NCBI RefSeq assembly: GCF_000970045.1
Contig: NZ_CP009505.1
Coordinates: 744,001-808,000, forward strand
Direction of reading: 5' to 3'
Source of the DNA: Methanosarcina sp. MTP4
GTDB lineage: Archaea; Halobacteriota; Methanosarcinia; Methanosarcinales; Methanosarcinaceae
Length of the DNA: 64,000 nt
Of this stretch, positions 1 through 64,000 are shown one piece after another. Position numbers and translations under genes: made by a program. The notes beneath the pieces were generated by a model. It made no database searches. It saw only the letters and a list, made by a program, of their open reading frames with translations, and was not told the origin of the DNA. Position 1 is the stretch's first letter. Each line of letters starts with the position of its first letter.

Positions 1-78
1 TTCTTTGAGGACTTTTTCAACGGTTTCTTTCGTTTTCTTGCACTTTGTACATCCGGTTCCGAGTATTTCGATTTTCAT
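1..78 (-). CDS. Small thioredoxin-like redox protein, C-terminus cut by the window edge
   Basis: The first 26 codons read MKIEILGTGCTKCKKTKE and onward, nearly identical to the start of the complete 77-residue protein at 3028-3261. The CTKC motif at residues 10-13 is the redox-active dithiol of the small archaeal thioredoxin-like family. The gene lies 52 bases downstream of the permease at 131-1102 on the same strand, so the two are probably co-transcribed. The same permease-then-thioredoxin order recurs at 4442-3028. The C-terminal two thirds lie outside the window. A function in thiol chemistry linked to the permease is inferred from context. Confidence 0.8.
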   Translation of the reverse strand, partial: MKIEILGTGCTKCKKTKETVEKVLKE

Positions 79-130
79 TTTATTCACCAATTTTTTCTTT
101 TGTTAATGTGTTCAAAATTTTCATCAAGGT

Positions 131-1102
131 TCACAGCAGTATGTTAAACAGGTAACCTGTGAATATGATCGAGGCTGCAACAATCGAAACAAAGATTGCA
201 ATCAGCTCTTTTTTCAGCACCTTTTTCAAGATGACCATTTCAGGGAAGGACACGGCTGTAACCGACATCAGAAAAGCCAGGGAAGTTCCTATTGGCAGCC
301 CTTTTCCAATCAGGCTTTCTACAATGGGGATCATGCCCATGACATTTGAGTACAGGGGCACGCCCAGGATAACCGCTATCGGGACTGCAAGCAGGTTGCC
401 CTCACCTGCGTATTTTTCGAGGATACCTTCGGGGGCATAGCCGTGGAAGATCCCGCCGATGCTTACCCCTATTATCACATAGATCCAGATCTTGCCAACG
501 ATTTCTTTGACACCTTCAAATGCGGTTCCTGCTCTCTCTTTCACGCTCAGTTTATCCGGCTCGGAGGCTGCGTTTCCGACTTTGATTTTGTAAACAAATT
601 CCTCAACGTACTTTTCCAGTTTAAGGACGCCAATCAGATAGCCTCCGAAGACCCCGAGCACGACACCCGAAATCACGTAGATCGCAGTTGCCTTGAAACC
701 GAGGGTTGCCCAGAGCACGGCGACTGCGGCTTCGTTTACCAGGGGGGAGGTAATCAGGAAGGAAAAGGTCACTCCCAGGGGGACCCCGGCTTCCACGAAC
801 CCGATGAACAAAGGTACCGAGGAGCATGAACAGAAAGGTGAGACCGTGCCTATCAGGGAAGCCACCAGGTGGTAGCGGAGCCCTTTCTTGCCCCCGAGCA
901 CCTTCCTGGTTTTTTCAGGAGTGATATAGGTCCTGATGTAAGATATGGCAAAGATCATAACCGAAAGCAGGAAAAATATCTTCAGCACGTCGTAGATGAT
1001 GAAGTTGACACTGGCTGCAAGATGGGTTTCCGGATTTATTCCGATTACATCATAGGTCAGTTTGTCGGCGATCCATTGAAAGGGGTAAAAGATGTCGGTC
1101 AT
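131..1102 (-). CDS. Predicted permease, ArsP/DUF318 family
   Basis: A 323-residue integral membrane protein with about eight hydrophobic segments. It carries the family's cysteine pair in a CSC motif (Cys91, Cys93, in PFCSCSSVPLF) and the second repeat motif LGVPLYSNVMGM. This is the PF03773 permease family, which includes the organoarsenical exporter ArsP and related two-cysteine metal or metalloid permeases. It is followed by a small thioredoxin gene and preceded by a palindrome that a nearby ArsR repressor could bind (1157-1178). Efflux of an arsenic compound or soft metal is therefore likely, but the substrate is unknown. A paralogue lies at 3381-4442. The ATG is preceded by an AAGGAA ribosome site. 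Confidence 0.85.
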   Translation of the reverse strand: MTDIFYPFQWIADKLTYDVIGINPETHLAASVNFIIYDVLKIFFLLSVMIFAISYIRTYITPEKTRKVLGGKKGLRYHLVASLIGTVSPFCSCSSVPLFIGFVEAGVPLGVTFSFLITSPLVNEAAVAVLWATLGFKATAIYVISGVVLGVFGGYLIGVLKLEKYVEEFVYKIKVGNAASEPDKLSVKERAGTAFEGVKEIVGKIWIYVIIGVSIGGIFHGYAPEGILEKYAGEGNLLAVPIAVILGVPLYSNVMGMIPIVESLIGKGLPIGTSLAFLMSVTAVSFPEMVILKKVLKKELIAIFVSIVAASIIFTGYLFNILL

Positions 1103-1156
1103 TTTGGGTTCCTTCTTTTCTCATGGGGCGGTTTATGGGATGTATCATTATTTTGT

Positions 1157-1198
1157 TATATCAACATATATTGATATAATTGTAATTTGATATATACT
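1157..1198 (-). promoter_or_regulatory. Promoter and ArsR-type operator of the ArsP-like permease
   Basis: On the minus strand a TATA box (AAGTATATATC, near 1187-1198) is followed by a perfect inverted repeat with 8-base arms TATATCAA/TTGATATA and a 6-base spacer (1157-1178). It sits about 60 bases upstream of the permease ATG. A related 22-base sequence lies at 1874-1895 in front of arsR. The position between TATA box and start codon fits repression. Binding by the ArsR protein at 1606-1866 is inferred. Confidence 0.6.
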
Positions 1199-1294
1199 TT
1201 ACGCATCGAATAAAACCCTTTTATAAGAAAACGAAAGATCAGACCCTTAACAAAACCTGCTTGAAATACTGCAAGAAAATTCAGGAGCATGTCT

Positions 1295-1459
1295 ATGGTA
1301 AAATGCGCTATCTGCAAAAAGGAAGAAAACTCGCTGCTCAGGGCGAAACACAGGGAACTTGGAACGGTAAAGCTCTGTTTTGAATGCTGGGAGGTCGAAA
1401 ACGGTAATCAGAACCTTCTCCCCTCATGCGGGGGCGGCTGTGATTGCTGCCGCTTTTAA
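1295..1459 (+). CDS. Small cysteine-rich zinc-finger-like protein (54 residues)
   Basis: A short plus-strand gene. The protein begins MVKCAICKKEENSLL, has a second pair in LCFECWE, and ends with a cysteine-rich tail CGGGCDCCRF. There are eight cysteines in 54 residues, two as CxxC pairs that could form a zinc ribbon. An in-frame ATG at 1289 is also possible. The ATG at 1295 was chosen because AGGAG at 1283-1287 then sits seven bases upstream. It lies in the gap between the permease promoter and arsR, on the opposite strand to both. No family is recognised. A metal-binding role is inferred from the cysteines and the neighbours only. Confidence 0.55.
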   Translation: MVKCAICKKEENSLLRAKHRELGTVKLCFECWEVENGNQNLLPSCGGGCDCCRF

Positions 1460-1605
1460 TCACATCTCATTTTTCCGGGCCTGCCGGTTCGTGCTAATGT
1501 CGGCTCGTGCTGAGTTTGATTGGGGAGTTTCCGGCAATTAAGAGCCCCAGATGCACATCCTGAACATATCTGAGACATATCTTAAGTGCAGCCGGAAAAA
1601 AGGAC

Positions 1606-1866
1606 TTATTCTTCAAGGATCTTCAAAATCTTCCGGACTTTTTCGTTATCTATGGAATAAAGCCTCATTTTCCCGTCCTTTCTCACCTTGATGATCCCCC
1701 AGTTCTGCAGTTTTGCCAGGTGCATGGAAGTGTTGGACTGGGTCTTGCCTATGAGGTCCGGAATCTCACAGGCGCAACGTTCCCCATCGAGCAGGACTTT
1801 TATGATTTTGTATCTTGTTTCTTCGCTCAGGGCTTTGAAGAGCTGCACATTTTCCTCATCAATCAT
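1606..1866 (-). CDS. ArsR/SmtB family metal-responsive repressor
   Basis: An 86-residue single-domain winged-helix protein. The recognition helix region reads KTQSNTSMHLAKLQNWGII, followed by a wing in VRKDGKMRLYSI. The cysteine pair in ERCACEIP (Cys31, Cys33) sits where ArsR-type alpha-3 sites (ELCVCDL) bind As(III) or soft metals, so this is probably a metalloid or thiol sensor that releases DNA when loaded. It is near the ArsP-like permease on the same strand. An operator-like sequence matching the permease operator lies just upstream of its own start, which suggests autoregulation. Confidence 0.88.
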   Translation of the reverse strand: MIDEENVQLFKALSEETRYKIIKVLLDGERCACEIPDLIGKTQSNTSMHLAKLQNWGIIKVRKDGKMRLYSIDNEKVRKILKILEE

Positions 1867-1873
1867 ATAATCA

Positions 1874-1900
1874 TTTACTGATATATGTGGATATATATAG
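1874..1900 (-). promoter_or_regulatory. arsR promoter with operator-like sequence
   Basis: Read on the minus strand, a TATA-like CTATATATA runs into TATATCCACATATATCAG, which matches the operator at 1157-1178 at 16 of 22 positions, best in one half. The arsR ATG is only a few bases downstream, so the transcript would be nearly leaderless and a bound repressor would cover the start. Seen by direct comparison; binding is inferred. Confidence 0.45.
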
Positions 1901-2081
1901 TTTTCTCAGGTGTATGATGATTGGTGCCCCCCATCAATCGGTTGATGTTGTTCCAGAATTTCCGGAAATGGGGCTTTGTAGAAACCGATCTAAATCAAAC
2001 CGTACAGGGTGGCTTTAATTCCTCTGTTCGGCTATTCTCGATAACTTTTTTTTGATTGCTTATCAGGTACCGGCGCTCTCA

Positions 2082-2107
2082 CCGGTCGTCGAAGACGACC
2101 GGCTTTT
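2082..2107. terminator. Hairpin with terminator character
   Basis: A perfect 9-base stem CCGGTCGTC/GACGACCGG with loop GAA, followed by CTTTTCC. It lies in the arsR-DGC spacer (1867-2553). A second GC-rich hairpin of similar type is at about 2393-2416 (GCCGTCCGCC and GGCGGCC around TTCG). No gene is supported in this spacer: the open frames across it arise from the tandem repeat at 2237-2339. Confidence 0.4.
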
Positions 2108-2236
2108 CCAGAAAGTACATTAAAATGAATACAAATAGTAAGTAAGTTATGCCCAAAAAATGTCTGGATAAATAAATAAAATCAGAATATTGACGTGAAG
2201 TGAGTTGAACAAAAGTAAAAACCAATATTGAAATTC

Positions 2237-2339
2237 TTCTTCCAACTTTTTCTTCCAACTTTTTCTTCCAACTTTTTCTTCCAACTTTTTCTTCCAACTT
2301 TTTCTTCCAATTTTTTCTTCCAATTTTTTCTTCTAACTT
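2237..2339. repeat. 13-bp tandem repeat (CTTCCAACTTTTT)
   Basis: About eight head-to-tail copies of a 13-base unit, CTTCCAACTTTTT, with slight decay at the right end (CAATTTTTT, CTAACTTC). The unit length is not a multiple of three, so translation gives cycling Phe/Leu/Ser or Lys/Glu-rich frames on both strands that are not genes. The repeat is intergenic. Confidence 0.9.
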
Positions 2340-2553
2340 CTTTCTTGCCTTTTTCTATTCTTTTTATTCTGTCCACTCTTTATTTTGGAAAGGCCGTCCG
2401 CCTTCGGCGGCCGGGGACAAGAACGACAAGGATGAGCAATTACGGTTGTACGGGGTATAATTAAGGATTCAGAATAGGACGTTCCTCTTTTTTGTTCGAA
2501 AATATCTGCCGGATAATGAGGGACGCCCAAAATCCAAAAAAAAGAAAATAAGG

Positions 2554-2937
2554 TTACTCTGACTGGAGTATTTCCTTTGTCTTTTGCAGAGCTTCCTTAA
2601 CTTCTTCATCCTTGAGTTCCAGGTCCTTGTTCTTTTTGATCCCTAACTCGGAGATCACGATGTGCCTGTCCGGGGTGAACCCTGCAAGTTCGAGTGTCTC
2701 TTTCGTGCAGTTTAAGGGGCAGCCGTCAATGGCGATGAGCCTCTCGGAACCTTCGGCCGATTTCAGGAGCCCGTTAATCCTGCCGCCGATTCCTACGGTA
2801 CACATCATTTTTCCGACTTCCTGCTTCGTGAGTTCGATTGCAATCTGGTTTGCGATCTGGCCGACGTTGGAGCCTCCGCTGCAGGCAAAGATCCCGACGT
2901 TTGCTGTCCCGCATGCACATTTTACTTCTTCTGCCAT
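2554..2937 (-). CDS. DGC-domain putative zinc-binding protein
   Basis: A 127-residue soluble protein with the signature of the DGC family (PF08859): the D-G-C triplet at residues 71-73 in AIDGCPLNC, an N-terminal glycine-rich stretch with cysteine (FACSGGSNVGQ, Cys19), and Cys46 in KMMCTVGIGGR. The conserved cysteines are thought to bind zinc; the biochemical role of the family is not established. It follows the small thioredoxin (3028-3261) and a permease on the same strand, so it is probably the last gene of a permease-thioredoxin-DGC operon tied to metal or thiol stress. Confidence 0.8.
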   Translation of the reverse strand: MAEEVKCACGTANVGIFACSGGSNVGQIANQIAIELTKQEVGKMMCTVGIGGRINGLLKSAEGSERLIAIDGCPLNCTKETLELAGFTPDRHIVISELGIKKNKDLELKDEEVKEALQKTKEILQSE

Positions 2938-3027
2938 TGTTTTTTACACTCCTGTATTCCTTTAATAGTTTGCTTTTTCGCCTATCTGGTGGTCTACTAC
3001 CGATCTTCAACCACCTTTTTCGGCTGT

Positions 3028-3261
3028 TTATTCGGTGATCCACTTCTTGATGTCTTCAAGGCTCGGGACCTTGCCTGCGACTTTAACATCCCCGTCAACC
3101 ACAAGGCCCGGTGTGATCATGACTCCGTAATTAAGGATTTCGTCAAAGTCCTCTACCTTGACGACTTCTGCATCCACACCCGTTTCTTTTACCGCTTTTT
3201 CTGCAAGTTCCTTTACTTTCTTACACTTTGCACATCCTGTACCCAGTACTTCGATTTTCAT
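3028..3261 (-). CDS. Small thioredoxin-like redox protein
   Basis: A complete 77-residue protein beginning MKIEVLGTGCAKCKK. The CAKC dithiol is at residues 10-13, the cis-proline context in GVMITPGLVVDG, and a C-terminal helix in PSLEDIKKWI. This is the minimal thioredoxin/glutaredoxin-like fold known from methanogens (redox-active disulfide protein 2 type). It lies between an upstream permease gene and a downstream DGC gene, all on the minus strand. It probably supplies reducing power or thiol transfer to the permease or its substrate; that pairing is inferred from the duplicated gene order at the left window edge. Confidence 0.88.
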   Translation of the reverse strand: MKIEVLGTGCAKCKKVKELAEKAVKETGVDAEVVKVEDFDEILNYGVMITPGLVVDGDVKVAGKVPSLEDIKKWITE

Positions 3262-3380
3262 GTTTTCACCTGTGATCTTTATGATATGCTTTTTTGTGAT
3301 ATGCTATTATTATGGGCTTTATGTTACGTCCTTATTTTTATTAAGTATTTCAATCAAATTTGAAATATCTTCCGCGTTGC

Positions 3381-4442
3381 TCATGCCACCAGGGTTCCGT
3401 AGATCAGGCCTGAAAAGGTTGCAATCAGCACCACCAGGGAGATGTAGAGTGCCGCACGCTTCGGCTTCAAGATCCTGTTGATTACGATCATGTTCGGGAG
3501 GCTGAGCGCCGGGCCTGCAAGAAGCATTGCCAGGGAAGGGCCTTCTCCCATGCCGAGCAGGTTCAGGGCCTTGATGATCGGGACTTCGGTAAGGGTTGAG
3601 AAGTACATCAAGGCTGCCGATATTGAGGCAAGGAAGTTTGAACCGAGAGAGTTTCCTCCGACAAGGGATGCAACAAATTCCTTTGGCAGTACTTCGACGC
3701 CTATCCCTGCAAAGAAAACCCCTATCAGAAGCAGGGGGGTGATCTGCTTTATCAGGAACCAGGTTTCTCCTATCCAGCTTTCCCGCTCTTCGGGGCTGAA
3801 CCATTTAAAGGAAAAGTATGCCGTAACCGCGATCAAGGGGATCCAGATCAATATGATCAGCGGGACCCATCCCAGGACTTTTGTTGAAAATGGAACAAGT
3901 TCGGGAGCAACAAGGATTGCGAGCAGCAGTATGAAGAGCTGGGCGCTGTGTTTGTGCTCGTCTCCGCCAAAGGTCTTGATGGATTTCCTTTCCCCGACGT
4001 TCTTCTCGAAGACAAACGCCATGATAAGTCCTATGAGAACGGACATCAAGATGGCGGTAAATGCCCTTGCAGCTCCCAGGTCGTAGCCCAGGATCTTGGC
4101 CGTGTACACGATTGCAAGGATGTTGATCGCCGGCGCCGAGAAGAGGAAGGTGCTGGCGGGTCCGATGCCTGCTCCTCTTTTGTAAATCCCTGCAAAGAGA
4201 GGGAGCACCGTACAGCTGCAGACCGCAAGCAAGCAGCCTGAAACAGCAGCAACCGTGTAAGAGATATAGCTGGGTGCGTCCGCCCCGAAGAACTTGAGCA
4301 CTGACTCTTTTGAAAAGAGGGATGCAATCGCCCCTGCCAGGAAGAAAGCAGGCACAAGACACATCAGGACGTGAAGAGCCAAGTATTCCTGCACGGACTG
4401 TAAGCCGATCCCTAATAAATATATGAGGTAATCCAGTGTCAT
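3381..4442 (-). CDS. Predicted permease, ArsP/DUF318 family (second copy)
   Basis: A 353-residue membrane protein of the same PF03773 family as 131-1102. It is longer and has the CSC pair at Cys75 and Cys77 in AVCSCTVLPLF, followed by the repeat motif FLFSAPAINIL and, in the second half, MLLAGPALSLPNM. About eight to ten hydrophobic segments. It heads a likely operon with the thioredoxin (3028) and DGC (2554) genes. Its promoter carries a strong palindrome between the TATA box and the ATG (4461-4486). Export of a thiol-reactive metal, metalloid or sulfur compound is likely; the substrate cannot be read from sequence. Confidence 0.85.
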   Translation of the reverse strand: MTLDYLIYLLGIGLQSVQEYLALHVLMCLVPAFFLAGAIASLFSKESVLKFFGADAPSYISYTVAAVSGCLLAVCSCTVLPLFAGIYKRGAGIGPASTFLFSAPAINILAIVYTAKILGYDLGAARAFTAILMSVLIGLIMAFVFEKNVGERKSIKTFGGDEHKHSAQLFILLLAILVAPELVPFSTKVLGWVPLIILIWIPLIAVTAYFSFKWFSPEERESWIGETWFLIKQITPLLLIGVFFAGIGVEVLPKEFVASLVGGNSLGSNFLASISAALMYFSTLTEVPIIKALNLLGMGEGPSLAMLLAGPALSLPNMIVINRILKPKRAALYISLVVLIATFSGLIYGTLVA

Positions 4443-4460
4443 TTTTTCAAATCCTAAACT

Positions 4461-4521
4461 GTTATTTCAAATGTATTTGAAATAACTATATATAAAAGTT
4501 CCCACTTCAAATTATTTTGAA
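4461..4521 (-). promoter_or_regulatory. TATA box and palindromic operators of the permease-thioredoxin-DGC operon
   Basis: At 4461-4486 there is a perfect 12-base inverted repeat, arm GTTATTTCAAAT, spacer GT. Immediately upstream on the minus strand is a TATA box (TTTTATATATAG, about 4487-4498), so the palindrome falls on the expected transcription start. A second, weaker copy TTCAAATTATTTTGAA lies at 4506-4521 on the other side of the TATA box. The same palindrome type occurs at 5659-5680 and 9320-9339. The arrangement fits a dimeric repressor; the protein that binds is not known. Confidence 0.65.
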
Positions 4522-4578
4522 ACAATTCAGGATTTTAGAAGAACTCCCGGAAACAGGATCATTGGTTAAAAAATAGGT

Positions 4579-5403
4579 TTATAGCGGTAAGCCCAACCAG
4601 CTATAAACTCCAATCATTTTCAATCCCATGTACAGCATCACTACGATAAAGATATTCATGAGATTCTTATTAGATATCATGTGTGCTACTTTAGAGCCCA
4701 CAAAAGCCATTGGTACACTGGTACCCGCCAGGAGTACAAACTGGGGCAGGTTGACATATCCCAGTGAATAGTCAGGCAGACCTGGAACATTCCAGCCGTT
4801 GTACATGTATGAAAGGATTCCACCAATAGCCGTAATAGCCATCACTGCTGTGGAGGTGCCTACAGCCTGGTGCATCCGGAATCTCAGTCCCAGGACCATA
4901 ATAGGGATCATTACGACTCCTCCGCCAATGCCTATAATTCCGGACACAAGCCCGAGGAAGATTCCGGCAATTGCATACAAGATCGGGGATTCGGACGGTT
5001 CCTCATCTATCTTCATAGGTTTGGCTGTCAACATCCTTACAGCCCCCAGAACTATTACAAGCCCAAATGCTGTTTTAAGTACATTCCCGGGAAGATTGCT
5101 GGCAATGTAAGCTCCCAGGATCGCGCCGCAAAAACCAAAAGCTCCAAGGTAGGCAGTCTGTTTCCAGAGCACGGCACCTTTTTTATTGTGGCCGTACGCT
5201 CCACTGATTGCTGTCGGAAGGACCACCGCAAGGTTGGTACCGAAAGCAATACGTATTGCAATAGTAGGATCAATTCCCATTTGCGTCAGGACCCAGAACT
5301 GGACAGGGACCATGATAAAGCACCCTCCAACACCTAAGAGCCCGGAAGCAAGCCCAACAGCTATTCCTGTAATGAGCAGACCGATAATAAATATCATTTC
5401 CAT
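4579..5403 (-). CDS. Sulfite exporter TauE/SafE family protein
   Basis: A 274-residue membrane protein with two internally similar halves. Each has a glycine-rich helix start: GLASGLLGVGGCFIMVP near residue 20 and GLVSGIIGIGGGVVMIP near residue 155. This is the hallmark of the TauE/SafE (DUF81) transporters, which export sulfoacetate, sulfite or related organosulfur anions. It lies between the thiol-linked permease operon and the DsrEFH sulfur-relay genes, so a role in sulfur anion export is plausible. Its putative operator is unusually far upstream because a MITE-like repeat lies in between. Confidence 0.85.
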   Translation of the reverse strand: MEMIFIIGLLITGIAVGLASGLLGVGGCFIMVPVQFWVLTQMGIDPTIAIRIAFGTNLAVVLPTAISGAYGHNKKGAVLWKQTAYLGAFGFCGAILGAYIASNLPGNVLKTAFGLVIVLGAVRMLTAKPMKIDEEPSESPILYAIAGIFLGLVSGIIGIGGGVVMIPIMVLGLRFRMHQAVGTSTAVMAITAIGGILSYMYNGWNVPGLPDYSLGYVNLPQFVLLAGTSVPMAFVGSKVAHMISNKNLMNIFIVVMLYMGLKMIGVYSWLGLPL

Positions 5404-5478
5404 ATGCTATCTCCTTTATTTTTTTCAAGCTCAATTTTGAAATTTATCCCTTTGTTTTTTGCTAAGAGAGATTCTCTT

Positions 5479-5637
5479 ACTATAGTCAGGGACCCAAATT
5501 CCTTCACCAATCTCAGGTGAAACTTTAACCACTGAAAGCACGGAAAACACTGAATAAAAGAAATAGAGGCATAATCCTTCCGTGTTTTCCGTGTTTTCAG
5601 TGGTTAGTGTGTAAATATTCGTGTTCGGGACTATAGT
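5479..5637 (+). repeat. MITE-like palindromic repeat, copy 1
   Basis: A 159-base element with perfect 9-base terminal inverted repeats ACTATAGTC/GACTATAGT. Inside is a long imperfect hairpin built on AACCACTGAAAGCACGGAAA and its complement. Copies of the same family are at 18193-18325 (right end missing) and 26084-26247 (inverted). It encodes no protein. It sits between the palindromic operators at 5659-5724 and the TauE/SafE start codon, inside the expected 5' untranslated region. Confidence 0.8.
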
Positions 5638-5658
5638 TAAGAAGAAGTCTCTCGAATC

Positions 5659-5724
5659 TATTTCAAATATATTTGAAATAACTCGACATACTTAAAATTT
5701 CCTATTTTAATATAATTTAAAATA
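5659..5724 (-). promoter_or_regulatory. Paired palindromic operators upstream of the TauE/SafE gene
   Basis: At 5659-5680 there is a perfect palindrome with 10-base arm TATTTCAAAT and spacer AT. A second at 5703-5724 has 8-base arms TATTTTAA/TTAAAATA. They match the operators of the permease operon (4461-4486) and of the Fe-S regulator gene (9320-9339). Both lie more than 250 bases from the gene they presumably control, the distance being filled by the repeat at 5479-5637. Confidence 0.5.
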
Positions 5725-5868
5725 AATCTGGAAAAAGAGGGTGATTTTTAATTTAGTTTGGCGTTTTGTCCACATACACCAGTTTAAGTCCCTATGTACA
5801 CTATCATATGTCCACTATCATATGTCCACTATCTTATGTCCGCTGTTTCAGAATTTGCCTTCTGGATT

Positions 5869-6150
5869 TCAGGTTTCCTCTTGAAATGCTTTTCTCATTT
5901 CTTTCAGTTTCTCACTAACATACTGCCCTTTTTCACAGTGAGATCCTACTTTCGGACTGCAGCTTATGAGCAACCCCATGACCCTGTCGGCTTCGCTGTA
6001 GTACTCCAGGTCCTCGAGCCTGTCAAGGAGTCCGGCCAGGCGCTGGTTAAATTCCCTGCATTTTTCATAATTGCCCTGTGCCTGTTCGTGGATTTCGCAA
6101 ATTTCTTCCAGTTCTTTGAGGATTTCAGGCCATTTTTTTTTGCCGGTCAT
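5869..6150 (-). CDS. Small hypothetical protein, last gene of the dsr-like cluster
   Basis: A 93-residue, mostly helical, charged protein starting MTGKKKWPEILKELEEI. Four cysteines are spread through it (EICEIHE, EKCREF, LISCSPK, SHCEKG). It is not recognised as a known family. It lies 144 bases downstream of the DsrH-like gene on the same strand and may be the end of that transcript. The helical content and cysteines could suit a small binding partner in thiol or sulfur transfer, but nothing in the sequence proves it. Confidence 0.5.
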   Translation of the reverse strand: MTGKKKWPEILKELEEICEIHEQAQGNYEKCREFNQRLAGLLDRLEDLEYYSEADRVMGLLISCSPKVGSHCEKGQYVSEKLKEMRKAFQEET

Positions 6151-6294
6151 GTGGAGTGGGTCCTGTTAAGCAATTTTTTCAGCATATTCCTTCCGGTGAA
6201 GCCTTTTCCCCGGGAAAGTAAGATGTCCTTGAATTTAAAAATATTATTCGACAGCTGGAATATTTGATTTCGGGTACTTTAAAACATTATACAT

Positions 6295-6594
6295 TTAAAA
6301 CGTATACTCACTATCACAGTGTTCCATCAGGTCTCCCACAAGGACCGCATAAAAGTCTTCCGGAACTATCACTTTTTTTCCGGACCTGATGGCTCTGGCC
6401 TCAAGGTCTTCCTTGCAGGCATATATTCCGCAGGAAGGCAAGGTCTCAATCCCGGCAAGCAAATGGTATACGCCGTCCCCTGCCAGGTATAGTCTGGAGG
6501 TTTCGGACCGGGCAATTAATTTGAAGCACAGTTCCGACCTGGGGTTTCCGGGTGGTTTTGTAAGCAAGAATATATCTTTTCTATCTGGTTCCAT
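6295..6594 (-). CDS. DsrH/TusB-like sulfur relay protein
   Basis: A 99-residue protein of the DsrH/TusB family: the N-terminal strand IFLLTKPP, a middle DGVYHLLAG turn, and a C-terminal half with EDFYAVLVGDLMEHCD. In the DsrEFH/TusBCD heterohexamer this subunit pairs with DsrE and DsrF in protein-bound persulfide transfer, in tRNA thiolation or dissimilatory sulfur metabolism. It is the third gene of a dsrE-dsrF-dsrH-ordered run with gaps under 45 bases. Cys23 (SELCFKL) is at about the position of the DsrH cysteine. Assignment rests on fold pattern and gene order. Confidence 0.75.
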   Translation of the reverse strand: MEPDRKDIFLLTKPPGNPRSELCFKLIARSETSRLYLAGDGVYHLLAGIETLPSCGIYACKEDLEARAIRSGKKVIVPEDFYAVLVGDLMEHCDSEYTF

Positions 6595-6620
6595 ATTTCC
6601 CTCCGGTTCACTCAGTTACT

Positions 6621-6965
6621 TCAAAGAAGAATCACGCAGTCCAAGTTTTCCATTGCTTCCAGAAAATCCCCTTCATCCGCCAGTTCCACTGTTTCTATCA
6701 GGGTCTCCCACATAAGGCCCCTCTCCAGAAGAGAGGGTTCATGGGCCAGCACCTTAAGTTCCCCGTAAACGTAGAGAATATCTGCAAGGTTGGGCATGCC
6801 CAGCCCTCTGCTTTTCTGCCCTGCAGCTGCCAGGTAAACTCCGTCCCCGTAAAGTCCCAGGGTCACGTCCATCTCATTAAGGCAAACTGCAGCTGCATTT
6901 AAAGTGCCAAAGGCTTTTTCGCTGCCATAGGGGGCAGTATCCAGAAGATAAAATACGGATTTCAT
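6621..6965 (-). CDS. DsrF/TusC-like sulfur relay protein
   Basis: A 114-residue protein starting MKSVFYLLDTAPYGSEKAF, with the DsrF/TusC pattern: the strand VFYLLD, a helix after APYGSEKAF, the turn LYGDGVYLA, and the C-terminal ENLDCVILL. This subunit normally lacks the catalytic cysteine of DsrE and is structural in the hexamer. An upstream in-frame GTG at 6977 exists, but the ATG at 6965 has GAGGTG at suitable spacing. It sits between the DsrE-like and DsrH-like genes in tight order, which strongly supports a TusBCD/DsrEFH-type complex. Confidence 0.78.
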   Translation of the reverse strand: MKSVFYLLDTAPYGSEKAFGTLNAAAVCLNEMDVTLGLYGDGVYLAAAGQKSRGLGMPNLADILYVYGELKVLAHEPSLLERGLMWETLIETVELADEGDFLEAMENLDCVILL

Positions 6966-7008
6966 TGAACTCTGCACCTCACAAAAGTCCGTGCCAATTT
7001 TGCCGGCT

Positions 7009-7398
7009 TCATCGGGACAGGGAGATTACCCTATCGCTACTTCTTAACATTTCAGAGAGTTCATAAAGGCTGGTGATCTTTATTCCGGTCTCGTAGCCTT
7101 CACAGTTCTCCTTTGCCGGCCCTTCTTCCGGAAGGTAACCTCTGGCAGCAGCACATCTTGCACAGGCTCTTATGACTGCTCCTTTCTCCGCAAGCCCGGC
7201 AAAAAGTTCTCCTGCGCTGGTGAACATGGAGGCACTCTGTCCTCTTTTGGGGATGTGCACCGCGTCCAGGTAAAGAAATATGTTCACTTGATATCGTTTA
7301 AGTGCTTCATCGGCGAGTTTGCAGGCAATCTCAGCATGTTCGGAAATATAAGGGCCATCGGTGAGCACTATAGTAAGCGTCTTCAAAATTTCCTCCAA
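7009..7398 (-). CDS. DsrE/TusD-like sulfurtransferase subunit
   Basis: A 129-residue protein of the DsrE family. The sequence IRACARCAAARGY places Cys79 and Cys82 at the conserved persulfide-carrying cysteine of DsrE/TusD (typically CxxCxxxRG). The N-terminal strand LTIVLTDGPY and the central FLYLDAVHIP are typical. It starts the dsrE-F-H gene run and lies 25 bases downstream of a winged-helix/Fe-S regulator gene, so regulator and relay are probably one transcript. The substrate side (tRNA thiolation or another sulfur carrier) is open; no TusE/DsrC partner is in the window. Confidence 0.8.
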   Translation of the reverse strand: MEEILKTLTIVLTDGPYISEHAEIACKLADEALKRYQVNIFLYLDAVHIPKRGQSASMFTSAGELFAGLAEKGAVIRACARCAAARGYLPEEGPAKENCEGYETGIKITSLYELSEMLRSSDRVISLSR

Positions 7399-7423
7399 TA
7401 AATTGTGGTTTAGGTAGCAGGGC

Positions 7424-8221
7424 TCAAACGTAGGCGGTCAAAGTCTGTAGATGTTCATGATTATCTGTGTACTCCGGTTCTTTAAGGAGTGTACACATGT
7501 CCAGAGTGACCTGTCCGGCCATAAGTCTTATGGCAAAGCTGTAACAGCCCTGTTCACCGCACTTGCCACAGTTTGTCCGGGGAAGATATTTGTAGACCTC
7601 CATTAGTTCCACCTTTACTTTTTTCCTGGGAGTTGGGGCTACACCTTTTGCAATAGCTTCATTGATGGTGCTCTTCAGGCTTTCAAGCTCTTCTTTAGCT
7701 TCATCCTCGTTTTTTATCATCCTGATGGAGACTTTTCCACTACTGTAAATAGTTGTAATTATTTCTCCTTTTTGAATTATCAAGCTGCCTTTTCTACCCG
7801 AGTAATTGCTTCTGGGAAAGAGGGGCTCAAGGAGTTTCAGGATTCCACCAGGAGGTGGAAGCATATTTGCGCTTACCCTGAGTTTTAAGGGATCTGCTAT
7901 GCAGGGCAAAAGCTGCCTTATCTCTAAAATCTCCACCGGCTTTGCCTGAAAAAAGTCTGCAGTTTTTTCCTCACTTCTTCCTGTTTTATTCTTCCGGAAC
8001 TTCCTGCCATATTCACTCAGCTTCACAGTCTCTTCTTCAAACTCAATCAGACCTGCCTGTTGTAAAATCTTGAGGTGAAAGTCAAGGTTATTAGTCCCGA
8101 TTATCTCTTCCAGTTCCCCGGCACTTCTATATCCGTTCTCCAGAAAGTTAATTATCTTCCTTCTGGTAACGTTGGCAACAGCAAAGTTCACGAGTTTTGT
8201 CTCATTCGGATTTCCCGGCAT
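7424..8221 (-). CDS. ArsR-type winged-helix regulator fused to a CdhE-type four-cysteine Fe-S domain (copy A)
   Basis: A 265-residue protein. Residues 1-75 form an ArsR-like winged helix (RRKIINFLENGYRSAGELEE, then LDFHLKILQQAGLIEFEE). The middle (about 97-190) is an unrecognised domain with LIIQKGEIITTIYSSGKVSI, slightly reminiscent of a TBP-like strand pattern. The C-terminus carries C218-x2-C221-x4-C226-x16-C243 in YLPRTNCGKCGEQGC, the 4Fe-4S motif of the corrinoid Fe-S protein CdhE, with identical spacing. The ATG at 8221 was chosen over a GTG at 8230 because AGGTG lies six bases upstream. It precedes dsrE by 25 bases. An Fe-S redox or sulfur sensor is inferred. Confidence 0.8.
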   Translation of the reverse strand: MPGNPNETKLVNFAVANVTRRKIINFLENGYRSAGELEEIIGTNNLDFHLKILQQAGLIEFEEETVKLSEYGRKFRKNKTGRSEEKTADFFQAKPVEILEIRQLLPCIADPLKLRVSANMLPPPGGILKLLEPLFPRSNYSGRKGSLIIQKGEIITTIYSSGKVSIRMIKNEDEAKEELESLKSTINEAIAKGVAPTPRKKVKVELMEVYKYLPRTNCGKCGEQGCYSFAIRLMAGQVTLDMCTLLKEPEYTDNHEHLQTLTAYV

Positions 8222-8370
8222 CTTTAACACCTATCAGTAACCGCTGAAGTCACCTTCTGAACCTTTATGCTTTATCGGTATCAAGAAAGCCTTTCCTTCT
8301 CTGCAATCCCGATACAGAACTTCCGGGCCAATTAAAAAGAAAGGGGCATGGTTTTTTTGATAAAACCGGG

Positions 8371-9168
8371 TCAGATGTATGCAGTCAGGACCTTCAGGTG
8401 TTCCTGATTGGTTGCATATTTCGCTTCTTTGAGGGGCGTACATTTGTCCAGAGGCAGTTCTCCGGCCATGAGCTTGATGGCAAAGGTGTAGCAGCCCTGT
8501 TCCCCGCAATCTTTGCAATCGGTTTTTGGCAGATACTTATAGATCTCCATTGGCTCGACCCTGACCTTCTCACGGGGCGCCGGAGCAACGCCTTTTGCTA
8601 TTGCCTCGTTTATCGTTTCTTTCAGGCTATCAAGCATCTCTTTTGCCTCTCCCTCGTTTTTGACCATGGTTATGGTGACTTTTCCCGTACTGTAGATGGT
8701 TGTAATGACTTCCCCTTTCTGCGTTATCAGAGCCCCGATCCTGTCTGAATATCTACTTCTTGGAAAAATAGGCTCAAGGACCTTGAGGACTCCACCCAGG
8801 GGTGGGGCCATGTTTGCAATTGTCCTGAACTTTGTTGAATCGGCTATGCAGGGCAAAAGCTGCCTGATCTCCGTGAGTTCCACGGGTTTTGCCCGGGATA
8901 GGTCTGCAACTTTCTTTGCAGTTTCCCCGGATTTTCCTTCAATGAAGTTCCTTCCGTACTCGCTCAGACTTACGTTTCCCTCTTCCAGCTCTATCAGGTT
9001 TGCCTGCTGTAATAGCTTGAGATGGTAGTCCAGCATGGCTTTTCCGACTACCTCTCCAATCTCCTCTATTGTCCTATCTCCCTCTACCAGGAAGTTCATC
9101 ACTTTCCGTCGGGTGCCATTGGCCAGGGCATTATTCACCAGTTTTATCTCTTTCGGGTCTCCAGGCAT
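8371..9168 (-). CDS. ArsR-type winged-helix regulator fused to a CdhE-type four-cysteine Fe-S domain (copy B)
   Basis: Also exactly 265 residues from the ATG at 9168 (preceded by GGAGGATG), and clearly paralogous to 7424-8221 along its whole length. It has the N-terminal winged helix (LDYHLKLLQQANLIELEE), the same middle domain (ALITQKGEVITTIYSTGKV), and a C-terminal YLPKTDCKDCGEQGCYTF with a fourth cysteine in LDKCTPL. It lies 150 bases upstream of copy A. Its promoter holds a GTTTCAA/TTGAAAC palindrome (9320-9339), so it or its twin is the best candidate to bind the palindromes of this region. The frame runs upstream to 9270, but that part has no counterpart in copy A. Confidence 0.8.
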   Translation of the reverse strand: MPGDPKEIKLVNNALANGTRRKVMNFLVEGDRTIEEIGEVVGKAMLDYHLKLLQQANLIELEEGNVSLSEYGRNFIEGKSGETAKKVADLSRAKPVELTEIRQLLPCIADSTKFRTIANMAPPLGGVLKVLEPIFPRSRYSDRIGALITQKGEVITTIYSTGKVTITMVKNEGEAKEMLDSLKETINEAIAKGVAPAPREKVRVEPMEIYKYLPKTDCKDCGEQGCYTFAIKLMAGELPLDKCTPLKEAKYATNQEHLKVLTAYI

Positions 9169-9319
9169 TTTCACATCCTCCCTAATTCCGTGGCCGAAAT
9201 CTCTGCACACATCAGTTTTTTCCGGAGGCTTTTTTTGGAGTGTGCCTCTTTCTGCGGAGCTTGCAGCCACAATCCAATATATTTTTAATGTCTCTTTGAG
9301 TTTGTATTTATAGATTGCT

Positions 9320-9353
9320 GTTTCAATTTATTTTGAAACCACTGTATTATAAA
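9320..9353 (-). promoter_or_regulatory. Promoter and palindromic operator of the Fe-S regulator/dsr operon
   Basis: On the minus strand a TATA-like TTTTTATAATA (about 9343-9353) is followed by a palindrome with 7-base arms GTTTCAA/TTGAAAC and a 6-base spacer (9320-9339). It is about 150 bases upstream of the regulator ATG at 9168. The motif core TTTCAA...TTGAAA is shared with the operators at 4461-4521 and 5659-5680. Confidence 0.5.
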
Positions 9354-9506
9354 AAGAATTAAATCAGTTGTGGAATGGGGCAAACCGGAACTGGAAGGTA
9401 AAAAGGAAGCAAGAATAAAACAAAAAAGAAAACAAAAAAGGAAATAATTTTGGGTCCCGGTTTCCCCGGAACCCCTTTCAAATATCCTGCGCAGGATTTC
9501 TTTCAC

Positions 9507-10727
9507 TCAGATAAAACCGATGTCGTAGGCTGTTTCCCCGTGGATTGCGAGGTCCAGGCCTGCCTCCTCTTCTTCCTCGGAGACCTTGACAGGGGTTATC
9601 GCGTTGATAAGGACCAGCATGATATAGGTGAAGACGAAGCCGTAGATTGAGGCCCCGATGACTGCAGCCAGCTGTTTGAGAAAGAAGGCTCCTCCCCCGT
9701 AGAGCAGCCCGTCCGCTCCCATAGGGTTTACGGCGGTTGAGGCAAAGACCCCTAAAAGGATGGAGCCGAGCACTCCACCCATGCCGTGAACGCCCCAGAC
9801 GTCCAGGGCATCATCCCATCCCATCCTGTTTTTAAGGTGGACCGCAAAGTAGCAGACTACACCTCCCATGATGCCCATGAAGGCTGCCACGGGCATGGAA
9901 ATCAGGCCTGCGGCCGGGGTGACGGTGGCAAGTCCCGCAACGGCTCCGGTCATGAAGCCCACGAACTTGGGCTTTCTCTCATTATACCATTCAATGATCA
10001 GCCAGGTGATTGCCGCAAAAGAAGCCGCTATGTCGGTGTTCAGGAAGGCAAGGGCCGTAATCCCGTCAGCGTTGAGTTCGCTCCCGGCGTTAAACCCGTA
10101 CCATCCGAACCAGAGGAGTGCCGTCCCTATGGCCATTAAGGGGATACTATTGGGTTTATGGTCCTTGAATTTCCTTGAACCTACGAAGGAAACGGCTGCC
10201 AGGGCAGCAAAGCCTGCGGTCGCATGCACCACGATTCCTCCCGCAAAGTCCAGGACTCCCCACTCGGCCAGCAGGCCCCCGCCCCATACCATGTGGACGA
10301 AGGGATAGTAGACAAAAAGCTGCCAGAGCACCAGGAAAATCATGTAGGCCTTGAAGGTGACCCTGTTTACAAAAGCCCCCGTTATCAGGGCCGGGGTGAT
10401 GATTGCAAACATCATCTGGTAAGCCACGAAAACGATTTCCGGAAACCTCCCGTCTCCAAAAGCACTTGTTGGGGTAATTCCGTGCAGGAAAGCCTTGTCC
10501 AGGTTGCCTATGATGGCTCCATCTCCCCCGCTGAAACAGAGGGAGTAGCCGACTATAAACCACAAAATAGTTGTAACTCCCAGAGAGACAAAGCTCTGCA
10601 TCATTATACCAAGAATATTGCGCTTGCAGGCAAGCCCTCCGTAGAAGAAGGCCAGGCCCGGGGTCATAAGCATCACCAGGCTTGTCGCAAGCAACATAAA
10701 ACCAGTCGAACCGGTATCAAACATCAT
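9507..10727 (-). CDS. amt: Ammonium transporter (Amt family), stand-alone copy
   Basis: A 406-residue Amt/Rh-type channel with 11 predicted membrane helices. The twin histidines of the ammonium path are in IVVHATAGFAALAA and DVWGVHGMGGVLG. Typical motifs FYGGLACKRN near the N-terminus and WFGWYGFNAGS in the middle are present. It ends in the usual charged tail HGETAYDIGFI that contacts PII proteins. The gene is divergent from the glnK-amt pair that starts at 10888 and has no PII gene of its own, so it may share that GlnK. Expected role: uptake of ammonium at low supply. Confidence 0.93.
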   Translation of the reverse strand: MMFDTGSTGFMLLATSLVMLMTPGLAFFYGGLACKRNILGIMMQSFVSLGVTTILWFIVGYSLCFSGGDGAIIGNLDKAFLHGITPTSAFGDGRFPEIVFVAYQMMFAIITPALITGAFVNRVTFKAYMIFLVLWQLFVYYPFVHMVWGGGLLAEWGVLDFAGGIVVHATAGFAALAAVSFVGSRKFKDHKPNSIPLMAIGTALLWFGWYGFNAGSELNADGITALAFLNTDIAASFAAITWLIIEWYNERKPKFVGFMTGAVAGLATVTPAAGLISMPVAAFMGIMGGVVCYFAVHLKNRMGWDDALDVWGVHGMGGVLGSILLGVFASTAVNPMGADGLLYGGGAFFLKQLAAVIGASIYGFVFTYIMLVLINAITPVKVSEEEEEAGLDLAIHGETAYDIGFI

Positions 10728-10887
10728 ATCATCCCTTCTTTATATAATAACTCGGAAACCAAAGGTTTCTTTCCTTCTTCCGACTTTGTGTTATTTAACT
10801 TTGCCAAATAATGTATCCTGATCTCGAACTTAATCGAAATGTTTAAATTATATTGGCAGAGAAATAGGATACCTTCTGGTGGTCACA

Positions 10888-11232
10888 ATGAAGTACATAA
10901 TTGCAATGATAAGGCCTGAAAGGCTTTCCGCGGTCAAGAACGAGCTTCAGAAAATTGAAGTAAACCGGTTGACAGTATCGTCTGCTTCTGGATATGGTGC
11001 GCAAGGAGGGCATCTGGAAATCTACAAGGCAATGGAATCCGAAGCGAACCTCCTTGAGAAAATCAGGCTTGAAATTGCAGTAAATGATGATTTTCTTGAA
11101 GCAACGATTGAAGCGATAAAGACGGGCGCAAAGGGCAACGACGGGCATGTCGGAAGCGGTAAGATCTTCGTGCTGCCCCTTGAAAACGTTATAAGGATCC
11201 GCACGGATGAAAGCGGACCTGTTGCTATCTGA
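10888..11232 (+). CDS. glnK: Nitrogen regulatory protein PII (GlnK type)
   Basis: A 114-residue PII protein starting MKYIIAMIRPERLSAVKNEL, with the C-terminal LENVIRIRTDESG signature. It gates the ammonium channel encoded immediately downstream by inserting its T-loop, controlled by ATP/ADP and 2-oxoglutarate. The T-loop reads GYGAQGGHLEIYKAMESEAN: Tyr46 is kept, but residue 51, the uridylylated tyrosine in bacteria, is serine. The loop before the second signature (TGAKGNDGHVGSGKIFV) is slightly longer than usual. The start was set at the ATG with GGTGG upstream rather than the GTG at 10879. A TATA-like sequence lies near 10838. Confidence 0.92.
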   Translation: MKYIIAMIRPERLSAVKNELQKIEVNRLTVSSASGYGAQGGHLEIYKAMESEANLLEKIRLEIAVNDDFLEATIEAIKTGAKGNDGHVGSGKIFVLPLENVIRIRTDESGPVAI

Positions 11233-11245
11233 GGTGGGGTGGAAA

Positions 11246-12439
11246 ATGGGTATCGTAGCAGCAGACACTGTATGGGTAATGATTTCTTCCGCACTTGTTT
11301 TGTTAATGCTTCCCGGGCTTGCCCTTTTCTACGGCGGGCTGGTTCAGCGCAAAAATGTCCTGAGCAGCATGATGCACTCGTTTGTTGCGATGGGCATCAT
11401 GGCTATAGAATGGGTAGTAATAGGTTACTCCCTTGCTTTCGGAAGCGGCAACTGGTTTATAGGTGGGCTAGAGCACGCATTCCTGCAGGGGATTGACCCT
11501 TATTCGGTAACGGGAACCATTCCCACATATGCCTTTGTCGTATTTCAGGGGATGTTTGCAATAATTACGCCCGCCCTTATCTCCGGGGCCATTGTCGGGC
11601 GTGTCAAGTTCAAGTCATATATCGCATTTATCGCACTCTGGGGGCTTTTAGTCTATGCCCCGGTCTGCCACTGGGTCTGGGGAGGTGGCTTCCTTACAGG
11701 AGAAGCTCTGGACTTTGCAGGCGGCACTGTTGTCCATGTAACTTCGGGCATTTCCTCCCTTGCAATCCTGGTCTACCTCGGCAAGAGGAGAGGGTACGGC
11801 TTCGACTCCATAGAACCCCACAACCTAACCCTTACCCTGCTAGGGGCAGGGCTTCTCTGGTTCGGATGGTTCGGGTTCAATGCCGGCTCGGCCCTGGCTG
11901 CAAATGAGATCGCGGCAGTCGCGTTTATTACGACCCTCATCGCACCCGCAGCCGCATCCCTTACCTGGATGGCTGTAGAATGGATGCATGCGGGAAAGCC
12001 AACTGCTATCGGGTTCGCCTCAGGTATCCTTGCCGGGCTTGTTGCAATCACCCCTGCAGCCGGTTTTGTCACGCCTATGGCAGCAATTCCGATCGGTGTG
12101 ATCTCCGGAATTATCTGCTACATGGCTGTGGAGCTCAAAGGCAAGCTCGGATATGACGATTCCCTGGACGCTTTCGGGGTCCACGGGGTCGGCGGAATAA
12201 CAGGTGCCCTTTTAACAGGCGTGTTTGCAAGCGTGGGAGCCACGGGACTTCTTCTTGGCAACCCGCAGCAGCTAATTCTCCAGCTTGAAGGGGTAGTTAT
12301 AACGATTCTTTACGCAGTTGTCTGCACAATCATAATCGGATTTGTGCTCCAGAAAACTATAGGGTTCAAGGTAAGCGTAAGCGAGGAAAACATCGGGCTT
12401 GACAGGACCCAGCACGGCGAGATCGCATACAACGTTTGA
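11246..12439 (+). CDS. amt: Ammonium transporter (Amt family) partnered with GlnK
   Basis: A 397-residue Amt channel from the ATG at 11246, which has GAGGTGGGG just upstream; a longer frame overlapping the glnK end has no support. Conserved features are FYGGLVQRKN, the first pore histidine in TVVHVTSGISSLA, WFGWFGFNAGS, the second histidine in DAFGVHGVGGITG, and the tail QHGEIAYNV. It is only 13 bases behind glnK, so the two are co-transcribed and should form the channel and its gate. It is paralogous to 9507-10727. Downstream (12440-12645) is a T-rich spacer with two or three degenerate copies of a roughly 52-base TTTCACCTG-containing repeat. Confidence 0.93.
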   Translation: MGIVAADTVWVMISSALVLLMLPGLALFYGGLVQRKNVLSSMMHSFVAMGIMAIEWVVIGYSLAFGSGNWFIGGLEHAFLQGIDPYSVTGTIPTYAFVVFQGMFAIITPALISGAIVGRVKFKSYIAFIALWGLLVYAPVCHWVWGGGFLTGEALDFAGGTVVHVTSGISSLAILVYLGKRRGYGFDSIEPHNLTLTLLGAGLLWFGWFGFNAGSALAANEIAAVAFITTLIAPAAASLTWMAVEWMHAGKPTAIGFASGILAGLVAITPAAGFVTPMAAIPIGVISGIICYMAVELKGKLGYDDSLDAFGVHGVGGITGALLTGVFASVGATGLLLGNPQQLILQLEGVVITILYAVVCTIIIGFVLQKTIGFKVSVSEENIGLDRTQHGEIAYNV

Positions 12440-12645
12440 GTGCAGGTAATCTTTTATTTGCACTTTTCACCTTTCTTTGATTTTCTTTTTTTCAAGTTTT
12501 CACCTGCATTTTTTGTTTCTTTTCGACTTTACACCTGCATTATTTTTTTTCAAGCTTTCACCTGAATTTTTTGGTTTCTTCTCGACTTTTTTATTAAGTT
12601 TTTCCCATACGAGAGCTTTTATTTCCTAAAAACGAATTCAGAAAT

Positions 12646-13530
12646 ATGTTTGAAGAAATAGGTAGTGTAAGAAACGAAGCCGATGCAGAGGCCCTCGGGC
12701 TACTTGCTCTCTTCAGGGACAGCATAAGTGAAATTCGCCTGAATGAGCCGGAGTCCGTATCCACATATTTCAACCCGGATTACTCGCATTACATCGTTGT
12801 CCATACCCCTCTTTCCATTCGGTATCCTGAAAAAAGGGAGGAATGGAACCTTCGTTTTTCCGGGAACGCCGGGGTCTCGCTTGTGGAACTGGTGGTGGCC
12901 GATGAGAGCACTGCCTGCGTGAAAGGCCTGATGGCCGTAAACGGCTCAAAAGTCTATGCAATTCTCCCGTACACCTCAATAGATGCGGAAAAAGCGGAAG
13001 CTGCCCGGTATCCGGAAGACCGGATGGGTAGGGTAAGAGCCGGGGTCCTTCCTGAAGTCCTTCCCGGAATCAGAGGGAAAACGGTCCTGGATGTAGGCTG
13101 TGGTTTTGGTGGAATCACGATGGAAATCGCAAGGAATAATCCCGGCTCGAAGGTTTACGGGATCGAAATCCATGAATCCCTTACCGCCCAGGCGCAGATG
13201 GACGCCGATGTCCAGGGGGTTCCCAACGTTGAGTTCAGGACCGGAAGTGCCTATGCCCTTCCCTTTGAAGCCGGCTCTATCGAAACGGCAACCTGCTTTT
13301 TCATGCTCCATCACCTTCAAGATATCCGGCATGCTCTCTTTGAAATCAAAAGAGTCCTGAAATCCGGAGGAGAACTGATAGCTGTCGAACCGCTTATCCA
13401 GCATCATGACCACGGGCCTCAGCTTTTGGAAGCTGAGTGGAAAGAGCTTTTCGAAGGGGCGGAGTTTGATACGGTGGTGGAAAGTAAACCTGGGGCCGTA
13501 GTCCTGAAGGGAATGAAAAAACAACTTTGA
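12646..13530 (+). CDS. SAM-dependent class I methyltransferase with an extra N-terminal domain
   Basis: A 294-residue protein. The C-terminal half is a Rossmann methyltransferase: motif I VLDVGCGFGGITMEIA near residue 147, the acidic residue ending beta-2 in VYGIEIHE, and CFFMLHHLQDI followed by VLKSGGELIAVEP. The first 140 residues form an unrecognised domain with several beta strands (STYFNPDYSHYIVVHTPLS). The substrate is unknown; the methylase half resembles the UbiE/menG-like small-molecule group. A TATA-like element (near 12614) lies only about 30 bases before the ATG, so the message may be nearly leaderless. The next gene is an isoprenoid reductase, so a lipid or quinone substrate is possible but unproven. 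Confidence 0.8.
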   Translation: MFEEIGSVRNEADAEALGLLALFRDSISEIRLNEPESVSTYFNPDYSHYIVVHTPLSIRYPEKREEWNLRFSGNAGVSLVELVVADESTACVKGLMAVNGSKVYAILPYTSIDAEKAEAARYPEDRMGRVRAGVLPEVLPGIRGKTVLDVGCGFGGITMEIARNNPGSKVYGIEIHESLTAQAQMDADVQGVPNVEFRTGSAYALPFEAGSIETATCFFMLHHLQDIRHALFEIKRVLKSGGELIAVEPLIQHHDHGPQLLEAEWKELFEGAEFDTVVESKPGAVVLKGMKKQL

Positions 13531-13568
13531 CACTGGCCTTCGATTCCAGTTTTGATTTTAGTTTTGAG

Positions 13569-13656
13569 CTTCGACTCTAACTTCGACTCTAACTTCGACT
13601 CTAACTTCGACTCTAACTTCGACTCTAACTCCGACTCTAACTCCGACTCTAACTTC
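13569..13656. repeat. 12-bp tandem repeat (CTTCGACTCTAA)
   Basis: About seven head-to-tail copies of CTTCGACTCTAA, two with C for T (CTCCGACTCTAA), in the spacer between the methyltransferase and the flavoprotein gene. Because 12 is divisible by three, the minus strand reads as a false Glu/Leu/Ser/Lys-rich coding frame. It is regarded as non-coding. Confidence 0.88.
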
Positions 13657-13717
13657 GATTTTGAACTTGACTTTGGCAACAATTATTTACTATTTGATTG
13701 ATACAGAAGATCCAGAC

Positions 13718-14908
13718 ATGATCCCTCAAGCCTCCTATGACATCATAGTGGTGGGCGCAGGCCCTGCAGGCTCCACTGCCGCCATGTACGCCGCAAGAAG
13801 CGGTGCCTCAGTCCTTTTTATTGACAAAAAACAGGAAATCGGAAATCCAATCCAGTGCGCAGGTTTCCTCCCCGACGCAGGGGAAGTCCGTGCACTCCTC
13901 CCGGATGCCATACTGCCCGAAACCCTTGACAACTGCCCTGATTCCTGCATTCTCCAGCCAATCAAAACCCAGCGCATTATTCCTCCGAACGGCAGCGTGA
14001 CGGAATTCCCTGTAGGAGGCACAGTCCTCGACCGCCGCCGTTACGACCAGTTCCTGGCAGAGCAGGCAGCCCGGGCAGGGGCGGAACTTATGGTAAAGAC
14101 CCGCGTGACAAAGGTCGAAGGAACAACAGTTGAGACCTCCGGGGTCTTCGGGAAACACAGGATCAGTGCAAAAGCAGTAATCGGAGCCGACGGCCCCAAT
14201 TCCCTGGTCGCAAAGTCAAAAGGGCTTTCCTGGAAACCCGGCTCGAAAGAAACCTCTGTTGCCATCGAGTACCAGGTCAGGAACGCCGATATCGACCCCG
14301 ATGCCCTGGAGATGTATTTCGGAAAAGACTTCGTCCCCGGGGGCTATGCCTGGATCTTCCCCGAAGGCAAGGACAGGGCAAACGTGGGAATCGGGGTCCG
14401 CACCGGGATGGCAGAAAAAGGGGTCTCTGCAAAAGAGTACCTGCACCGTTTCATGCGCAACCACCCCCTGGCAGCCCCCAAACTGAAAAATGCCTCTGTC
14501 ATGAACGTTATCGCAGGCATTATCCCTGTAAACGGTGCCCCGGAAAAAACGGCAACAGAAGATGCTCTAATAGTTGGCGACGCTGCCGGGCACGTCATCG
14601 CAACAAACGGAGGCGGAATCCCTCCTGCCATGATTGCTGGAAAAATCGCAGGAGAAACCGCTGCTGAGTTTGTGGCCGGGAAATGCAAACTCGAAGAATA
14701 TGACCGGCGCTGGAGACAGCAGTTTGGCAAAGGGCTTGAAACTTCGGTGCAGGCAAGGCAGCTCATGGATGGGATCATGAAGTCCGACACCCTCATGAAC
14801 GCGGCTTTCAAGTTCATCTCTCCCGAGCAGATGAAAGCCATGCAGTGCGGAAAAATGCCTGCCGCCGTAAAAATGGGGCTGCAGGCCCTTAACCGGAAGA
14901 AAAAGTAA
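13718..14908 (+). CDS. Geranylgeranyl reductase family FAD oxidoreductase
   Basis: A 396-residue flavoprotein from the ATG at 13718. It has the FAD-binding GxGxxG in IVVGAGPAGSTAAMYAA at the N-terminus, the family motif CAGFL (residues about 48-52), the GADGPNS motif near residue 168, and the second FAD motif ALIVGDAAGHV near residue 285. The family includes digeranylgeranylglycerophospholipid reductase, which saturates archaeal lipid chains, and quinone or isoprenoid reductases. Whether this copy acts on membrane lipids or another prenyl substrate cannot be told. An upstream TTG in the tandem repeat extends the frame but is unlikely. The preceding methyltransferase may act in the same pathway. 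Confidence 0.85.
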   Translation: MIPQASYDIIVVGAGPAGSTAAMYAARSGASVLFIDKKQEIGNPIQCAGFLPDAGEVRALLPDAILPETLDNCPDSCILQPIKTQRIIPPNGSVTEFPVGGTVLDRRRYDQFLAEQAARAGAELMVKTRVTKVEGTTVETSGVFGKHRISAKAVIGADGPNSLVAKSKGLSWKPGSKETSVAIEYQVRNADIDPDALEMYFGKDFVPGGYAWIFPEGKDRANVGIGVRTGMAEKGVSAKEYLHRFMRNHPLAAPKLKNASVMNVIAGIIPVNGAPEKTATEDALIVGDAAGHVIATNGGGIPPAMIAGKIAGETAAEFVAGKCKLEEYDRRWRQQFGKGLETSVQARQLMDGIMKSDTLMNAAFKFISPEQMKAMQCGKMPAAVKMGLQALNRKKK

Positions 14909-14977
14909 GCAAATGGAAATTGGGGGCGAAGCTTTCGCTTTTGATAGTATTCGGTTCTGTTGGCGTTTGTTTTTGTT

Positions 14978-15334
14978 TCAAGCTTCTGCAGTACCTTCAA
15001 CAGCTGTTTCCTCTTCCTTCTCCCCTGCCTCCCCCATTTTCCTTAACTCGGTTTGTGCATCTTCCTTATTGTACCTAGCTTCAGGATAAATCGACCTTAT
15101 TTCAAGTGCTTTGTCGAAGCAGGCAATGGCGTCCTCATACCTTTTAAGGACCACGTATTCAAGCCCTTTGAGGTTCCAGGCCCCGGCAAAGTCAGGCTTT
15201 AGCTCGATCACTTTGTCGAAGTATTCGATCTTTTTCTCGGGATCGGTTTCACCAACTGCGAGCCGGTACCACTCCTCTGCGGTCTTGCCTTCGATTTTCT
15301 TTTTCAGCAGTTTGTCCAGAAATCCCAACGACAT
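14978..15334 (-). CDS. Short TPR protein
   Basis: A 118-residue protein (MSLGFLDKLLKKKIEGKTAEEW and onward) with two to three tetratricopeptide repeats, e.g. AWNLKGLEYVVLKRYEDAIA then CFDKALEI. An acidic Glu-rich tail begins after residue 95. Its N-terminus is clearly paralogous to the TPR protein at 18384-18725, which shares a basic helix and the phrase KPDFAGAWN/KPNFAGALN. TPR domains bind other proteins. It is at the distal end of the run containing the AAA ATPase and ESCRT-III-like genes, so a scaffolding role there is suggested but not shown. Confidence 0.8.
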   Translation of the reverse strand: MSLGFLDKLLKKKIEGKTAEEWYRLAVGETDPEKKIEYFDKVIELKPDFAGAWNLKGLEYVVLKRYEDAIACFDKALEIRSIYPEARYNKEDAQTELRKMGEAGEKEEETAVEGTAEA

Positions 15335-15577
15335 CACTCCCTGTTAAATATGGGCTTTACTGGCAGAAATAAGTAGTGTCAGAAAAGGTCGTGACAGAAA
15401 TCGGTCGTGACAGAAATCGGTCGTGATAGAAGTAGGTCGTGACAGCCTTAAAGCCTTTAGATCTCTTTTTTGGAAGCTGACGCTATCTGATGTATGTTTA
15501 TTGAATCCCGGTTTTTTTGTCTTGCCAGCTTCAAGGTTTTTTCAAGCTTTCAGAACTTTCCAGACCCTGAGGTTTTT

Positions 15578-16636
15578 TCAAGCTTTGAGGGTTTCTTCCG
15601 GCCTTCCGAGTTTCTGGAGGAAATTTCCTTTTTCATTCCAGGCAGCAGTTGACCGGGGATCTAGCTTGAGAGCTTTATTATAACATCCCAAGGCATCTTC
15701 GTATCTCCCGAGGGTGGCCAGGACGTCGCACATGTTGAACCAGATATTTGCATTGTCCATCCTTAGTTCCAGCGCTTTTTCATATGCTTCAAGGGCTTCT
15801 TCGAGTTTTCCTAATTTAACTAAAACAATCCCCCTGTCATTCCACGGGCCTGCAAACTCCGGTTCAAGTTCAATGGCTCTGTCACAGGCTTCAAGCGCTT
15901 CCTCGTATCTCTCAAGCACGTAGAATGAAGCTGCCATGCTTCCCCAGGCCCTGAAAGATGCCGGGTTTAGCCAGAGGGCTTTTTTGAGGGCTTCGAGGGC
16001 TTCCTCATGCTTTTTAAGTTTGCGGAGTACTTTTCCCTTTCTGGTCCAGGAAGAAGCATCTTCAGGGCCTATTGAAAGTCCCTTCTCATAAGCCTCAAGT
16101 GCTTCTTCACACTTCCCGATAGTTTCCAGGGTATCTCCCATACAAAGCCAGACTTTTGAAAATTCAGGTTCAATGGAAATGGCTCTGTCAAAACAGTAGA
16201 GGGCTTTTTGCGCATTTCCAATTCGAGTATAAGAAATTCCTTTATTGAGCCAGGTCTCGGCAGTCTCAGGTTCCCGGGAAAGGATCTTTTTATAACATTC
16301 AACGGCTTCTCCGTACCTGGCTGCAGCGAAAAGGGCATTCCCTTTATATACCAGTGTTTTCAGGGAGTCAGGGCCGATTTCAAGAGCCCTGTCATAACAT
16401 TTGCTTGCACTTTCTGCAACCCCGAGTTCCAGCAGGGTATTTCCTTTTTCAATCCAGGCTTCAACATACTCAGGATTGCTTTTTAAGGCCCTGGCGTAAT
16501 ACAGCAATTTTTCTTCCGGGTCTGATGTGTCCAGGCCCTTCTCAAACCATTCTTTAGCCCGTTTACGGTTAATAACGTTATTTCCGGTTTCCCCATTTTT
16601 TTTCCTTCGACTAATTGTATCACCCCATAGATACAT
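15578..16636 (-). CDS. Long TPR protein (about nine repeats)
   Basis: A 352-residue protein made almost entirely of 34-residue tetratricopeptide repeats, recognisable by recurring AW..KG..L...G..EEAL..Y..AL...P (e.g. AWIEKGNTLLELGVAES, PWNDRGIVLVKLGKLEEALE, WFNMCDVLATLGRYEDALG). No signal peptide or membrane segment is seen, so it is cytoplasmic. The ATG at 16636 is the only good start, with GGGGAC just upstream. It lies between the short TPR gene and the AAA ATPase on the same strand. Such proteins act as multivalent scaffolds. The spacer 16637-16919 holds no supported gene. Confidence 0.88.
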   Translation of the reverse strand: MYLWGDTISRRKKNGETGNNVINRKRAKEWFEKGLDTSDPEEKLLYYARALKSNPEYVEAWIEKGNTLLELGVAESASKCYDRALEIGPDSLKTLVYKGNALFAAARYGEAVECYKKILSREPETAETWLNKGISYTRIGNAQKALYCFDRAISIEPEFSKVWLCMGDTLETIGKCEEALEAYEKGLSIGPEDASSWTRKGKVLRKLKKHEEALEALKKALWLNPASFRAWGSMAASFYVLERYEEALEACDRAIELEPEFAGPWNDRGIVLVKLGKLEEALEAYEKALELRMDNANIWFNMCDVLATLGRYEDALGCYNKALKLDPRSTAAWNEKGNFLQKLGRPEETLKA

Positions 16637-16919
16637 GTCCCCAAAAGCCAGGTATGGCTTTTTTAATTCTTGTCCTTTACGAAGTTCAACCTTTTAAAAC
16701 TTTTTATTTCATTCCATAATTTTTTAAAATCTTATATTGACTTGCAATCACCTGTCTTATATGTGGCCAGCTGGTCAATATGGGGTCAAGTATGAGTACT
16801 CAATCACAGATGTTTTCCCGGGTAACTCCGTGATACCAGAACTCTTTCAGAGGCTTGGAAGGAAAAAGAGACGGGGTGCTAGTGAGTTTTACGGAAAGGG
16901 ACAGGTGAAGGTAGAACTC

Positions 16920-18170
16920 TCAGCCTCCGAACTCCTCATTCCATTTCTCATACTTCGCAAGCTGCGCTTTCGTCAGGGGCGACCTTATCTTCTCAAACGC
17001 CGTTTCAAAATAATCAAACTTAAGGGAAGTTACATTCAGCTTCCTCTTCTCAAGTTCCTTGTAAGGCAGTTCCGCAAGCTTATCCAGGTCTTTATTCTCT
17101 TCCCGGATCATGTTCCACATAGCCTGCTGGCAGAGGTTCTGGAGGTCGCGGCCGGCGTAGAACTTTTCAACGCAGGTGGAAGCGAGCTTTTCCAGGTCAA
17201 GCTTTGAGGAGTCAAGGTCCTTTATGTGGATCTTGATAATCTCCTTGCAGGCGCTTTTGTCCGGGAGGGGCACCATGATACGGCGCGGGAACCTTGAGAG
17301 GACGGCTGCGTCCAGGTCCCAGGGGGTGTTGGTGGCTGCCAGGGTGAGCATTAGCCTGTTGCTCTTCTTGTCCTGCAGGCCGTCGAGTTCCGAGAGGAGG
17401 GTCGAGAGCAGGCGGCGGGAGGACTCGCTGGTTTCGCCTTCCCTGGAGAGGCTGATGGAGTCAAACTCGTCAATGAAAACAATTGATGGGGCATGGTTCC
17501 GGGCGGCTTTATAGAGGGCGGAAACCAGTTTTGAGGATTCTCCGAAGTACTTGGAAAGCACATTGTCAGCTTTTACATTGAAAAATTCGGCATCAAGGCT
17601 GCCGGCGGCAGCGGCAGCAAGGAGAGTCTTTCCGGTCCCCGGGGGCCCGAAGAGCATGATGCCTTTCCAGGGTTTGACCGAGCTTGGTTTCTGGAGCCCG
17701 GCAATGGCTATGGTTTCTTTCATAAGGCGCTTGACTTCTTCAAGGCCGCCGATGTCGTCCCAGTGGACAGAAGATTTCTCAATAAGGGCTTCGGCTTGAG
17801 CGAGCAGTTCGTCTTCACCTTCGACTTCCGCCCCTCCGGAACTTCCATTTCCGCTTCCACTTCCGCCTCCTCCTGTCCTGTCCGGACCGCTCCCAGTTCT
17901 TCCCCTGGATTTTCCGGAACGTGAAGACCCTTCCCTTTGTGCCCTGATGGAATTTTCCACATTACCAGCCATCCTTTCCCACTTTTCGGCTTTTTCAAGG
18001 TAGGCATTTTTCTGGGACGGGACTTTTTCGGCAAGGACTTTCATTATTTTTGCGCATTCCAGGGCTTTTTTCTTTGCCTTCCCGGCGTTTCCTTCGGCTT
18101 TTGCCTGCTTGTAATCTTTTGTGGCGTTTTCCAGGGAGGAGTACAGGGGGCCTGTCAGATCAACTTTCAT
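16920..18170 (-). CDS. Vps4/CdvC-like AAA ATPase with MIT-like N-terminal domain
   Basis: A 416-residue protein. Residues 1-75 form a three-helix MIT-like bundle (LENATKDYKQAKAEG, ALECAKIMKVLAEKV, NAYLEKAEKWERMA). A Gly/Ser linker follows to about 115, then one AAA domain: Walker A GPPGTGKT 165-172, pore-loop KYFGES 197-202, Walker B VFIDEFDS 221-228, and SESSRR 238-243. ATNTPWDLDAAV with FPRRIMVPLPD (270-294) marks the Vps4/katanin clade. The C-terminal helix AKYEKWNEEFGG matches the Vps4 C-terminus. In eukaryotes and Crenarchaeota, Vps4/CdvC disassembles ESCRT-III polymers. GAGGTG precedes the ATG. The neighbours at 18781 and 19450 are candidate substrates. Confidence 0.85.
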   Translation of the reverse strand: MKVDLTGPLYSSLENATKDYKQAKAEGNAGKAKKKALECAKIMKVLAEKVPSQKNAYLEKAEKWERMAGNVENSIRAQREGSSRSGKSRGRTGSGPDRTGGGGSGSGNGSSGGAEVEGEDELLAQAEALIEKSSVHWDDIGGLEEVKRLMKETIAIAGLQKPSSVKPWKGIMLFGPPGTGKTLLAAAAAGSLDAEFFNVKADNVLSKYFGESSKLVSALYKAARNHAPSIVFIDEFDSISLSREGETSESSRRLLSTLLSELDGLQDKKSNRLMLTLAATNTPWDLDAAVLSRFPRRIMVPLPDKSACKEIIKIHIKDLDSSKLDLEKLASTCVEKFYAGRDLQNLCQQAMWNMIREENKDLDKLAELPYKELEKRKLNVTSLKFDYFETAFEKIRSPLTKAQLAKYEKWNEEFGG

Positions 18171-18192
18171 TTGTGCACCTCATGGCGTCTTA

Positions 18193-18325
18193 ATTATAGT
18201 CAATAACCCAAATTTTTTCATAAATCTCAAGTGACAATTTAACCACAGAAAGCACGGAAAACACGGAATAAAGGAAATAGGGCACAACCCTTCCGTGCTT
18301 TCCGTGTCTTCCGTGGTTTTTTTGG
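18193..18325 (+). repeat. MITE-like palindromic repeat, copy 2 (right end missing)
   Basis: It starts ATTATAGTCAATAACCC, close to copy 1 (5479), and continues through the hairpin core AACCACAGAAAGCACGGAAA and its complement CCGTGCTTTCCGTG. It lacks the outer right segment with the second terminal repeat. It lies between the AAA ATPase gene (start 18170) and the TPR gene (stop 18384), splitting an otherwise same-strand run. Confidence 0.75.
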
Positions 18326-18383
18326 CTTTTATTTTCCGGATACCGTATTCCTGAATTTATTTTGGAACTTATTTCCGGAGCCT

Positions 18384-18725
18384 TTATTCTCCTTTCCCGG
18401 CTTTTGTTCCGGCTTCTGCCTCAGCCTCTTTCATCTTTTTCTCAAGATTTTCTTTATTGTACAGGGCTTCCCTGTAGGAGGGACGGATTGAAAGGGCTTC
18501 TTCATAGCATTTCATTGCCTCTTTGTACTCTCCCAGTTCGGCATGGGCATTTCCCAGAAGGTTCAAGGCGCCTGCAAAATTTGGCTTCAGCTTTACCACA
18601 TTGCCGAAGCACTCAACCTTTTTTGCAGGGTCTTTTTCCTTTGCGCCCTGCTCGAACCAGTCCTGGGAAGTTTTTCCGTCGATTTTTTTAGTAAATATTT
18701 GTTCTAAGAATCCTTTCAGTCCCAA
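18384..18725 (-). CDS. Short TPR protein, TTG start
   Basis: A 113-residue protein with about two tetratricopeptide repeats (ALNLLGNAHAELGEYKEAMK then CYEEALSIRP), a basic N-terminal helix MGLKGFLEQIFTKKIDGKT, and a Lys/Glu/Ala tail. It is paralogous to the protein at 14978-15334. The start is read as TTG at 18725, with GGGAGG seven to eight bases upstream; no better ATG exists. It sits directly downstream of the two ESCRT-III-like genes and upstream of the Vps4-like ATPase, so it probably serves the same complex. Confidence 0.8.
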   Translation of the reverse strand: MGLKGFLEQIFTKKIDGKTSQDWFEQGAKEKDPAKKVECFGNVVKLKPNFAGALNLLGNAHAELGEYKEAMKCYEEALSIRPSYREALYNKENLEKKMKEAEAEAGTKAGKGE

Positions 18726-18780
18726 AGCTCTGCCTCCCTAAGTTTTTTACACGGAGTTTATATGGATTTTTATACCGGAT

Positions 18781-19380
18781 TTATTCCAGGTCTTTTGGCC
18801 TGTACTCCTTGTTATCATTCACGACTTCTTCTGCTTCTTCAGGGTCAAGGTCCCCTTCTTTTACGGCGTGGATTGCGCTCAGGATATCGTCCAGGTCATC
18901 TTCCTGCTCGACTCCGGTCAGCATGGCCGTGGAGGTCATGTCAATGATGGAAGAGACAATCTCGTCCCGGTCCTGGGCTTCCAGGTTCTGGTTGACAAGC
19001 CAGTTTTCGAGCTTTTCGGGCTCGAGTTTCTTGACCTTGTCCCAGACCCCTGTTGCCTGGAGGTCAGCCTGGTGCTCCTTGAGGATCAGCATGTTGGAGA
19101 CAGCCCGGAGTTCCTTATCGAGTTTCGCCTGGGCGGCGATTTTCATCTCCTTTCTCTGGGAAACTGTCTTGATCCTGCGGGCCAGGGTGAGTTCTTCACT
19201 TTTTGATTTGGCGGCTTTTGCTTTTTCGAAAAGTTTAGCTACCTCACTTTCCGTTGCCCTGACTTCAGCCTGGAGGTCTTCGATCTTGCGGTTCAGTTTA
19301 ATCTCCATGACCCGGAGTTCTTCGGTCTTCATGGAGTCAATCGGGTCCTTGCTTCCGAACAGTTTTGAAAAGATGCCCAT
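18781..19380 (-). CDS. ESCRT-III/PspA-like helical protein (paralogue 1)
   Basis: A 199-residue all-helical protein. It begins MGIFSKLFGSKDP, much like Snf7/CHMP4 N-termini, followed by long charged helices (LNRKIEDLQAEVRATESEVA, QRKEMKIAAQAKLDKELRAV). The first 110 residues are basic and the last 60 acidic (EQEDDLDDILSAIHAV, LDPEEAEEVVND). Basic core plus acidic tail is the ESCRT-III layout, and LDDILSAIHAVK could serve as a MIM-like helix for an MIT domain. It is paralogous to 19450-20061 (shared VSNL/VSNM region and WDK.....E..EN). Membership in the ESCRT-III/PspA superfamily is inferred from pattern and from the Vps4-like neighbour, not proven. Confidence 0.6.
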   Translation of the reverse strand: MGIFSKLFGSKDPIDSMKTEELRVMEIKLNRKIEDLQAEVRATESEVAKLFEKAKAAKSKSEELTLARRIKTVSQRKEMKIAAQAKLDKELRAVSNMLILKEHQADLQATGVWDKVKKLEPEKLENWLVNQNLEAQDRDEIVSSIIDMTSTAMLTGVEQEDDLDDILSAIHAVKEGDLDPEEAEEVVNDNKEYRPKDLE

Positions 19381-19449
19381 CCTTTCTCTCCCTCTAATTT
19401 TTTAGGCTCCTGTGCTGTAATGCTTCTTATCTTGTAGGCGTCAGGTCTT

Positions 19450-20061
19450 TCAAAACTCGGTTTCTTCCCTTTCCTTCTCAAGGCTCTTTTCAAGGGAGAT
19501 GGTCTGCTCGACCTCGTCCACGTCCATTGCCCCGGTTTCAACGCTGCTCCAGGCGTCAAGGAGCTGGGACTCGGCTTCGTCTTCCCCTGCTTCGAATTCG
19601 GTTATGTCCATCTCGAAAACCCTGTTCAGGTCATTCAGGACTTCATCGAAGTCTTTTCCAACAAGGCTGGTGTTGATGAGGGCACTTTCGAAGTTCTCGG
19701 AGCCAATTTCTCCTATCTTGTCCCAGATCTTGTTTTTCTTGAGGTCCTGTTCGTACTTCTTGACCACAGTCAGGTTGGAGACGAACATGTACTGCTTGTT
19801 GATGGTCGTGAAGTTCTTGAGCTTAAGCCGGGCTTCGGTGTCAAGCTGCTTAATTTCCTGGGCAAGCATCTTCTTTTTCATCATGTCTGCCCCGACTCCC
19901 TCCTGGAACTTCTGCTTCTTGTCCTTCTCGATCTTATTGATGTCTTTCCTGATCCTTTCCATACGGTTCTTCAGGCGGATCTCCTCTTCCTGGAGGTCTC
20001 TAGTGTTCAGTTTGTCAACCGGGTTCTTCTTAAACGAGTCCATTATGTCCTTGATTCCCAT
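19450..20061 (-). CDS. ESCRT-III/PspA-like helical protein (paralogue 2)
   Basis: A 203-residue helical protein from the ATG at 20061 (AGGTG six bases upstream; other starts lie at 20067 and 20070). It begins MGIKDIMDSFKKNPVDKL, continues with basic coiled-coil helices (EEEIRLKNRMERIRKDINKI, QLDTEARLKLKNFTTINKQY), then IWDKIGEIGSENFESALI, and ends in an acidic tail (FEAGEDEAESQLLDAWSS). It shares length, domain order and conserved points with 18781-19380. It is the first minus-strand gene after the divergent promoter region at 20070-20455, so it probably leads the operon with the second paralogue, a TPR protein and the Vps4-like ATPase. Confidence 0.6.
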   Translation of the reverse strand: MGIKDIMDSFKKNPVDKLNTRDLQEEEIRLKNRMERIRKDINKIEKDKKQKFQEGVGADMMKKKMLAQEIKQLDTEARLKLKNFTTINKQYMFVSNLTVVKKYEQDLKKNKIWDKIGEIGSENFESALINTSLVGKDFDEVLNDLNRVFEMDITEFEAGEDEAESQLLDAWSSVETGAMDVDEVEQTISLEKSLEKEREETEF

Positions 20062-20093
20062 GCTCATCACCTGCGGAGTTATTTCTTGCCTGA

Positions 20094-20197
20094 TTTCAAG
20101 TTTAATTTGTAATGTCTACTTTCAAGTTTAATTTCTAATGTTATTTTCCAGTTTAATTTTTAATGTTATTTTCAAGTTTAATTTCTAATGTCTATTT
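20094..20197. repeat. 25/26-bp tandem repeat upstream of the ESCRT-like operon
   Basis: Four copies of a unit close to TTTCAAGTTTAATTTCTAAT plus five or six bases. Copies differ by a few substitutions and one length change. They lie in the 393-base divergent spacer between 20061 and 20455. The rest of the spacer is AT-rich and contains the promoter of the plus-strand gene at 20455. No gene is seen in the spacer. Confidence 0.75.
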
Positions 20198-20420
20198 GAT
20201 CGTTTTAGTTGTTATATTTTATTTTTTTCAAGTTGTTTTTGGTATATTTTGCTCTCTTGCTGAGTTCAGATGCTTATTTTTCATGACTTTAAGTCTTGAT
20301 AGATTATTAGCGAGTACGTGCTATATAAATTTTCCTCCAATATGGAGAATAACCCTCAATTTCCCAAATTCTGAATTTTAATAAATTTCCTGAAAACTTC
20401 ATATATCCAAAACGGAGGTA

Positions 20421-20454
20421 AATTTATATAGGGCGATCTCCCTACTCTTTAAAG
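20421..20454 (+). promoter_or_regulatory. Promoter giving a near-leaderless transcript
   Basis: AAATTTATATAGGG around 20420-20433 is a strong archaeal TATA box. Its expected start site, about 25 bases downstream, falls almost exactly on the ATG at 20455, and there is no ribosome-binding sequence between them. The message for the 177-residue protein is therefore probably leaderless. Confidence 0.55.
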
Positions 20455-20988
20455 ATGGAATATCTGTTTACCATTGATTACGGTTCGGACGCCGAACGCA
20501 AACGGATCGATTATACTGTCGAGCGGTGGAGTGATAGGGCAAAGGTAAAAAAGCCCAGGGGCGCCGTGCTGCTCTTCAAAGGCCCCGACGTGGACGAGTT
20601 CATTGAAGACCTCTATTCAAGGCTCGATATTGATGCCGGAAAGGTGGAGATTTTTCGGATTGAGCCGTATGAGCCGTCCGTTGAAAAACAGAGCCGAAAA
20701 CTTGTTTATGAGAGCCCTGAGAGGTTTGAAGCTATCCAGAGCTTTTTGAATTATCTTATGAGCAAGCTCGGGGCCAGCTTTGAGTATTCCACTGAGAGTG
20801 CCAGTTACTACACCGCTTACACAAAAAAAGGGCAGGCAGAACTTGAGATCCGCTGGATCGGTTGTGCTGGTGGGGACGAGGGGGAAGAAAGGGCTCTCCG
20901 CTTTGTAATCAGCGTCGAAGGATATGGAAACGTTGTTGATTTTATTGCCGATAAGCTTGATGAAGAAATGAGAATTTTCCTTGGATAA
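20455..20988 (+). CDS. Hypothetical acidic protein next to the ESCRT-like cluster
   Basis: A 177-residue soluble protein starting MEYLFTIDYGSDAERKRIDY, with a mixed alpha/beta pattern: GAVLLFKGPDVDEFIEDLYS, then ASYYTAYTKKGQAELEIRWI, then VVDFIADKLDEEMRIFLG. No family is recognised and there is no membrane segment. It is divergent from the ESCRT-III-like operon and precedes the coiled-coil and kinase genes on the plus strand. Its promoter appears leaderless. A function shared with its neighbours is conjecture. Confidence 0.65.
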   Translation: MEYLFTIDYGSDAERKRIDYTVERWSDRAKVKKPRGAVLLFKGPDVDEFIEDLYSRLDIDAGKVEIFRIEPYEPSVEKQSRKLVYESPERFEAIQSFLNYLMSKLGASFEYSTESASYYTAYTKKGQAELEIRWIGCAGGDEGEERALRFVISVEGYGNVVDFIADKLDEEMRIFLG

Positions 20989-21137
20989 CTAAGGGACATA
21001 AATTCAGAAGACCGTTTATGCAAAATAGCACTGAAAATAAAAGTAATATAAATAACAAAGTACTGAATATAATAAAAGTACTGAAAATAATTTAAGAATA
21101 TCAGCAGGGAAGACGAGTAGATTTCTTAGACGGTAGG

Positions 21138-23093
21138 GTGAGTACATTGTTTGCAGAGGGAAATATCGATTGTGCTGAAAAACTTCTGAAGCCCGCAAAA
21201 AGGGTTCTGAAAGTGGGGATGCCCGTAAAACACGATGCCTTTGAGCGAAGAGTCGATCTCTGGAATAAAATCCGGATGAATTACGACAGCTACCTGGATG
21301 AAGAATGCGGGACGTTTCTTAAAGACCTTGACCAGCACTTCTGCTCCCTTTTTGATGGTGCGCTCCTGGTGCTTGCGGCAAGTTTCAGGGAAAACGGGGA
21401 ATTTTTCGGGGCTGCAAACATCTTCAGTGCCGAAGAAGTTGCACTTTACAGGAAAATTGAGCGCTACAACCTCTTTGAAATCCTCTCTGCAGACGATATA
21501 CGGAAAAAACTCCTCCAGAAAGACGATAAGGTACTCGAGCTTCTCAGGGACTATTACGTTTCCATGGACTCCTGGGTGGGTGAACAGCTCGATGACCCTT
21601 CCCTCAGGCTCACTCTGCGCTATTACCTGAAGAAAAAATGGGACGGCTACAAGGAAAAGCTCAACTCCGCCGTCAGTTCCTCGGTCCTGGAACTGGACTG
21701 GCTCAAGTCTCTCATTAAATCCTGGGAATCCGCAACCGATGCAAAGGTCAAGGCAAGCACGAGGGAGCTTGGCGCGGAAAAAGAAAGGGCTGAGGCAGAA
21801 AAGGAACTTGCCGAGGCAGAGCTTGAAAAACTGGGTACGGAAAAAACCCTTGCAGAAGAAAGTCTGATACAGGCGGAGGCTGAAAAAGCCCATGCTGAAG
21901 CCGAGGCCCAGGGCCTTGAATCCGAAAAGGAAGAAGCAGAAGCCCGGATTAAGCTGCTTTCCGAAAAGAGGGATGAAGCCGAGTCTCTCCTTCAGGCAGT
22001 GGCCGAAGATAAGTCCCGGGCTGAGTCCCAGCTACAGGAAATTGCCTCCCAGAAAGCCGAAGCTGAGTCCAGGCTCAGGGAGATGCAGGCTGAAAGGTCC
22101 GGAAGCGAAGAACAGATAAAAGCCCTTGAGTCCGAAAAAGCAAAGGTTGAAGAACAGATCCAGGCCCTTGCTGCTGAAAAAGAGCTGGCGGAAAAGCAGG
22201 CCACTGAAATGGCTGCCGATAAGGCAAAGGTTGAAGAAAAGTTCAGGCGGCTTTCGGAAGAAAAAGCCCTGATAGAAGGAAAGGGCAGCAGGTACGTCAA
22301 ACTTGAAGAAGTTAAGCAGTATGAGTTGAATTTCATTGGCAGGGTCGAGCACAAACTCGGAAACTCGGTAACCCTCTGCGGGAAAAACTACAAAGTGGAC
22401 TCCCCCAGGGAAATCAAGCAGGTTGATACCTCCCGCTTTGCCGAAAGCTTCGGGCTCTCCGAGCGGGACCTGAAAAACCTTCCCGAAAACCGAGCCCTTC
22501 TTGCTTCTTTCGTGGAAAAGAAGCTCCTCGGGAAAAAGCAGAGGTACGACCTCAAAGCCCTCTTCTCCGCCCGCGTGGAGCGCTATGCAGAGTTTGGCTA
22601 TGACACTGATCCCCTGGAACTCAAAGACGTCAATGCCTACCTTGTGGACGCCAGGGACGAAGCCCGGGAAAAAGGAGAATCTGCTCTCCTCTGCCTTGCC
22701 TCTCCTACCGGTTTTGAAGATGCCGTGGGCAGCTACATCAGCAGCGATGACTTCCACCGGAACTTCCTCTCAAAATACCTCTCAGTCTGCCTTCTTGACC
22801 TTGAAACCGGAAAGCAGCTCTACAACCCTCACGACACCCTCGCAAAGGAGTTTGCAGGAATCTGTGAGATGGAAACCGAATCCGAAAAGAGCGAAAAATT
22901 GAAACTTGAGGTCCGGAAAGCGATAGAAGACGGGCTTCTCGTAAAAGATTACGTGGTCTTTGGCGACCTGATGAAAAGCTTCGGGAACACCCCTGCTCTT
23001 AAGTCTCTGTTTTACGATTATGCTGATGAAGGGGGCTTGAAGATCCAGTTTGTTGAGGATGTGGGGCTCGTTCTGATGCGGGAAGGGGCGTAA
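21138..23093 (+). CDS. Coiled-coil protein of unknown function
   Basis: A 651-residue protein. The N-terminal 200 residues are globular and helical (RVDLWNKIRMNYDSYLDEEC). Residues about 205-385 form a long heptad-rich coiled coil dominated by Ala/Glu/Lys (repeats like AEKELAEAELEKL and ESEKAKVEEQIQALA). The C-terminal 265 residues are a globular domain (YDLKALFSARVERYAEFGYD) of no known family. The frame opens with GTG at 21138; a TTG at 21147 with GGTGA five bases upstream is an equally good start. It lies between the leaderless hypothetical gene and the Ser/Thr kinase, all on one strand. A structural or scaffold role is likely. Confidence 0.75.
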   Translation: MSTLFAEGNIDCAEKLLKPAKRVLKVGMPVKHDAFERRVDLWNKIRMNYDSYLDEECGTFLKDLDQHFCSLFDGALLVLAASFRENGEFFGAANIFSAEEVALYRKIERYNLFEILSADDIRKKLLQKDDKVLELLRDYYVSMDSWVGEQLDDPSLRLTLRYYLKKKWDGYKEKLNSAVSSSVLELDWLKSLIKSWESATDAKVKASTRELGAEKERAEAEKELAEAELEKLGTEKTLAEESLIQAEAEKAHAEAEAQGLESEKEEAEARIKLLSEKRDEAESLLQAVAEDKSRAESQLQEIASQKAEAESRLREMQAERSGSEEQIKALESEKAKVEEQIQALAAEKELAEKQATEMAADKAKVEEKFRRLSEEKALIEGKGSRYVKLEEVKQYELNFIGRVEHKLGNSVTLCGKNYKVDSPREIKQVDTSRFAESFGLSERDLKNLPENRALLASFVEKKLLGKKQRYDLKALFSARVERYAEFGYDTDPLELKDVNAYLVDARDEAREKGESALLCLASPTGFEDAVGSYISSDDFHRNFLSKYLSVCLLDLETGKQLYNPHDTLAKEFAGICEMETESEKSEKLKLEVRKAIEDGLLVKDYVVFGDLMKSFGNTPALKSLFYDYADEGGLKIQFVEDVGLVLMREGA

Positions 23094-23209
23094 TTGGGGT
23101 TTATGGAATTCGTAGATTCCCTGAATCTCCTGAAAACCATTTAAGAAAATACTTATAGCGCTGTAAAATATATTCTTAATTGTTTTAAAATAATTTCAGA
23201 ATAAGTTTA

Positions 23210-23352
23210 AAATACTCCGGCTCAAAAAAATTCCATCTCAAAACAACTCTTGTTTAAAACAATTAAGCCTCAAAACAACCCAAATTCAAAACAACTCCGA
23301 TTCAAAATAACCCATATTCGAAACAATTCAGGTTCAAAATAACTCACTTTCA
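23210..23352. repeat. Degenerate short repeats (TTCAAAACAACTC type)
   Basis: About seven imperfect units of roughly 18-20 bases, each around TTCAAAACAAC or TTCAAAATAAC, fill the 5' spacer of the kinase gene. Units vary in sequence and length. No gene or clear TATA box stands out in 23094-23367. Confidence 0.6.
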
Positions 23353-23367
23353 ACCCTGGTGATTCCT

Positions 23368-26076
23368 ATGACTAGAAAACCCCCCCTTCAACTGTTCTTA
23401 CTTCTGGTCCTGCTCGGCTGCATGGTCCAGTGCGCGGCAGCCGGGTCCGGTGATGAGAATCCCTGGGTCTATGAACCTACCAATGACATCTATGGGATGT
23501 ACGACGGGATAAACGATGTTTTCTGGGTATATGACCCTCTCGACGACGTCTTCTGGAAACTGGATGTGTATAATGGGGAAATCTCAGGGCTTACCGGATA
23601 TTCGATAAGTTATGGCCTGGATAATGATCCATCAGGTCACTACGTTCTTTTTTGGGTTCAAGGGGCAACTGAATACGAAATCTTTGCCTACGACTCCGGT
23701 TCTGAACAGATTTTTCTGTATGACTCCTACAATGCAGCTTACTGGGCATATGAACCTGACCCGGACCTTGTCTGGGATTATGTTGATGCCGGGGAAATGT
23801 TTCCTGATGCCGGGGGTGCTGAAAGTGTCGAGTATGAAGACTGGACCGAGGAGTGGGCTGAGGACTGGGTTGTAGAAGAGGGGGTAGATTCTTCACTTTC
23901 ATCCGAATCGGAGCCTTTCCTTACCAATGAAGAACTGGTTGACAGTCTGGTCTGGCATAGGACTGAAAACGAGGGCTATTTCTGGAGTTATGCTCCTGCA
24001 AGAGACTTTTTTTTGATGTATTCCCCTTACAACGGGATTCTGGCCGTTTATGAATCCAGGGAAGACCTGTGGCGAGTCTACGGGGAGCCTGAAGCCAGAG
24101 AAGTTGCCTGGCAAAGGGAAGGAGATCTCGGAATCGTCTGGATCTATGACTCGACTGAAGACCTTTTCTGGATTTATTATCCCGATTATGAATTTATACA
24201 GGGTTATTCGGTTTCCAGGGAACTTTTCTGGGACTTTCCGGTAGAGCGGCTGAACTTTGCCGGGGAAATGTCCGAGAGAGCTCAGAGTTCTTCTGCCGGT
24301 CAGGTGGCGCCGGAAAACCCTGACGATTCCTCCGGTGAGGGTGGTGGACTTCTTTTCCTGCTCTTTATCGTGGGCGGGCTATTTTTGCTAAAGCGGAGAA
24401 GATCTAAAAAGAAGGCAAAGGCTGCAATGTCTCCGGTTTCTCCGGATCCTTCTGGTTCTTCAAGTCCTTCAAATCCTTCCGGTAGTCAAAGTGTCTCCAG
24501 TACTTCCGATCCTGGCAGGGCATCGGATTATGAAGTGAAAGCAGCTGGCAAAAGCAAAGAAAATAAAAGTAAGGACAGTAAAAGCGAAGAAAATAAGAAA
24601 ATGGACAATAAGGGTGAGAAAAAGGGCTTTGGCTGGAAAAAGCTGAAAAAAGAAAAAATCCCAGAGGAAAAAGGAGTTCCTGCGTCGGCTTCTCCAGTTG
24701 ATGCGGCCCCCCCGGTAAAAGGTTCCCCTGTTATAGATCCCATCCCTCCGATGACTGATGCGGTTCCGCAGAATGCGGCTTCCACATATGCACCTGCACC
24801 TGCACCTGCGCCTGAATCTGTGCCTACGGGTGGTGAACAGCAGGTCGAAGGGGCAGGGGAAGAGAACGTGGGAGAAAAGGTTTCCCTGCCCGGTGACGGT
24901 GAGCTTTCCCCTGTTGAAGGTTTCCCTGCTGCGCTCCTTTCAAAATACGAGCCTTTTGAGCTGCTCGGAAAAGGCGGCTTTGCATCTGTTTATAAGGCAA
25001 AGAGGAAGGATGATGGCGAAATTTTGGCCCTGAAAATTCCGCGGATTGACGAAAAGACCAGCTCCTCTTTCATAAAAGAAGTGGCTGCCTGGTACAACCT
25101 GAACCATCCGAACATCGTAAGGCTGTATAAGTCCGACCTCCTGCCCGTGCCTTACCTGGAGATGGAATATGTTGAAGGGGTGGAAAAAGACGGCATTTCG
25201 ATCCTGGAACTTGAAAAGTACCCGAAACCCCTGCCCGAAGCCGGAGCTTTGAAGCTTATCCGGGGAATTGCGGCAGGGCTTTCCCATGCCCATTCCAGGG
25301 GAATTTACCACCACGACTTAAAACCCCTTAACGTGCTCCTCCAGAGTGACCTGGACCCGAAGATCACAGACTTCGGGCTTGCGAAAATAGGGGCTAGAAA
25401 CTCCCTGACCACTCACAACGCCTATTCTCCCCTCTACGCAGCTCCCGAACAGCTCGATGAAAAGCTTTACGGGAAACCTGACAGGAGGACTGACATCTAC
25501 CAGCTCGGGATGATCTTTTACGAACTCCTTTGCGGGAAACTTCCCTATTCCGGGTGTTCCATGGGAGCCGTTCTCGGAAAAATTCTCTCCAAAGAAGTAA
25601 AGCCCGAAGCTATTTCCAGAGTCAACCCAACCCTTAGCCGTTACGAAGGTATCGTTGAAAAGATGCTTGCTCAGGAAAAAGCGGACCGGTACCAGGAAGT
25701 CCCGGAATTCCTTGCAGCCCTCGACGCTCTCGAAAGGCTGGACCGGGAAGAAGATGAAATGAAAGAAAGCCTGGAAAAGACAAAACAGACCCTCAAAATA
25801 AGCACGAGCCGGGAAGATATCAAAAAGATTGTCTGTGAAGTGGTTGAAAAGACCGCAAAGGTTGCTCTTCTTTATGCAGGTGTTAACGAGAAGCCCGAAC
25901 TTTTGAAAGCTCTGGAAGACCTCCGGGGTTATGCCGGGGAAAACCTCCCGGAACTTGACAGTGCGATTTCTCAGCTGGAGTACATGGTCTGGAACGGGAT
26001 TCCCGTAGGAAAGGAGTTCGAAGAAAGCCTCAAAGTCCTGCTTGGGAGAATTGAGAGTGAATCCGGGAAAGAATGA
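23368..26076 (+). CDS. Membrane-anchored eukaryote-like Ser/Thr protein kinase with aromatic-repeat ectodomain
   Basis: A 902-residue protein from the ATG at 23368 (GGTGA five bases upstream). A signal peptide (LQLFLLLVLLGCMVQC) is followed by an ectodomain to about residue 320 with six or more W/Y-rich units such as FWVYDPLDDVFWKL, YWAYEPDPDLVWDY and WIYDSTEDLFWIYY. A membrane helix (LLFLLFIVGGLFLL, about 326-345) leads to a basic, low-complexity Ser/Pro/Lys linker. The Hanks-type kinase is at about 525-790: glycine loop GKGGFASVY, ALKIPR lysine, HHDLKPLN, DFG and APEQ are all intact. The C-terminus is helical. It should sense an outside signal and phosphorylate cytoplasmic targets; the neighbouring genes are candidates. 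Confidence 0.88.
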   Translation: MTRKPPLQLFLLLVLLGCMVQCAAAGSGDENPWVYEPTNDIYGMYDGINDVFWVYDPLDDVFWKLDVYNGEISGLTGYSISYGLDNDPSGHYVLFWVQGATEYEIFAYDSGSEQIFLYDSYNAAYWAYEPDPDLVWDYVDAGEMFPDAGGAESVEYEDWTEEWAEDWVVEEGVDSSLSSESEPFLTNEELVDSLVWHRTENEGYFWSYAPARDFFLMYSPYNGILAVYESREDLWRVYGEPEAREVAWQREGDLGIVWIYDSTEDLFWIYYPDYEFIQGYSVSRELFWDFPVERLNFAGEMSERAQSSSAGQVAPENPDDSSGEGGGLLFLLFIVGGLFLLKRRRSKKKAKAAMSPVSPDPSGSSSPSNPSGSQSVSSTSDPGRASDYEVKAAGKSKENKSKDSKSEENKKMDNKGEKKGFGWKKLKKEKIPEEKGVPASASPVDAAPPVKGSPVIDPIPPMTDAVPQNAASTYAPAPAPAPESVPTGGEQQVEGAGEENVGEKVSLPGDGELSPVEGFPAALLSKYEPFELLGKGGFASVYKAKRKDDGEILALKIPRIDEKTSSSFIKEVAAWYNLNHPNIVRLYKSDLLPVPYLEMEYVEGVEKDGISILELEKYPKPLPEAGALKLIRGIAAGLSHAHSRGIYHHDLKPLNVLLQSDLDPKITDFGLAKIGARNSLTTHNAYSPLYAAPEQLDEKLYGKPDRRTDIYQLGMIFYELLCGKLPYSGCSMGAVLGKILSKEVKPEAISRVNPTLSRYEGIVEKMLAQEKADRYQEVPEFLAALDALERLDREEDEMKESLEKTKQTLKISTSREDIKKIVCEVVEKTAKVALLYAGVNEKPELLKALEDLRGYAGENLPELDSAISQLEYMVWNGIPVGKEFEESLKVLLGRIESESGKE

Positions 26077-26083
26077 ACCGGAA

Positions 26084-26247
26084 ATTATAGTCTCGAACGT
26101 AAATATTTACACTTACATATAACCACGGAAGACACGGAAGACATGGAAGAATTGTGCCTCTATCTCCTTTATTCCGGGTTTTCCGGGCTTTCTGTGGTTA
26201 AACTTTCACTTGAGATTGGTGAAAGAATTTGGGTCCTTGACTATAAA
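26084..26247 (-). repeat. MITE-like palindromic repeat, copy 3 (inverted)
   Basis: About 164 bases in the opposite orientation to copy 1. The left end ATTATAGTCTCGAACG matches the reverse complement of copy 1's right end, and the right end TTTGGGTCCTTGACTATAA matches copy 1's left end. The hairpin core AACCACGGAAGACACGGAAG is present. It starts eight bases after the kinase stop codon. Confidence 0.78.
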
Positions 26248-26329
26248 TAAATAGGAAAAGAATGAACCGGAAATGAATAAGTGTCCTATTGGAAAAAGGA
26301 ATACGAAAAAAGGAAAAATTTAACCTGCT

Positions 26330-27235
26330 TTATGCCAAAAGCAGGCTGGTTTCGTTGTTCAGGCTCATGAAGTCTGCGGTTATTATGAGTTTGGTAATGT
26401 TACCTTCGCTGGTCACTTCATAGCTGACATTGCGCTCGCTGCAGTTTGCCTGCATTGTCGTTATCTTTTCCGTAAGCTCGGGTTCGGGGTTCTGGAAGAT
26501 GGTTGTCTGGCTGTAACTCCCGTCATCGAGTTTTCTGATGTCTTTGTAGTACTGGGCGAAGGGGACTTCTTCAAACCCTGTGTTTGTGAAGACTTCCTGG
26601 TAGATGCTGTCTTCCGGAGATGCCTGGTTCAGGAGGTAATCATATTCGTGGGCAGAAGTTGTGTTTCCTTCCATGACGTCGATTACGCTTTCAACATTCT
26701 GGCGGGAACCGAGGATCACGGGGTTTCCGACAACGTTCCAGATGTCGTAAGTGTTGTTGGTCCTGGCAAGGAGCTGGTAGCCGCTGTACTCGACGGCTCC
26801 CCAGGGCATAATAATTTGCTGCTCAGGAATCTGGTGAAGTTCAAAACCTTTTCCGTCGGCGTAATTTGCACTGTATCTTTTCGTAACTTCGGCACCATAG
26901 AAGTTATTTATCATTTCCATGTCCCCGAGGGCCATTTCAAAGGGCGTGCCTTCCGTTTTTTGGAGATCAACATAGAGGGCGTTGACCGGTCCCCCTGGTG
27001 ACATTTCCAGCCCGTCGGCAAGGGAATTAAATTCATGCTGGACCTGCTTTCCAGGGACCTGGTAGAATGCGATAATCTGGGCTTCCTCTGTTCCTTCTAC
27101 AGGAACCGGGGTATCTTTATCTGTTTTAGAGTTAGTATTGACTAAGACCACAAAGACTGATAGAAACATCGTTGCGGCCAGGAAAATGGCCAAATATTTC
27201 TGGTTTTTTGTTGCTGGGTCCTTTTTCTTTTTCAT
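26330..27235 (-). CDS. Membrane-anchored hypothetical protein
   Basis: A 301-residue protein. The short basic cytoplasmic start MKKKKDPATKNQKY is followed by one hydrophobic helix (AIFLAATMFLSVFVVLV, about 16-32) and a 265-residue, probably exterior domain with few cysteines and several N-glycosylation-type sites (NTT, NCS, NVS). The domain has two halves with similar strand patterns (ALGDMEMINNFYGAEV; VIDVMEGNTTSAHEY), but no family is recognised. It converges on the kinase gene across the repeat at 26084-26247. Its role is unknown. Confidence 0.7.
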   Translation of the reverse strand: MKKKKDPATKNQKYLAIFLAATMFLSVFVVLVNTNSKTDKDTPVPVEGTEEAQIIAFYQVPGKQVQHEFNSLADGLEMSPGGPVNALYVDLQKTEGTPFEMALGDMEMINNFYGAEVTKRYSANYADGKGFELHQIPEQQIIMPWGAVEYSGYQLLARTNNTYDIWNVVGNPVILGSRQNVESVIDVMEGNTTSAHEYDYLLNQASPEDSIYQEVFTNTGFEEVPFAQYYKDIRKLDDGSYSQTTIFQNPEPELTEKITTMQANCSERNVSYEVTSEGNITKLIITADFMSLNNETSLLLA

Positions 27236-27354
27236 TAGTGACTCCTCATAAGGTCAGGTAAATTACTCTTGAATGTAAAAACATACATCTGGTATCTAAA
27301 TTTATTGGCATGAATAATTTTTCGTATTTGTTTTTCCTGAATTCAGAAAATGGT

Positions 27355-27444
27355 TTGAATTGAATTTTTGAATTGAATTTTTGAATTGAATTTTTGAATT
27401 GAATTTTTGAATTGAATTTTTGAATTGATTTCTTGAATTGAATT
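27355..27444. repeat. 13-bp tandem repeat (TGAATTGAATTTT)
   Basis: Six to seven copies of TGAATTGAATTTT, the last ones decayed, in the 329-base spacer 27236-27564. To the right, 27450-27530 is A-rich with loose AAGCTAAAA/AAATTGAAGCT repeats. No gene is seen here. Confidence 0.85.
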
Positions 27445-27564
27445 TTAAGTTAAATGCAAAAACTGAAGCTAAAATTGGAGCTAAAAATTGAAGCTAAAAA
27501 TAAAGGTAAGAGTCAAAAGCTAAAGTTACATATAAAGTTTTATGGATTTCGGGGTTTCCCGAAT

Positions 27565-28998
27565 TTAATCCATCGTGAGGATCTTTAGTACGTTGGTACC
27601 TCCCGGTTTTCCGGAGGCTGGGCCCTGGGTGTAGATTACGAGGTCTCCGGTCTTTGCTAAGCCGAGCTCTTTCGCCTTCTCCGTAGCTTTTTCCTCCCAG
27701 CCTTCAATCGGGTCTTTGACATAAATCGGGTAGACCCCATAGGATAGGGAGAGGCAGCTGCAGGTTTTCGGGAAACGGCTGAAAGCCAGGATCCAGGGTT
27801 CGGGCTTGAAACGGGAGATCCTGCGCGGGGTTGCCCCGCTCCGGGTCGGGGTAAGGATGGCAGCCACGGGAAGCTTCTGGAGCGCTTCGTGGACCTGGAG
27901 GGTGATAACTTCGTCCACGGACATTTCCCTTGCCAGGATACCCTGGAGAATTGTGTCGAGCCCCCATTTCGTCCTGATACGCCAGTTCTCGGTGGCTTTT
28001 GCGATTTTTGCCATCATTTCCACGGTTTCGGCGGGGTAGCTCCCGACTGCGGTTTCTTCCGAGAGCATTACCGCATCCGTTCCGTCCAGGATGGCGTTGG
28101 CAACGTCCGTCGCTTCGGCCCTGGTGGGGCGGACGTTATCGGTCATGGATATCAGCATCTGGGTAGCCGTGATCACCGGGATTCCGAGGAGTTTGGCTTT
28201 GTAAATGAGTTCTTTCTGAACTGCCGGCATCTCCTGAATTGGGATTTCCACCCCGAGGTCTCCCCTGGCAACCATCAGGGCATCGGCTTCTTCCAGGATC
28301 CCGTCGATGTTCTGGACTGCCTGCCCACGTTCGATCTTGGCAACTACGTAGACGGCTTTTCCCCGGTCTGCCGCAAAGTTCCGGACCTTCCGGATGTCCT
28401 CTGCCTTTTCCACGAAAGAAACGCTGAAGGTGTCCACTCCTTCGTCAAGGGCAAACTCCAGGATTTCAAGGTCTCTTTCAGTCACCGTGTCCAGGAAAAT
28501 CTTTGCCCCGGGCAGGTTCAACCCTTTGTGGGAAAAGAGTTCCCCTCCTATAAGGATTTCACAATTCACGTCCTTCCCGGAAACCTCGAGACAGCGGAGC
28601 TGGATAAAGCCGTCCCTCAGGTAGATGAGGCTTCCTTTCTCCACACTCTCCGGGAGCTGTTCGTAGCTGACCGGGATGCGTTCTTCAGTGCCCAGGACAT
28701 CTTTCACGGTTAGGGTGACCCTTTGCCCCTTGTGAAGCATAATGGGTTCTTTTTCAAGCTTGCCTATGCGGATCTTGGGGCCCGGGAGGTCTGCAAGGAT
28801 GGCTACGACCCGATCAAGTTCCTCCGCGACCTTGCGGACTCGCCCGATCATCTCTCCGTGACTCTCGAAGTCTCCATGGGCAAAGTTGATCCTTGCCACG
28901 TTCATGCCTTTTAGCATCATTTCCCTGAGCATGCTCTCGGAAGAGGAGGCAGGGCCTATGGTGCATACGATCTTTGTCTTGTGGTCCGGAAATTGCAT
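27565..28998 (-). CDS. pyk: Pyruvate kinase
   Basis: A 477-residue enzyme from MQFPDHKTKIVCTIGPASSS (ATG at 28998; the upstream ATG at 29016 adds six residues but is less typical). It converts phosphoenolpyruvate and ADP to pyruvate and ATP. Seen are the N-terminal KIVCTIGPAS, MNVARINFAHGD, the active-site lysine region VYVVAKIERGQAVQNIDGIL, ADALMVARGDLGVEIP, and TATQMLISM. The C-terminal allosteric domain ends in QGPASGKPGGTNVLKIL. It follows a class I aldolase on the same strand, so this is a glycolytic pair. The intact metal and substrate residues suggest an active enzyme. Confidence 0.95.
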   Translation of the reverse strand: MQFPDHKTKIVCTIGPASSSESMLREMMLKGMNVARINFAHGDFESHGEMIGRVRKVAEELDRVVAILADLPGPKIRIGKLEKEPIMLHKGQRVTLTVKDVLGTEERIPVSYEQLPESVEKGSLIYLRDGFIQLRCLEVSGKDVNCEILIGGELFSHKGLNLPGAKIFLDTVTERDLEILEFALDEGVDTFSVSFVEKAEDIRKVRNFAADRGKAVYVVAKIERGQAVQNIDGILEEADALMVARGDLGVEIPIQEMPAVQKELIYKAKLLGIPVITATQMLISMTDNVRPTRAEATDVANAILDGTDAVMLSEETAVGSYPAETVEMMAKIAKATENWRIRTKWGLDTILQGILAREMSVDEVITLQVHEALQKLPVAAILTPTRSGATPRRISRFKPEPWILAFSRFPKTCSCLSLSYGVYPIYVKDPIEGWEEKATEKAKELGLAKTGDLVIYTQGPASGKPGGTNVLKILTMD

Positions 28999-29121
28999 AT
29001 TTTCACGGCCTTTCAATGTTCAAAGCCTTTTTTTAAAGCCTTTTTTCAAAGCCGTTTTTGGGATCTTTATTCTTTCAATTACATGATGCCCTTAAGATCC
29101 GGGCATTAACGGTAATTATGA

Positions 29122-30060
29122 TTATTCGCCTTTATAGATTTTCAGGGCTTCTTCCACGCTTGTGTTTTCCACTGTTATTGCATATATGGCGTTGCACATG
29201 CGGATGGCTTCGTCCAGAGTTTTTTGGTGGACGTTTCTGCCGGTTGCGTTTCCTTCTGCTCCCGAAATGTGGATCTGGGCGTGGAGTTTCTTCAGGAAGG
29301 CTTCGGGGTCGTCGCTTGAACCACCGGCACAGACAACTTTGGAGCGCCCTGCTGCCTTTACAGCTTCCCTGAATATCTCGGCGGAGGATTCGCCGTTTTT
29401 CTTCGGGTAGTTGACCTTCACGAAGTCGGCTCCCAGGCATGCCCCTGCTCCGGTTGCTCCGGCTATGAGGTGCGGGTCCTTTTCATCTCCCACGGCTTCC
29501 CCGCGGGGGTAGATCCAGAGCACTGTGACCATCCCATGCTGATGGGCGTCGTAAACGACCTGTGCGGCCTGTACGAGCATCTCGGCTTCGAACTCACTGC
29601 CCAGGTAGATGGTGTAACCGACTCCCATTATCTTGAGTTCGCTGTTTTCCTTAAACTCGGCAACCTGGTCAACGTCAAGCCAGAGGTTGCTGAAGGGGTC
29701 AGCTTGTGCGGTTTTCACGAGGTGGGTCTTGGAGTTCACCTTCACAAGATAAGGTACGTCAGGATAGTCCATGCCGTAGCGGGCAATCAGACCGAGCTGG
29801 GTTGCAAAGACTCCGATCTTGCTTCCGGCTGCGATCTTAAAGAGGTGCTCAGGGTCAGCGTCGTCTTCAGGGATGCCTTCCCCGAAAAAGTCGTCGTTTA
29901 AGTGTTCAACCTTCTGGTCTCCCGCAAAAAGCATGAGCCTGCCGGTGTTTCTGGTGATTTCCATATAATTTTTTACGTATGTTTCGCGCATTGTTTTTGG
30001 CACGTCTAAAGGTACGATTACGTCTTCACTTTTAATTGAAACCATGTCTGTAAACCTCAT
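29122..30060 (-). CDS. Archaeal class I fructose-bisphosphate aldolase (DhnA/FbaB family)
   Basis: A 312-residue TIM-barrel protein. It has the family's N-terminal RLMLFAGDQKVEHLND, the central TVLWIYPRGEAVGD, and the Schiff-base lysine region GADFVKVNYPKK, then VVCAGGSSDD and the phosphate-binding ISGAEGNATGRNVHQ. These are the marks of archaeal class I aldolases that use a lysine imine, acting on fructose 1,6-bisphosphate in glycolysis or gluconeogenesis. Members of the same family perform other aldol reactions (e.g. aromatic amino acid precursors), so specificity is likely but not certain. It is upstream of pyruvate kinase on the same strand. Confidence 0.88.
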   Translation of the reverse strand: MRFTDMVSIKSEDVIVPLDVPKTMRETYVKNYMEITRNTGRLMLFAGDQKVEHLNDDFFGEGIPEDDADPEHLFKIAAGSKIGVFATQLGLIARYGMDYPDVPYLVKVNSKTHLVKTAQADPFSNLWLDVDQVAEFKENSELKIMGVGYTIYLGSEFEAEMLVQAAQVVYDAHQHGMVTVLWIYPRGEAVGDEKDPHLIAGATGAGACLGADFVKVNYPKKNGESSAEIFREAVKAAGRSKVVCAGGSSDDPEAFLKKLHAQIHISGAEGNATGRNVHQKTLDEAIRMCNAIYAITVENTSVEEALKIYKGE

Positions 30061-30621
30061 TTTGATTGATGCTGTTATGATACTTTGCGAGATTGATGCT
30101 AGTAGATACTTTGAAACCGTATTTATCTATATCTTTCCAACTGGCTTAATTATTTTCACAAAAACGTGTTCTGTATTAATAATCAGGGTCAGAGCCGAAA
30201 GCAAAAAGGGGTTTTATTCAGTTCTCAGGTAACGGAATACGATTCTGGTAATGAAACTCTATATTTAAGGCTGGCCGGGTAAAATCCCCGGATATTCTTT
30301 AAATTTTCCCTCTTTGCTGTTAGTTTATAAATGTCAGTCTTTCTAATTTCCCCACTTTTCTACATTATGAATATTCTATTTGGAATTATTAAGTATTTCG
30401 GGGGTTTGAATACATAGGCAGTTGATACAAACCTTGTTGATTGAGCTGGTAAGTTATATTGTGGTTAAAAGGGGGTGTGGTCCTAAAAATTGTCTGTTCC
30501 GAAATGGGAAATATGGTCCTAAGAAGATCATGTGGTCCTTGAAGTAACCCTAAGGATGGTATGTGCTCCAGAATGGAAAATATGTGCCTAAAAAAGTAGA
30601 ATTATAACAAAACAGGATTTA
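30061..30621. other. AT-rich spacer without a supported gene
   Basis: The 561 bases between the aldolase start and the first tRNA contain AT-rich promoter-like sequence near 30100-30150 (aldolase side) and, at 30470-30600, four loose copies of a TGGTCCTAA/ATATGGTCC unit spaced 25-35 bases apart. No open frame with a ribosome site or recognisable protein is present. Confidence 0.5.
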
Positions 30622-30694
30622 CGCCGCCAGCAGGGCTCGAACCTACGACATTCTGGTTAACAGCCAGACACTCTACCAACTGAGTTATGGCGGC
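30622..30694 (-). tRNA. tRNA-Asn (GTT), copy 1
   Basis: On the minus strand, 73 bases fold as a standard cloverleaf. The acceptor GCCGCCA pairs with TGGCGGC with discriminator G, the D-arm is AACTCAGTTGGTAGAGT, the anticodon arm TCTGGCTGTTAACCAGA has GTT, and the T-arm contains GGTTCGAGCC. No CCA is encoded. The sequence is identical to the copy at 30993-31065. Confidence 0.95.
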
Positions 30695-30854
30695 ATTTTG
30701 GTTGGGAACTGGCTCTCTAAAAGAGCTTTTCCTTGGATTGTACTGTCCTGAACCGTACTGACTTGAACCGCACGGAATTGAATCGTCCGGACGTGCTTAT
30801 ACAGATGTTTTTCAGGCTCTCGTACTATTGAGTTTTTCAATAAATAGTTTATGG

Positions 30855-30929
30855 TGGGCCTGACCGGATTTGAACCAGCGACCACTCGGTTATGAGCCGA
30901 GCGCTCTAACCGGACTGAGCTACAGGCCC
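30855..30929 (-). tRNA. tRNA with CAT anticodon (Met elongator or Ile2)
   Basis: A 75-base minus-strand cloverleaf. The acceptor GGGCCTG/CAGGCCC has discriminator A and CCA is encoded at 30852-30854. The anticodon arm CTCGGCTCATAACCGAG has loop CTCATAA, and the T-arm is GGTTCAAATCC. It lacks initiator features. CAT can read AUG, or AUA when the C is modified to agmatidine. The sequence alone does not decide between elongator Met and Ile2. It lies between two identical tRNA-Asn genes. Confidence 0.92.
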
Positions 30930-30992
30930 CCAGCGCTTCTTGATCGTTTTTGAACTGCTTGAAAAAGCGTTATAAAAATTGCAAATGACTTA

Positions 30993-31065
30993 CGCCGCCA
31001 GCAGGGCTCGAACCTACGACATTCTGGTTAACAGCCAGACACTCTACCAACTGAGTTATGGCGGC
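30993..31065 (-). tRNA. tRNA-Asn (GTT), copy 2
   Basis: Base-for-base identical to the tRNA-Asn at 30622-30694 over its 73 bases, with the same GTT anticodon. The flanking sequences differ beyond a few bases on each side, apart from a shared T-A-C before the 3' end. It is the first of the three tRNA genes in transcription order. The upstream spacer ends in a TATA-like TATTTATATATTACGCC near 31129-31145. Confidence 0.95.
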
Positions 31066-31570
31066 TCTTGGTATCGGGTGTGCCCTTTTTTGCTCACCCT
31101 GTCGCGAACACTCCTAAAGCGATAATAGTATTTATATATTACGCCTTGGGTGGGCCTTTCCGGGGATATCTCGGCCAAACAACTTAAGACTGCAGAAATG
31201 TGTGGATTGTGAAAGATTTCTCTCTGCCTCAGCGCTGCAATCTGTTTTCAATTATTTGCCAGGTGCACCCGCGAGTGGGGTGGTGTGTTCCGGTTTATGT
31301 TCTTCTGGTTCAGGTTCCTTAGCTGTATACCAAACCTTATATGCTTTTGGGGACAATATATGAGATTACGTTTGAATTGTTGTGCGACGTAATGGACAGG
31401 TTTGGCCACGGAACGGTTTCGTTCCGGTCAATTTAATCTGCTTTATGCTGAAACCTGCCCGGGGGAATTTGAATCGTGTGGAGTCAGGGATGGCCTGCAC
31501 GCGTCTTTCGAACAGTTGAGGACCTGGGGACAGTGCTGTTCCAGTACTTTCAGGTATTGTTTAGAGCAGT

Positions 31571-31819
31571 GTGGTCTTTTTCGATAGAGCAGTATACGGC
31601 TTTTTTCCGTTGCTGTTTCGAGCTTTTTGGTCCTGTTTCGGTCCGACCGCTAAAAATGGATCTAAGGGGGTTTATCAAACGAAATATCTTAAAACATGCC
31701 CAAAATGTAATGCCGAACTGAAAATGAGTGCAAGCAGGGAACTCCAGTACTGTCCGATCTGCAAATACTGGACACGAATAGGTACTGCAAGACTTGACTC
31801 AATTATGATTTACGAATGA
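31571..31819 (+). CDS. Small zinc-ribbon protein, start uncertain
   Basis: The C-terminal 45 residues contain two CxxC pairs (TCPKCNAELK and YCPICKYWTR) that form a classic zinc ribbon. The frame opens at GTG 31571, but the first 35 residues look non-coding, and no ATG lies between. The true start may be a non-ATG codon near 31675. It lies 9 bases before a second zinc-ribbon gene. A TATA box (CCTTATATG, about 31335) sits far upstream, so the transcript may carry a long leader; 31066-31570 shows nothing else. Function unknown. Confidence 0.5.
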   Translation: MVFFDRAVYGFFPLLFRAFWSCFGPTAKNGSKGVYQTKYLKTCPKCNAELKMSASRELQYCPICKYWTRIGTARLDSIMIYE

Positions 31820-31828
31820 GGGCCCTTA

Positions 31829-32062
31829 ATGGATGAATTCAATGCCTCCGTTTACTGCAGCACATGCGACACCCGCCTGAAACGTCAGGTAGTAGGTTCA
31901 AACGTTCTCTACTACTGCCGTAAATGCGGACGCATAAGTTCGGCTGCCTGCCTGTTTGAAACGTCCTGTGTACTTAAGGGGCAGGTGCCTGTAAGCGGGA
32001 TTAGCACTCTCAAGAATATGGAATGCACTGAGAGTAACCCGGAGTTTCTGACTGAAATTTAA
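31829..32062 (+). CDS. Small zinc-ribbon protein
   Basis: A 77-residue protein starting MDEFNASVYCSTCDTRLK, with CSTC and YCRKCGR pairs (zinc ribbon, residues 10-35). The tail holds two further cysteines (AACLFETSC). GAGGGCCC lies ahead of the ATG. It is tandem with the zinc ribbon ending at 31819, and the pair are probably co-transcribed. Such tiny ribbons are common in methanogens and often bind nucleic acid or protein; no specific role can be assigned. Downstream is a T-rich region ahead of the convergent cobT gene. Confidence 0.65.
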   Translation: MDEFNASVYCSTCDTRLKRQVVGSNVLYYCRKCGRISSAACLFETSCVLKGQVPVSGISTLKNMECTESNPEFLTEI

Positions 32063-32316
32063 TTCCGGAATATATATGTTACAGTTCGGCCCAATCGAAA
32101 AATAATATTGTTTTGAAGATGAGCCTTAAAAGGCTCTTGCTTCTCAATACCTTTTTTCAACTTTTTTTGAGGTTCTTTCTCTTCTTTAAGCTTCTCTTAT
32201 CCGTTTGGACTTTATTGAAAAAAAGGTTTGAAAAAAAGATTTGAAAAAAAATGCTTGAAAAATCTGGTATTATTTCCTATTTTGTAAAAGTTGAGGGGCA
32301 TGAGAATCTGAAAATC

Positions 32317-33363
32317 TCATTCCCCTGCCTTGAGCACTTTGCAGACGTTTTCTACTTCGCTCCTGAACTCGTCCTGGCTGATCTCGTGGAGGCCTGCAAG
32401 GTACATGGCCCCGCCTGCTCCTGCTCCCTCTTTGATTGTTCCCGCTTCGTACCTGTGGAGCCCTTTCATGGTAGATTTCCCAAATCCGGGGTCTGCAACA
32501 TAGACGGGCACGCCCAGATTTTTGGCAAGTTCCATAAAGTTTGCCGATTTGTCTTCAACTACATAGCGGGTGGTAGCGATGGAGATATTTTCGGTGTTGA
32601 TCCCCAGGTGCTTGATCAGGGCATAGACAGCTGCCATCTGGGTCCCGCCGCCGAGAACAACCTTAACACCCTTTTCCTGGAATCCTGCAGCAAGGCCGAC
32701 CACTGCAGGCATCATGGGGTCTCCCATACAGGCGATGGCTTTCATGGGGTCGTCTTTCAGGCTTCCAAAGGTCAGGCCTGAGGCTTCCAGCCCTTCGGCA
32801 ACTACCCTATTTTTCAGTTCCAGAGGGTTTTCGTCTGCACTGCTGCTGACATTCCCGTCATAACCAAGTGCGCTCAAGACCCCCTTGGCAGTAGTCGTCC
32901 CGCCAGGAATACTTTCCCCTATAACTACGTGGTCGGTGTGGTCCCTGAGCCTCTTGGCCAGGAACTTTGCGCGTTCGTAGATTCCCTGCACATCCCTTAC
33001 AGCAATAGCTTCCCTGATGTCTTCTCCCGGGTTTGCTTTCAGGTCGATGCATGGAACTCCCGGAGTCACGATAAGGCCTGAATTTACAAAATGGTAAGGA
33101 GTCCCGGTGAGCTTCAGCGCCGAGCGGGTCATGATAGCAGGGGTTGGGGTGTCATAGGGGGGTGTCATGGGCAGCACGGGCACACTGATTATGTTTCCGG
33201 TTTCCATGAGTTCCGCGTCCCCAGCAGGTGTATAGTCCGTGAGTTCGGCGGTTTTTCCTGCGGCTGAGAGCTTCGGGATGTGCGCGGTCTTCGTGTTCGA
33301 AAGCACGCATAAGAACAACGGGTTTTTAGGTTTCGCTGGTATTTCCGGTTCAATCCAGGCCAT
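32317..33363 (-). CDS. cobT: Nicotinate-nucleotide-dependent phosphoribosyltransferase, archaeal CobT family
   Basis: A 348-residue protein of the archaeal CobT/UPF0284 family, which activates the lower-ligand base of cobamides. Typical stretches are [20 protein letters not shown] at the N-terminus, [20 protein letters not shown] (phosphate-binding, about 149-168), [15 protein letters not shown] and [16 protein letters not shown]. Methanogenic methyltransferases and the CdhDE corrinoid protein at the right end need such cofactors. It stands alone, without other cobamide genes beside it. The spacer upstream (33364-34052) has no gene and includes the low-complexity T-rich repeat at 33686-33780. 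Confidence 0.9.
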
Positions 33364-33685
33364 ATCATATCTCCTTTATAATTAAAATTAACTCCAGGTA
33401 AATTTTCTATAAATATGTGATATTTCGTACTGTATTTCGCACTAATAGTGTGGTTTAATAGTGTGATTTCTGTGATTTTTGAATTAGTGCCTGAGGTGCG
33501 AATACATATCTGATAAATATATGAAAGATTTATCGACTAAATAATATTTAATCTTAATCAACAATAAAATAAAATTTGTTCTTGCTCAAGTTAACTTTAC
33601 TTTATTTTAGTTTAATTACGACTTCATGTGGCTAATCTCTTTTTAACGCCTAATAAAGATCAATTGTGTATACTTTTTGTCAGTT

Positions 33686-33780
33686 TTTTTAGTGTTTTTT
33701 AGTTTTTTTAGTTTTTTTAGTTTTTTAGTGTTTTTTAGTTTTTTAGTGTTTTTTAGTGTTTTTTAGTTTTTTAGTGTGTT
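33686..33780. repeat. T-rich low-complexity repeat (AGTGTTTTTTAGTTTTTT)
   Basis: About ten short units of AGTTTTTT or AGTGTTTTTT in tandem, in the 689-base spacer between cobT and proS. To the right, 33790-34050 holds a GC-rich stretch and the region downstream of proS. No gene is supported in this spacer. Confidence 0.8.
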
Positions 33781-34052
33781 TTTGGCCTACTGGCAGATTC
33801 CGGCGACTGGATGCCGATAAAGCAATAATCTCCCGGTTTATATATCCAATGAACAGTTTTCCGGGTCATATGACTATTTTAATTATATATGATTTTATAT
33901 TTCTTCCGATTATGGGCAAATGCCAACATTTAAAAAAAAGAAGTTTTCCTGTGAATAGGGATGTCTCCCGGAGGACACCCTCAATTCCAGTTCAAATAAT
34001 ATATTTCGCCTGCCCCTGGTTTTTCCTGGGCAGGCTGTAGAAGTAATTTTTT

Positions 34053-35495
34053 TCAGTAGGTTCTTGCCACATACACGCGGGTTCTGGTCTCTTCGCCGCA
34101 GATAGGGCATTTTCCTTCATCCGTTCCTTCCTGGTCCAGGGGGATGCCGAGAATTCCGGCTCCGATACGGTCTTCCATAGCAAGTCCGCAGTCCTTCTTG
34201 CCACACCAGTGGATCGTAGGCACGCCGTCCGGGAGTTTTTCCTTGACTTCTTCGAGGTCTGAACAGGCAAAGATCCGGTTTTCAAGTTCGGCTTTCGCCT
34301 TTTCATAGAGGCTGGTATGGATCGCTTCGAACCTGGAAAGTACTCCTGTTTCAATTTCCGGGAGGGGAATCTGCTCTTTTTCTCCTGTGTCTCTCCGGAC
34401 TGCAACTGCCACGTTGTTCTGCAGGTCGCGGGGCCCGATTTCAAGGCGGAGGGGAACTCCCTTCATTTCCCACCTGTAGTACTTTGCTCCGGGCCGAAGG
34501 TCACTTGAGTCGATTTCCACCCTGACGCCAACCCTCTTCAGCCGGGCCTGGACGTCTTTGCAGGCTGCAAGGACTTCTTCTGCCCCTTTCTTGAAAATGA
34601 TCGGGATGACCACTGCCTGGACAGGGGCGATCTCCGGGGGCAGGACAAGGCCTTTGTCATCTCCGTGGATGGAGATGGTCGCTGCAATGGACCGCTCGGA
34701 AATCCCGTAACAGGTCTGGTGAGCGTAGCGCTGTTCCCCATCTGGGTCCTCATAGGTGATGTCAAAGGTCTTTGCGAAGTTGTCCCCGAGGTGGTGGCAG
34801 GTCCCTATCTGCAGGGTCTTTCCGTCCGGCATCATGGCGTCAATGGCATCTGTATAGTCGGCTCCCGGGAACTTGTCCCATTCAGGTCTCCTTGAACGGA
34901 GTACCGGGACCGCAAGCCTGCGGTACATCTCGGTGTAAAGCTCCACGGCTTCCTTTACCTGGGCTTCGGCATCTTCCCAGGTGGCGTGCACGGTGTGAGC
35001 TTCCTTGAAAGAGGTAATCTCCCTGAGCCGGATAAGGGGGCGGGTGTGCTTTGTCTCATAGCGGAAGGTGTTTACTACCTGGTAGAGCTTGAGGGGGAAG
35101 TCCGCGTGGGACCTGATCCAGATCCTGTACATGGGGTAAATAGCAGTCTCGCTGGTGGGGCGAAGCGCCAGGGGAACGTCCAGGGGGTCTTTTCCTCCGT
35201 GAGTCACCCAGTAAACCTCATCTTCGAAGCCTTTGATATGCTCGGCTTCCTTCATGAACTCGTTTTCGGGGATCAGCAGGGGAAAGAGGGTTTCCTGGTG
35301 TCCGCTTTCGTCAAGGATTTCCCGGATTATCCCGTAAGTGCTCCTCCTAATTGCGAAACCAAAGGGGTACCAGACGTAGAGCCCCTTTACCGGGTAGCGG
35401 ACGTCCATGATCTCGGCCATCCACAGGAGGTCGTTGTACCAATCGCTAAATTCCTCTTTTGGAGGGAGTGCTGCTTCTTTTTCACTTTCTGCCAT
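34053..35495 (-). CDS. proS: Prolyl-tRNA synthetase (archaeal/eukaryotic type)
   Basis: A 480-residue class II synthetase charging tRNA-Pro. Class II motifs are visible: motif 2 [20 protein letters not shown] near residue 150, an editing-free middle region, and motif 3 with [20 protein letters not shown]. The anticodon-binding domain ([15 protein letters not shown]) follows, and the C-terminal zinc-like domain ends [18 protein letters not shown], typical of the archaeal form. Length and motifs match a complete enzyme. It is a single gene with tandem-repeat DNA on its 5' side. Confidence 0.96.
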
Positions 35496-35632
35496 AGCTT
35501 CACCGTATTACCGTAATATCAATTAATTCTTATGATGGATTCAAATCCTGAAGGGTGTAAACGTAATATTAAAGGGTTCAAATGTAATTTCGAAAGGTGT
35601 GCAGGGATTCCCTGTTTGAATTGTAAGGGGGG

Positions 35633-35805
35633 TTTTAAGTTAATTTAAGGGATTTAAGTTAATTTAAGGGATTTAAGTTACTTTTAGGGTTTTAAGTTAC
35701 TTTTAGGGATTTAAGTTAATTTAAGGGATTTAAGTTACTTTTAGGGATTTAAGTTAATTTAAGGGTTTTAAGTTACTTTTAGGGATTTAAGTTAATTTAA
35801 GGGGA
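35633..35805. repeat. 19-bp tandem repeat with two variants
   Basis: About nine head-to-tail 19-base units alternate irregularly between ATTTAAGTTAATTTAAGGG and ATTTAAGTTACTTTTAGGG (some with T for the first A). They lie in the 589-base spacer 35496-36084 behind the proS start. Further units of looser GGGTTTAA character extend to about 35870. No gene is supported in this spacer. Confidence 0.9.
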
Positions 35806-36084
35806 TGTAAAATTAATTGTGTGGGGTTATAACCGTAATTTTAAGGGGTTTAAACTTAACCGTGAAGGGTGCAAGTGCGTATATAGGGACAAATGTAGTG
35901 TTTTGTTTTTAAATAAAAGCTGGTATACAGGGATAAAAGTTGACAACTATTTGGGTAGATTCTGGAGCCATACGGGTACGATGCTGGCACTATATGAGTA
36001 CTGCGTGAGCACTGTATGAAAACTATGCGGTTTTTCTGGTCCCCGGGCCCCTTTCCGAACTATTGAATAATCGGGAAAAAAGAA

Positions 36085-36729
36085 TTAGTTTCCTCCGAGA
36101 GGCTGGACATTGTCCGATACGTCCATTTCCAGTTCGGATTTATCAACATCGAATACGATCATACCTGTGTTGAGCTTTTCAATTTCTTCCTTAGTGAGTT
36201 TGTATTCCCTGACTTTCTTTGAAATTATCGCACTGTTTCCCATGGGGTCTTCGACTATGACCGTAATCGTTCTTTTGCCCTCGAGCACTTCATCGAGCAT
36301 GCAGAGAAGGTCCTGGCTGCGGGATAACCTTTCTTCATCATCTTTTACCCATCTACCTGCCATTTCCAGGACATCCCGGACCCGCTGCAGTACACCTTCG
36401 ATGTTCGTTATGTATGAGTCCGAAACCGCTCCAGGCTCGATATTGATCCCCATCTCCGGGATGCGGATGGTGCCTGAGGTCGAACGTATGACCCTTGCGT
36501 CCAGATCTTCCAAGTTTTCAACTGTCAGTTCATAACGCATAGGCTCCTTGCTTGTGAGGATCATGGTGTCTGCAAAGCGGAAACTGCATTTGCAATTCGC
36601 ACTTATGTACATGACATCCCCGAAATATGGGATATTATCCCTCTGCCAGTGCATCACCATTTCACTGTGACAGAGTGGGCAGGAGACCCGGGTCTCAAAA
36701 CTTTCTTGTGTAAAAAAATCTTTGTTCAA
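36085..36729 (-). CDS. ZPR1-type zinc-finger domain protein
   Basis: A 214-residue protein. A ZPR1-like zinc finger at residues 17-50 (CPLCHSEM then ANCKCSFRF, CxxC...CxC) is followed by the ZPR1 beta domain with RVIRSTSGTIRIPEMGI and IEPGAVSDSYITNIEGVL. Eukaryotic ZPR1 binds the elongation factor eEF1A and helps its folding; the archaeal version may act likewise. The start is a TTG that overlaps the TGA stop of sepF, with GGTGGA six bases upstream, so the two genes are translationally coupled. Confidence 0.87.
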   Translation of the reverse strand: MNKDFFTQESFETRVSCPLCHSEMVMHWQRDNIPYFGDVMYISANCKCSFRFADTMILTSKEPMRYELTVENLEDLDARVIRSTSGTIRIPEMGINIEPGAVSDSYITNIEGVLQRVRDVLEMAGRWVKDDEERLSRSQDLLCMLDEVLEGKRTITVIVEDPMGNSAIISKKVREYKLTKEEIEKLNTGMIVFDVDKSELEMDVSDNVQPLGGN

Positions 36730-37106
36730 TATCTTCCACCAATGAGTTTGGATCTGTCTATCTTTACGCCCGTGGGGGTTACGATCACAGTACTTCCTTT
36801 AACTCCTGCAATGTCTCCGTGGACGTCAACCACTACATCTTTGAGCTCTTTTAAAACCCTATCCCTCAGCAGTTCGTCACTCCGGATGGTCGAAATGTCG
36901 ATCATCAGGATGTTCCCGTTGTACACTTCCTGTTTCAGTGCGGCTACCTGGTTGATGTTCGTTATTTCTGCAATTTTTATGTAGGTTTCCGCAGGTTCGT
37001 CCTCAAGGACCTCCTCATACTTGCTGAGGTCAATTTCCGTGTAGTCGTCGGCAATGGTCGCGCTTTTTACGTTGCCGCCAAGGATCTTGTCTATGAGTTT
37101 CGCCAT
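36726..37106 (-). CDS. sepF: SepF-like cell division protein
   Basis: A 126-residue protein with an N-terminal amphipathic helix (MAKLIDKILG) that would bind the membrane, a variable acidic linker, and the SepF core: TYIKIAEITNINQVAALKQE, ILMIDISTIRSDELLRDRVL, VVDVHGDIAGVKGSTVIVTP. In archaea SepF anchors FtsZ to the membrane at the division site. FtsZ is encoded at 51211-52389. It overlaps the ZPR1-domain gene by four bases and lies 258 bases downstream of a PUA gene on the same strand. Confidence 0.9.
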   Translation of the reverse strand: MAKLIDKILGGNVKSATIADDYTEIDLSKYEEVLEDEPAETYIKIAEITNINQVAALKQEVYNGNILMIDISTIRSDELLRDRVLKELKDVVVDVHGDIAGVKGSTVIVTPTGVKIDRSKLIGGRY

Positions 37107-37364
37107 CTATGCACGCCTTTTCTATTTTTTTTAATTTAGATAGTACTTTCCTATATTGAAATCTATAACTAATTAAATTTGCTGTTAAAAAAGGCCCTGA
37201 TTTCCTTTACATAAGATGTCCTTTTTTGGGGGGTGTCCGGGTTGTTTTCAGATCTGATCGGTTTCAGATCTGATCGTTTTCAAGTCCGGTTGTTTTCAGG
37301 TCTGATTGTTTTCAGGTCATTTTCTGGAGCCTTTAGCCCCGTATGCTGTGGGGCCGGGACTTTT

Positions 37365-37862
37365 TCAGACTTCCAGGTTCCAGAGTTTATCTCCAACATA
37401 AGTAATTGACTTGATGGCTTTTCCGGAATCTGACTCTGCCATCGTGGAGCCGTCCATAAGGGCTCTCCCTATTGCAAGGGCTTTTCCGTGGGTCTCTTCT
37501 ACGATGATCACAAGTTCACCTTCCTTTATTTCCGGGTCTGCGTCTACGATTCCGGGGCTCATAACGTCCGCACCTTTCGAAACAAAGCGGACTGCCCCTT
37601 TATCCACGACAACAAGACGCTGCTTGAGCTCCAGTTCAAGGGCTCCGCGGACGGTAGGGAAAAGCTTTCCTTCCACTTCAAAAATCAGAGGTTTGCCTCC
37701 CACCAGGATGAGGGTGTATTCGTCCGTGATTAGCTTTTCGAAGTTGCTGTCGGCCAGTCCGGAAATCCCTTCTCCGAAAAGGGAAACAAGTTCCTTTACA
37801 AGTTTGTTCTTCGCATTTTTCCTTAGTTGAACTCTGGATCTTATCTTCAACCAATCACCCAA
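37365..37862 (-). CDS. PUA-domain RNA-binding protein (MCT-1-like, archaeal)
   Basis: A 165-residue protein. The N-terminal half (LKIRSRVQLRKNAKNKLVKE onward) matches the archaeal pre-PUA module, and the C-terminal half is a PUA fold (VRFVSKGADVMSPGIVDAD, LVIIVEETHGKALAIGRAL). It is related to eukaryotic MCT-1, which works in ribosome recycling and re-initiation. The frame opens at TTG 37862; a second TTG at 37850, four bases behind GGTGA, is the likelier start and gives MKIRSRVQL. The spacer to sepF (37107-37364) holds degenerate TTTTCAGGTCTGATTG repeats. Confidence 0.85.
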   Translation of the reverse strand: MGDWLKIRSRVQLRKNAKNKLVKELVSLFGEGISGLADSNFEKLITDEYTLILVGGKPLIFEVEGKLFPTVRGALELELKQRLVVVDKGAVRFVSKGADVMSPGIVDADPEIKEGELVIIVEETHGKALAIGRALMDGSTMAESDSGKAIKSITYVGDKLWNLEV

Positions 37863-38055
37863 ATATCAAAAAATTCTGTATTGCTATAGCATAGGGGTTT
37901 TTGGCTTTTTAAAGCTTGTGCGAAGTTTTTGCAACTTCCTCATTCTTTTCGGGGTAGGGTTTCTTGTCTCCTTTCCCTGAGTTCCTTATTTTTCCTCCGG
38001 GTATTTTTTGCCCCGGAGCTCCTGCTTTCATTGACTCAATATTCACTCAAGCAAG

Positions 38056-39213
38056 TCAATCAATTTTCACAAAAAGCATCAGGAGGAGTGCCAGGGCACT
38101 ACCAAGGAAAACCTCTTCGTAACTGAAATGGCCCAGGAAGAGGCTCCCTAACACGGGGACCAGGCCCAACCCTGCATAGATTCCTGTGTTGAAAAGCCCC
38201 ATTGCAAAGCCGCTGGAGCTGATCCGGGAGACGGCCGTGACCAGGCCAACCACCGCGGCTCCCCCCCCTGCCCCTATCAAGGCAAAAGCCAGCAGGGGCA
38301 ACTTTACGGAAAGCAGGATCCCTGTAACTGCAAAGGTTATCCCTACCCTGATTATGGTTTTATATCCTGCCTTAGTCCTGCCTGCGGCCAGGGAACTCAA
38401 CATTGCGGCCAGGTATGAAGCAGAAATCGCAATCCCCAGTTCCGGCTTTGTCAGGAAGTCCGCACTGTATTCCGGGAAATTTGCAGTCAGCAGTCCGGTG
38501 GTCCCGTAGAGCAGGACCGAAGTGCTCCAGATTTTCCCGAAGCTCCTTCCGAAAAGCGCTTCGCAGCTTTTTTTCAGCTGGCGGCTAAGTTCGGAAAAGA
38601 AGGACATTCCCTGGTTCCTTTTGGCAGGACTGACCTTTCGAAATCTGGTGGATTGCTTTATTGCATTTCCCCCGGAGGTCAGAAGTTCCCCGGTTTCCGT
38701 GAGAAGGAATGCGGTGGAAAGCCCCGCCAGCAGGGTGAAGATTCCGATTGCGGTCTTAATACCCTGTCCTGCGAGCAGCCCCGCTAAAAGAACCCCGGCT
38801 GCAAGTCCGGCATTTAGCAGGAAATTGAACTCTCCCAGGCTGTGTTTGCTGTCTTTCCATTCGGCTATCATGGAAAAGGCTGCCGGGAAAAATGCCCCGC
38901 ATCCCATGCCTTCTACAAACCTGGAAATCCCCAGGACCCAGAGGTTGCCAGATAGGAATATGGCAAGGCCCGAGAGGGCAGTCAGCAGAATCCCGAGTCC
39001 CGCAACTTTCAGGTTTCCTATCCTGTCTGCAAGGATCCCGAAGGGAAGAAGAGTGAGAAATGCCCCCAGAAAATATCCGGAGTAGATCAGGTTCGAGGCT
39101 GCGGCAGAGTTTGTGCTCCCTCCTGCAAGTTCCGGAAGGACAGGAATCGCTGCATTGCAGAGTCCCTGGACCGCAAAGACCGAGGAGTAGAGTATGAGTT
39201 TTCTTGAGTTCAT
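38056..39213 (-). CDS. MFS transporter (paralogue 1)
   Basis: A 385-residue permease with about 12 hydrophobic segments and major-facilitator marks: the loop 2-3 motif LLPFGILADRIGNLKVAGLG near residue 57, and RFVEGMGCGAFFPAAFSMIAE in the fourth helix. The long central loop is basic (KQSTRFRKVSPAKRNQ). It is paralogous to the adjacent 39281-40495 along its full length. The substrate is unknown; such proteins usually export small molecules or drugs. The two genes are 67 bases apart and probably arose by tandem duplication. Confidence 0.85.
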   Translation of the reverse strand: MNSRKLILYSSVFAVQGLCNAAIPVLPELAGGSTNSAAASNLIYSGYFLGAFLTLLPFGILADRIGNLKVAGLGILLTALSGLAIFLSGNLWVLGISRFVEGMGCGAFFPAAFSMIAEWKDSKHSLGEFNFLLNAGLAAGVLLAGLLAGQGIKTAIGIFTLLAGLSTAFLLTETGELLTSGGNAIKQSTRFRKVSPAKRNQGMSFFSELSRQLKKSCEALFGRSFGKIWSTSVLLYGTTGLLTANFPEYSADFLTKPELGIAISASYLAAMLSSLAAGRTKAGYKTIIRVGITFAVTGILLSVKLPLLAFALIGAGGGAAVVGLVTAVSRISSSGFAMGLFNTGIYAGLGLVPVLGSLFLGHFSYEEVFLGSALALLLMLFVKID

Positions 39214-39280
39214 AGATTATTCTTTCTTGTTTTTTCTTTTTTTCACTGTTATTTTCTTCTTTCTTCATCCTATTTTCCTT

Positions 39281-40495
39281 TCATTCTTTCAGGAAAAAAG
39301 CCCCTGTTAGGATGCAGCCGTTCGCCAAGAAGATTTCTTCCAGGCTCAGGACCCCTGTAAAAAGTCCTGCTGTGATCGGGGCAAGGGAAAGCCCTGCATA
39401 GATTGTGGTGTTAAAGAGCCCCATGGCAAGGCCTCTGTCTATGTCCATCCGGGCAAAGGCTAGGGAGAACCCTACAATGGCAATTCCCGAGCCTCCTCCC
39501 AGGCAGGAGAAGCCGGGGAAAGGGTACTGGATTGCAAGAAAGGCTCCAAGTGCAGAAAAAGCAATCCCTATCCTTATCATGGTTCTTTCCCCTATGGAAA
39601 AGCGGCCTATAAGGAGTGAGGTTATCATGGCACAGATGTAGAGGCTTGCAATGGAACTTCCAAGCTGGGCTTTTGTCAGGAAGTTCGCACTGTAGTCCGG
39701 GTAGTAGGCTATGAGAATCCCTATTCCTCCGTTCAGGAGCATGGAAAGGAGCAGTATTCTGGAATTCCTTCCCCGAAAAACGGCAGTAAGTGTCCCGAAG
39801 GCGCTTTTGAAGGGGTCTGAAAAGGAATCCGGCCGGTTTCCCGTATTTCGGTTTCCTGTATTTCGTTTCTCCGTATTTCGGTTTCCTGTAGTGCTGTTTA
39901 CCACGGATCTGTTTTCCGTGGTTTTCTTTCCTGCCTGGCCCGGACTTTTAAGTTCCCGGTTCCTGGGTAGAATGAGCAGGATTAGGAGAAATGACATGAA
40001 CGTGAAGATAAAAATTGCTCCTTTCAGGTGGGTTTCGGCCAGCAGTCCTGAGAAAAGGGTGCCTGCGGCCAGGCCGGCGTTGAGCAGAAAGGTGAATTCT
40101 CCCATGTAGCGGCCCGGGTTCCGGTATTCCGAAAGGGTGGAAAAGGCTGCCGGGAAAAACGCTCCGCAGGCCGAGCCTTCCACAAACCTTGCGAGCAGAA
40201 GGACCCAGAGGTTTTCGGAAAGCAGGATGATCAGGCCGGAACCTGCTGTAAGGAGGATACCGAGCCCTATGAACCTGAGGTTTCCGAACCTGTCTGACAG
40301 GATGCCGAAAGGGAGCATTGTTGCGAGGGCTCCAAGGAAATAAGCTGAAAAGAGAAGGCTGGAAGCAAACGCCCCGAAACTACTGTGGTCCTGAGCTGCA
40401 AGTTCCGGGAGGATGGGGATTACAGCATTTGAAAGCCCCATGATTGTGAGAACCGTTGTATATATCAAAAACCTGTCAGGGTTCATGGCACTCAC
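39281..40495 (-). CDS. MFS transporter (paralogue 2)
   Basis: A 404-residue major-facilitator permease with 12 hydrophobic segments, MLPFGILSDRFGNLRFIGLG at the loop 2-3 signature, and RFVEGSACGAFFPAAFSTLSE. Its central cytoplasmic loop contains a short low-complexity run, four units of about five residues (GNRNTEKRNTGNRNTGNR), encoded by a GTTTCCTGTATTTCG-type DNA repeat and absent from the twin at 38056. It is the upstream member of the pair and likely co-transcribed with it. The substrate is unknown. Confidence 0.85.
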   Translation of the reverse strand: MSAMNPDRFLIYTTVLTIMGLSNAVIPILPELAAQDHSSFGAFASSLLFSAYFLGALATMLPFGILSDRFGNLRFIGLGILLTAGSGLIILLSENLWVLLLARFVEGSACGAFFPAAFSTLSEYRNPGRYMGEFTFLLNAGLAAGTLFSGLLAETHLKGAIFIFTFMSFLLILLILPRNRELKSPGQAGKKTTENRSVVNSTTGNRNTEKRNTGNRNTGNRPDSFSDPFKSAFGTLTAVFRGRNSRILLLSMLLNGGIGILIAYYPDYSANFLTKAQLGSSIASLYICAMITSLLIGRFSIGERTMIRIGIAFSALGAFLAIQYPFPGFSCLGGGSGIAIVGFSLAFARMDIDRGLAMGLFNTTIYAGLSLAPITAGLFTGVLSLEEIFLANGCILTGAFFLKE

Positions 40496-40679
40496 ACCCT
40501 GTTGATAGGGTAAATAATCCTTTCGCTTCCTCTTTTTTGTTCTCGTTTTTCACTGTGCCCCCCTTCAGCAGCCCATTCTTGAATGTGTTTCTTTTATAGT
40601 GTTATACGTCGGATATTTGGGTTTACGGATATAAAGTTAATTAAAATACTTCTGACACCTTTAATCTTTTCATCTTACC

Positions 40680-41963
40680 TCAGCAGGAGACTCCCTCCTC
40701 GGCAGTTCCGGCTTGCCGGAAATGGCAGGTGGGGGAGGAATGCGTCAACTGTACCATCTGAACCAAGGTAGTACTCCTCGCACTCAGTCTCCTATATTTT
40801 TTCTTAATATTGACACTATCTGAAATTTTGTTTCCAAAGAGATCTGAGATCGAAAAATACCCACTTGACCGTTTGCCTCGAATGAACCCGATCCCCTTTT
40901 CTGTTTTTACAAGATCGAATTTCCTGAGCCCAAAAAGCTTTCCGGTAGGTATTTTCTTCTCGGATCTTTTCCCCCTCCGTTGCTGATAATCCCCCGCAGG
41001 AACGTGTTTTTTGAAGTAGATCGTATCATCCGGTTCTACTTTCTGATTGTCCCCACAACAGATAGCAAGCGCATCAAAATAATGCTTTTTTTCGAGTCCT
41101 AAAACCTGTTCTCGCCGGAACTTTGTTTCGTACCCAAACACTTCCTCAAAATTCCAGCCGGATTTCTTGATTTGGGACTTGACAATGCCAACTTCCGTGG
41201 CATGTTTCGTGTTTGACCTTCTCCCTGAAAGCTCAAATTCCCCGGAATGCAGGGCTTCGTGACAGGTTTCACAGAGCGTAATCAGGTTTTCCGGAGAATC
41301 TGTTCCCTGCTTTGACCTGAAAACGATGTGATGGCAATGTAGCCGGGAATCCTTTGACTTTCCTCGGCAATGCTGGCAGGTGTAGCCGTCCCTGTGCAAA
41401 ACGTAAGCCTTGACATTGTAGAAACCTTTTAGGTCCCCTTCCTGATACCCTGTCCCTGAAACTTCCGGGTTTTTGATTTTGTGGATATCAAAGGAAGCAA
41501 GTTCGACCTTCCACTTCGTTACCGTAAGGAGGGATTCCACAAACCGTTTTTCCCTGAAATGAGATTCGAGTTTGCTTTTGATGGAAGGAGCTAACCTTCC
41601 TTCTCTCCTCGAATTTCCCCGGTTATCAAACCTTGCTGGCCTGTACCTTGTCTTCCGGCTTCTCCGGCTTCTCCGATACATCCGCCTTTGCTCCATCTTT
41701 TTCGAAACATCTTCTCTCAGGTAGATTTCTGACTGATACAGCACTTTTCCGGAAGCAATGGCGGCACATCCCACCACCTTAGAGCCGGTATCCATCCCGG
41801 CAGTTACGGGTTGAGTGCAGCTAATGCTTTCGAAAAGTAACTTGATTGTGAAGGGCGTGTTTCGGACCACTTTTGCCTTTCCTGTTTTGAGCAAGATCCT
41901 CGCTTTTGCCGGTTTCGTGGGCATGAGCGGGTTTCCATCTGTGTTGAGTACGAATACAAACAT
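40680..41963 (-). CDS. iscB: IscB RNA-guided endonuclease (RuvC + HNH)
   Basis: A 427-residue protein with the complete IscB layout. The PLMP domain (residues 12-35: PLMPTKPAKARILLKTGKA) leads to RuvC-I with Asp58 in AGMDTGSKVVG, and an arginine-rich bridge helix (RRMYRRSRRSRKTRYRPARF, 93-112). RuvC-II has Glu154 in KVELASFDI. The HNH domain has C196xxC199, H211-H212, N226 and C231xxC234. RuvC-III has H294 and D297 in KKHYFDALAI, and a C-terminal target-motif region follows. All catalytic residues are present, so the nuclease is probably active. IscB is the ancestor group of Cas9 and uses an omega RNA made from the upstream region. AGGAG precedes the ATG. Confidence 0.92.
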   Translation of the reverse strand: MFVFVLNTDGNPLMPTKPAKARILLKTGKAKVVRNTPFTIKLLFESISCTQPVTAGMDTGSKVVGCAAIASGKVLYQSEIYLREDVSKKMEQRRMYRRSRRSRKTRYRPARFDNRGNSRREGRLAPSIKSKLESHFREKRFVESLLTVTKWKVELASFDIHKIKNPEVSGTGYQEGDLKGFYNVKAYVLHRDGYTCQHCRGKSKDSRLHCHHIVFRSKQGTDSPENLITLCETCHEALHSGEFELSGRRSNTKHATEVGIVKSQIKKSGWNFEEVFGYETKFRREQVLGLEKKHYFDALAICCGDNQKVEPDDTIYFKKHVPAGDYQQRRGKRSEKKIPTGKLFGLRKFDLVKTEKGIGFIRGKRSSGYFSISDLFGNKISDSVNIKKKYRRLSARSTTLVQMVQLTHSSPTCHFRQAGTAEEGVSC

Positions 41964-42000
41964 TCGTAATTGCTCCTATTGAATAGGGTTATGCGTATCC

Positions 42001-42312
42001 GGAATTGTGGACTTCCACTTTGCGAAGTGGAAGTGTTGCAGCGAAGCTGCAACAAGTCAATTCCGGTTTCCGGCTTCCTCTCAATCTGATATGGAACGGT
42101 TTGTATGATGCAAGCACTGTCCCTACCTCCCAGGACTGTTTAACCGGCATCCTTAGAGCCTGAAACTGAGGCGGCATTTCAGGGTAACTATGAAATTCGT
42201 TCCTATCGTTTCCCGATTTTCCTAAGCTCCGAATCGGGGGTCTGGTCAACCAGGGCTTTTGCAAGCCCCTTACTCTAAAATCGGAGATTTTAGGGAGGGG
42301 TAGTTGACTTGT
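42001..42312 (-). ncRNA. Putative omega RNA (HEARO) of the IscB element
   Basis: The region directly upstream of iscB, read on the minus strand, is rich in stems. These are CTAAAATC/GATTTTAG inside CCCC...GGGG (42266-42300), CTGGT/ACCAG (42242-42253), CGATTCGG-type pairing near 42225-42240, GTTGCAGC/GCTGCAAC (42035-42053) and the 10-base stem ACTTCCACTT/AAGTGGAAGT (42011-42034). A 9-base complement ACAAGTCAA/TTGACTTGT links 42304-42312 with 42052-42060 and could close the whole fold. Position and structure fit HEARO/omega RNA. The guide should be the bases just beyond the 5' end (about 42313-42328). Confidence 0.75.
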
Positions 42313-42598
42313 AATTATTAATAAGAACTTATGCATTCTTCTAAATTTTAACTCCATAATAATAAATCAAAACTTTTGATTATTTCGGATGCGTGATCAT
42401 GAATCTGCTGAACTCCTCCTGTTTATGTACATGTTTGACTTTTGGCATGAATGGGAATCGTTTTCATCCGAACACATCTAATAAATATATCTGTAATATT
42501 GTAGATTTTATTGTCAGTTTTGCTCATGATATTTTTTATATTATAATAACTTGAAGAAAATGGATAGCTATTTATACAATAAATCGGCATAGAATATA

Positions 42599-42675
42599 TT
42601 GTGAGCGGGAAACTTTTTTCACATACCATACCCCCCACTCCCCATATGACCCCCCACTCCCCAACCCGCTCACAA
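42599..42675. repeat. Inverted repeat enclosing a C-rich direct repeat
   Basis: Perfect 11-base arms TTGTGAGCGGG (42599-42609) and CCCGCTCACAA (42665-42675) enclose 55 bases that contain CCCCCCACTCCCC twice, separated by ATATGA. It lies in the 840-base spacer (42313-43152) between the IscB element and the broken pyrophosphatase gene, where no gene is seen. Just after it, AAAGTTT...AAACTTT forms a second small hairpin. Significance unknown. Confidence 0.55.
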
Positions 42676-43152
42676 TCCCTTTACTAAAGTTTGACGAAAG
42701 TTAAACTTTGGGTTGGCTAAAGTTAAACCGATTTCAAGGTACTCTTTTTTGAATCCGGTTGTTTTTTAGTTATCTGGTTGTTTTTTAGTTATTTTTTCTT
42801 TCCTGAAATCACAACTCACTCAATTTAATTGCAATGCAGGTATCACAATGTCCGTGGTATTGATAAGATTCCTTACCTCATTCTTCCCTTTATCCTGATT
42901 ACTTTTTCACATCTGGGTAGGGTAGACAGCATCATTCCCGGGTAAATATTTTTGAAATTTTTTTTGAAATATTGTAGAATAATCGGTCCCAAAAGTTCTA
43001 CTGTAGGGCAAAATTTCTTCAACAAGATCCCTGTTAAATAATGACCGCTCTGCTGTTCGACTTTGCTCTTTGCTTTTTGCTTTTCAGGGTAAAAAGGGGG
43101 GTGAGGTGGTGGGCCGGAGCCCGGATCTTTCGAAATCGTTATCCTCTCACCT

Positions 43153-45190
43153 TTAAAAGAAGCCTCCTCCGATTATCAGGGAGGAGAATAGGATTGCTGC
43201 CATGTTTACTACTTTAATCAGGGCGTTGAGGGCAGGTCCTGAGGTGTCTTTGAAAGGGTCACCTACGGTGTCTCCGACAACAGCAGCTTTGTGAGCTTCC
43301 GAGCCTTTTCCGCCGTGTGCCCCGTCTTCAATGAGTTTTTTCGCGTTGTCCCAGGCTCCTCCGCCGTTGTCCATTATAAGGGCTAACATGAGCCCTACAG
43401 CAATGATTCCTATCAGGAATCCGGCAAGGGCTTTCGGGCCGAGGACCACTCCTACGAGCAGGGGTACTGCCACTGCCAGGAAGCCGGGCATTGCCATCTC
43501 ATGGAGTGCTGCCTTTGTTACGATATCGACGCAGTGTCCGTATTCGGGCTTTTTCGTCCCTTCCATGATGCCGGGGATTTCCCTAAACTGCCTGCGGACT
43601 TCGTTTACAACTTCAAAAGCTGCTTTTCCGACAGCACTCATAGTAACTGCGCTGAACACGAAGGGCAGCAGGGCTCCCAGGAAAAGCCCGACAAGCACTA
43701 CCGGGTCATCAAGGCTCAGGGCCTGATCTCCGAGGTTTACCTTGATACGGTAATCTGCGAAAAGGGCAAGTGCACCCAGGGCAGCCGAACCTATGGCATA
43801 TCCTTTGGTAACTGCCTTTGTGGTATTGCCTACTGCGTCCAGGTCATCCGTAACCTTCCTGACGTCGGCAGGAAGCTTCGCCATCTGTGCGATCCCTCCT
43901 GCGTTGTCCGTTATAGGGCCGTAAGAGTCCAGGGCAACGATCATACCTGTGGTGGAGAGCATTGCAACGGCTGCAATGGCAATCCCGTAAAGCCCTATGC
44001 TGGAGTCTGCAGGTCCTCCTACGACAAAGTATGAAGCTAGGATTCCTACTACGATCACTACCGTGGGCATGAGGGTACTTTCAAAGCCTATGGACAATCC
44101 TGCGATCATGTTGGTCGCAGCCCCTGTCTCGGATGCGGCTGCGATGCTTTCCACGGGCCTGTGTCGGGTGTAGGTGTAGTACTCGGTGATTACTACCATG
44201 AGTACCATGATCGCGACCCCTACGAGGGATGCATAGTACAGACTTATGTCTCCCATCAGGGCGTCGGTCACTAAGTAAAATGCAAGCAGGCAGATCAGGG
44301 CAGAACCGCCTACCCCCTTGTAAAGAGCCCGCATGATATCCCCGTCCTTTCCTATCTTTACGAAGAAGACGGAAATGATGGATGCAAAGATTGCGACCGA
44401 ACCCAGCATGAGGGGGTAGAGAATTGCATTTTCGAAAGTGTTGATGATAAGAGATCCGAGCAGCATGGCCGCCAGGGCTGTCACCACGTAGGTTTCAAAG
44501 AGTTCTGCCCCCATTCCTGCACAGTCCCCCACGTTGTCCCCCACGTTGTCCCCCACGTTGTCCCCTACGTTGTCGGCAATGACTCCGGCATTCCTCGGGT
44601 CGTCTTCGGGAATCCCGGCTTCGATCTTGCCCACGAGGTCCGCACCCACGTCTGCGGCTTTCATGAAGATCCCTCCTCCAACTCTTTCAAAGAGGCTGAT
44701 AAGGCTGGCTCCGAAACCGAACCCTACGACCAGGTTCACATCCCCGTAAAGGGTGTAAAAGCTGCTTGTACCGAGTAGTGCAAGTCCTACAACTGCAAGT
44801 CCTGTCACAGCCCCCCGCGGAACGCAACGGACATTGCCTTTTCAAGTCTTGTTGAGGCGGCATGAGCGGTCCGGACGTTTGCCCTGACCGATACACTCAT
44901 CCCGATATATCCTGCAGCAGCCGAACTTATAGCTCCTGCAAGAAATCCGACTGCTATTTTCATGCCGTCATCAAGCAAAAAGAGAATTAAGAACGCGAGA
45001 ATGATCGAAACCACTGCGATCGTTTTGTACTGGCGGTTCAGGAAGCCATGGCCCCTTCCTGAATTGCTCCGGCTATCTCCTGTATTCTCTTGCTGCCGGC
45101 ATCTTCCTTCAGGACGCCTTTTGCGAAAAAAGCGGCGAAGACCAGACTTATGAAACCTGCTAAAGGAGCAATAAATATTAAACCTTCCAT
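43153..45190 (-). pseudogene. Frameshifted K+-independent H+-translocating pyrophosphatase
   Basis: Three frames together encode one membrane pyrophosphatase. The start MEGLIFIAPLAGFISLVF (ATG 45190) reaches EGAMAS and a stop where one T is missing near 45043 (expected AMAFLNRQYK). The next frame runs to about 44812, where a run of six G in place of seven breaks [12 protein letters not shown]. The rest (551 residues) stays open. The pyrophosphate-binding motif is expanded: four NVGD units instead of the usual two in [13 protein letters not shown], from a 12-base tandem duplication (44526-44572). [10 protein letters not shown] carries the lysine of K+-independent pumps. Either a decaying gene or sequencing errors. 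Confidence 0.8.
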
Positions 45191-46110
45191 AAATTTCCTG
45201 TCCTTTGGTTTATGATATTCTTTTACTTTTTATATTTCTTTCATCCTCTCTAAAGCTCCTATCCTTTAGCTTTAATTTCCCTCTCCTTTTTTCGTATTAA
45301 TTCAATTATTATTTCATACATTTATCAGTTTAATATTATAATTAATCTAAGTGGCAGTTTAGTATTATTTTTATTAATCTGTATGCCACTTTTGTATTGT
45401 CTTTAAGTGTCTGAGCCTCACTTCAGATTCATTGCGTAAATAGTCATTTTTTATATATTCTTTTGTATCAGCTATCAGGTCAAAGGCTAATCCAATCCTT
45501 TTTTTAATTAATATTCATTAATTATTATTTTTTTATTGAGCTGAACTTCGGGTGACTACGATATTTATTCCCGGGTTGTTAAATCCGGGTTCATTGAATA
45601 TTTTTCACTAATTTTTTTGGCGCTTTTGTTTGTCTAAATGTATACGGGAGTTGGGTGCAGGGGGTTGAGAATAGGTCCAAAACGGTTATTAGGTAAAAGA
45701 GTTTCACTTTTTATATCTCTCCCGTTCTAGATATTTTTATATACTATCAAATAGGTAACAAGTTACCGTATTCTTGTCATAGGGGTCGGGTTAAGGTTCT
45801 CCACCCTGCGTTCATCCTCTGGAAATTTATCCCGTGTCCAAACGGTAAACAAAATAGAAAAACACAACAGTAATTTATAAAAATATTTGGATAATGATCC
45901 CAAGATAAGATATAAATAAGATAATTGTAACTACGTCTGTGCTCATGGTGAAATATTAAGTGTCATGAGGAACTGAAATTGACAGCTTCCTCGGATTTTC
46001 AATCAGAAAAACGAATATGAATTTATATACCAAGACTCAATTCAATACTACATTAACTATTTCGGAGTGTTAAAAACCCAAATGTACTTTTTATGTAGTT
46101 CTCCGGCAGG
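45191..46110. other. Divergent spacer between the two pyrophosphatase genes, with hppA promoter
   Basis: These 920 bases are AT-rich. ATTTATATACC at 46021-46031 is a good TATA box about 80 bases before the plus-strand gene. Other TATA-like sequences are TTTTTATATACT (about 45737) and AGATATAAATAAG (about 45908). Between them 45779-45860 is less AT-rich, with no open frame; it could be a leader or small RNA. CCCGGGTTGTTAAATCCGGG near 45570-45592 is an imperfect hairpin. No protein gene is supported. Confidence 0.45.
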
Positions 46111-48156
46111 ATGGTTGAACTTATGGATATGTTAATTTACCTTGCACCAATATGTGCCCTAATTGGTCTGGTTTTTGCAGGTGTGTCCTACAAAAATGTC
46201 CAAAAAGAAGGCGAAGGCAACGATCTAATCAAAAAAATAACCGCGTCAATTCACGGTGGGGCCATGGTCTACCTTAACAGGCAATACCGTGCAATCACTG
46301 TTTTTGTCGTTATACTTGCAATTGTAATCGCGTTAATTTTGCCAAATGGCTCCCTCACTGCGTTATGTTTTGTCCTTGGTGCAGTGCTTTCCGCGACAGC
46401 CGGATATATAGGGATGTTTACAGCTACCAGTGCGAATGGGAGGACCACAAATGCTGCTACAAAGGGTATTGGTCCGGCATTTAAGGTTTCATTTGCATCG
46501 GGTACTGTTATGGGAATGAGTGTCGTAGGTCTCGGTCTTTTCGGACTGTCTTCTTTATTCATATTCATCACAAGTGTTTTTACGGACCTGGACACCTTAA
46601 CCGCTGTGAACATTTTGGCAGGCTTTTCACTCGGAGCTTCATCCATTGCTCTCTTTGCCCGTGTCGGTGGTGGAATATTTACCAAAGCTGCTGATGTCGG
46701 GGCAGACCTTGTCGGAAAGGTCGAAGCCGGAATTCCCGAAGACGACCCGAGAAACCCGGCTGTAATCGCTGACAATGTCGGAGATAACGTCGGGGACATT
46801 GCCGGAATGGGTGCCGACCTTTACGAATCATATGTCGGTTCAATCCTTGCAACAATGCTTCTTGCAGCCGCAACAGCAGCAACTACTTTCCCCGGAATCG
46901 CGGTTGAGAACGTTATTCTGGTGCCTTTGCTAATTTCGGCCCTTGGAATTCTTGCATCCATCGTCGGTACTTTTTTTGTCCGTACAAACAAGACAGAATC
47001 TTCCGCAATCCACAGGGCGTTTAATGCCGGCTTGATCTCCGCAATCGCTATTGCAGTCATTGCATCATACTTCGTTACGGATATGCTTCTCGGGGAATAC
47101 GGACTGAATGTCTTCTTTGCAACGGTCGCAGGACTTCTCTCAGGTTTCCTCATCGGGCAGATCACCGAGTACTACACATCATATGAACGGAAGCCAACTC
47201 TTATGATTGCAAATTCCTGTGAAACCGGCTCAGCTACAAACATCATCACAGGTTTTTCAAAGGGAATGGAATCAACTCTATGGCCTGTAATCATTATCTC
47301 TATTACAATCTATATTGCATTCCAGCTCTCCGGTCTCTACGGCATAGCTATTGCAGCCGTGGGGATGCTCGCAACCCTCGGTATCTCCCTCTCAGTCGAT
47401 GCATATGGTCCTGTAGCAGATAACGCAGGCGGTATTGCGGAGATGTCCCACCAGAAAGAAGAAGTCCGTGAGATCACCGATACCCTTGATGCAGTAGGAA
47501 ACACCACTGCAGCTATCGGGAAAGGTTTTGCAATTGGATCGGCAGCTCTTACCGCACTTGCCCTCTTCTCCTCATATGGGATTGCAGTGGGTCTCGACTC
47601 CATTGATGTTATGGACTCCAGTGTGTTTATCGGGCTTACTATCGGTGCGATGCTTCCGTACCTTTTCTCCTCTATGACTATCCTGGCAGTCGGAAAAGCT
47701 GCAGGTGAGGTCGTAGTTGAAGTGAGGAGGCAGTTTAAAGAGATCGCAGGTCTGATGGAAGGAAAAGCTGAACCTGATTACGAGAAATGTATTGCAATCT
47801 CAACCCACTCTGCCCTGAAAGAGATGATAGCACCCGGTGTGCTGGCCGTTGTAGCCCCGCTTTTAGTCGGACTTGTACTTGGCCCCGGCGCACTTGGCGG
47901 ACTTCTTGCAGGTTCGGTGGTTTCAGGTTTCATGCTTGCAATCACGATGTCCAACGCCGGCGGCGCATGGGACAACGCAAAGAAGTATATTGAACTAGGA
48001 AACTACGGCGGAAAAGGTTCCGGTGCCCACATGGCAGGTGTCACCGGCGATACTGTGGGAGATCCTTTCAAGGACACGGCAGGTCCTGCAATCAACATCC
48101 TCATTAAGCTCATGACAATTGTGGCTGTTGTATTTGCACCCCTGTTTATCCTGTAA
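46111..48156 (+). CDS. hppA: Membrane pyrophosphatase, K+-dependent type (probable Na+ pump)
   Basis: A 681-residue protein with about 16 membrane helices that couples hydrolysis of pyrophosphate to cation export. Signatures are the catalytic [40 protein letters not shown], and the C-terminal [14 protein letters not shown] with [25 protein letters not shown] has alanine where K+-independent pumps have lysine, so it should need K+. Family knowledge links this methanosarcinal type to Na+ transport. The frame opens at ATG 46111; ATG 46123 or 46129 ([13 protein letters not shown]) are possible starts. It is divergent from the broken paralogue at 43153-45190. Confidence 0.93.
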
Positions 48157-48157
48157 T

Positions 48158-48200
48158 TTCCCCTTTTTTTCCCTTTTTTATTTTTTTTATTTTTTCAAGA
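48158..48200 (+). terminator. Poly-T terminator of hppA
   Basis: Directly after the hppA stop, runs of seven to eight T separated by CCC, A or G form the typical archaeal oligo-T termination signal on the plus strand. The following spacer to 48735 has degenerate TTCCCCGATnTCGG repeats (48300-48370) and no supported gene. Confidence 0.6.
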
Positions 48201-48735
48201 TTTGTCCTGATTGATGTTCTTTCCCTGGTGTTTGGATTTTTCTGCCTCTATTCTCCTTGTTCTGATTTTTTGATGCAATTCTTCTATCTCGGATTTTTCT
48301 CGATGGTATTCCCCGACACTCGGTTTTTTCTTGATTTCATTCCCCGATGTTCGGAGATTTCCCGATATCATTCGCTTAAATTCCGAGACCAATCAAAAAA
48401 ATTATAGCCAAAATCTGCCCGAAGGCAAATTAATTCTATCAGATGGGTAGGGTAGTTGACAAAAAGGTAGAACTACAGGGTCCCGGGCATCCGATGAAAA
48501 ATATTATTTCTGGGGGCAAGCGGTTAAAATTATCGTTTCGTGAGTTTTTGCTTGATCCTGAAAGTATCTGGGGTTGGGGGTCTGGATGTGGTGGGTCGGG
48601 GTTAACCCCTGATTTCCCTCGCTTTCTCTATATCTCCTGCTCTCGGGTGAGACGGCGCTTCTTTGTACAAAATAATTGGGTGTAATGAACCGGCTTCGGC
48701 TTTCTCCGAAGGTCCTTTTTTTAAGGGGCGTGCGG

Positions 48736-49203
48736 TCAGTTCACGCCCTTTACCTGGAGCAGCTGGAATTCTATTTCGTCCGGGACCGTGGCCAGGAAGA
48801 CAAAGGCGTTATAGCCCAGTTTCTGGATTTCTTTGATTGCCATTGCCTGGGGTTCGGTCAGGTCTTTTGAGTCGCTTACGATGCAGAAAGATTTCCTGCT
48901 TCCCGTGTTAACCAGGAAGTTAAAGACTTCGGCATGGGTATTCAGGAAAGCGACCAGATTTTTCAGTTCTTCCCAGGTACTGCACATGTGGATGTTCTTG
49001 GAGCCCATGTTTTCCACGTACCAGTCCCGGCTCACGTAGGAATAGGAGGCGTACTGTTCGTTCAGTTCCTCGTAAGCTTTGAATATTTTGTTAATTTCCG
49101 TTCTCAGGTTTACCCATTTCCAGTTTTGTGTCTTGAAATAGCGGGCTGCCACGATTTCAAAGATTTCCTGCTTGTCTTCGCATTCGAGTTTCATTTTCTT
49201 CAC
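48736..49203 (-). CDS. Hypothetical protein
   Basis: A 155-residue soluble protein starting MKKMKLECEDKQEIFEIVAA. The first half is helical with many aromatic residues (YFKTQNWKWVNLRTEINKIF, YASYSYVSRDWYVENMGS). The second half has an alternating strand/helix pattern (FNFLVNTGSRKSFCIVSDSK, LGYNAFVFLATVPDEIEFQL). No family is recognised, and there is no signal peptide. It is a single gene between hppA and a DHPS-related gene, bordered by repeats on both sides. Confidence 0.7.
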   Translation of the reverse strand: MKKMKLECEDKQEIFEIVAARYFKTQNWKWVNLRTEINKIFKAYEELNEQYASYSYVSRDWYVENMGSKNIHMCSTWEELKNLVAFLNTHAEVFNFLVNTGSRKSFCIVSDSKDLTEPQAMAIKEIQKLGYNAFVFLATVPDEIEFQLLQVKGVN

Positions 49204-49228
49204 ACCTGAAATGTTTCATTTTGTCCAT

Positions 49229-49356
49229 GTTTGAATTTCAGAGATCCTGTTTGAAGGTCGTGTTTGAATTTCAGAGATCCTGTTTGAAGGTCGTGTTTGG
49301 ATGTCAGATGTCCTGTTTGAAGGCCGTGTTTGAATGTCAAAGGTCCTGTTTGAACG
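49229..49356. repeat. 33-bp tandem repeat, four copies
   Basis: Copies start at 49229, 49262, 49295 and 49328. The first two are identical (GTTTGAATTTCAGAGATCCT and on), and the third and fourth carry six to eight changes. Because 33 is a multiple of three, the plus strand stays open and reads a false protein with repeated SCLK. It lies in the 338-base spacer 49204-49541, which holds no supported gene. Confidence 0.9.
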
Positions 49357-49541
49357 TATTATGTTTTGTCCCGTTTTTCCGGTATGGGGGAAGTTCCTGC
49401 CGGGGGCTGTGTCGATTAAAACCTTTTCGGATTCTCTGTGGAACTTTTTTGGAATATTTTCGGAACTTTTCCGGAATATGTGCGGATTTTTTTCCGGAAT
49501 TCTCTGTTGATTATGTCAGTAAATATCTCCTGCTTTTTGGC

Positions 49542-51023
49542 TCAGAACTCGTCGTCCTGGGCGTAGCTCCTGTTAAAGCGAAGCGCCAGTTCCGCCCTTT
49601 CGAGCTCTCGTCCCAGATAGGCTGCGTGGTCGAGGCGGGAGATCAGTTCGAGCTCGAGCAGGGTGTCCATGACTTCTCTTGCGCTTTCTCCTGCCACTGA
49701 GGTTTTTTCATGTTCAGCCACGATAAGCCCGCCGTTTCCGCGAACCCTGTCTGGCATGATCCAGATTCGGATGGGGCCTGCAGGGTCCAAGCGCCAGTTT
49801 TTCGAAGCCTTTGCCTTAACTGCATTTTCGGGCAGGAAGCCGTCCGGACGCCTGCGTTTTTCTTTGATCCGGAGGAGGTCGAGCCCCAGATCCTTGGGGG
49901 AGCTTTCCCTTGTTTTTGCAAGTTGCATCATTTCGGAAGCCCTTTTCAGCTCTTCTATGGAACCCTGGGCTTTGTCACTGAATTCTGGGGTAAAGAGGAT
50001 ACTTGCCCCTACTTCGGCTCCGATCCCGCAGAGGGCGGCGTTGACGCCTATGGTGTCCACGTCCATTAGCTCTGTTACGTTTCCCACTCCGAAGAATACG
50101 GGGATTTCCGGATAGTCTCTGTGGAATTCCCTGTAGCGGACAATTGACTCCGTGATGTTGTGCCCTATTGGGTCAAGGACAGGGTCTGCAATTATTTTTT
50201 CAATTCCGAGCCTGCGGGCTGCTTTGATGTTCCGGACAAGGCTTTCCAGGCTCTCTCCTTCATCCGGAATTACCACTGCAGATGCTCCGGCTTTTGCCAC
50301 AGTGGGCCCTGCGCTGTCCATGTTCGTCCCGTTCAGGCTCAGGACCAGGTCAGCCCCGGCTTCGATTCCTTCTTTGATAAGTACGGGGTCGAGGGTGTCG
50401 ACGCTAATTGGGACTCCTGTCCGGGCTTTTGCCAGGGCGACCGTCCTGCCTACCTGCCCGGGCTCGGTGTTCAGGGAAGCTCCAAGGTCGATGATGTCCG
50501 CACCCCGGGCGATAAAAGCTTCGATTCTCCTCTCAAGGGTTCCGGGGTCAAGCTCGGCAGCTCCTACAATTTCTCCCATAACCTTCATGCGAGCTCCACC
50601 TCCGAGTTTTACTTCCCTAAGGGCCAGAAGGGGGTGGGCATTTTCTTCGGCTTCCTTTACGAGCTTCAGGGCCATTTCCCTCCGCACGTCTGCAAGGAGT
50701 TCACAGGCAGGAATGGTTTTAGAAAACTCCACTTTCCCGGCAAAGGGGAGCACGAAACCCAGGTCATAGGCGTGCTTTGGGCCGAGCCGGATTTTGCATC
50801 CGAGTTCTTCCGAAACTTTTGAAAAGTCTCCTGCAACCAGTCCCGGTACCAGGATCAGCTCGATTTTTTTTGAAAAATTCGCTTCCTGAAAGGCTTTTAA
50901 TAGTTTTTTAGGAGTGATGAAGGCGGCGATATCTATGTCAACAACAAGGATGTCGGCTTTTTTCCCGACCGCTTTCCTCACGGTATTTTCTGCAAGCCTC
51001 CCGGTTGCAATTAAAGTATCCAT
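49542..51023 (-). CDS. Dihydropteroate synthase-related protein
   Basis: A 493-residue protein of the archaeal DHPS-related family. The N-terminal 150 residues form a family-specific domain (ILVVDIDIAAFITPKKLLKA). The rest is a pterin-binding TIM barrel: IARGADIIDLGASLNTEPG (about 205), GVPISVDTLDPVLIKEGIEA, ADLVLSLNGTNMDS, IIADPVLDPIGHNITESIVR. Such proteins are thought to act in methanopterin biosynthesis in methanogens; the exact reaction is not settled. It is downstream of ftsZ on the same strand with a 187-base gap. Complete, with no odd residues noted. Confidence 0.85.
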   Translation of the reverse strand: MDTLIATGRLAENTVRKAVGKKADILVVDIDIAAFITPKKLLKAFQEANFSKKIELILVPGLVAGDFSKVSEELGCKIRLGPKHAYDLGFVLPFAGKVEFSKTIPACELLADVRREMALKLVKEAEENAHPLLALREVKLGGGARMKVMGEIVGAAELDPGTLERRIEAFIARGADIIDLGASLNTEPGQVGRTVALAKARTGVPISVDTLDPVLIKEGIEAGADLVLSLNGTNMDSAGPTVAKAGASAVVIPDEGESLESLVRNIKAARRLGIEKIIADPVLDPIGHNITESIVRYREFHRDYPEIPVFFGVGNVTELMDVDTIGVNAALCGIGAEVGASILFTPEFSDKAQGSIEELKRASEMMQLAKTRESSPKDLGLDLLRIKEKRRRPDGFLPENAVKAKASKNWRLDPAGPIRIWIMPDRVRGNGGLIVAEHEKTSVAGESAREVMDTLLELELISRLDHAAYLGRELERAELALRFNRSYAQDDEF

Positions 51024-51210
51024 GTTTTTTACATAGAACCGCTAATTAAAAAGAGTATCTATTCAGGAAAAACCCGTACTCCTGCTTGCAGCTGCTTCCT
51101 CTGCTCGAAAGAGTTTTCCCGGCTCTTTTGCGTTTTACTCTTGCATTGTCGCAGGGATTGGGCCCTCCCGGACCCGAAGCAGAGTTTCCGGGCTTTTGCC
51201 TGAACCTGTT

Positions 51211-52389
51211 TTAGTTTATGAAGTCAATGATCGAATTGTCGTTCTTTTTCCTTATTTCACCCATTTCTCCCCCTCTGGAGTCCTGGTTCACTCTTCCTAA
51301 CCTTTTTGCCCGGAAGGCTTCGGCTTCGCTCTGGGGTTCCAGGATGCCGGCACCTGCCTGTGGACCGAGGATCTGGGCTGACTGGACGCCGGTCATGATT
51401 GCCATAACACGGACCTTGCCCTCGTAATCGTCCCTGATTCTTGCGCCCCAGATGACATTGGCGTTGGATGAAAGTTCGTAGGTGAGCATGGAGGCGATTT
51501 CTTCTGCTTCCTTCAGGCTCAGGTCCGGCCCTCCGGTCACATGCACCAGGCTCCCGCTTGCACCCTTGTAATCGACGTCAAGCAGAGGGTGGTTCAGGGC
51601 AGTCCGCACTACTTCCGTGCTCTTGTCCTGGCTCTTGGACTCGCCCACGAGCATTACGGCAACCCCGCCGCAGCTCATGATGGTCCTGATGTCGGCGTAG
51701 TCAAGGTTTATCAGGGAAGGCACGGTGATAGTTTCGGTTATGCCTTTTACGGTTTCGGAAATGAGCTGGTCCATGACTGAGAAGGCCTGGTCGATTGGCA
51801 GGTTGGGCACGTAGTTGAGCAGCCTGTTGTTGTCCAGGACGATCACAGTGTCCGCTGCCCGGCGGAATTCTTCAAGTCCTTCCTCTGCTTTGACAGTGCG
51901 GGCTCTCTCAACCCTGAAGGGGCTGGAGACCATGCCTACTACGATGGCTCCCTGCTCTTTTGCGACTTCTGCGACTACAGGGGCAACACCGGTCCCGGTA
52001 CCTCCCCCGAGGCCTGCGGTAACGAATACAAGGTCAGCGTCTTTTAATACTTCTTCAAGAGTGCCTCTTGCAAGTTCGGCGGCTTTCTTCCCGGTTTCGG
52101 GGTACCCGCCGGCTCCCAGACCCCTTGTGAGGGTTTTTCCCACCAGGATCTTCTTGTCAGCCCTCACGTTGTCCAGATGCTGCTTGTCAGTGTTGATGCA
52201 GACGGTTTCCGCACCTTCAATCCCGATATTGTAGAGTCGGTTTATGGTGTTGTTCCCGGCACCCCCGCAGCCTATGATCATGATCCTCGGCTGGCCGAAT
52301 TCTTCAAAATCTTCATCTGATGCCGCTTTTTTCCGGAATTCCTTCTCTTTTTCAGTATATTTCATTGCTTCCTGTACTATAGATTGCAA
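51211..52389 (-). CDS. ftsZ: Cell division GTPase FtsZ
   Basis: A 392-residue tubulin-like GTPase that forms the division ring. It shows the nucleotide-binding [15 protein letters not shown], the tubulin signature [14 protein letters not shown] (about 126-139), and the T7 catalytic loop [16 protein letters not shown]. The C-terminal tail ends in [11 protein letters not shown], a likely SepF contact. The frame begins with TTG at 52389 behind GAGGGGATG; an internal ATG ([10 protein letters not shown]) with AGGA upstream is also possible. SepF is encoded at 36726-37106. The window also encodes a Vps4-like ATPase. Confidence 0.95.
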
Positions 52390-52706
52390 TTCATCCCCTC
52401 GGCTGGATATTTTTTAATAATTGTGTTCCTTCAACTCCCCACCCTATGTTCAGGAGGTCACTTATTTTGGAATACTATTGAGTGAATTTTGAGAGACAAC
52501 TAATGAAACATCTATAAATATTTCTATACGTCATCTTTAAAAGGCTGTTACTCAACTGATCTTAAATATTTTGGACCTATTTAAGGATTATACTTAAATT
52601 GTATATCAAGTTTATATATGTCACCCATAAATTTTATATGTGTTTCCTTTTCCCATCCCGAATCCAGGGATTTGCGGATAACATTAACCTGAACGGTGCC
52701 GAAAAC

Positions 52707-52797
52707 CTTATATGCGATTGTCGAAATCTTCCACGGAATATCTCATCTCTGAGGAAAATTTCTCTGTCCTGATATGTCAGGGCAAATTTTTTGTTTG
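52707..52797 (+). ncRNA. Candidate small RNA with TATA box and hairpin terminator
   Basis: In the 861-base spacer upstream of ftsZ, ACCTTATATGC (52706-52716) is a strong TATA box. About 25-30 bases later begins a GC-richer stretch of roughly 60 bases that ends in CCTGA-TATG-TCAGG (52768-52781), flanked by AAATTT on both sides and followed by T6. This looks like a short non-coding transcript with a terminator. No open frame is present. The remainder of the spacer (52390-52700 and 52800-53190) is AT-rich and empty. Confidence 0.4.
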
Positions 52798-53250
52798 TTT
52801 GTTTGTTTATATTTTTTTTACGTTTTTTTATTTGGTATATATACTACTAATTCTATTTTTGTTCAAATCCCGGGACATTTAAGTCCCGAATTTCAAATTC
52901 GATGAAATCGTTGATATTGTTAGTATTTAAATAGAATCCTTAAATTTATATGTTTTGTGGTACCTGCCAAAAATTTGAAGGCAATCTTTTAATTTTTTTA
53001 TGGGAAGTTGTATAACTTAATTAAAATATTTCTCAAAATATAACGTACAGGTACAATTCTTTATGGCTCAACTTTCCCCTTTTATTATTCCTCTTTCTTC
53101 TAAATTATATCCTAAAGTCCTCTCCCTTTCTCGACAGCTGTAGCTGGCAGGGGGTAGTTCACGCATAACAATTCAAATAATAATCTGGGAAAGCTTTAAA
53201 ACCTGAAAACTATTCCTACTTTATCAAACCTTCTCAATGAGGCTAAAATA

Positions 53251-53907
53251 GTGTTAAAAGCGTTAATTTTTGATATGGATGGCGTCCTTGTGGATTCAAT
53301 GCCCTTTCACGCGGCTGCCTGGAAAAGAGCTTTTCTGGAAATGGGCATGGAAATCCGGGATGAAGATATCTATGCAATCGAAGGTTCAAACCCTAACACC
53401 GGGTTGCCCCTGCTTATCAGATGTGCAGGGGAAGACCCTGAAGCTTTTGATTTTGAAGAAATCACCGCAATCTACCGTCAGGAGTTTGGAAAGATCTTTG
53501 AGCTAAAGGCTTTCGATGGGATGAAAGAGTGCCTTGAAACCCTGAAAAGCCGCTACCTCCTCTCAGTGGTCTCAGGCTCGGACAGGCTGATAGTTAACGG
53601 AATCTTGAACCAGCTTTTTCCGGGGGTCTTCGATGCCGTGGTCACGGGAGATGATGTTATCTATGCAAAGCCCCATCCGGATCCCTTCCTGAAAGCTGTC
53701 GAACTCCTGCAGGTCAGGAAAGAAGAATGCCTGGTAATCGAAAATGCTATTTTTGGGGTGGAATCAGCAAAGAGGGCGGACATTTACTGCATCGGAGTCC
53801 CCACATATGTCGATTTTGAGCAGCTGGACCGGGCTGACCTGGTGGTAGGTGGTCACAGGGAACTCATGGAGCACCTGCTGAGCCTGGGCTCTTCTCCTTC
53901 TATCTAA
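53251..53907 (+). CDS. HAD-family phosphatase (beta-phosphoglucomutase-like)
   Basis: A 218-residue HAD hydrolase. Motif I is LIFDMDGVLVDS near the N-terminus, followed by the helical cap (HAAAWKRAFLEMGMEIRDED), motif II SVVSGSDR, the motif III lysine in YAKPHPDPFLKAVELL, and motif IV VIENAIFGVESAKRA. It resembles beta-phosphoglucomutase and phosphoglycolate phosphatase groups; the substrate is open. The start is GTG at 53251, with GAGG eight bases upstream. It stands alone and is convergent with FttA, across a spacer with degenerate TTTAAAAACAG repeats (53920-54010). Confidence 0.88.
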   Translation: MLKALIFDMDGVLVDSMPFHAAAWKRAFLEMGMEIRDEDIYAIEGSNPNTGLPLLIRCAGEDPEAFDFEEITAIYRQEFGKIFELKAFDGMKECLETLKSRYLLSVVSGSDRLIVNGILNQLFPGVFDAVVTGDDVIYAKPHPDPFLKAVELLQVRKEECLVIENAIFGVESAKRADIYCIGVPTYVDFEQLDRADLVVGGHRELMEHLLSLGSSPSI

Positions 53908-54104
53908 TCTCTTTTAAAACAGCTCTAACAGTTTTTAAAACAGATCAAATTTCTTAAAAACAGCTTGAATAGCTTTGAAAATAGTTCTACTAACTTTAAA
54001 AACAGTTCTTATTCATACCCTGAACACGTTTTCTTTGTAAAACATTCTGTTTTTATGGAAAAAGAAAAAAAGAAATAGAAAAGGGGTGACTCTCCCGGGG
54101 GAGG

Positions 54105-56018
54105 TCACAGCAGCCTTACGGTTTCAAGGTTTGTAAGTGCCCTTGTCTCGATCTTCAGTTTCTTGTAAATCGAGCTTGCAAGGTCGATACAGGCCTTTTC
54201 TTCCCCGTGTTCGGTGAAGACCCTTTCGGGACGGGGCTGCATTTTCTTGATGTAGTCCATGAGCTGTCTTCTGTCCGAGTGTCCGGAAAAGCCGTCCACG
54301 ACCTGCACTTCCATGTTCATTTTGAGGATTTCGGTGCTTCCGTTCTTTCCGGTCATGGGGATTTCCTTCCAGCCTTTCTGGATCCGGCGCCCGGTTGTCC
54401 CGTCAGCCTGGTACCCTACAAACACAAGGGTATTGCGGGCGTCGCCTGCAAAATTCCTGAAGTATTCCATAACCGGCCCGCCGTTCATCATACCGGAGGT
54501 GGAGAGGATAACGCAGGGGTGCGGGTTCTGGATGATCTTCTGGCGCATATCGTGGGAATCCACGGGCTTGAAACACTCTGCAAGGAAGGGGTTCTGGCCC
54601 TTCTGGAAGATCAGTTTCCTCAGGTCGTTGTTAAGGTATTCGGGGTGGGTAGCATGGATCGCAGTGGCTTCCCAGATCATCCCGTCCAGGTAGACAGGGA
54701 TATTGGGGATGATTCCTTTCCTTATGGACTCCTCGAGCACGATCATGACTTCCTGGCTGCGTCCTACCGCAAAAGCCGGAATCAGGACAAGCCCTCCTCT
54801 CTCAATGGTTTCCTTAACAATCCGCTGGAGGTTCTTTTCAGAGTCCCGGAGAGCTGGCTGGAAGGCGTTTGCATTCCCGTATGTGGCTTCCGAAATGACG
54901 GTCTCAACCCTGGGGAACCTGTTGACTGCAGGGTCAAAGAGCCTGGTCTTTTCGTACTTGTAGTCCCCGGTGAAGACCACATTGTGGAGCCCGTCCCCAA
55001 TATGGAAGTGGGAAATTGCTGAGCCCAGAATGTGGCCTGCGTTGTGGAAGGTCAGTTTGATGTCCGGGGCAATGTCCGTAACCTCTTCGTAGTCCAGGGG
55101 GAGGGTGTGTTTGAGGGTCTTTGTGATCATCGCTGATTCGTAGGGGATCTTCTTCCCTTCTTTTGCTGCCACGTCGATGTAGTCAAGCTGGAGCAGCACC
55201 ATCAGGTCCCTGGTGGGAGGGGTACAGTAAACAGGCCCCTCATAACCGTACTTGAAAAGCAACGGGACCAGGCCCTGGTGGTCCAGGTGGGCGTGAGTTA
55301 CTATCACAGCATCGATCTGGTTAAGGGGAAAAACTTCCGGGACATAGAGGTAAGGGGTCATGTTCTCGTCGGAACCTACGTTGACTCCGCAGTCAATCAG
55401 GACCCTGGACTCCGGGGTTGAGAGAAGGAAACAGCTCCTTCCGACTTCTTTGCATCCCCCTAGTGTGGTGACCCTGACCCACTGGTCTTTTGAGGTACAC
55501 TCCCTGTGGATCTTCCTCCCCACGGTTTTCAGGATTTCCTTCCTTTCCTTGAGGTTGTTCCTCATGAACTCCCTTATGTTTTTAACAGTTCTGGATTTAA
55601 TAGGTGGGGTCCTGGCGACCTTGGGGATCCACCCGATCTGTTTTGTGATCTCACGGAGAGTTGCGCCGTGTTTTCCGATGACAAGTCCCGGCTTTTCGGC
55701 TTCTATAATCACTTCTCCGGAGTCAGGATCAAAGTAGTAACTTGAGATTACGGATTCCTTTGGAACAACTTCTTCGATGATAGAAATAGAGTCTTCGGGA
55801 GTTGCAAGCACCCTCGGGTCCGGGCGCATGGCAATGCGTGTCCGGAGTTCCTTTGCCAGGTTGCGGATGATATTTCCGTCGTCAGCGAATTTGCGGGGTT
55901 CTTCTGTATAAAGTACGAGCTGGGGGCCCTCGAATTCGACGTCGGTTATCGTAACTCCTGCCGGCAGATTTCTCTCAATTTTCTTTTTGAGGTCTAATAG
56001 CACGTCTTCAATAGGCAT
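54105..56018 (-). CDS. fttA: Beta-CASP ribonuclease FttA/aCPSF1 with KH domains
   Basis: A 637-residue protein. The N-terminal 150 residues hold tandem KH-type RNA-binding domains ([20 protein letters not shown]). A metallo-beta-lactamase domain follows with the zinc motif [10 protein letters not shown] near residue 240, and a beta-CASP domain with [12 protein letters not shown] and the C-terminal FSGHSDRRQ and TEHGEE motifs. This is the archaeal homologue of CPSF73, the transcription termination factor FttA, which cuts RNA downstream of polymerase. All zinc ligands seem intact. It is upstream of psmB in the reading order of the chromosome but separately promoted. Confidence 0.95.
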
Positions 56019-56136
56019 TAAAAATCTTCCTTTTTGTCAAAAAATCAAAAAATGTAAAATGATGGAAAAAAATTGTATTGGTAAAAAGATGTTAGTTTAT
56101 ATTTTAAAATAAACAACCAACAGTTTAATTTTTTTG

Positions 56137-56769
56137 TTAGTTGAATAATGCCCTCTTGGCCTTTATAGCTTCCGGATCCAGCCTTGTGAATGTCTCCTTT
56201 GTGATTACAACCGCATCAACGTTTTCTCCGGAAGCGGAGTCCCTTTTCATTGAGTTGTGGATCGCCCGGACTGCAAGGTCAAGCCCTTCTTCTACTGTCA
56301 TGTCTTCCCTGTAGTGGTCTTCAAGGACGCCGTAAGCCATGGGTGAACCGGAACCTGTGGCTGAGATCTTTGTCTCTTCAATGCTTCCTCCCAGCGGGTC
56401 CAGGGAATAAATGGAAGGGCCATTCTTGTCCATGCCTCCGATAAGGAGCTGAACCATCAGTGGGTAATAGCGGTTTGCACTAAGTAAGTTGGACATCAAA
56501 GTGGTGATCCCTTTGATTGTCATTGATTCGTTCCTGCGCATCTTATAGAGTTTCGACTCCACACTGATAAGCCGAACCAGCTGCTGGGCGTCGCCGACAG
56601 AACCGGCAGTTGTCATCCCAACCAGGTCGTCTATCTGGTAAACTTTCTTTGCAGTTTTACTTGCAATGAAGTTCCCCATTGTGGCTCTCTGCTCGCTTGC
56701 GAGCACTATCCCGTCGGTACATACTACTCCTACGGTAGTTGTGCCCTTCAGATATTTCTCATTATCCAT
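56137..56769 (-). CDS. psmB: Proteasome beta subunit
   Basis: A 210-residue proprotein with the nine-residue propeptide MDNEKYLKG before the catalytic threonine in [16 protein letters not shown]. The conserved lysine follows in [12 protein letters not shown], and the [14 protein letters not shown] motif is present. It is the proteolytic subunit of the 20S proteasome. The ATG at 56769 was chosen over that at 56775 because GAGGGT then lies six bases upstream. The spacer 56770-57245 is AT-rich and carries the repeat noted at 57110-57225. Confidence 0.95.
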
Positions 56770-57109
56770 AAACATACCCTCATAATTAAACTTTAAAATG
56801 AGAAAATGTTGCTAAAAAAAATGTTTTGGTTGAGGTGAGCATTTTTAGCTTGAATTGCAGGATTCGGCAATTCAATTCTTAGTTTGAACTGCAAGATTTA
56901 GCAACCCATTATCTCATTATTAATTTCGATATATATAACTTTTCCTCTGATTTTTTTAATAATAGTTTTTTAATGTATCTTCAAGAGGCTGCTTCCGAAA
57001 AATTCTATGGGATTCTTTTTCGTTTCACAAATGCAGTCTCACAAATGCAACCTGCAGTTTCCTTTAAAGGCCCTTCCGGCAAAGAAACTTTTTAGAAGTG
57101 TATTTTCAT

Positions 57110-57225
57110 AGGTCCGTTTTAGAACCGTTTGACACAACCGTTTTATAGGACCTTTCCGCAGAACCGTTTGATACAACCTTCTTATAGAACCTTTTCGCAG
57201 AGATTCAACCGTCTCATAAAAACGT
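57110..57225. repeat. Imperfect direct repeat of about 50 bp
   Basis: Two tandem copies of AGAACCGTTTGAnACAACC followed by nTTnTATAGnACCTTTnCGC, plus a degraded third (GATTCAACCGTCTCATAAAAACG). It lies in the 476-base spacer between psmB and the HD-domain gene. No gene is seen in the spacer; the short open frames here come from the repeat. Confidence 0.7.
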
Positions 57226-57245
57226 TCCATGCAGGTGCGCTTTAA

Positions 57246-57758
57246 TTAGCAGGAAATTTCCTCTATTTCTTCTGCGAGTTTTTCAACTCTCTGGGTCACT
57301 TCTTTGCCGATATGCTTTTTCTGCATTCTGCCGACCCTTTCTTCAATCGTTATCCTTCTCGTGCCCCCGACAAGGTTGTCTGCATGGGCGACGATCTTTT
57401 CTTCCAGGCTCCGGGGGAAATAATCATAGGCTGGAAGCCCTATCTCTTCTGCTTCCTCCTCTGAAATCCCGGCTCCGATATGCCTTTTTATGATCTCTGC
57501 AATTTTCGGGTCAAGTCCCAGTTCCCTGGCCAGCTCGAATCCTTCAACAGCATGAGAAATTCCGTGTGTTCTGCAACGCCCAAGATCGTGCATCAGGGCT
57601 CCTGCTTCCACCAGCCGGATGTCCACTTCCTTTCCGTTTGCCCTGATTTTCTCTGCGATTTCAACAGCCAGTAAAGCTACTGTCTTGCAGTGTTCTATTA
57701 CTTTTGGGGAACAACCTGCCTTTTCGAGTATCCTGATAGCTCTTGTTCTTGAGATCAA
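57246..57758 (-). CDS. HD-domain (HDIG) protein
   Basis: A 170-residue protein of the archaeal HDIG group. The metal-binding pattern is VALLAVEIAEKI, then ALMHDLGRCRTHGISHAVEG with the HD doublet, KRHIGAG, and IVAHADNLVGG. HD proteins are metal-dependent phosphohydrolases or nucleotidases; the substrate is unknown. It starts with TTG, nine bases after AAGGAG, 15 bases downstream of tfe, so the two are co-transcribed. The C-terminal helix (RVEKLAEEIEEIS) is charged. Complete length for the family. Confidence 0.82.
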   Translation of the reverse strand: MISRTRAIRILEKAGCSPKVIEHCKTVALLAVEIAEKIRANGKEVDIRLVEAGALMHDLGRCRTHGISHAVEGFELARELGLDPKIAEIIKRHIGAGISEEEAEEIGLPAYDYFPRSLEEKIVAHADNLVGGTRRITIEERVGRMQKKHIGKEVTQRVEKLAEEIEEISC

Positions 57759-57773
57759 TACTCGAGACTCCTT

Positions 57774-58271
57774 TCAGGCGGAACTCAGGGCCTCCAGGCG
57801 TTTTCTAAGGGCTTCTACGAAGACGCTGTTGTCATAGTAAACAAGGTCTTCTCCGCACATCGGACAGAGAAACTCGGTTTCCGTGGCTTCGTCAAAGAGG
57901 AGGCGAACACAGCTCTGGGGGCAGACATAAAATACGTTGCCTTCTTCAAAATCAAGGCGGGTTTTCAGGTTTCTCATCAGCTTTTTCTTTTCCCTCATCA
58001 GCTGGTGTTCGATGTCCGAAAAGTTGAGGTGCCAGAGGTATGTAAGCCAACCGCTGTTGGAATCCCGCTCCCTTGCAACTATTGCAAATTTGTTCTCGTA
58101 AAGTATGAATAGAGTTCTTCTTACCGTATTTAGCAAAACCCCGCTTTTTTCCGCAATTTCTTCGTCCGTAACTTCGCCTTCGGGCATGTTCTCAATCATC
58201 TTGAGCCCTTCTTCCCCTACAAGGCTCATAAGGTACCCTCGAATAACCTTATCTTTTAAGTCGATCAACAT
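57774..58271 (-). CDS. tfe: Transcription factor E, alpha subunit
   Basis: A 165-residue protein. The N-terminal winged helix (LIDLKDKVIRGYLMSLVGEE, EIAEKSGVLLNTVRRTLFIL) binds polymerase and opens promoters with TBP and TFB. The C-terminal zinc ribbon is VCPQSCVRLLF with LCPMCGEDLVYYD. This is the archaeal counterpart of TFIIE-alpha. ATG at 58271 was chosen with GAGGTG five bases upstream; the GTG at 58277 overlaps that site. It is followed by an HD-domain gene and is divergent from no gene; the ATP-grasp gene upstream reads in the same direction. Confidence 0.94.
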   Translation of the reverse strand: MLIDLKDKVIRGYLMSLVGEEGLKMIENMPEGEVTDEEIAEKSGVLLNTVRRTLFILYENKFAIVARERDSNSGWLTYLWHLNFSDIEHQLMREKKKLMRNLKTRLDFEEGNVFYVCPQSCVRLLFDEATETEFLCPMCGEDLVYYDNSVFVEALRKRLEALSSA

Positions 58272-58391
58272 GTTCACCTCGTGAATCCTTATAAGAATGG
58301 GACATCCCAGTATTAAAGTTTACATTCCGGATACTTTTCCGGAGCTTTCCTCAGCCCGAGATATCTCGGCATGCAGAAGCATACCCCTGCT

Positions 58392-59588
58392 TCAGGTCTT
58401 CCCGGCAGGGCTCAGGTACTCCCCCTGTTTTTCCATTTCTCTGTCAATAAAAGCTTTTATTCTCTCTGCCCCCTCTTTAAGGGAGTGCAGGGCTTCTTCC
58501 CCGGTTGGGGCACATGCGAAGAGAGATGTCAACGGCTCGTCAGGCCCGGTAACGGATCCCGAGCAGGGGATGTCCGCACTTTCTTCCCCGAGGATGACGT
58601 CCATGAGTGTCCGGTCTATAAAAAGTTCTCGATCCGAATAGAGAACTCCCCTGGCAGCAAAACGTTTTGTTGAGGGTTTTTCCGGAATCTCCCCGCGGAA
58701 ACAGTTTACATGGGCTTCGAAAAGGTTCAGGTCCGTGGCTCTTTCAACCGTATCCAGGCTACCCTGGAACCTGGGGTTTATTTCAAGCACTACCGGCCCT
58801 TTTTCCGTAAGCAGGAAATCCACGCCGTTCGAACCCAGGAGCCTGAATTCGAGCATCAGTTCTTCTGCCAGTTTTTCCATTTCCCCTGCATGTTCCGTCC
58901 TGAAAGGGGTAACGTTCCCGCAGTAGGCAAAAGGCATCCTCGAAAGCCAGAGGGTCCCGATAAGCTGTTCGTTTACGGCGAGGGACAAGGCTTCTTTTTC
59001 CGTTGCAAGTAAGGAGACGCTTGACGGGGTACCTTCAAGGAATTCCTGAACCATTATGTCCGTTTCTCCTGTCGGGTCCAGAAGTGAGAACTCCTCGAGC
59101 ACAGCCCGGAATTCTTCCCGGTTTTTGGCAACCCTGTTAAATATTCCTCCCCCTCCTGCCGCAGGCTTGAGCATTACCGGAAATTCGATTGCATCGGTCT
59201 CTTCCGGGGAATAGCATGCAGGATGTGGGATCCCCAGGGTTTCAAGCCTTTTTGCCAGGCGCCGCTTGTCAGAGGCTTCTTTTACGGCTTCGGGGGGGCT
59301 GGCAAGCACGGGGCAGGGGAAATTCCGGCAGTCCAGGTATTCAAGCCCTGATCCCGGGACCACAGCATCGAAATCCAGGCCGAAGCCTTCCATCTGTTCC
59401 AGGATGCGGGCAGGGTCAAGTTTCCGAAGCTCTCTCGGGTCCCTGCACTCAAGCAGGGCCGAAGCGTATGTACATTTTCGGAGGTCATGGTCCCTGAAGG
59501 CGTCAATGGAGCAGACAGTATGCCCTGCCCTTTTTGCGGAACATACAATGTTGCGGGTGTCAAAGCCGATAATCAGGATATTCTGCAT
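58392..59588 (-). CDS. ATP-grasp ligase
   Basis: A 398-residue protein of the ATP-grasp superfamily. The N-terminal Rossmann-like part is ILIIGFDTRNIVCSAKRAGH. The central ATP-grasp core has PVMLKPAAGGGGIFNRV, the hinge DIMVQEFLEGTPSSVSLLA, and the Mg-binding pair in GPVVLEINPRFQGSLDTVE. The C-terminus is variable. It resembles the archaeal carboligase group that includes the methanofuran enzyme tyramine-glutamate ligase (MfnD); that identity is possible here but not settled by sequence alone. It lies between tfe and nmd3, all reading leftward. Confidence 0.8.
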   Translation of the reverse strand: MQNILIIGFDTRNIVCSAKRAGHTVCSIDAFRDHDLRKCTYASALLECRDPRELRKLDPARILEQMEGFGLDFDAVVPGSGLEYLDCRNFPCPVLASPPEAVKEASDKRRLAKRLETLGIPHPACYSPEETDAIEFPVMLKPAAGGGGIFNRVAKNREEFRAVLEEFSLLDPTGETDIMVQEFLEGTPSSVSLLATEKEALSLAVNEQLIGTLWLSRMPFAYCGNVTPFRTEHAGEMEKLAEELMLEFRLLGSNGVDFLLTEKGPVVLEINPRFQGSLDTVERATDLNLFEAHVNCFRGEIPEKPSTKRFAARGVLYSDRELFIDRTLMDVILGEESADIPCSGSVTGPDEPLTSLFACAPTGEEALHSLKEGAERIKAFIDREMEKQGEYLSPAGKT

Positions 59589-59730
59589 GTTTTTCCTTTT
59601 CCCTTTCCCTTTCCTCTTATTTTTCCGGATTTTTGTTCAGGGGTTCGTTTCCCCTATTTTATTTTTTCCGGATCTCATTTTAGGTCTTTCGTTTTTCCTG
59701 TCTTTCTTTTTTCTGAGGAAAGTCGTGGCC

Positions 59731-60768
59731 TTACAGGGCAAAAAGCCCGTACAGGGTCTTCAGGACCGGGATCTCGCTCCCGGCTCTGGCACTGAAGGAA
59801 ACCGGTTTTTTTATGGCAACGGTTTCATAGGTCCTGGGGTCAAGCACCAGGATTGCGTGTTCTTCGATGGAGACCAGCACGGTCATGACCGCATCGTTGA
59901 TATGTGCCACCTTTTCAGCACCTTTCAGTTCCTCCGCGGGGATTGTGAAGCGGGACCCGTCTTCCAGATATATGCCGTTAATCCTTTTCCCGGAATTCTT
60001 GATCTCGATTACTTTTTCCCTGTACCTTATTATGTCCCCGGACCTAAACTCGGGCAGGCGCATGGAATATGTTATTCGGTAGACGTTTTTTCCGTCTTTC
60101 ATTCCCACGAGGCTCGGGGATTCGGAATAGCTGCCCCCCATTTCCGAGACAATGAGCCGGCAGACCTGTTTGCTGGCGTTCATGGAACCCATGTAAAGGT
60201 CTGCCCCTTCTTTGAGTTCCTGGGTGTCGGTGATGAAGGCAAGGCGGTCTCCTTTTTTCTTCATCTGCTGCATGGTTTCCCTTGCTATTGCAACGGAACG
60301 CCTCTTCTCCTCTTCGGTGGGAAGTCTCCCTGTTGCCCTGACCTGAATAATTGCTTCAAAGTACCCGCCGGCTTCCCTGCTGCACATGTCGCAGGCTTCC
60401 CTGCGGACCCTTACCTCGGTTTCGGCTTCGGCATGTACGTTTTCTCCCCTTACCAGGGCATCGACCTCCACCCTCACAATATATATGTAAGGCGTAAGCT
60501 GCCTGGGTTCAAGGTAGATTTCAATATCCTCTGCTTCCGCATGGATTAAGAGGGCGTCTTCTACGTCTTTTTCCACCACTTCTTCCAGTTTGCCGAAATC
60601 TTCCCAGCGGCTTTTGTGAAAGTACGCACCGCAGCGGGAACAGATCCTCAGGCTTATGACCAGGGGAAGTTCGATAAGTTTGAAGTTTTCAAAGAAGCAG
60701 TCCCTGCAAACGGAATCAAGGAGTTTCTCACATTCTCTGCCGCATTTCGGGCATATTATGTAATTCAT
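59731..60768 (-). CDS. NMD3-family ribosome biogenesis protein
   Basis: A 345-residue protein. The N-terminal zinc-binding part has CPKCGRECEKLLDSVCRDCF then RICSRCGAYF; a second cysteine set is in ACDMCSREAGGYFEAIIQVR. The domain order and motifs match NMD3, the 60S subunit export and maturation adaptor, whose archaeal form binds the large ribosomal subunit. The C-terminal half is beta-rich (RITYSMRLPEFRSGDIIRY). A single gene between the ATP-grasp ligase and the cdh operon. Confidence 0.9.
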   Translation of the reverse strand: MNYIICPKCGRECEKLLDSVCRDCFFENFKLIELPLVISLRICSRCGAYFHKSRWEDFGKLEEVVEKDVEDALLIHAEAEDIEIYLEPRQLTPYIYIVRVEVDALVRGENVHAEAETEVRVRREACDMCSREAGGYFEAIIQVRATGRLPTEEEKRRSVAIARETMQQMKKKGDRLAFITDTQELKEGADLYMGSMNASKQVCRLIVSEMGGSYSESPSLVGMKDGKNVYRITYSMRLPEFRSGDIIRYREKVIEIKNSGKRINGIYLEDGSRFTIPAEELKGAEKVAHINDAVMTVLVSIEEHAILVLDPRTYETVAIKKPVSFSARAGSEIPVLKTLYGLFAL

Positions 60769-60875
60769 CTGTAATCCTTGCTAAAATGTCTTTTGGCTTT
60801 TCGTTCGGGAAATAAGGCTATACGAGAACCTGAACGATCCACCAGTCTAAGTACGGTTATACTATTTAACTGTAA

Positions 60876-60913
60876 GGAGTGACCACTCTCACGACTAAAC
60901 CGTGGCTTTCTCC
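60876..60913. repeat. Possible solo end of an IS200/IS605-type element
   Basis: GGAGTGACCACTCTCACGAC, with CACG pairing CGTG six to seven bases later and GGAG pairing CTCC, then CTAACCCC. The order resembles terminal sequences of IS605/TnpB elements in archaea, but no transposase or TnpB frame is nearby. It lies in the 424-base nmd3-cdhE spacer, which has no supported gene; 61060-61190 contains the downstream region of the cdh operon, including the hairpin CCGTGTCAGAGTGACACGG. Confidence 0.3.
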
Positions 60914-61192
60914 TAACCCCTTACGCCCCGCTTTTTGTAAAGTCCCTTTGCATGAGCCATTCCCTGCGCGGAAGGTTTCTTTGCACGACAAGGAAAACTT
61001 TGTCCGGAACCGGAACTTTGTCCGGAAATTGTTATGTAAAAAACGGAGGTTCGTTTTTGTTGTTTTTTGGATTTGAAATCGGGGGTTAGCCCCTCCGAAA
61101 CGTTCTTTCGTAACTGAATAACACTCTAAAAATAGAAAAAGTATCCGTGTCAGAGTGACACGGACGCTGTTGTATTTTGTTCACATTCGTAT

Positions 61193-62602
61193 TTATTTGG
61201 GAGGCCAGTTCTTCTCCATCCAGCCGGGGATACGGCCGGAGTCCATTGGGCCTACCATGACGTTTGCACCGAGGGAGTCCTCAATGTCACCCTGGAGGCG
61301 GGCGGAAAGACCCGGAACGATAAGGGTGTTGTGGTTTACGTCCTTTTTAAGGTCGAAGCCGGCCTTGTCAAAGGCGTCCTTTACCTTGTCTGAGGTCAGC
61401 TGGCCACCGGCAACGGCAGCTTCCACGCCGATACCGTCGGTGTCAACTGCAAGCAGCCAGCAGTCTATTCCGTTGGATGCAATGTCGCTCTCTACCGTAT
61501 AGTAGGTAAGGGCGAAGTTTGTGGTGAAGAACACCGGGGAATCTACTGTCGGGCTTCCTACCTGGTACATGGCACCGTCAACGGCTACAGGGGTTCTTGG
61601 GTCAGTGTAGATGGTGTCTACCAGGTGCATCTCAGGCAGGACGGCATATGGCTCCATGCTGTGTAGGATCATTATGTCGCCGTATCTGATGGTGAACATT
61701 GAAGCCATCACGGTTTCCCAGTACGAGGCACTGACAGGGTCCTCGATTCCTGCCATCCAGGCTGTGAACGGAAGGGCCAGTATCGGGTATGCAATCTCGA
61801 CGTCCCCATCGATTCCTGCTCTCCTGATCTTCAGGAAGTTGGTGAATGTGTCCTTCAGGCCCTTGCCTACCGGAACGGTTCCGGGGTCAAGGACAATGTC
61901 CTGAATGCCTGCCTCGGCTAAGGTCTTTGCGAGGGTCTTGAGGGCATCAAGGTCATTGAGGGCAGAAACTACCACAGGCACCTTGTACTCAAGGGCAAGT
62001 TCTCCTACTTCCTTCCAGTTGTCCTTGTTTGCGGCGTAGAGCAGCGGGTTCTTGTCCTTTACTACTTCAAGGCCTGCTTTGAGGACTGCAGGATCGAAGG
62101 AACATAGGATTAAGGGGAGATCTGTTGTCTCTGCTACCTTCTTGACGGCTGCTGCGAACTTTGCGGGGTCTCCGGAGGCTGCCCTTACTGCCACACCGTC
62201 GAGGAGGAGGTAGTTTCCTACATAGAACTTCCTGAAGTCAGCAATCTGCTTCACTCTCTCCACAAGGGCAGCTTCTTCCATGTTGTCTGCCACATCGAAG
62301 AACATCTTTGTCTTGTTGAAGAAAGTGAGCTTGTGGCGGTACAGGACATCGTCCCCACCGATCTTTGCTGCTTTCTCGCCTACACCGATGATCACTTCAC
62401 GGATTTCGGGAGCAAGGAGCCCTTCTAGTTCTGCAAGCTTCTTTGCGAACTTCTTTTCCTTAACCAGGGGTGGGCAATCTGCAGTCTTACCGGACCTGTC
62501 GATCAGCTTTGATGCAAAGGCCATACAGGTGGGTTCCCCACATTCTCCACAGTTTGTCTGGGGCAGGTACTTGTAGGCTTGTAATGGGCTGTTTATTTTC
62601 AT
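61193..62602 (-). CDS. cdhE: Acetyl-CoA decarbonylase/synthase gamma subunit (corrinoid Fe-S protein, large)
   Basis: A 469-residue protein. The N-terminal 4Fe-4S domain has C18-x2-C21-x4-C26-x16-C43 (YLPQTNCGECGEPTC, ADCPPL), followed by a TIM barrel (PLILCSFDPAVLKAGLEVVK, ILDP-like DIVLDPGTVPVG) and the C-terminal corrinoid-binding region (HNTLIVPGLSARLQGDIEDS). With CdhD it carries the methyl group between tetrahydrosarcinapterin and the acetyl-CoA synthase site in acetate cleavage or carbon fixation. It is three bases behind cdhD, with GGAGGTG before the ATG. It is the last gene of the operon. Confidence 0.97.
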   Translation of the reverse strand: MKINSPLQAYKYLPQTNCGECGEPTCMAFASKLIDRSGKTADCPPLVKEKKFAKKLAELEGLLAPEIREVIIGVGEKAAKIGGDDVLYRHKLTFFNKTKMFFDVADNMEEAALVERVKQIADFRKFYVGNYLLLDGVAVRAASGDPAKFAAAVKKVAETTDLPLILCSFDPAVLKAGLEVVKDKNPLLYAANKDNWKEVGELALEYKVPVVVSALNDLDALKTLAKTLAEAGIQDIVLDPGTVPVGKGLKDTFTNFLKIRRAGIDGDVEIAYPILALPFTAWMAGIEDPVSASYWETVMASMFTIRYGDIMILHSMEPYAVLPEMHLVDTIYTDPRTPVAVDGAMYQVGSPTVDSPVFFTTNFALTYYTVESDIASNGIDCWLLAVDTDGIGVEAAVAGGQLTSDKVKDAFDKAGFDLKKDVNHNTLIVPGLSARLQGDIEDSLGANVMVGPMDSGRIPGWMEKNWPPK

Positions 62603-62605
62603 TGT

Positions 62606-63913
62606 TTACACCTCCGCTGCGATCCAGTTGGAAATGTCAACAGGCTCTGCATCTATCGAACCGAATAGGGTCTGCGTGGCCTTCTTCAGGAAAGCAACCG
62701 ATGTCGGGTGCATCATCATGAAGAGATCGTTTCCTGCAAGGGCAAGGGACAGACCAGTGACAATCTCCCAGATCGGACCTCTGTATTCTCTCGGTCCCCA
62801 GTCGGAGTCTTCCTTTAGTGGAGATCCAACCATCCAGGACTCACGGGCACCCCATGCGTTGGTGGTACCTGAGGACATTGGGAAGGTCAGTTCGTCGTCA
62901 CCGAGGAGGGCTGCAAGCCTGATGCGCTCCATGTTGGTGTAAGCGTAGTCGAGACCATATCCGAGGGCTGCAGTGGTCGGGTCCATGATTATCCTTTCCC
63001 TGGGCACGTTGCACTGCTTCATGAGCTTCCTGTTCAGTTCCTTCTGGGAGTTCATGTCCAGCTGTGTCCATGAAAGCACATCGTGGTCGTACTTTAATGC
63101 GGCCTCTGCGATTGCTGCATAGTCCAGGTTCAGGCTTGCAGATGCAAGGAGGCAGCGCTCGCCTTCTGCAACTTCTGCTGCTTTTGCGAGGACTTCTGGG
63201 TCCTTCTGCGGGTTCCCGGATCCACCGATCGCGATTGGCACGTCAACTGCCTGCAGGACTTCTTCTACAACCTTGGCTGCTTCCTTGGCGGGTGTGTCCT
63301 TGATGAGCGGGTCGGTTGAAATCAGGTGGATTGTGATCATGTCGGCGTTGAACTGTTCAACGTTCTTCTTTGCCCATTCTCCAGGGCTGTCCATGACTTC
63401 GTCGTAGTTCTGCTTGACAGCCTTTGCAAGGCCGATTCGCATGTCGAATACGTCGATTGTAACCTGGTTCCTGTTAGGCATCTCAGCGTCGAAGTAGAAC
63501 GGAAGGGCCTTCTCGCCACCAACGTGCACTGCCTTTCCACGGCTTCCACCGTCTGCTGATGTGTTACCTATCCTGACTTCCTGTATTGGGGTTGCCCAAT
63601 CTGCCATGTTTGCAACGTCGAATTTGGCAGGGATAAGATCCTTAAACTTCGGGGCAGCAAGGGCAGCGGCCGGGGCAGGAGCTCCTGCTCCGATACCTAC
63701 GGGGTAGCCGAACATACCTGCAATTCTTGCGAAGTGCTGGGCAAGTACTGCACTCTCCTGTCCCAGGGCTGCAGCGAGCATCGGGTCAAAGCCACCGCCA
63801 AGACCTCCCAGGTCAAGTTCAATGTCCCCTTCAATAGTAACACCTTCGAGGGCTTCTACGTCCATGCCCGCGAACATGTCTGTAATGTCAGTTAATTTCA
63901 TCTTCTTTGCCAT
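62606..63913 (-). CDS. cdhD: Acetyl-CoA decarbonylase/synthase delta subunit (corrinoid Fe-S protein, small)
   Basis: A 435-residue protein with the CdhD layout. An acidic N-terminal segment ([19 protein letters not shown]) leads into a TIM barrel ([60 protein letters not shown]) and a conserved C-terminal domain ([18 protein letters not shown]). It partners CdhE in the corrinoid protein of the CO dehydrogenase/acetyl-CoA synthase complex. The ATG has GGTGAGG upstream. The rest of the cdh operon should lie to the right; the last 87 bases of the window show only a leader. Confidence 0.97.
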
Positions 63914-64000
63914 GTAAACCTCACCGTTTCAGTTGATTATCCGTTTTTATGAGTGACTGAATTAATGTGATGCGTTTTTTATGGACTATAAAGATCCGCT

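Follow-up and report, generated by a model that had tools for sequence, protein, structure and literature searches.

A probable ESCRT membrane-remodelling locus with a shared promoter element in Methanosarcina sp. MTP4

Two divergent gene sets flank a common gap in the window examined here, a 64-kb stretch of the Methanosarcina sp. MTP4 genome. On the minus strand lie the genes for two helical proteins, HB (203 aa; 19450–20061, or to 20070 if an upstream GTG start is used) and HA (199 aa; 18781–19380), followed by a small TPR protein (18384–18725), a 416-aa AAA ATPase (16920–18170), a further TPR protein (15578–16636) and a second small one (14978–15337), paralogous to that between HA and the ATPase. 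The plus strand encodes a 177-aa protein (20455–20988), a 651-aa coiled-coil protein (21138–23093) and a 905-aa Ser/Thr kinase (23359–26076). All open reading frames named in a preliminary description of this DNA are present (three TPR proteins, the ATPase, two helical proteins, the coiled-coil protein and the kinase), as are FtsZ (51211–52389; TIGR00065, 414.8 bits) and SepF (36726–37106), which it had placed in the same window.

The ATPase has the domain architecture of a Vps4-type enzyme. In Pfam scans it scores 127.8 bits for AAA and 27.7 bits for Vps4_C (cut-off 21.3), and its C-terminal EKWNEEFGG motif, picked out earlier as clade specific, is conserved. Residues 1–79 (17934–18170, minus strand) are predicted by AF2 to form a three-helix, MIT-like bundle (helices 6–26, 29–49 and 51–78; pLDDT 87.2). 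In Foldseek, this model matches the MIT domain of Sulfolobus Vps4 (2v6y_A; TM 0.77/0.80, rmsd 1.8), and it superposes on 2v6y and 2w2u at 1.8–1.9 Å. Many Vps4 MIT entries also appear among the VIA rows, with 2w2u at Z 10.9 over 73 residues, a value reachable by chance among helical bundles. When the N terminus was aligned to four MIT sequences with hhalign, the score (0.4%) fell under that of a reversed-MIT control (34.7%), and sequence profiles were therefore not used as evidence for MIT; the Pfam MIT model stays below cut-off on this region, and PDB sequence profiles give chance-level matches only. The MIT-like N terminus proposed earlier is thus seen in the predicted fold, but not in sequence profiles. 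NCBIfam ranks CDC48 (206 bits) above CdvC (183), and in a tree of AAA domains the sequences form their own clade (98/100), with the deeper node open and no join to CdvC or VPS4. Because the tree left this node open, membership in the Vps4/CdvC group, as first described, is taken from the domain architecture.

HA and HB proved to be paralogues, as had been suspected (27% identity, E about 1e-17 per genome; profile–profile 99.8%, E 7e-28), and both combine a basic core with an acidic tail (core/tail charges +5/−17 for HA and +11/−22 for HB). An acidic C-terminal helix is conserved in each, with the patterns EELxEILxTIRAVKEGELEPE in HA and ExELxxAWxxVExG in HB. The AF2 model of HA (pLDDT 80.7) comprises a hairpin (19–55/60–102) and then short helices; this ESCRT-III-like fold has the helix order of the superfamily, with a basic a1–a2 hairpin, short a3–a5 and an acidic C-terminal tail. 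Among the best 50 Foldseek rows against the PDB, about half are ESCRT-III, Vipp1 or PspA chains, including CdvB2, CHMP2A/3, Asgard ESCRT-IIIB, Snf7, Vipp1 and PspA, at E-values of 0.1–2.4. VIA places the Snf7 core 5fd9 first (Z 11.3, 2.3 Å over 92 residues), though helical hairpins of unrelated proteins, among them SerRS and dynein, reach the same Z. Taken by itself, sequence is weak evidence here. In favour of ESCRT-III, global profile alignment of HA to the human and yeast proteins gave 73% (E 4e-6; reversed control 0.2%). HB alone has no profile match to eukaryotic ESCRT-III, and would be ESCRT-III-like by homology to HA. The Pfam Snf7 model finds neither protein above its cut-off; as it also fails in 14/14 control genomes, Sulfolobus acidocaldarius included, it cannot decide their membership. 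No meaningful matches came from a Pfam scan of every member of the HA, HB, MIT, 177-aa and coiled-coil families. PDB sequence profiles of HA and HB likewise gave chance-level matches only; a CdvB chain met in these profile searches (E 0.05) lies within the noise. No relatives of HB were found among viral contigs.

Main-clade archaeal ESCRT systems, as set out in the available text of Makarova et al. (2024, PMC10936438), unite Vps4 and ESCRT-III with two other universal components: arCOG09748, which has a coiled coil and a C-terminal winged helix, and arCOG08177, which joins Cas2-like and TBP folds. Two further core genes of the present locus, the coiled-coil gene and the 177-aa gene that the preliminary description had not stressed, each occur in 27/33 loci. 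They fit these two families by size, architecture and taxa, and we infer from that description that the 177-aa protein is arCOG08177 and the coiled-coil protein arCOG09748, with its ESCRT-II-like winged helix. Cas2 similarity was not recovered, as hhalign of the 177-aa protein against a Methanosarcina Cas2 gave nothing and PDB sequence profiles gave chance-level matches only. The coiled-coil protein has a variable coiled coil between conserved ends. For the kinase, found in 22/33 loci, the membrane-spanning topology first described agrees with a signal-like helix near residue 8, a transmembrane helix near 328 and a Pfam Pkinase domain at 530–778; the outer region is extracellular and W/Y-D-rich. 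Some related loci carry a PP2C phosphatase, and in some relatives a zinc-ribbon SPFH (Band_7) protein adjoins HA. The three TPR proteins exist, but as parts of the system they are accessory and mostly confined to Methanosarcinaceae loci, in most of which the one at 15578–16636 lies beside the ATPase. None of the neighbouring genes was recognised as CdvA.

Across genomes, these genes travel together. The ATPase and the HA/HB pair each occur in 7/101 family genomes, and the seven are identical (co-occurrence 7/7); among 295 phylum genomes the ATPase is found in 10 and the pair in 9, nested within them (9/10). One genome (G001) has a second AAA protein (locus L022) whose neighbours are a zinc ribbon and Sel1 repeats; it was not counted as part of the system. 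Methanomicrobiales, Archaeoglobi, Thermococci and one Methanothermococcus also carry the block, with shuffled gene order, and the neighbourhood is kept in other families and orders; HB and HA are adjacent on the same strand in 32/32 loci, and the ATPase, HA, HB, the 177-aa gene and the coiled-coil gene form a core across orders. The distribution is patchy, and complete relatives do without the system. The linking of the parts into one system, formerly drawn from gene order, is upheld on a basis widened to co-occurrence and a shared promoter element. An unrelated fold, a lack of any MIT similarity or an unconserved neighbourhood, named at the outset as grounds for abandoning the proposal, did not emerge.

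The shared element, the palindrome TCC-N5-GGA(G), precedes the TATA box by about 5 nt in both divergent promoters: TCCATATTGGAGGAAAATTTATATAG (20321–20346, minus strand) faces HB-HA-TPR-AAA, and TCCAAAACGGAGGTAAATTTATATAG (20406–20431, plus strand) faces the 177-aa, coiled-coil and kinase genes. A 25-bp tandem repeat of 4.1 copies (20094–20197), whose copy number varies among relatives, lies in the stretch that separates HB from the leftward TATA box. In the 17 genomes searched, the strict pattern occurs 15 times, 14 of them at the ESCRT locus. The bare palindrome is present in 19/19 distinct divergent gaps (0.9 expected) and in two copies in 16 (0.03 expected), the pairs having a lineage-fixed spacing of 28, 40–41 or 70–71 bp. 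Followed by a TATA box, it lies upstream of 19/28 177-aa genes (U177) and 16/36 HB genes, compared with 0/168 other starts. Distantly related archaea have the element upstream of these genes as well, and in Thermococcus it also stands at the head of the operon. An interspersed repeat of about 80 bp (18240–18320) was ruled out as a regulatory site, 40 copies being scored in the genome. The near-exclusivity of TCC-N5-GGA to the locus, at both promoters, points to a dedicated ESCRT regulator. We lean towards a putative operator that Thermococci, Archaeoglobi, Methanomicrobiales and Methanosarcinaceae have all kept along with the system and that a conserved, ESCRT-specific regulator of transcription would read; this regulator is possibly encoded in the operon itself, as the 177-aa or the coiled-coil/winged-helix protein. 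Four Methanoregula-type loci, a single clade, have no detected 177-aa gene and no element before HB, which may point to the 177-aa gene as the regulator. The element is newly reported here; the available text of PMC10936438 makes no mention of one.

Taken together, these observations make it likely (probability about 0.82) that the locus is an archaeal ESCRT membrane-remodelling system of the Main clade; as such it would be a complete membrane-cutting machine of a methanogen and kin of human ESCRT. HB and HA, as a pair of ESCRT-III subunits, would form a joint polymer on the inner membrane face by means of their basic hairpins and amphipathic N-terminal helices. The MIT domain of the ATPase would bind their acidic C-terminal helices and extract subunits, and the resulting polymer turnover would bend or cut the membrane. 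The 177-aa and coiled-coil proteins may act as ESCRT-I/II-like adaptors, the TPR proteins as a lineage-specific scaffold, and the kinase may relay a signal from outside. A dedicated regulator reading TCC-N5-GGA beside each TATA box would switch both operons jointly. Given the presence of FtsZ and SepF, division is a less likely task than vesicle formation, sorting or envelope repair.

The same machine could instead serve a PspA/Vipp1-like envelope-stress task, in which an HA/HB scaffold seals or stabilises damaged membrane, the ATPase recycles it and the kinase senses stress. We regard this as a tentative but real possibility: PspA and Vipp1 are among the fold matches of HA, a dedicated operator suits an inducible stress response, and the SPFH protein beside HA in some relatives is of the partner type that B. 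subtilis PspA has (PMC10936438). Hallmarks of ESCRT, by contrast, are an ATPase with MIT and Vps4_C domains and a pair of paralogous subunits; as the two readings differ in task and not in machinery, they overlap. That TCC-N5-GGA is only a strong core promoter, a BRE variant without a dedicated regulator, is suggested by its position abutting the TATA box, the site of the BRE, and is rather unlikely, given its palindromic form, the fixed distances between paired copies, its near absence in promoter context from the rest of the genome and its retention across orders, which would not be expected of a general promoter part.

If the locus served cytokinesis or abscission as a second, ESCRT-based route alongside or following FtsZ, it would recall TACK archaea, whose cells are divided by ESCRT-III/Vps4 (PMC10936438), and FtsZ and SepF do share the window. 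Its patchy spread (7/101 family genomes, with complete relatives lacking it) and the lack of a recognised CdvA in the neighbourhood make this quite improbable. Scarcely tenable is a Cdc48/katanin-type unfoldase with the helical pair as an unrelated coiled-coil substrate or adaptor: the top NCBIfam score, which is for CDC48, and the many unrelated chains that match helical hairpins speak for it, but against it stand the MIT-like N terminus, the Vps4_C tail, the near-perfect co-occurrence with the pair and the match of the locus to an ESCRT clade already described.

In our judgement, it is unusual for archaea to keep a cis-element together with a single gene set from order to order. If the dedicated operator is real, archaeal Main-clade ESCRT would be an inducible module under one switch, and the element offers a direct handle, as the binding protein and the inducing condition should reveal what the system does. 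For some species of the Methanosarcina group genetic tools are available, and with the locus standing there beside intact FtsZ and SepF, a non-division role of ESCRT can be tested. In the literature available to us we found no experiments on euryarchaeal ESCRT systems, which are predicted from genomes.

Among known systems, CdvABC of Sulfolobales/Thermoproteota likewise has a MIT-AAA-Vps4_C ATPase and several ESCRT-III paralogues; unlike it, the present locus has no recognised CdvA and no winged helix fused to ESCRT-III, and FtsZ and a kinase are present. The Meth_adaptin ESCRT systems of Methanobacteriales share the SPFH zinc-ribbon protein found beside some relatives of the locus, whereas their adaptin-like, GOLD and ProX proteins were not recognised here. 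With bacterial PspA/Vipp1 and YdjI it has in common the ESCRT-III superfamily fold and, in some relatives, an SPFH partner; to our knowledge, that system includes no Vps4-type MIT ATPase. The Main clade, as far as the available text of PMC10936438 describes it, is carried by Thermococcales, Methanococcales and Methanomicrobiales, which also have FtsZ, and its loci often include a membrane Ser/Thr kinase and a phosphatase; Methanosarcina is not named there among the carriers. The present locus departs from that description in its pair of ESCRT-III genes, its three TPR proteins and a kinase whose outer region differs, whereas the grouping of Vps4 and ESCRT-III genes, the transmembrane kinase and the PP2C of some relatives agree with it. 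This ESCRT class was first catalogued in 2024 (PMC10936438), and the locus adds a new member to it, not a new system.

An ORF check of the window confirmed the open reading frames that the preliminary description had named at the locus. On the minus strand these encode the helical protein HB (19450-20061), its paralogue HA (18781-19380), a small TPR protein, two further TPR proteins and a Vps4-type AAA ATPase (16920-18170); on the plus strand, divergent from this HB-HA-TPR-AAA group, lie the genes for a 177-aa protein (20455-20988), a 651-aa coiled-coil protein (21138-23093) and a membrane Ser/Thr kinase (23359-26076). FtsZ and SepF are also within the window, as claimed, and the host genome is one contig of 4.21 Mb, 99.9% complete. 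An ~80-bp palindromic repeat between TPR3 and the ATPase gene (18240-18320; 40 matches scored genome-wide) is an interspersed element with many copies also in close relatives. A 25-bp tandem repeat (4.1 copies, 20094-20197) occupies the presumed HB 5' leader, with copies fewer or absent in relatives.

HA and HB are homologous to each other. The structure of HA, predicted from an 18-row HA/HB alignment, contains a hairpin of helices 19-55 and 60-102, followed by helices 104-110, 112-118, 121-130, 138-156 and 161-174, the last being the acidic C-terminal one. ESCRT-III superfamily chains (CdvB2, CHMP2A-CHMP3, Asgard ESCRT-IIIB, CHMP3, Snf7, Vipp1 and PspA) make up about half of the best 50 Foldseek PDB rows, at E 0.5-2.4, and the Snf7 core ranks first in VIA (Z 11.3, 92 residues, 2.3 Å), tied with unrelated hairpins. 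Aligned globally by profile to ESCRT-III sequences of human and yeast, HA scored 73% (E 4e-6; reversed control, 0.2%) and HB alone gave no match. The earlier view of both proteins as ESCRT-III/PspA-like is supported for HA by its predicted hairpin and Foldseek matches, and for HB rests on homology to HA. The N-terminus MGIFSKLFG is similar to MSVFGKLFG, the membrane helix of CHMP4B. Conserved acidic tail helices (HA, EELxEILxTIRAVKEGELEPE; HB, ExELxxAWxxVExG) are, by our own comparison, similar to the eukaryotic MIM1 consensus without matching it.

In the 416-aa ATPase, AAA and Vps4_C domains both exceed Pfam cut-offs. Residues 1-79 are predicted from 24 alignment rows to form a three-helix bundle (pLDDT 87.2), with Sulfolobus Vps4 MIT structures 2v6y and 2w2u as top whole-domain matches (TM 0.77/0.80, rmsd 1.8-1.9); MIT domains of Vps4 also come up repeatedly in the VIA list, at Z 9-11, values not decisive for helical bundles. 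No sequence profile tried gave an MIT signal, and the proposed MIT-like N-terminus therefore stands by predicted fold and by position ahead of AAA-Vps4_C, not by sequence profile. In a tree of AAA modules, the ATPase falls in a clade (98/100) with Thermococci, Archaeoglobi, Methanomicrobiales and one Methanothermococcus, whose placement relative to CdvC and VPS4B the tree does not settle; for the VPS4B sequence used, the MIT part was checked. A second AAA of this type (L022 284-1471, genome G001) sits on a small contig, where its neighbours are a zinc-ribbon protein and a long protein with Sel1 repeats, with no ESCRT-III gene within the 3-kb stretch read.

The ATPase and the HA/HB pair occur in the identical seven of 101 genomes in the family. 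Across a phylum sample of 295 genomes the ATPase is found in 10 and the pair in 9, nested within those 10; absence from the tenth, G311, is unsure because that assembly comprises 290 contigs, and the counts are not independent events since the genomes are related. Among 33 loci from named genomes, which all contain HB by design and several of which end at contig ends, HA is present in 32, each time adjoining HB on the same strand; the counts for the ATPase, coiled-coil, 177-aa and kinase genes are 28, 27, 27 and 22. The neighbourhood recurs as a core set in differing order. Methanosarcinaceae account for most cases of the small TPR proteins and of the TPR gene adjoining the ATPase, and in G079 the kinase is fused to a TPR array. 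Organism names of relatives' loci derive from one scan with HB. Contigs labelled Oscillospiraceae, Bacilli and Chloroflexi are all short, and the first two are probably mis-binned, their loci resembling those of Methanomicrobiales and Methanocorpusculum. A 4.9-kb Chloroflexi-labelled contig carries a divergent HB-HA-AAA set (L093; HB 41% identity), and bins assigned to Archaeoglobus and to Thermococci contain near-alike loci (L050/L074, L078, L083), which may reflect recent transfer or mis-binning. A second locus of G181 has HB cut down to a 106-aa frame (L052 7994-8300), and the second ESCRT-III match of G182 (L043; C8:2916-3473) is reported with two in-frame TGA; decay or a frame artefact is possible.

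Two copies of a TCC-N5-GGA palindrome beside a TATA box, TCCATATTGGAGGAAAATTTATATAG (20346-20321, minus strand, leftward) and TCCAAAACGGAGGTAAATTTATATAG (20406-20431, plus strand, rightward), lie between HB and the 177-aa gene and point outward. Searched with a tolerance of three mismatches, TCCAWAWYGGAGRWAWATTTATATAG matches the host genome at these two sites only, and G069 and G079 at exactly two each, in the equivalent position. A looser pattern finds both locus sites in G000, G011, G025 and G035 and one in G001, whose other copy is legible in its sequence; off the locus it finds at most one site per genome, about as many as the backward control. Matches to the strict form, TCC-N5-GGAG-N5-TTTAWA, number 15 across 17 genomes, against 5 for the backward control: 14 lie at the ESCRT locus (12 genomes) and one elsewhere, and 5 of the 17 have no match. 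The bare palindrome is not a rare sequence (35 in the window); its meaning rests on place and pairing.

Every one of 19 distinct divergent gaps holds at least one TCC-N5-GGA and 16 hold two, where dinucleotide shuffles predict 0.9 and 0.03 such gaps; the three with a single exact copy are Methanocorpusculum-like, their second copy being a variant. Spacing is 70-71 bp in Methanosarcinaceae, 40-41 in Methanocalculus, Methanogenium and relatives, and 28 in another Methanomicrobiales group. In upstream regions, which take in close relatives, palindrome plus TATA precedes 19 of 28 177-aa genes (0.07 expected) and 16 of 36 HB genes (0.11 expected), and none of 168 AAA, HA, coiled-coil, kinase, phosphatase, SPFH and TPR starts. 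Four Thermococcus/Thermococci loci have the element at the operon head, ahead of the 177-aa gene, and lack it upstream of HB, which is internal in them; one Archaeoglobi locus, in which HB comes first, has it upstream of HB. No exact copy was found in other Archaeoglobi loci, some Thermococci or the Methanoregula type. Because the motif was first noticed in the window, it is the other orders, and not the window, that test it independently.

What is established for ESCRT systems suggests that HB and HA would copolymerise and that the ATPase would bind their conserved acidic tail helices. The shared element suggests that both operons may be switched jointly, and the membrane kinase that assembly may be under signal control. 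Vesicle formation, sorting and repair are candidate tasks, among which sequence does not distinguish.

In Makarova et al. 2024 (PMC10936438), the Main clade of archaeal ESCRT systems has Vps4, ESCRT-III, arCOG09748 and arCOG08177 in all members and a kinase and phosphatase in many, and spans Thermococcales, Methanococcales, Methanomicrobiales, Halobacteriales and others; its proposed task is sorting phosphorylated proteins, and such archaea are noted to have FtsZ. Gene set and taxa agree with the locus and its relatives, and by size, architecture and universality we infer that the coiled-coil protein is arCOG09748 and the 177-aa protein arCOG08177. Zinc-ribbon SPFH (Band_7) proteins lie right behind HA in Methanocalculus and f24 genomes (L048 3256-5103, L051 5701-7701), a partner type that the same paper reports for Meth_adaptin systems. 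The locus fits a known class, the Main clade, and the promoter element is its new part.
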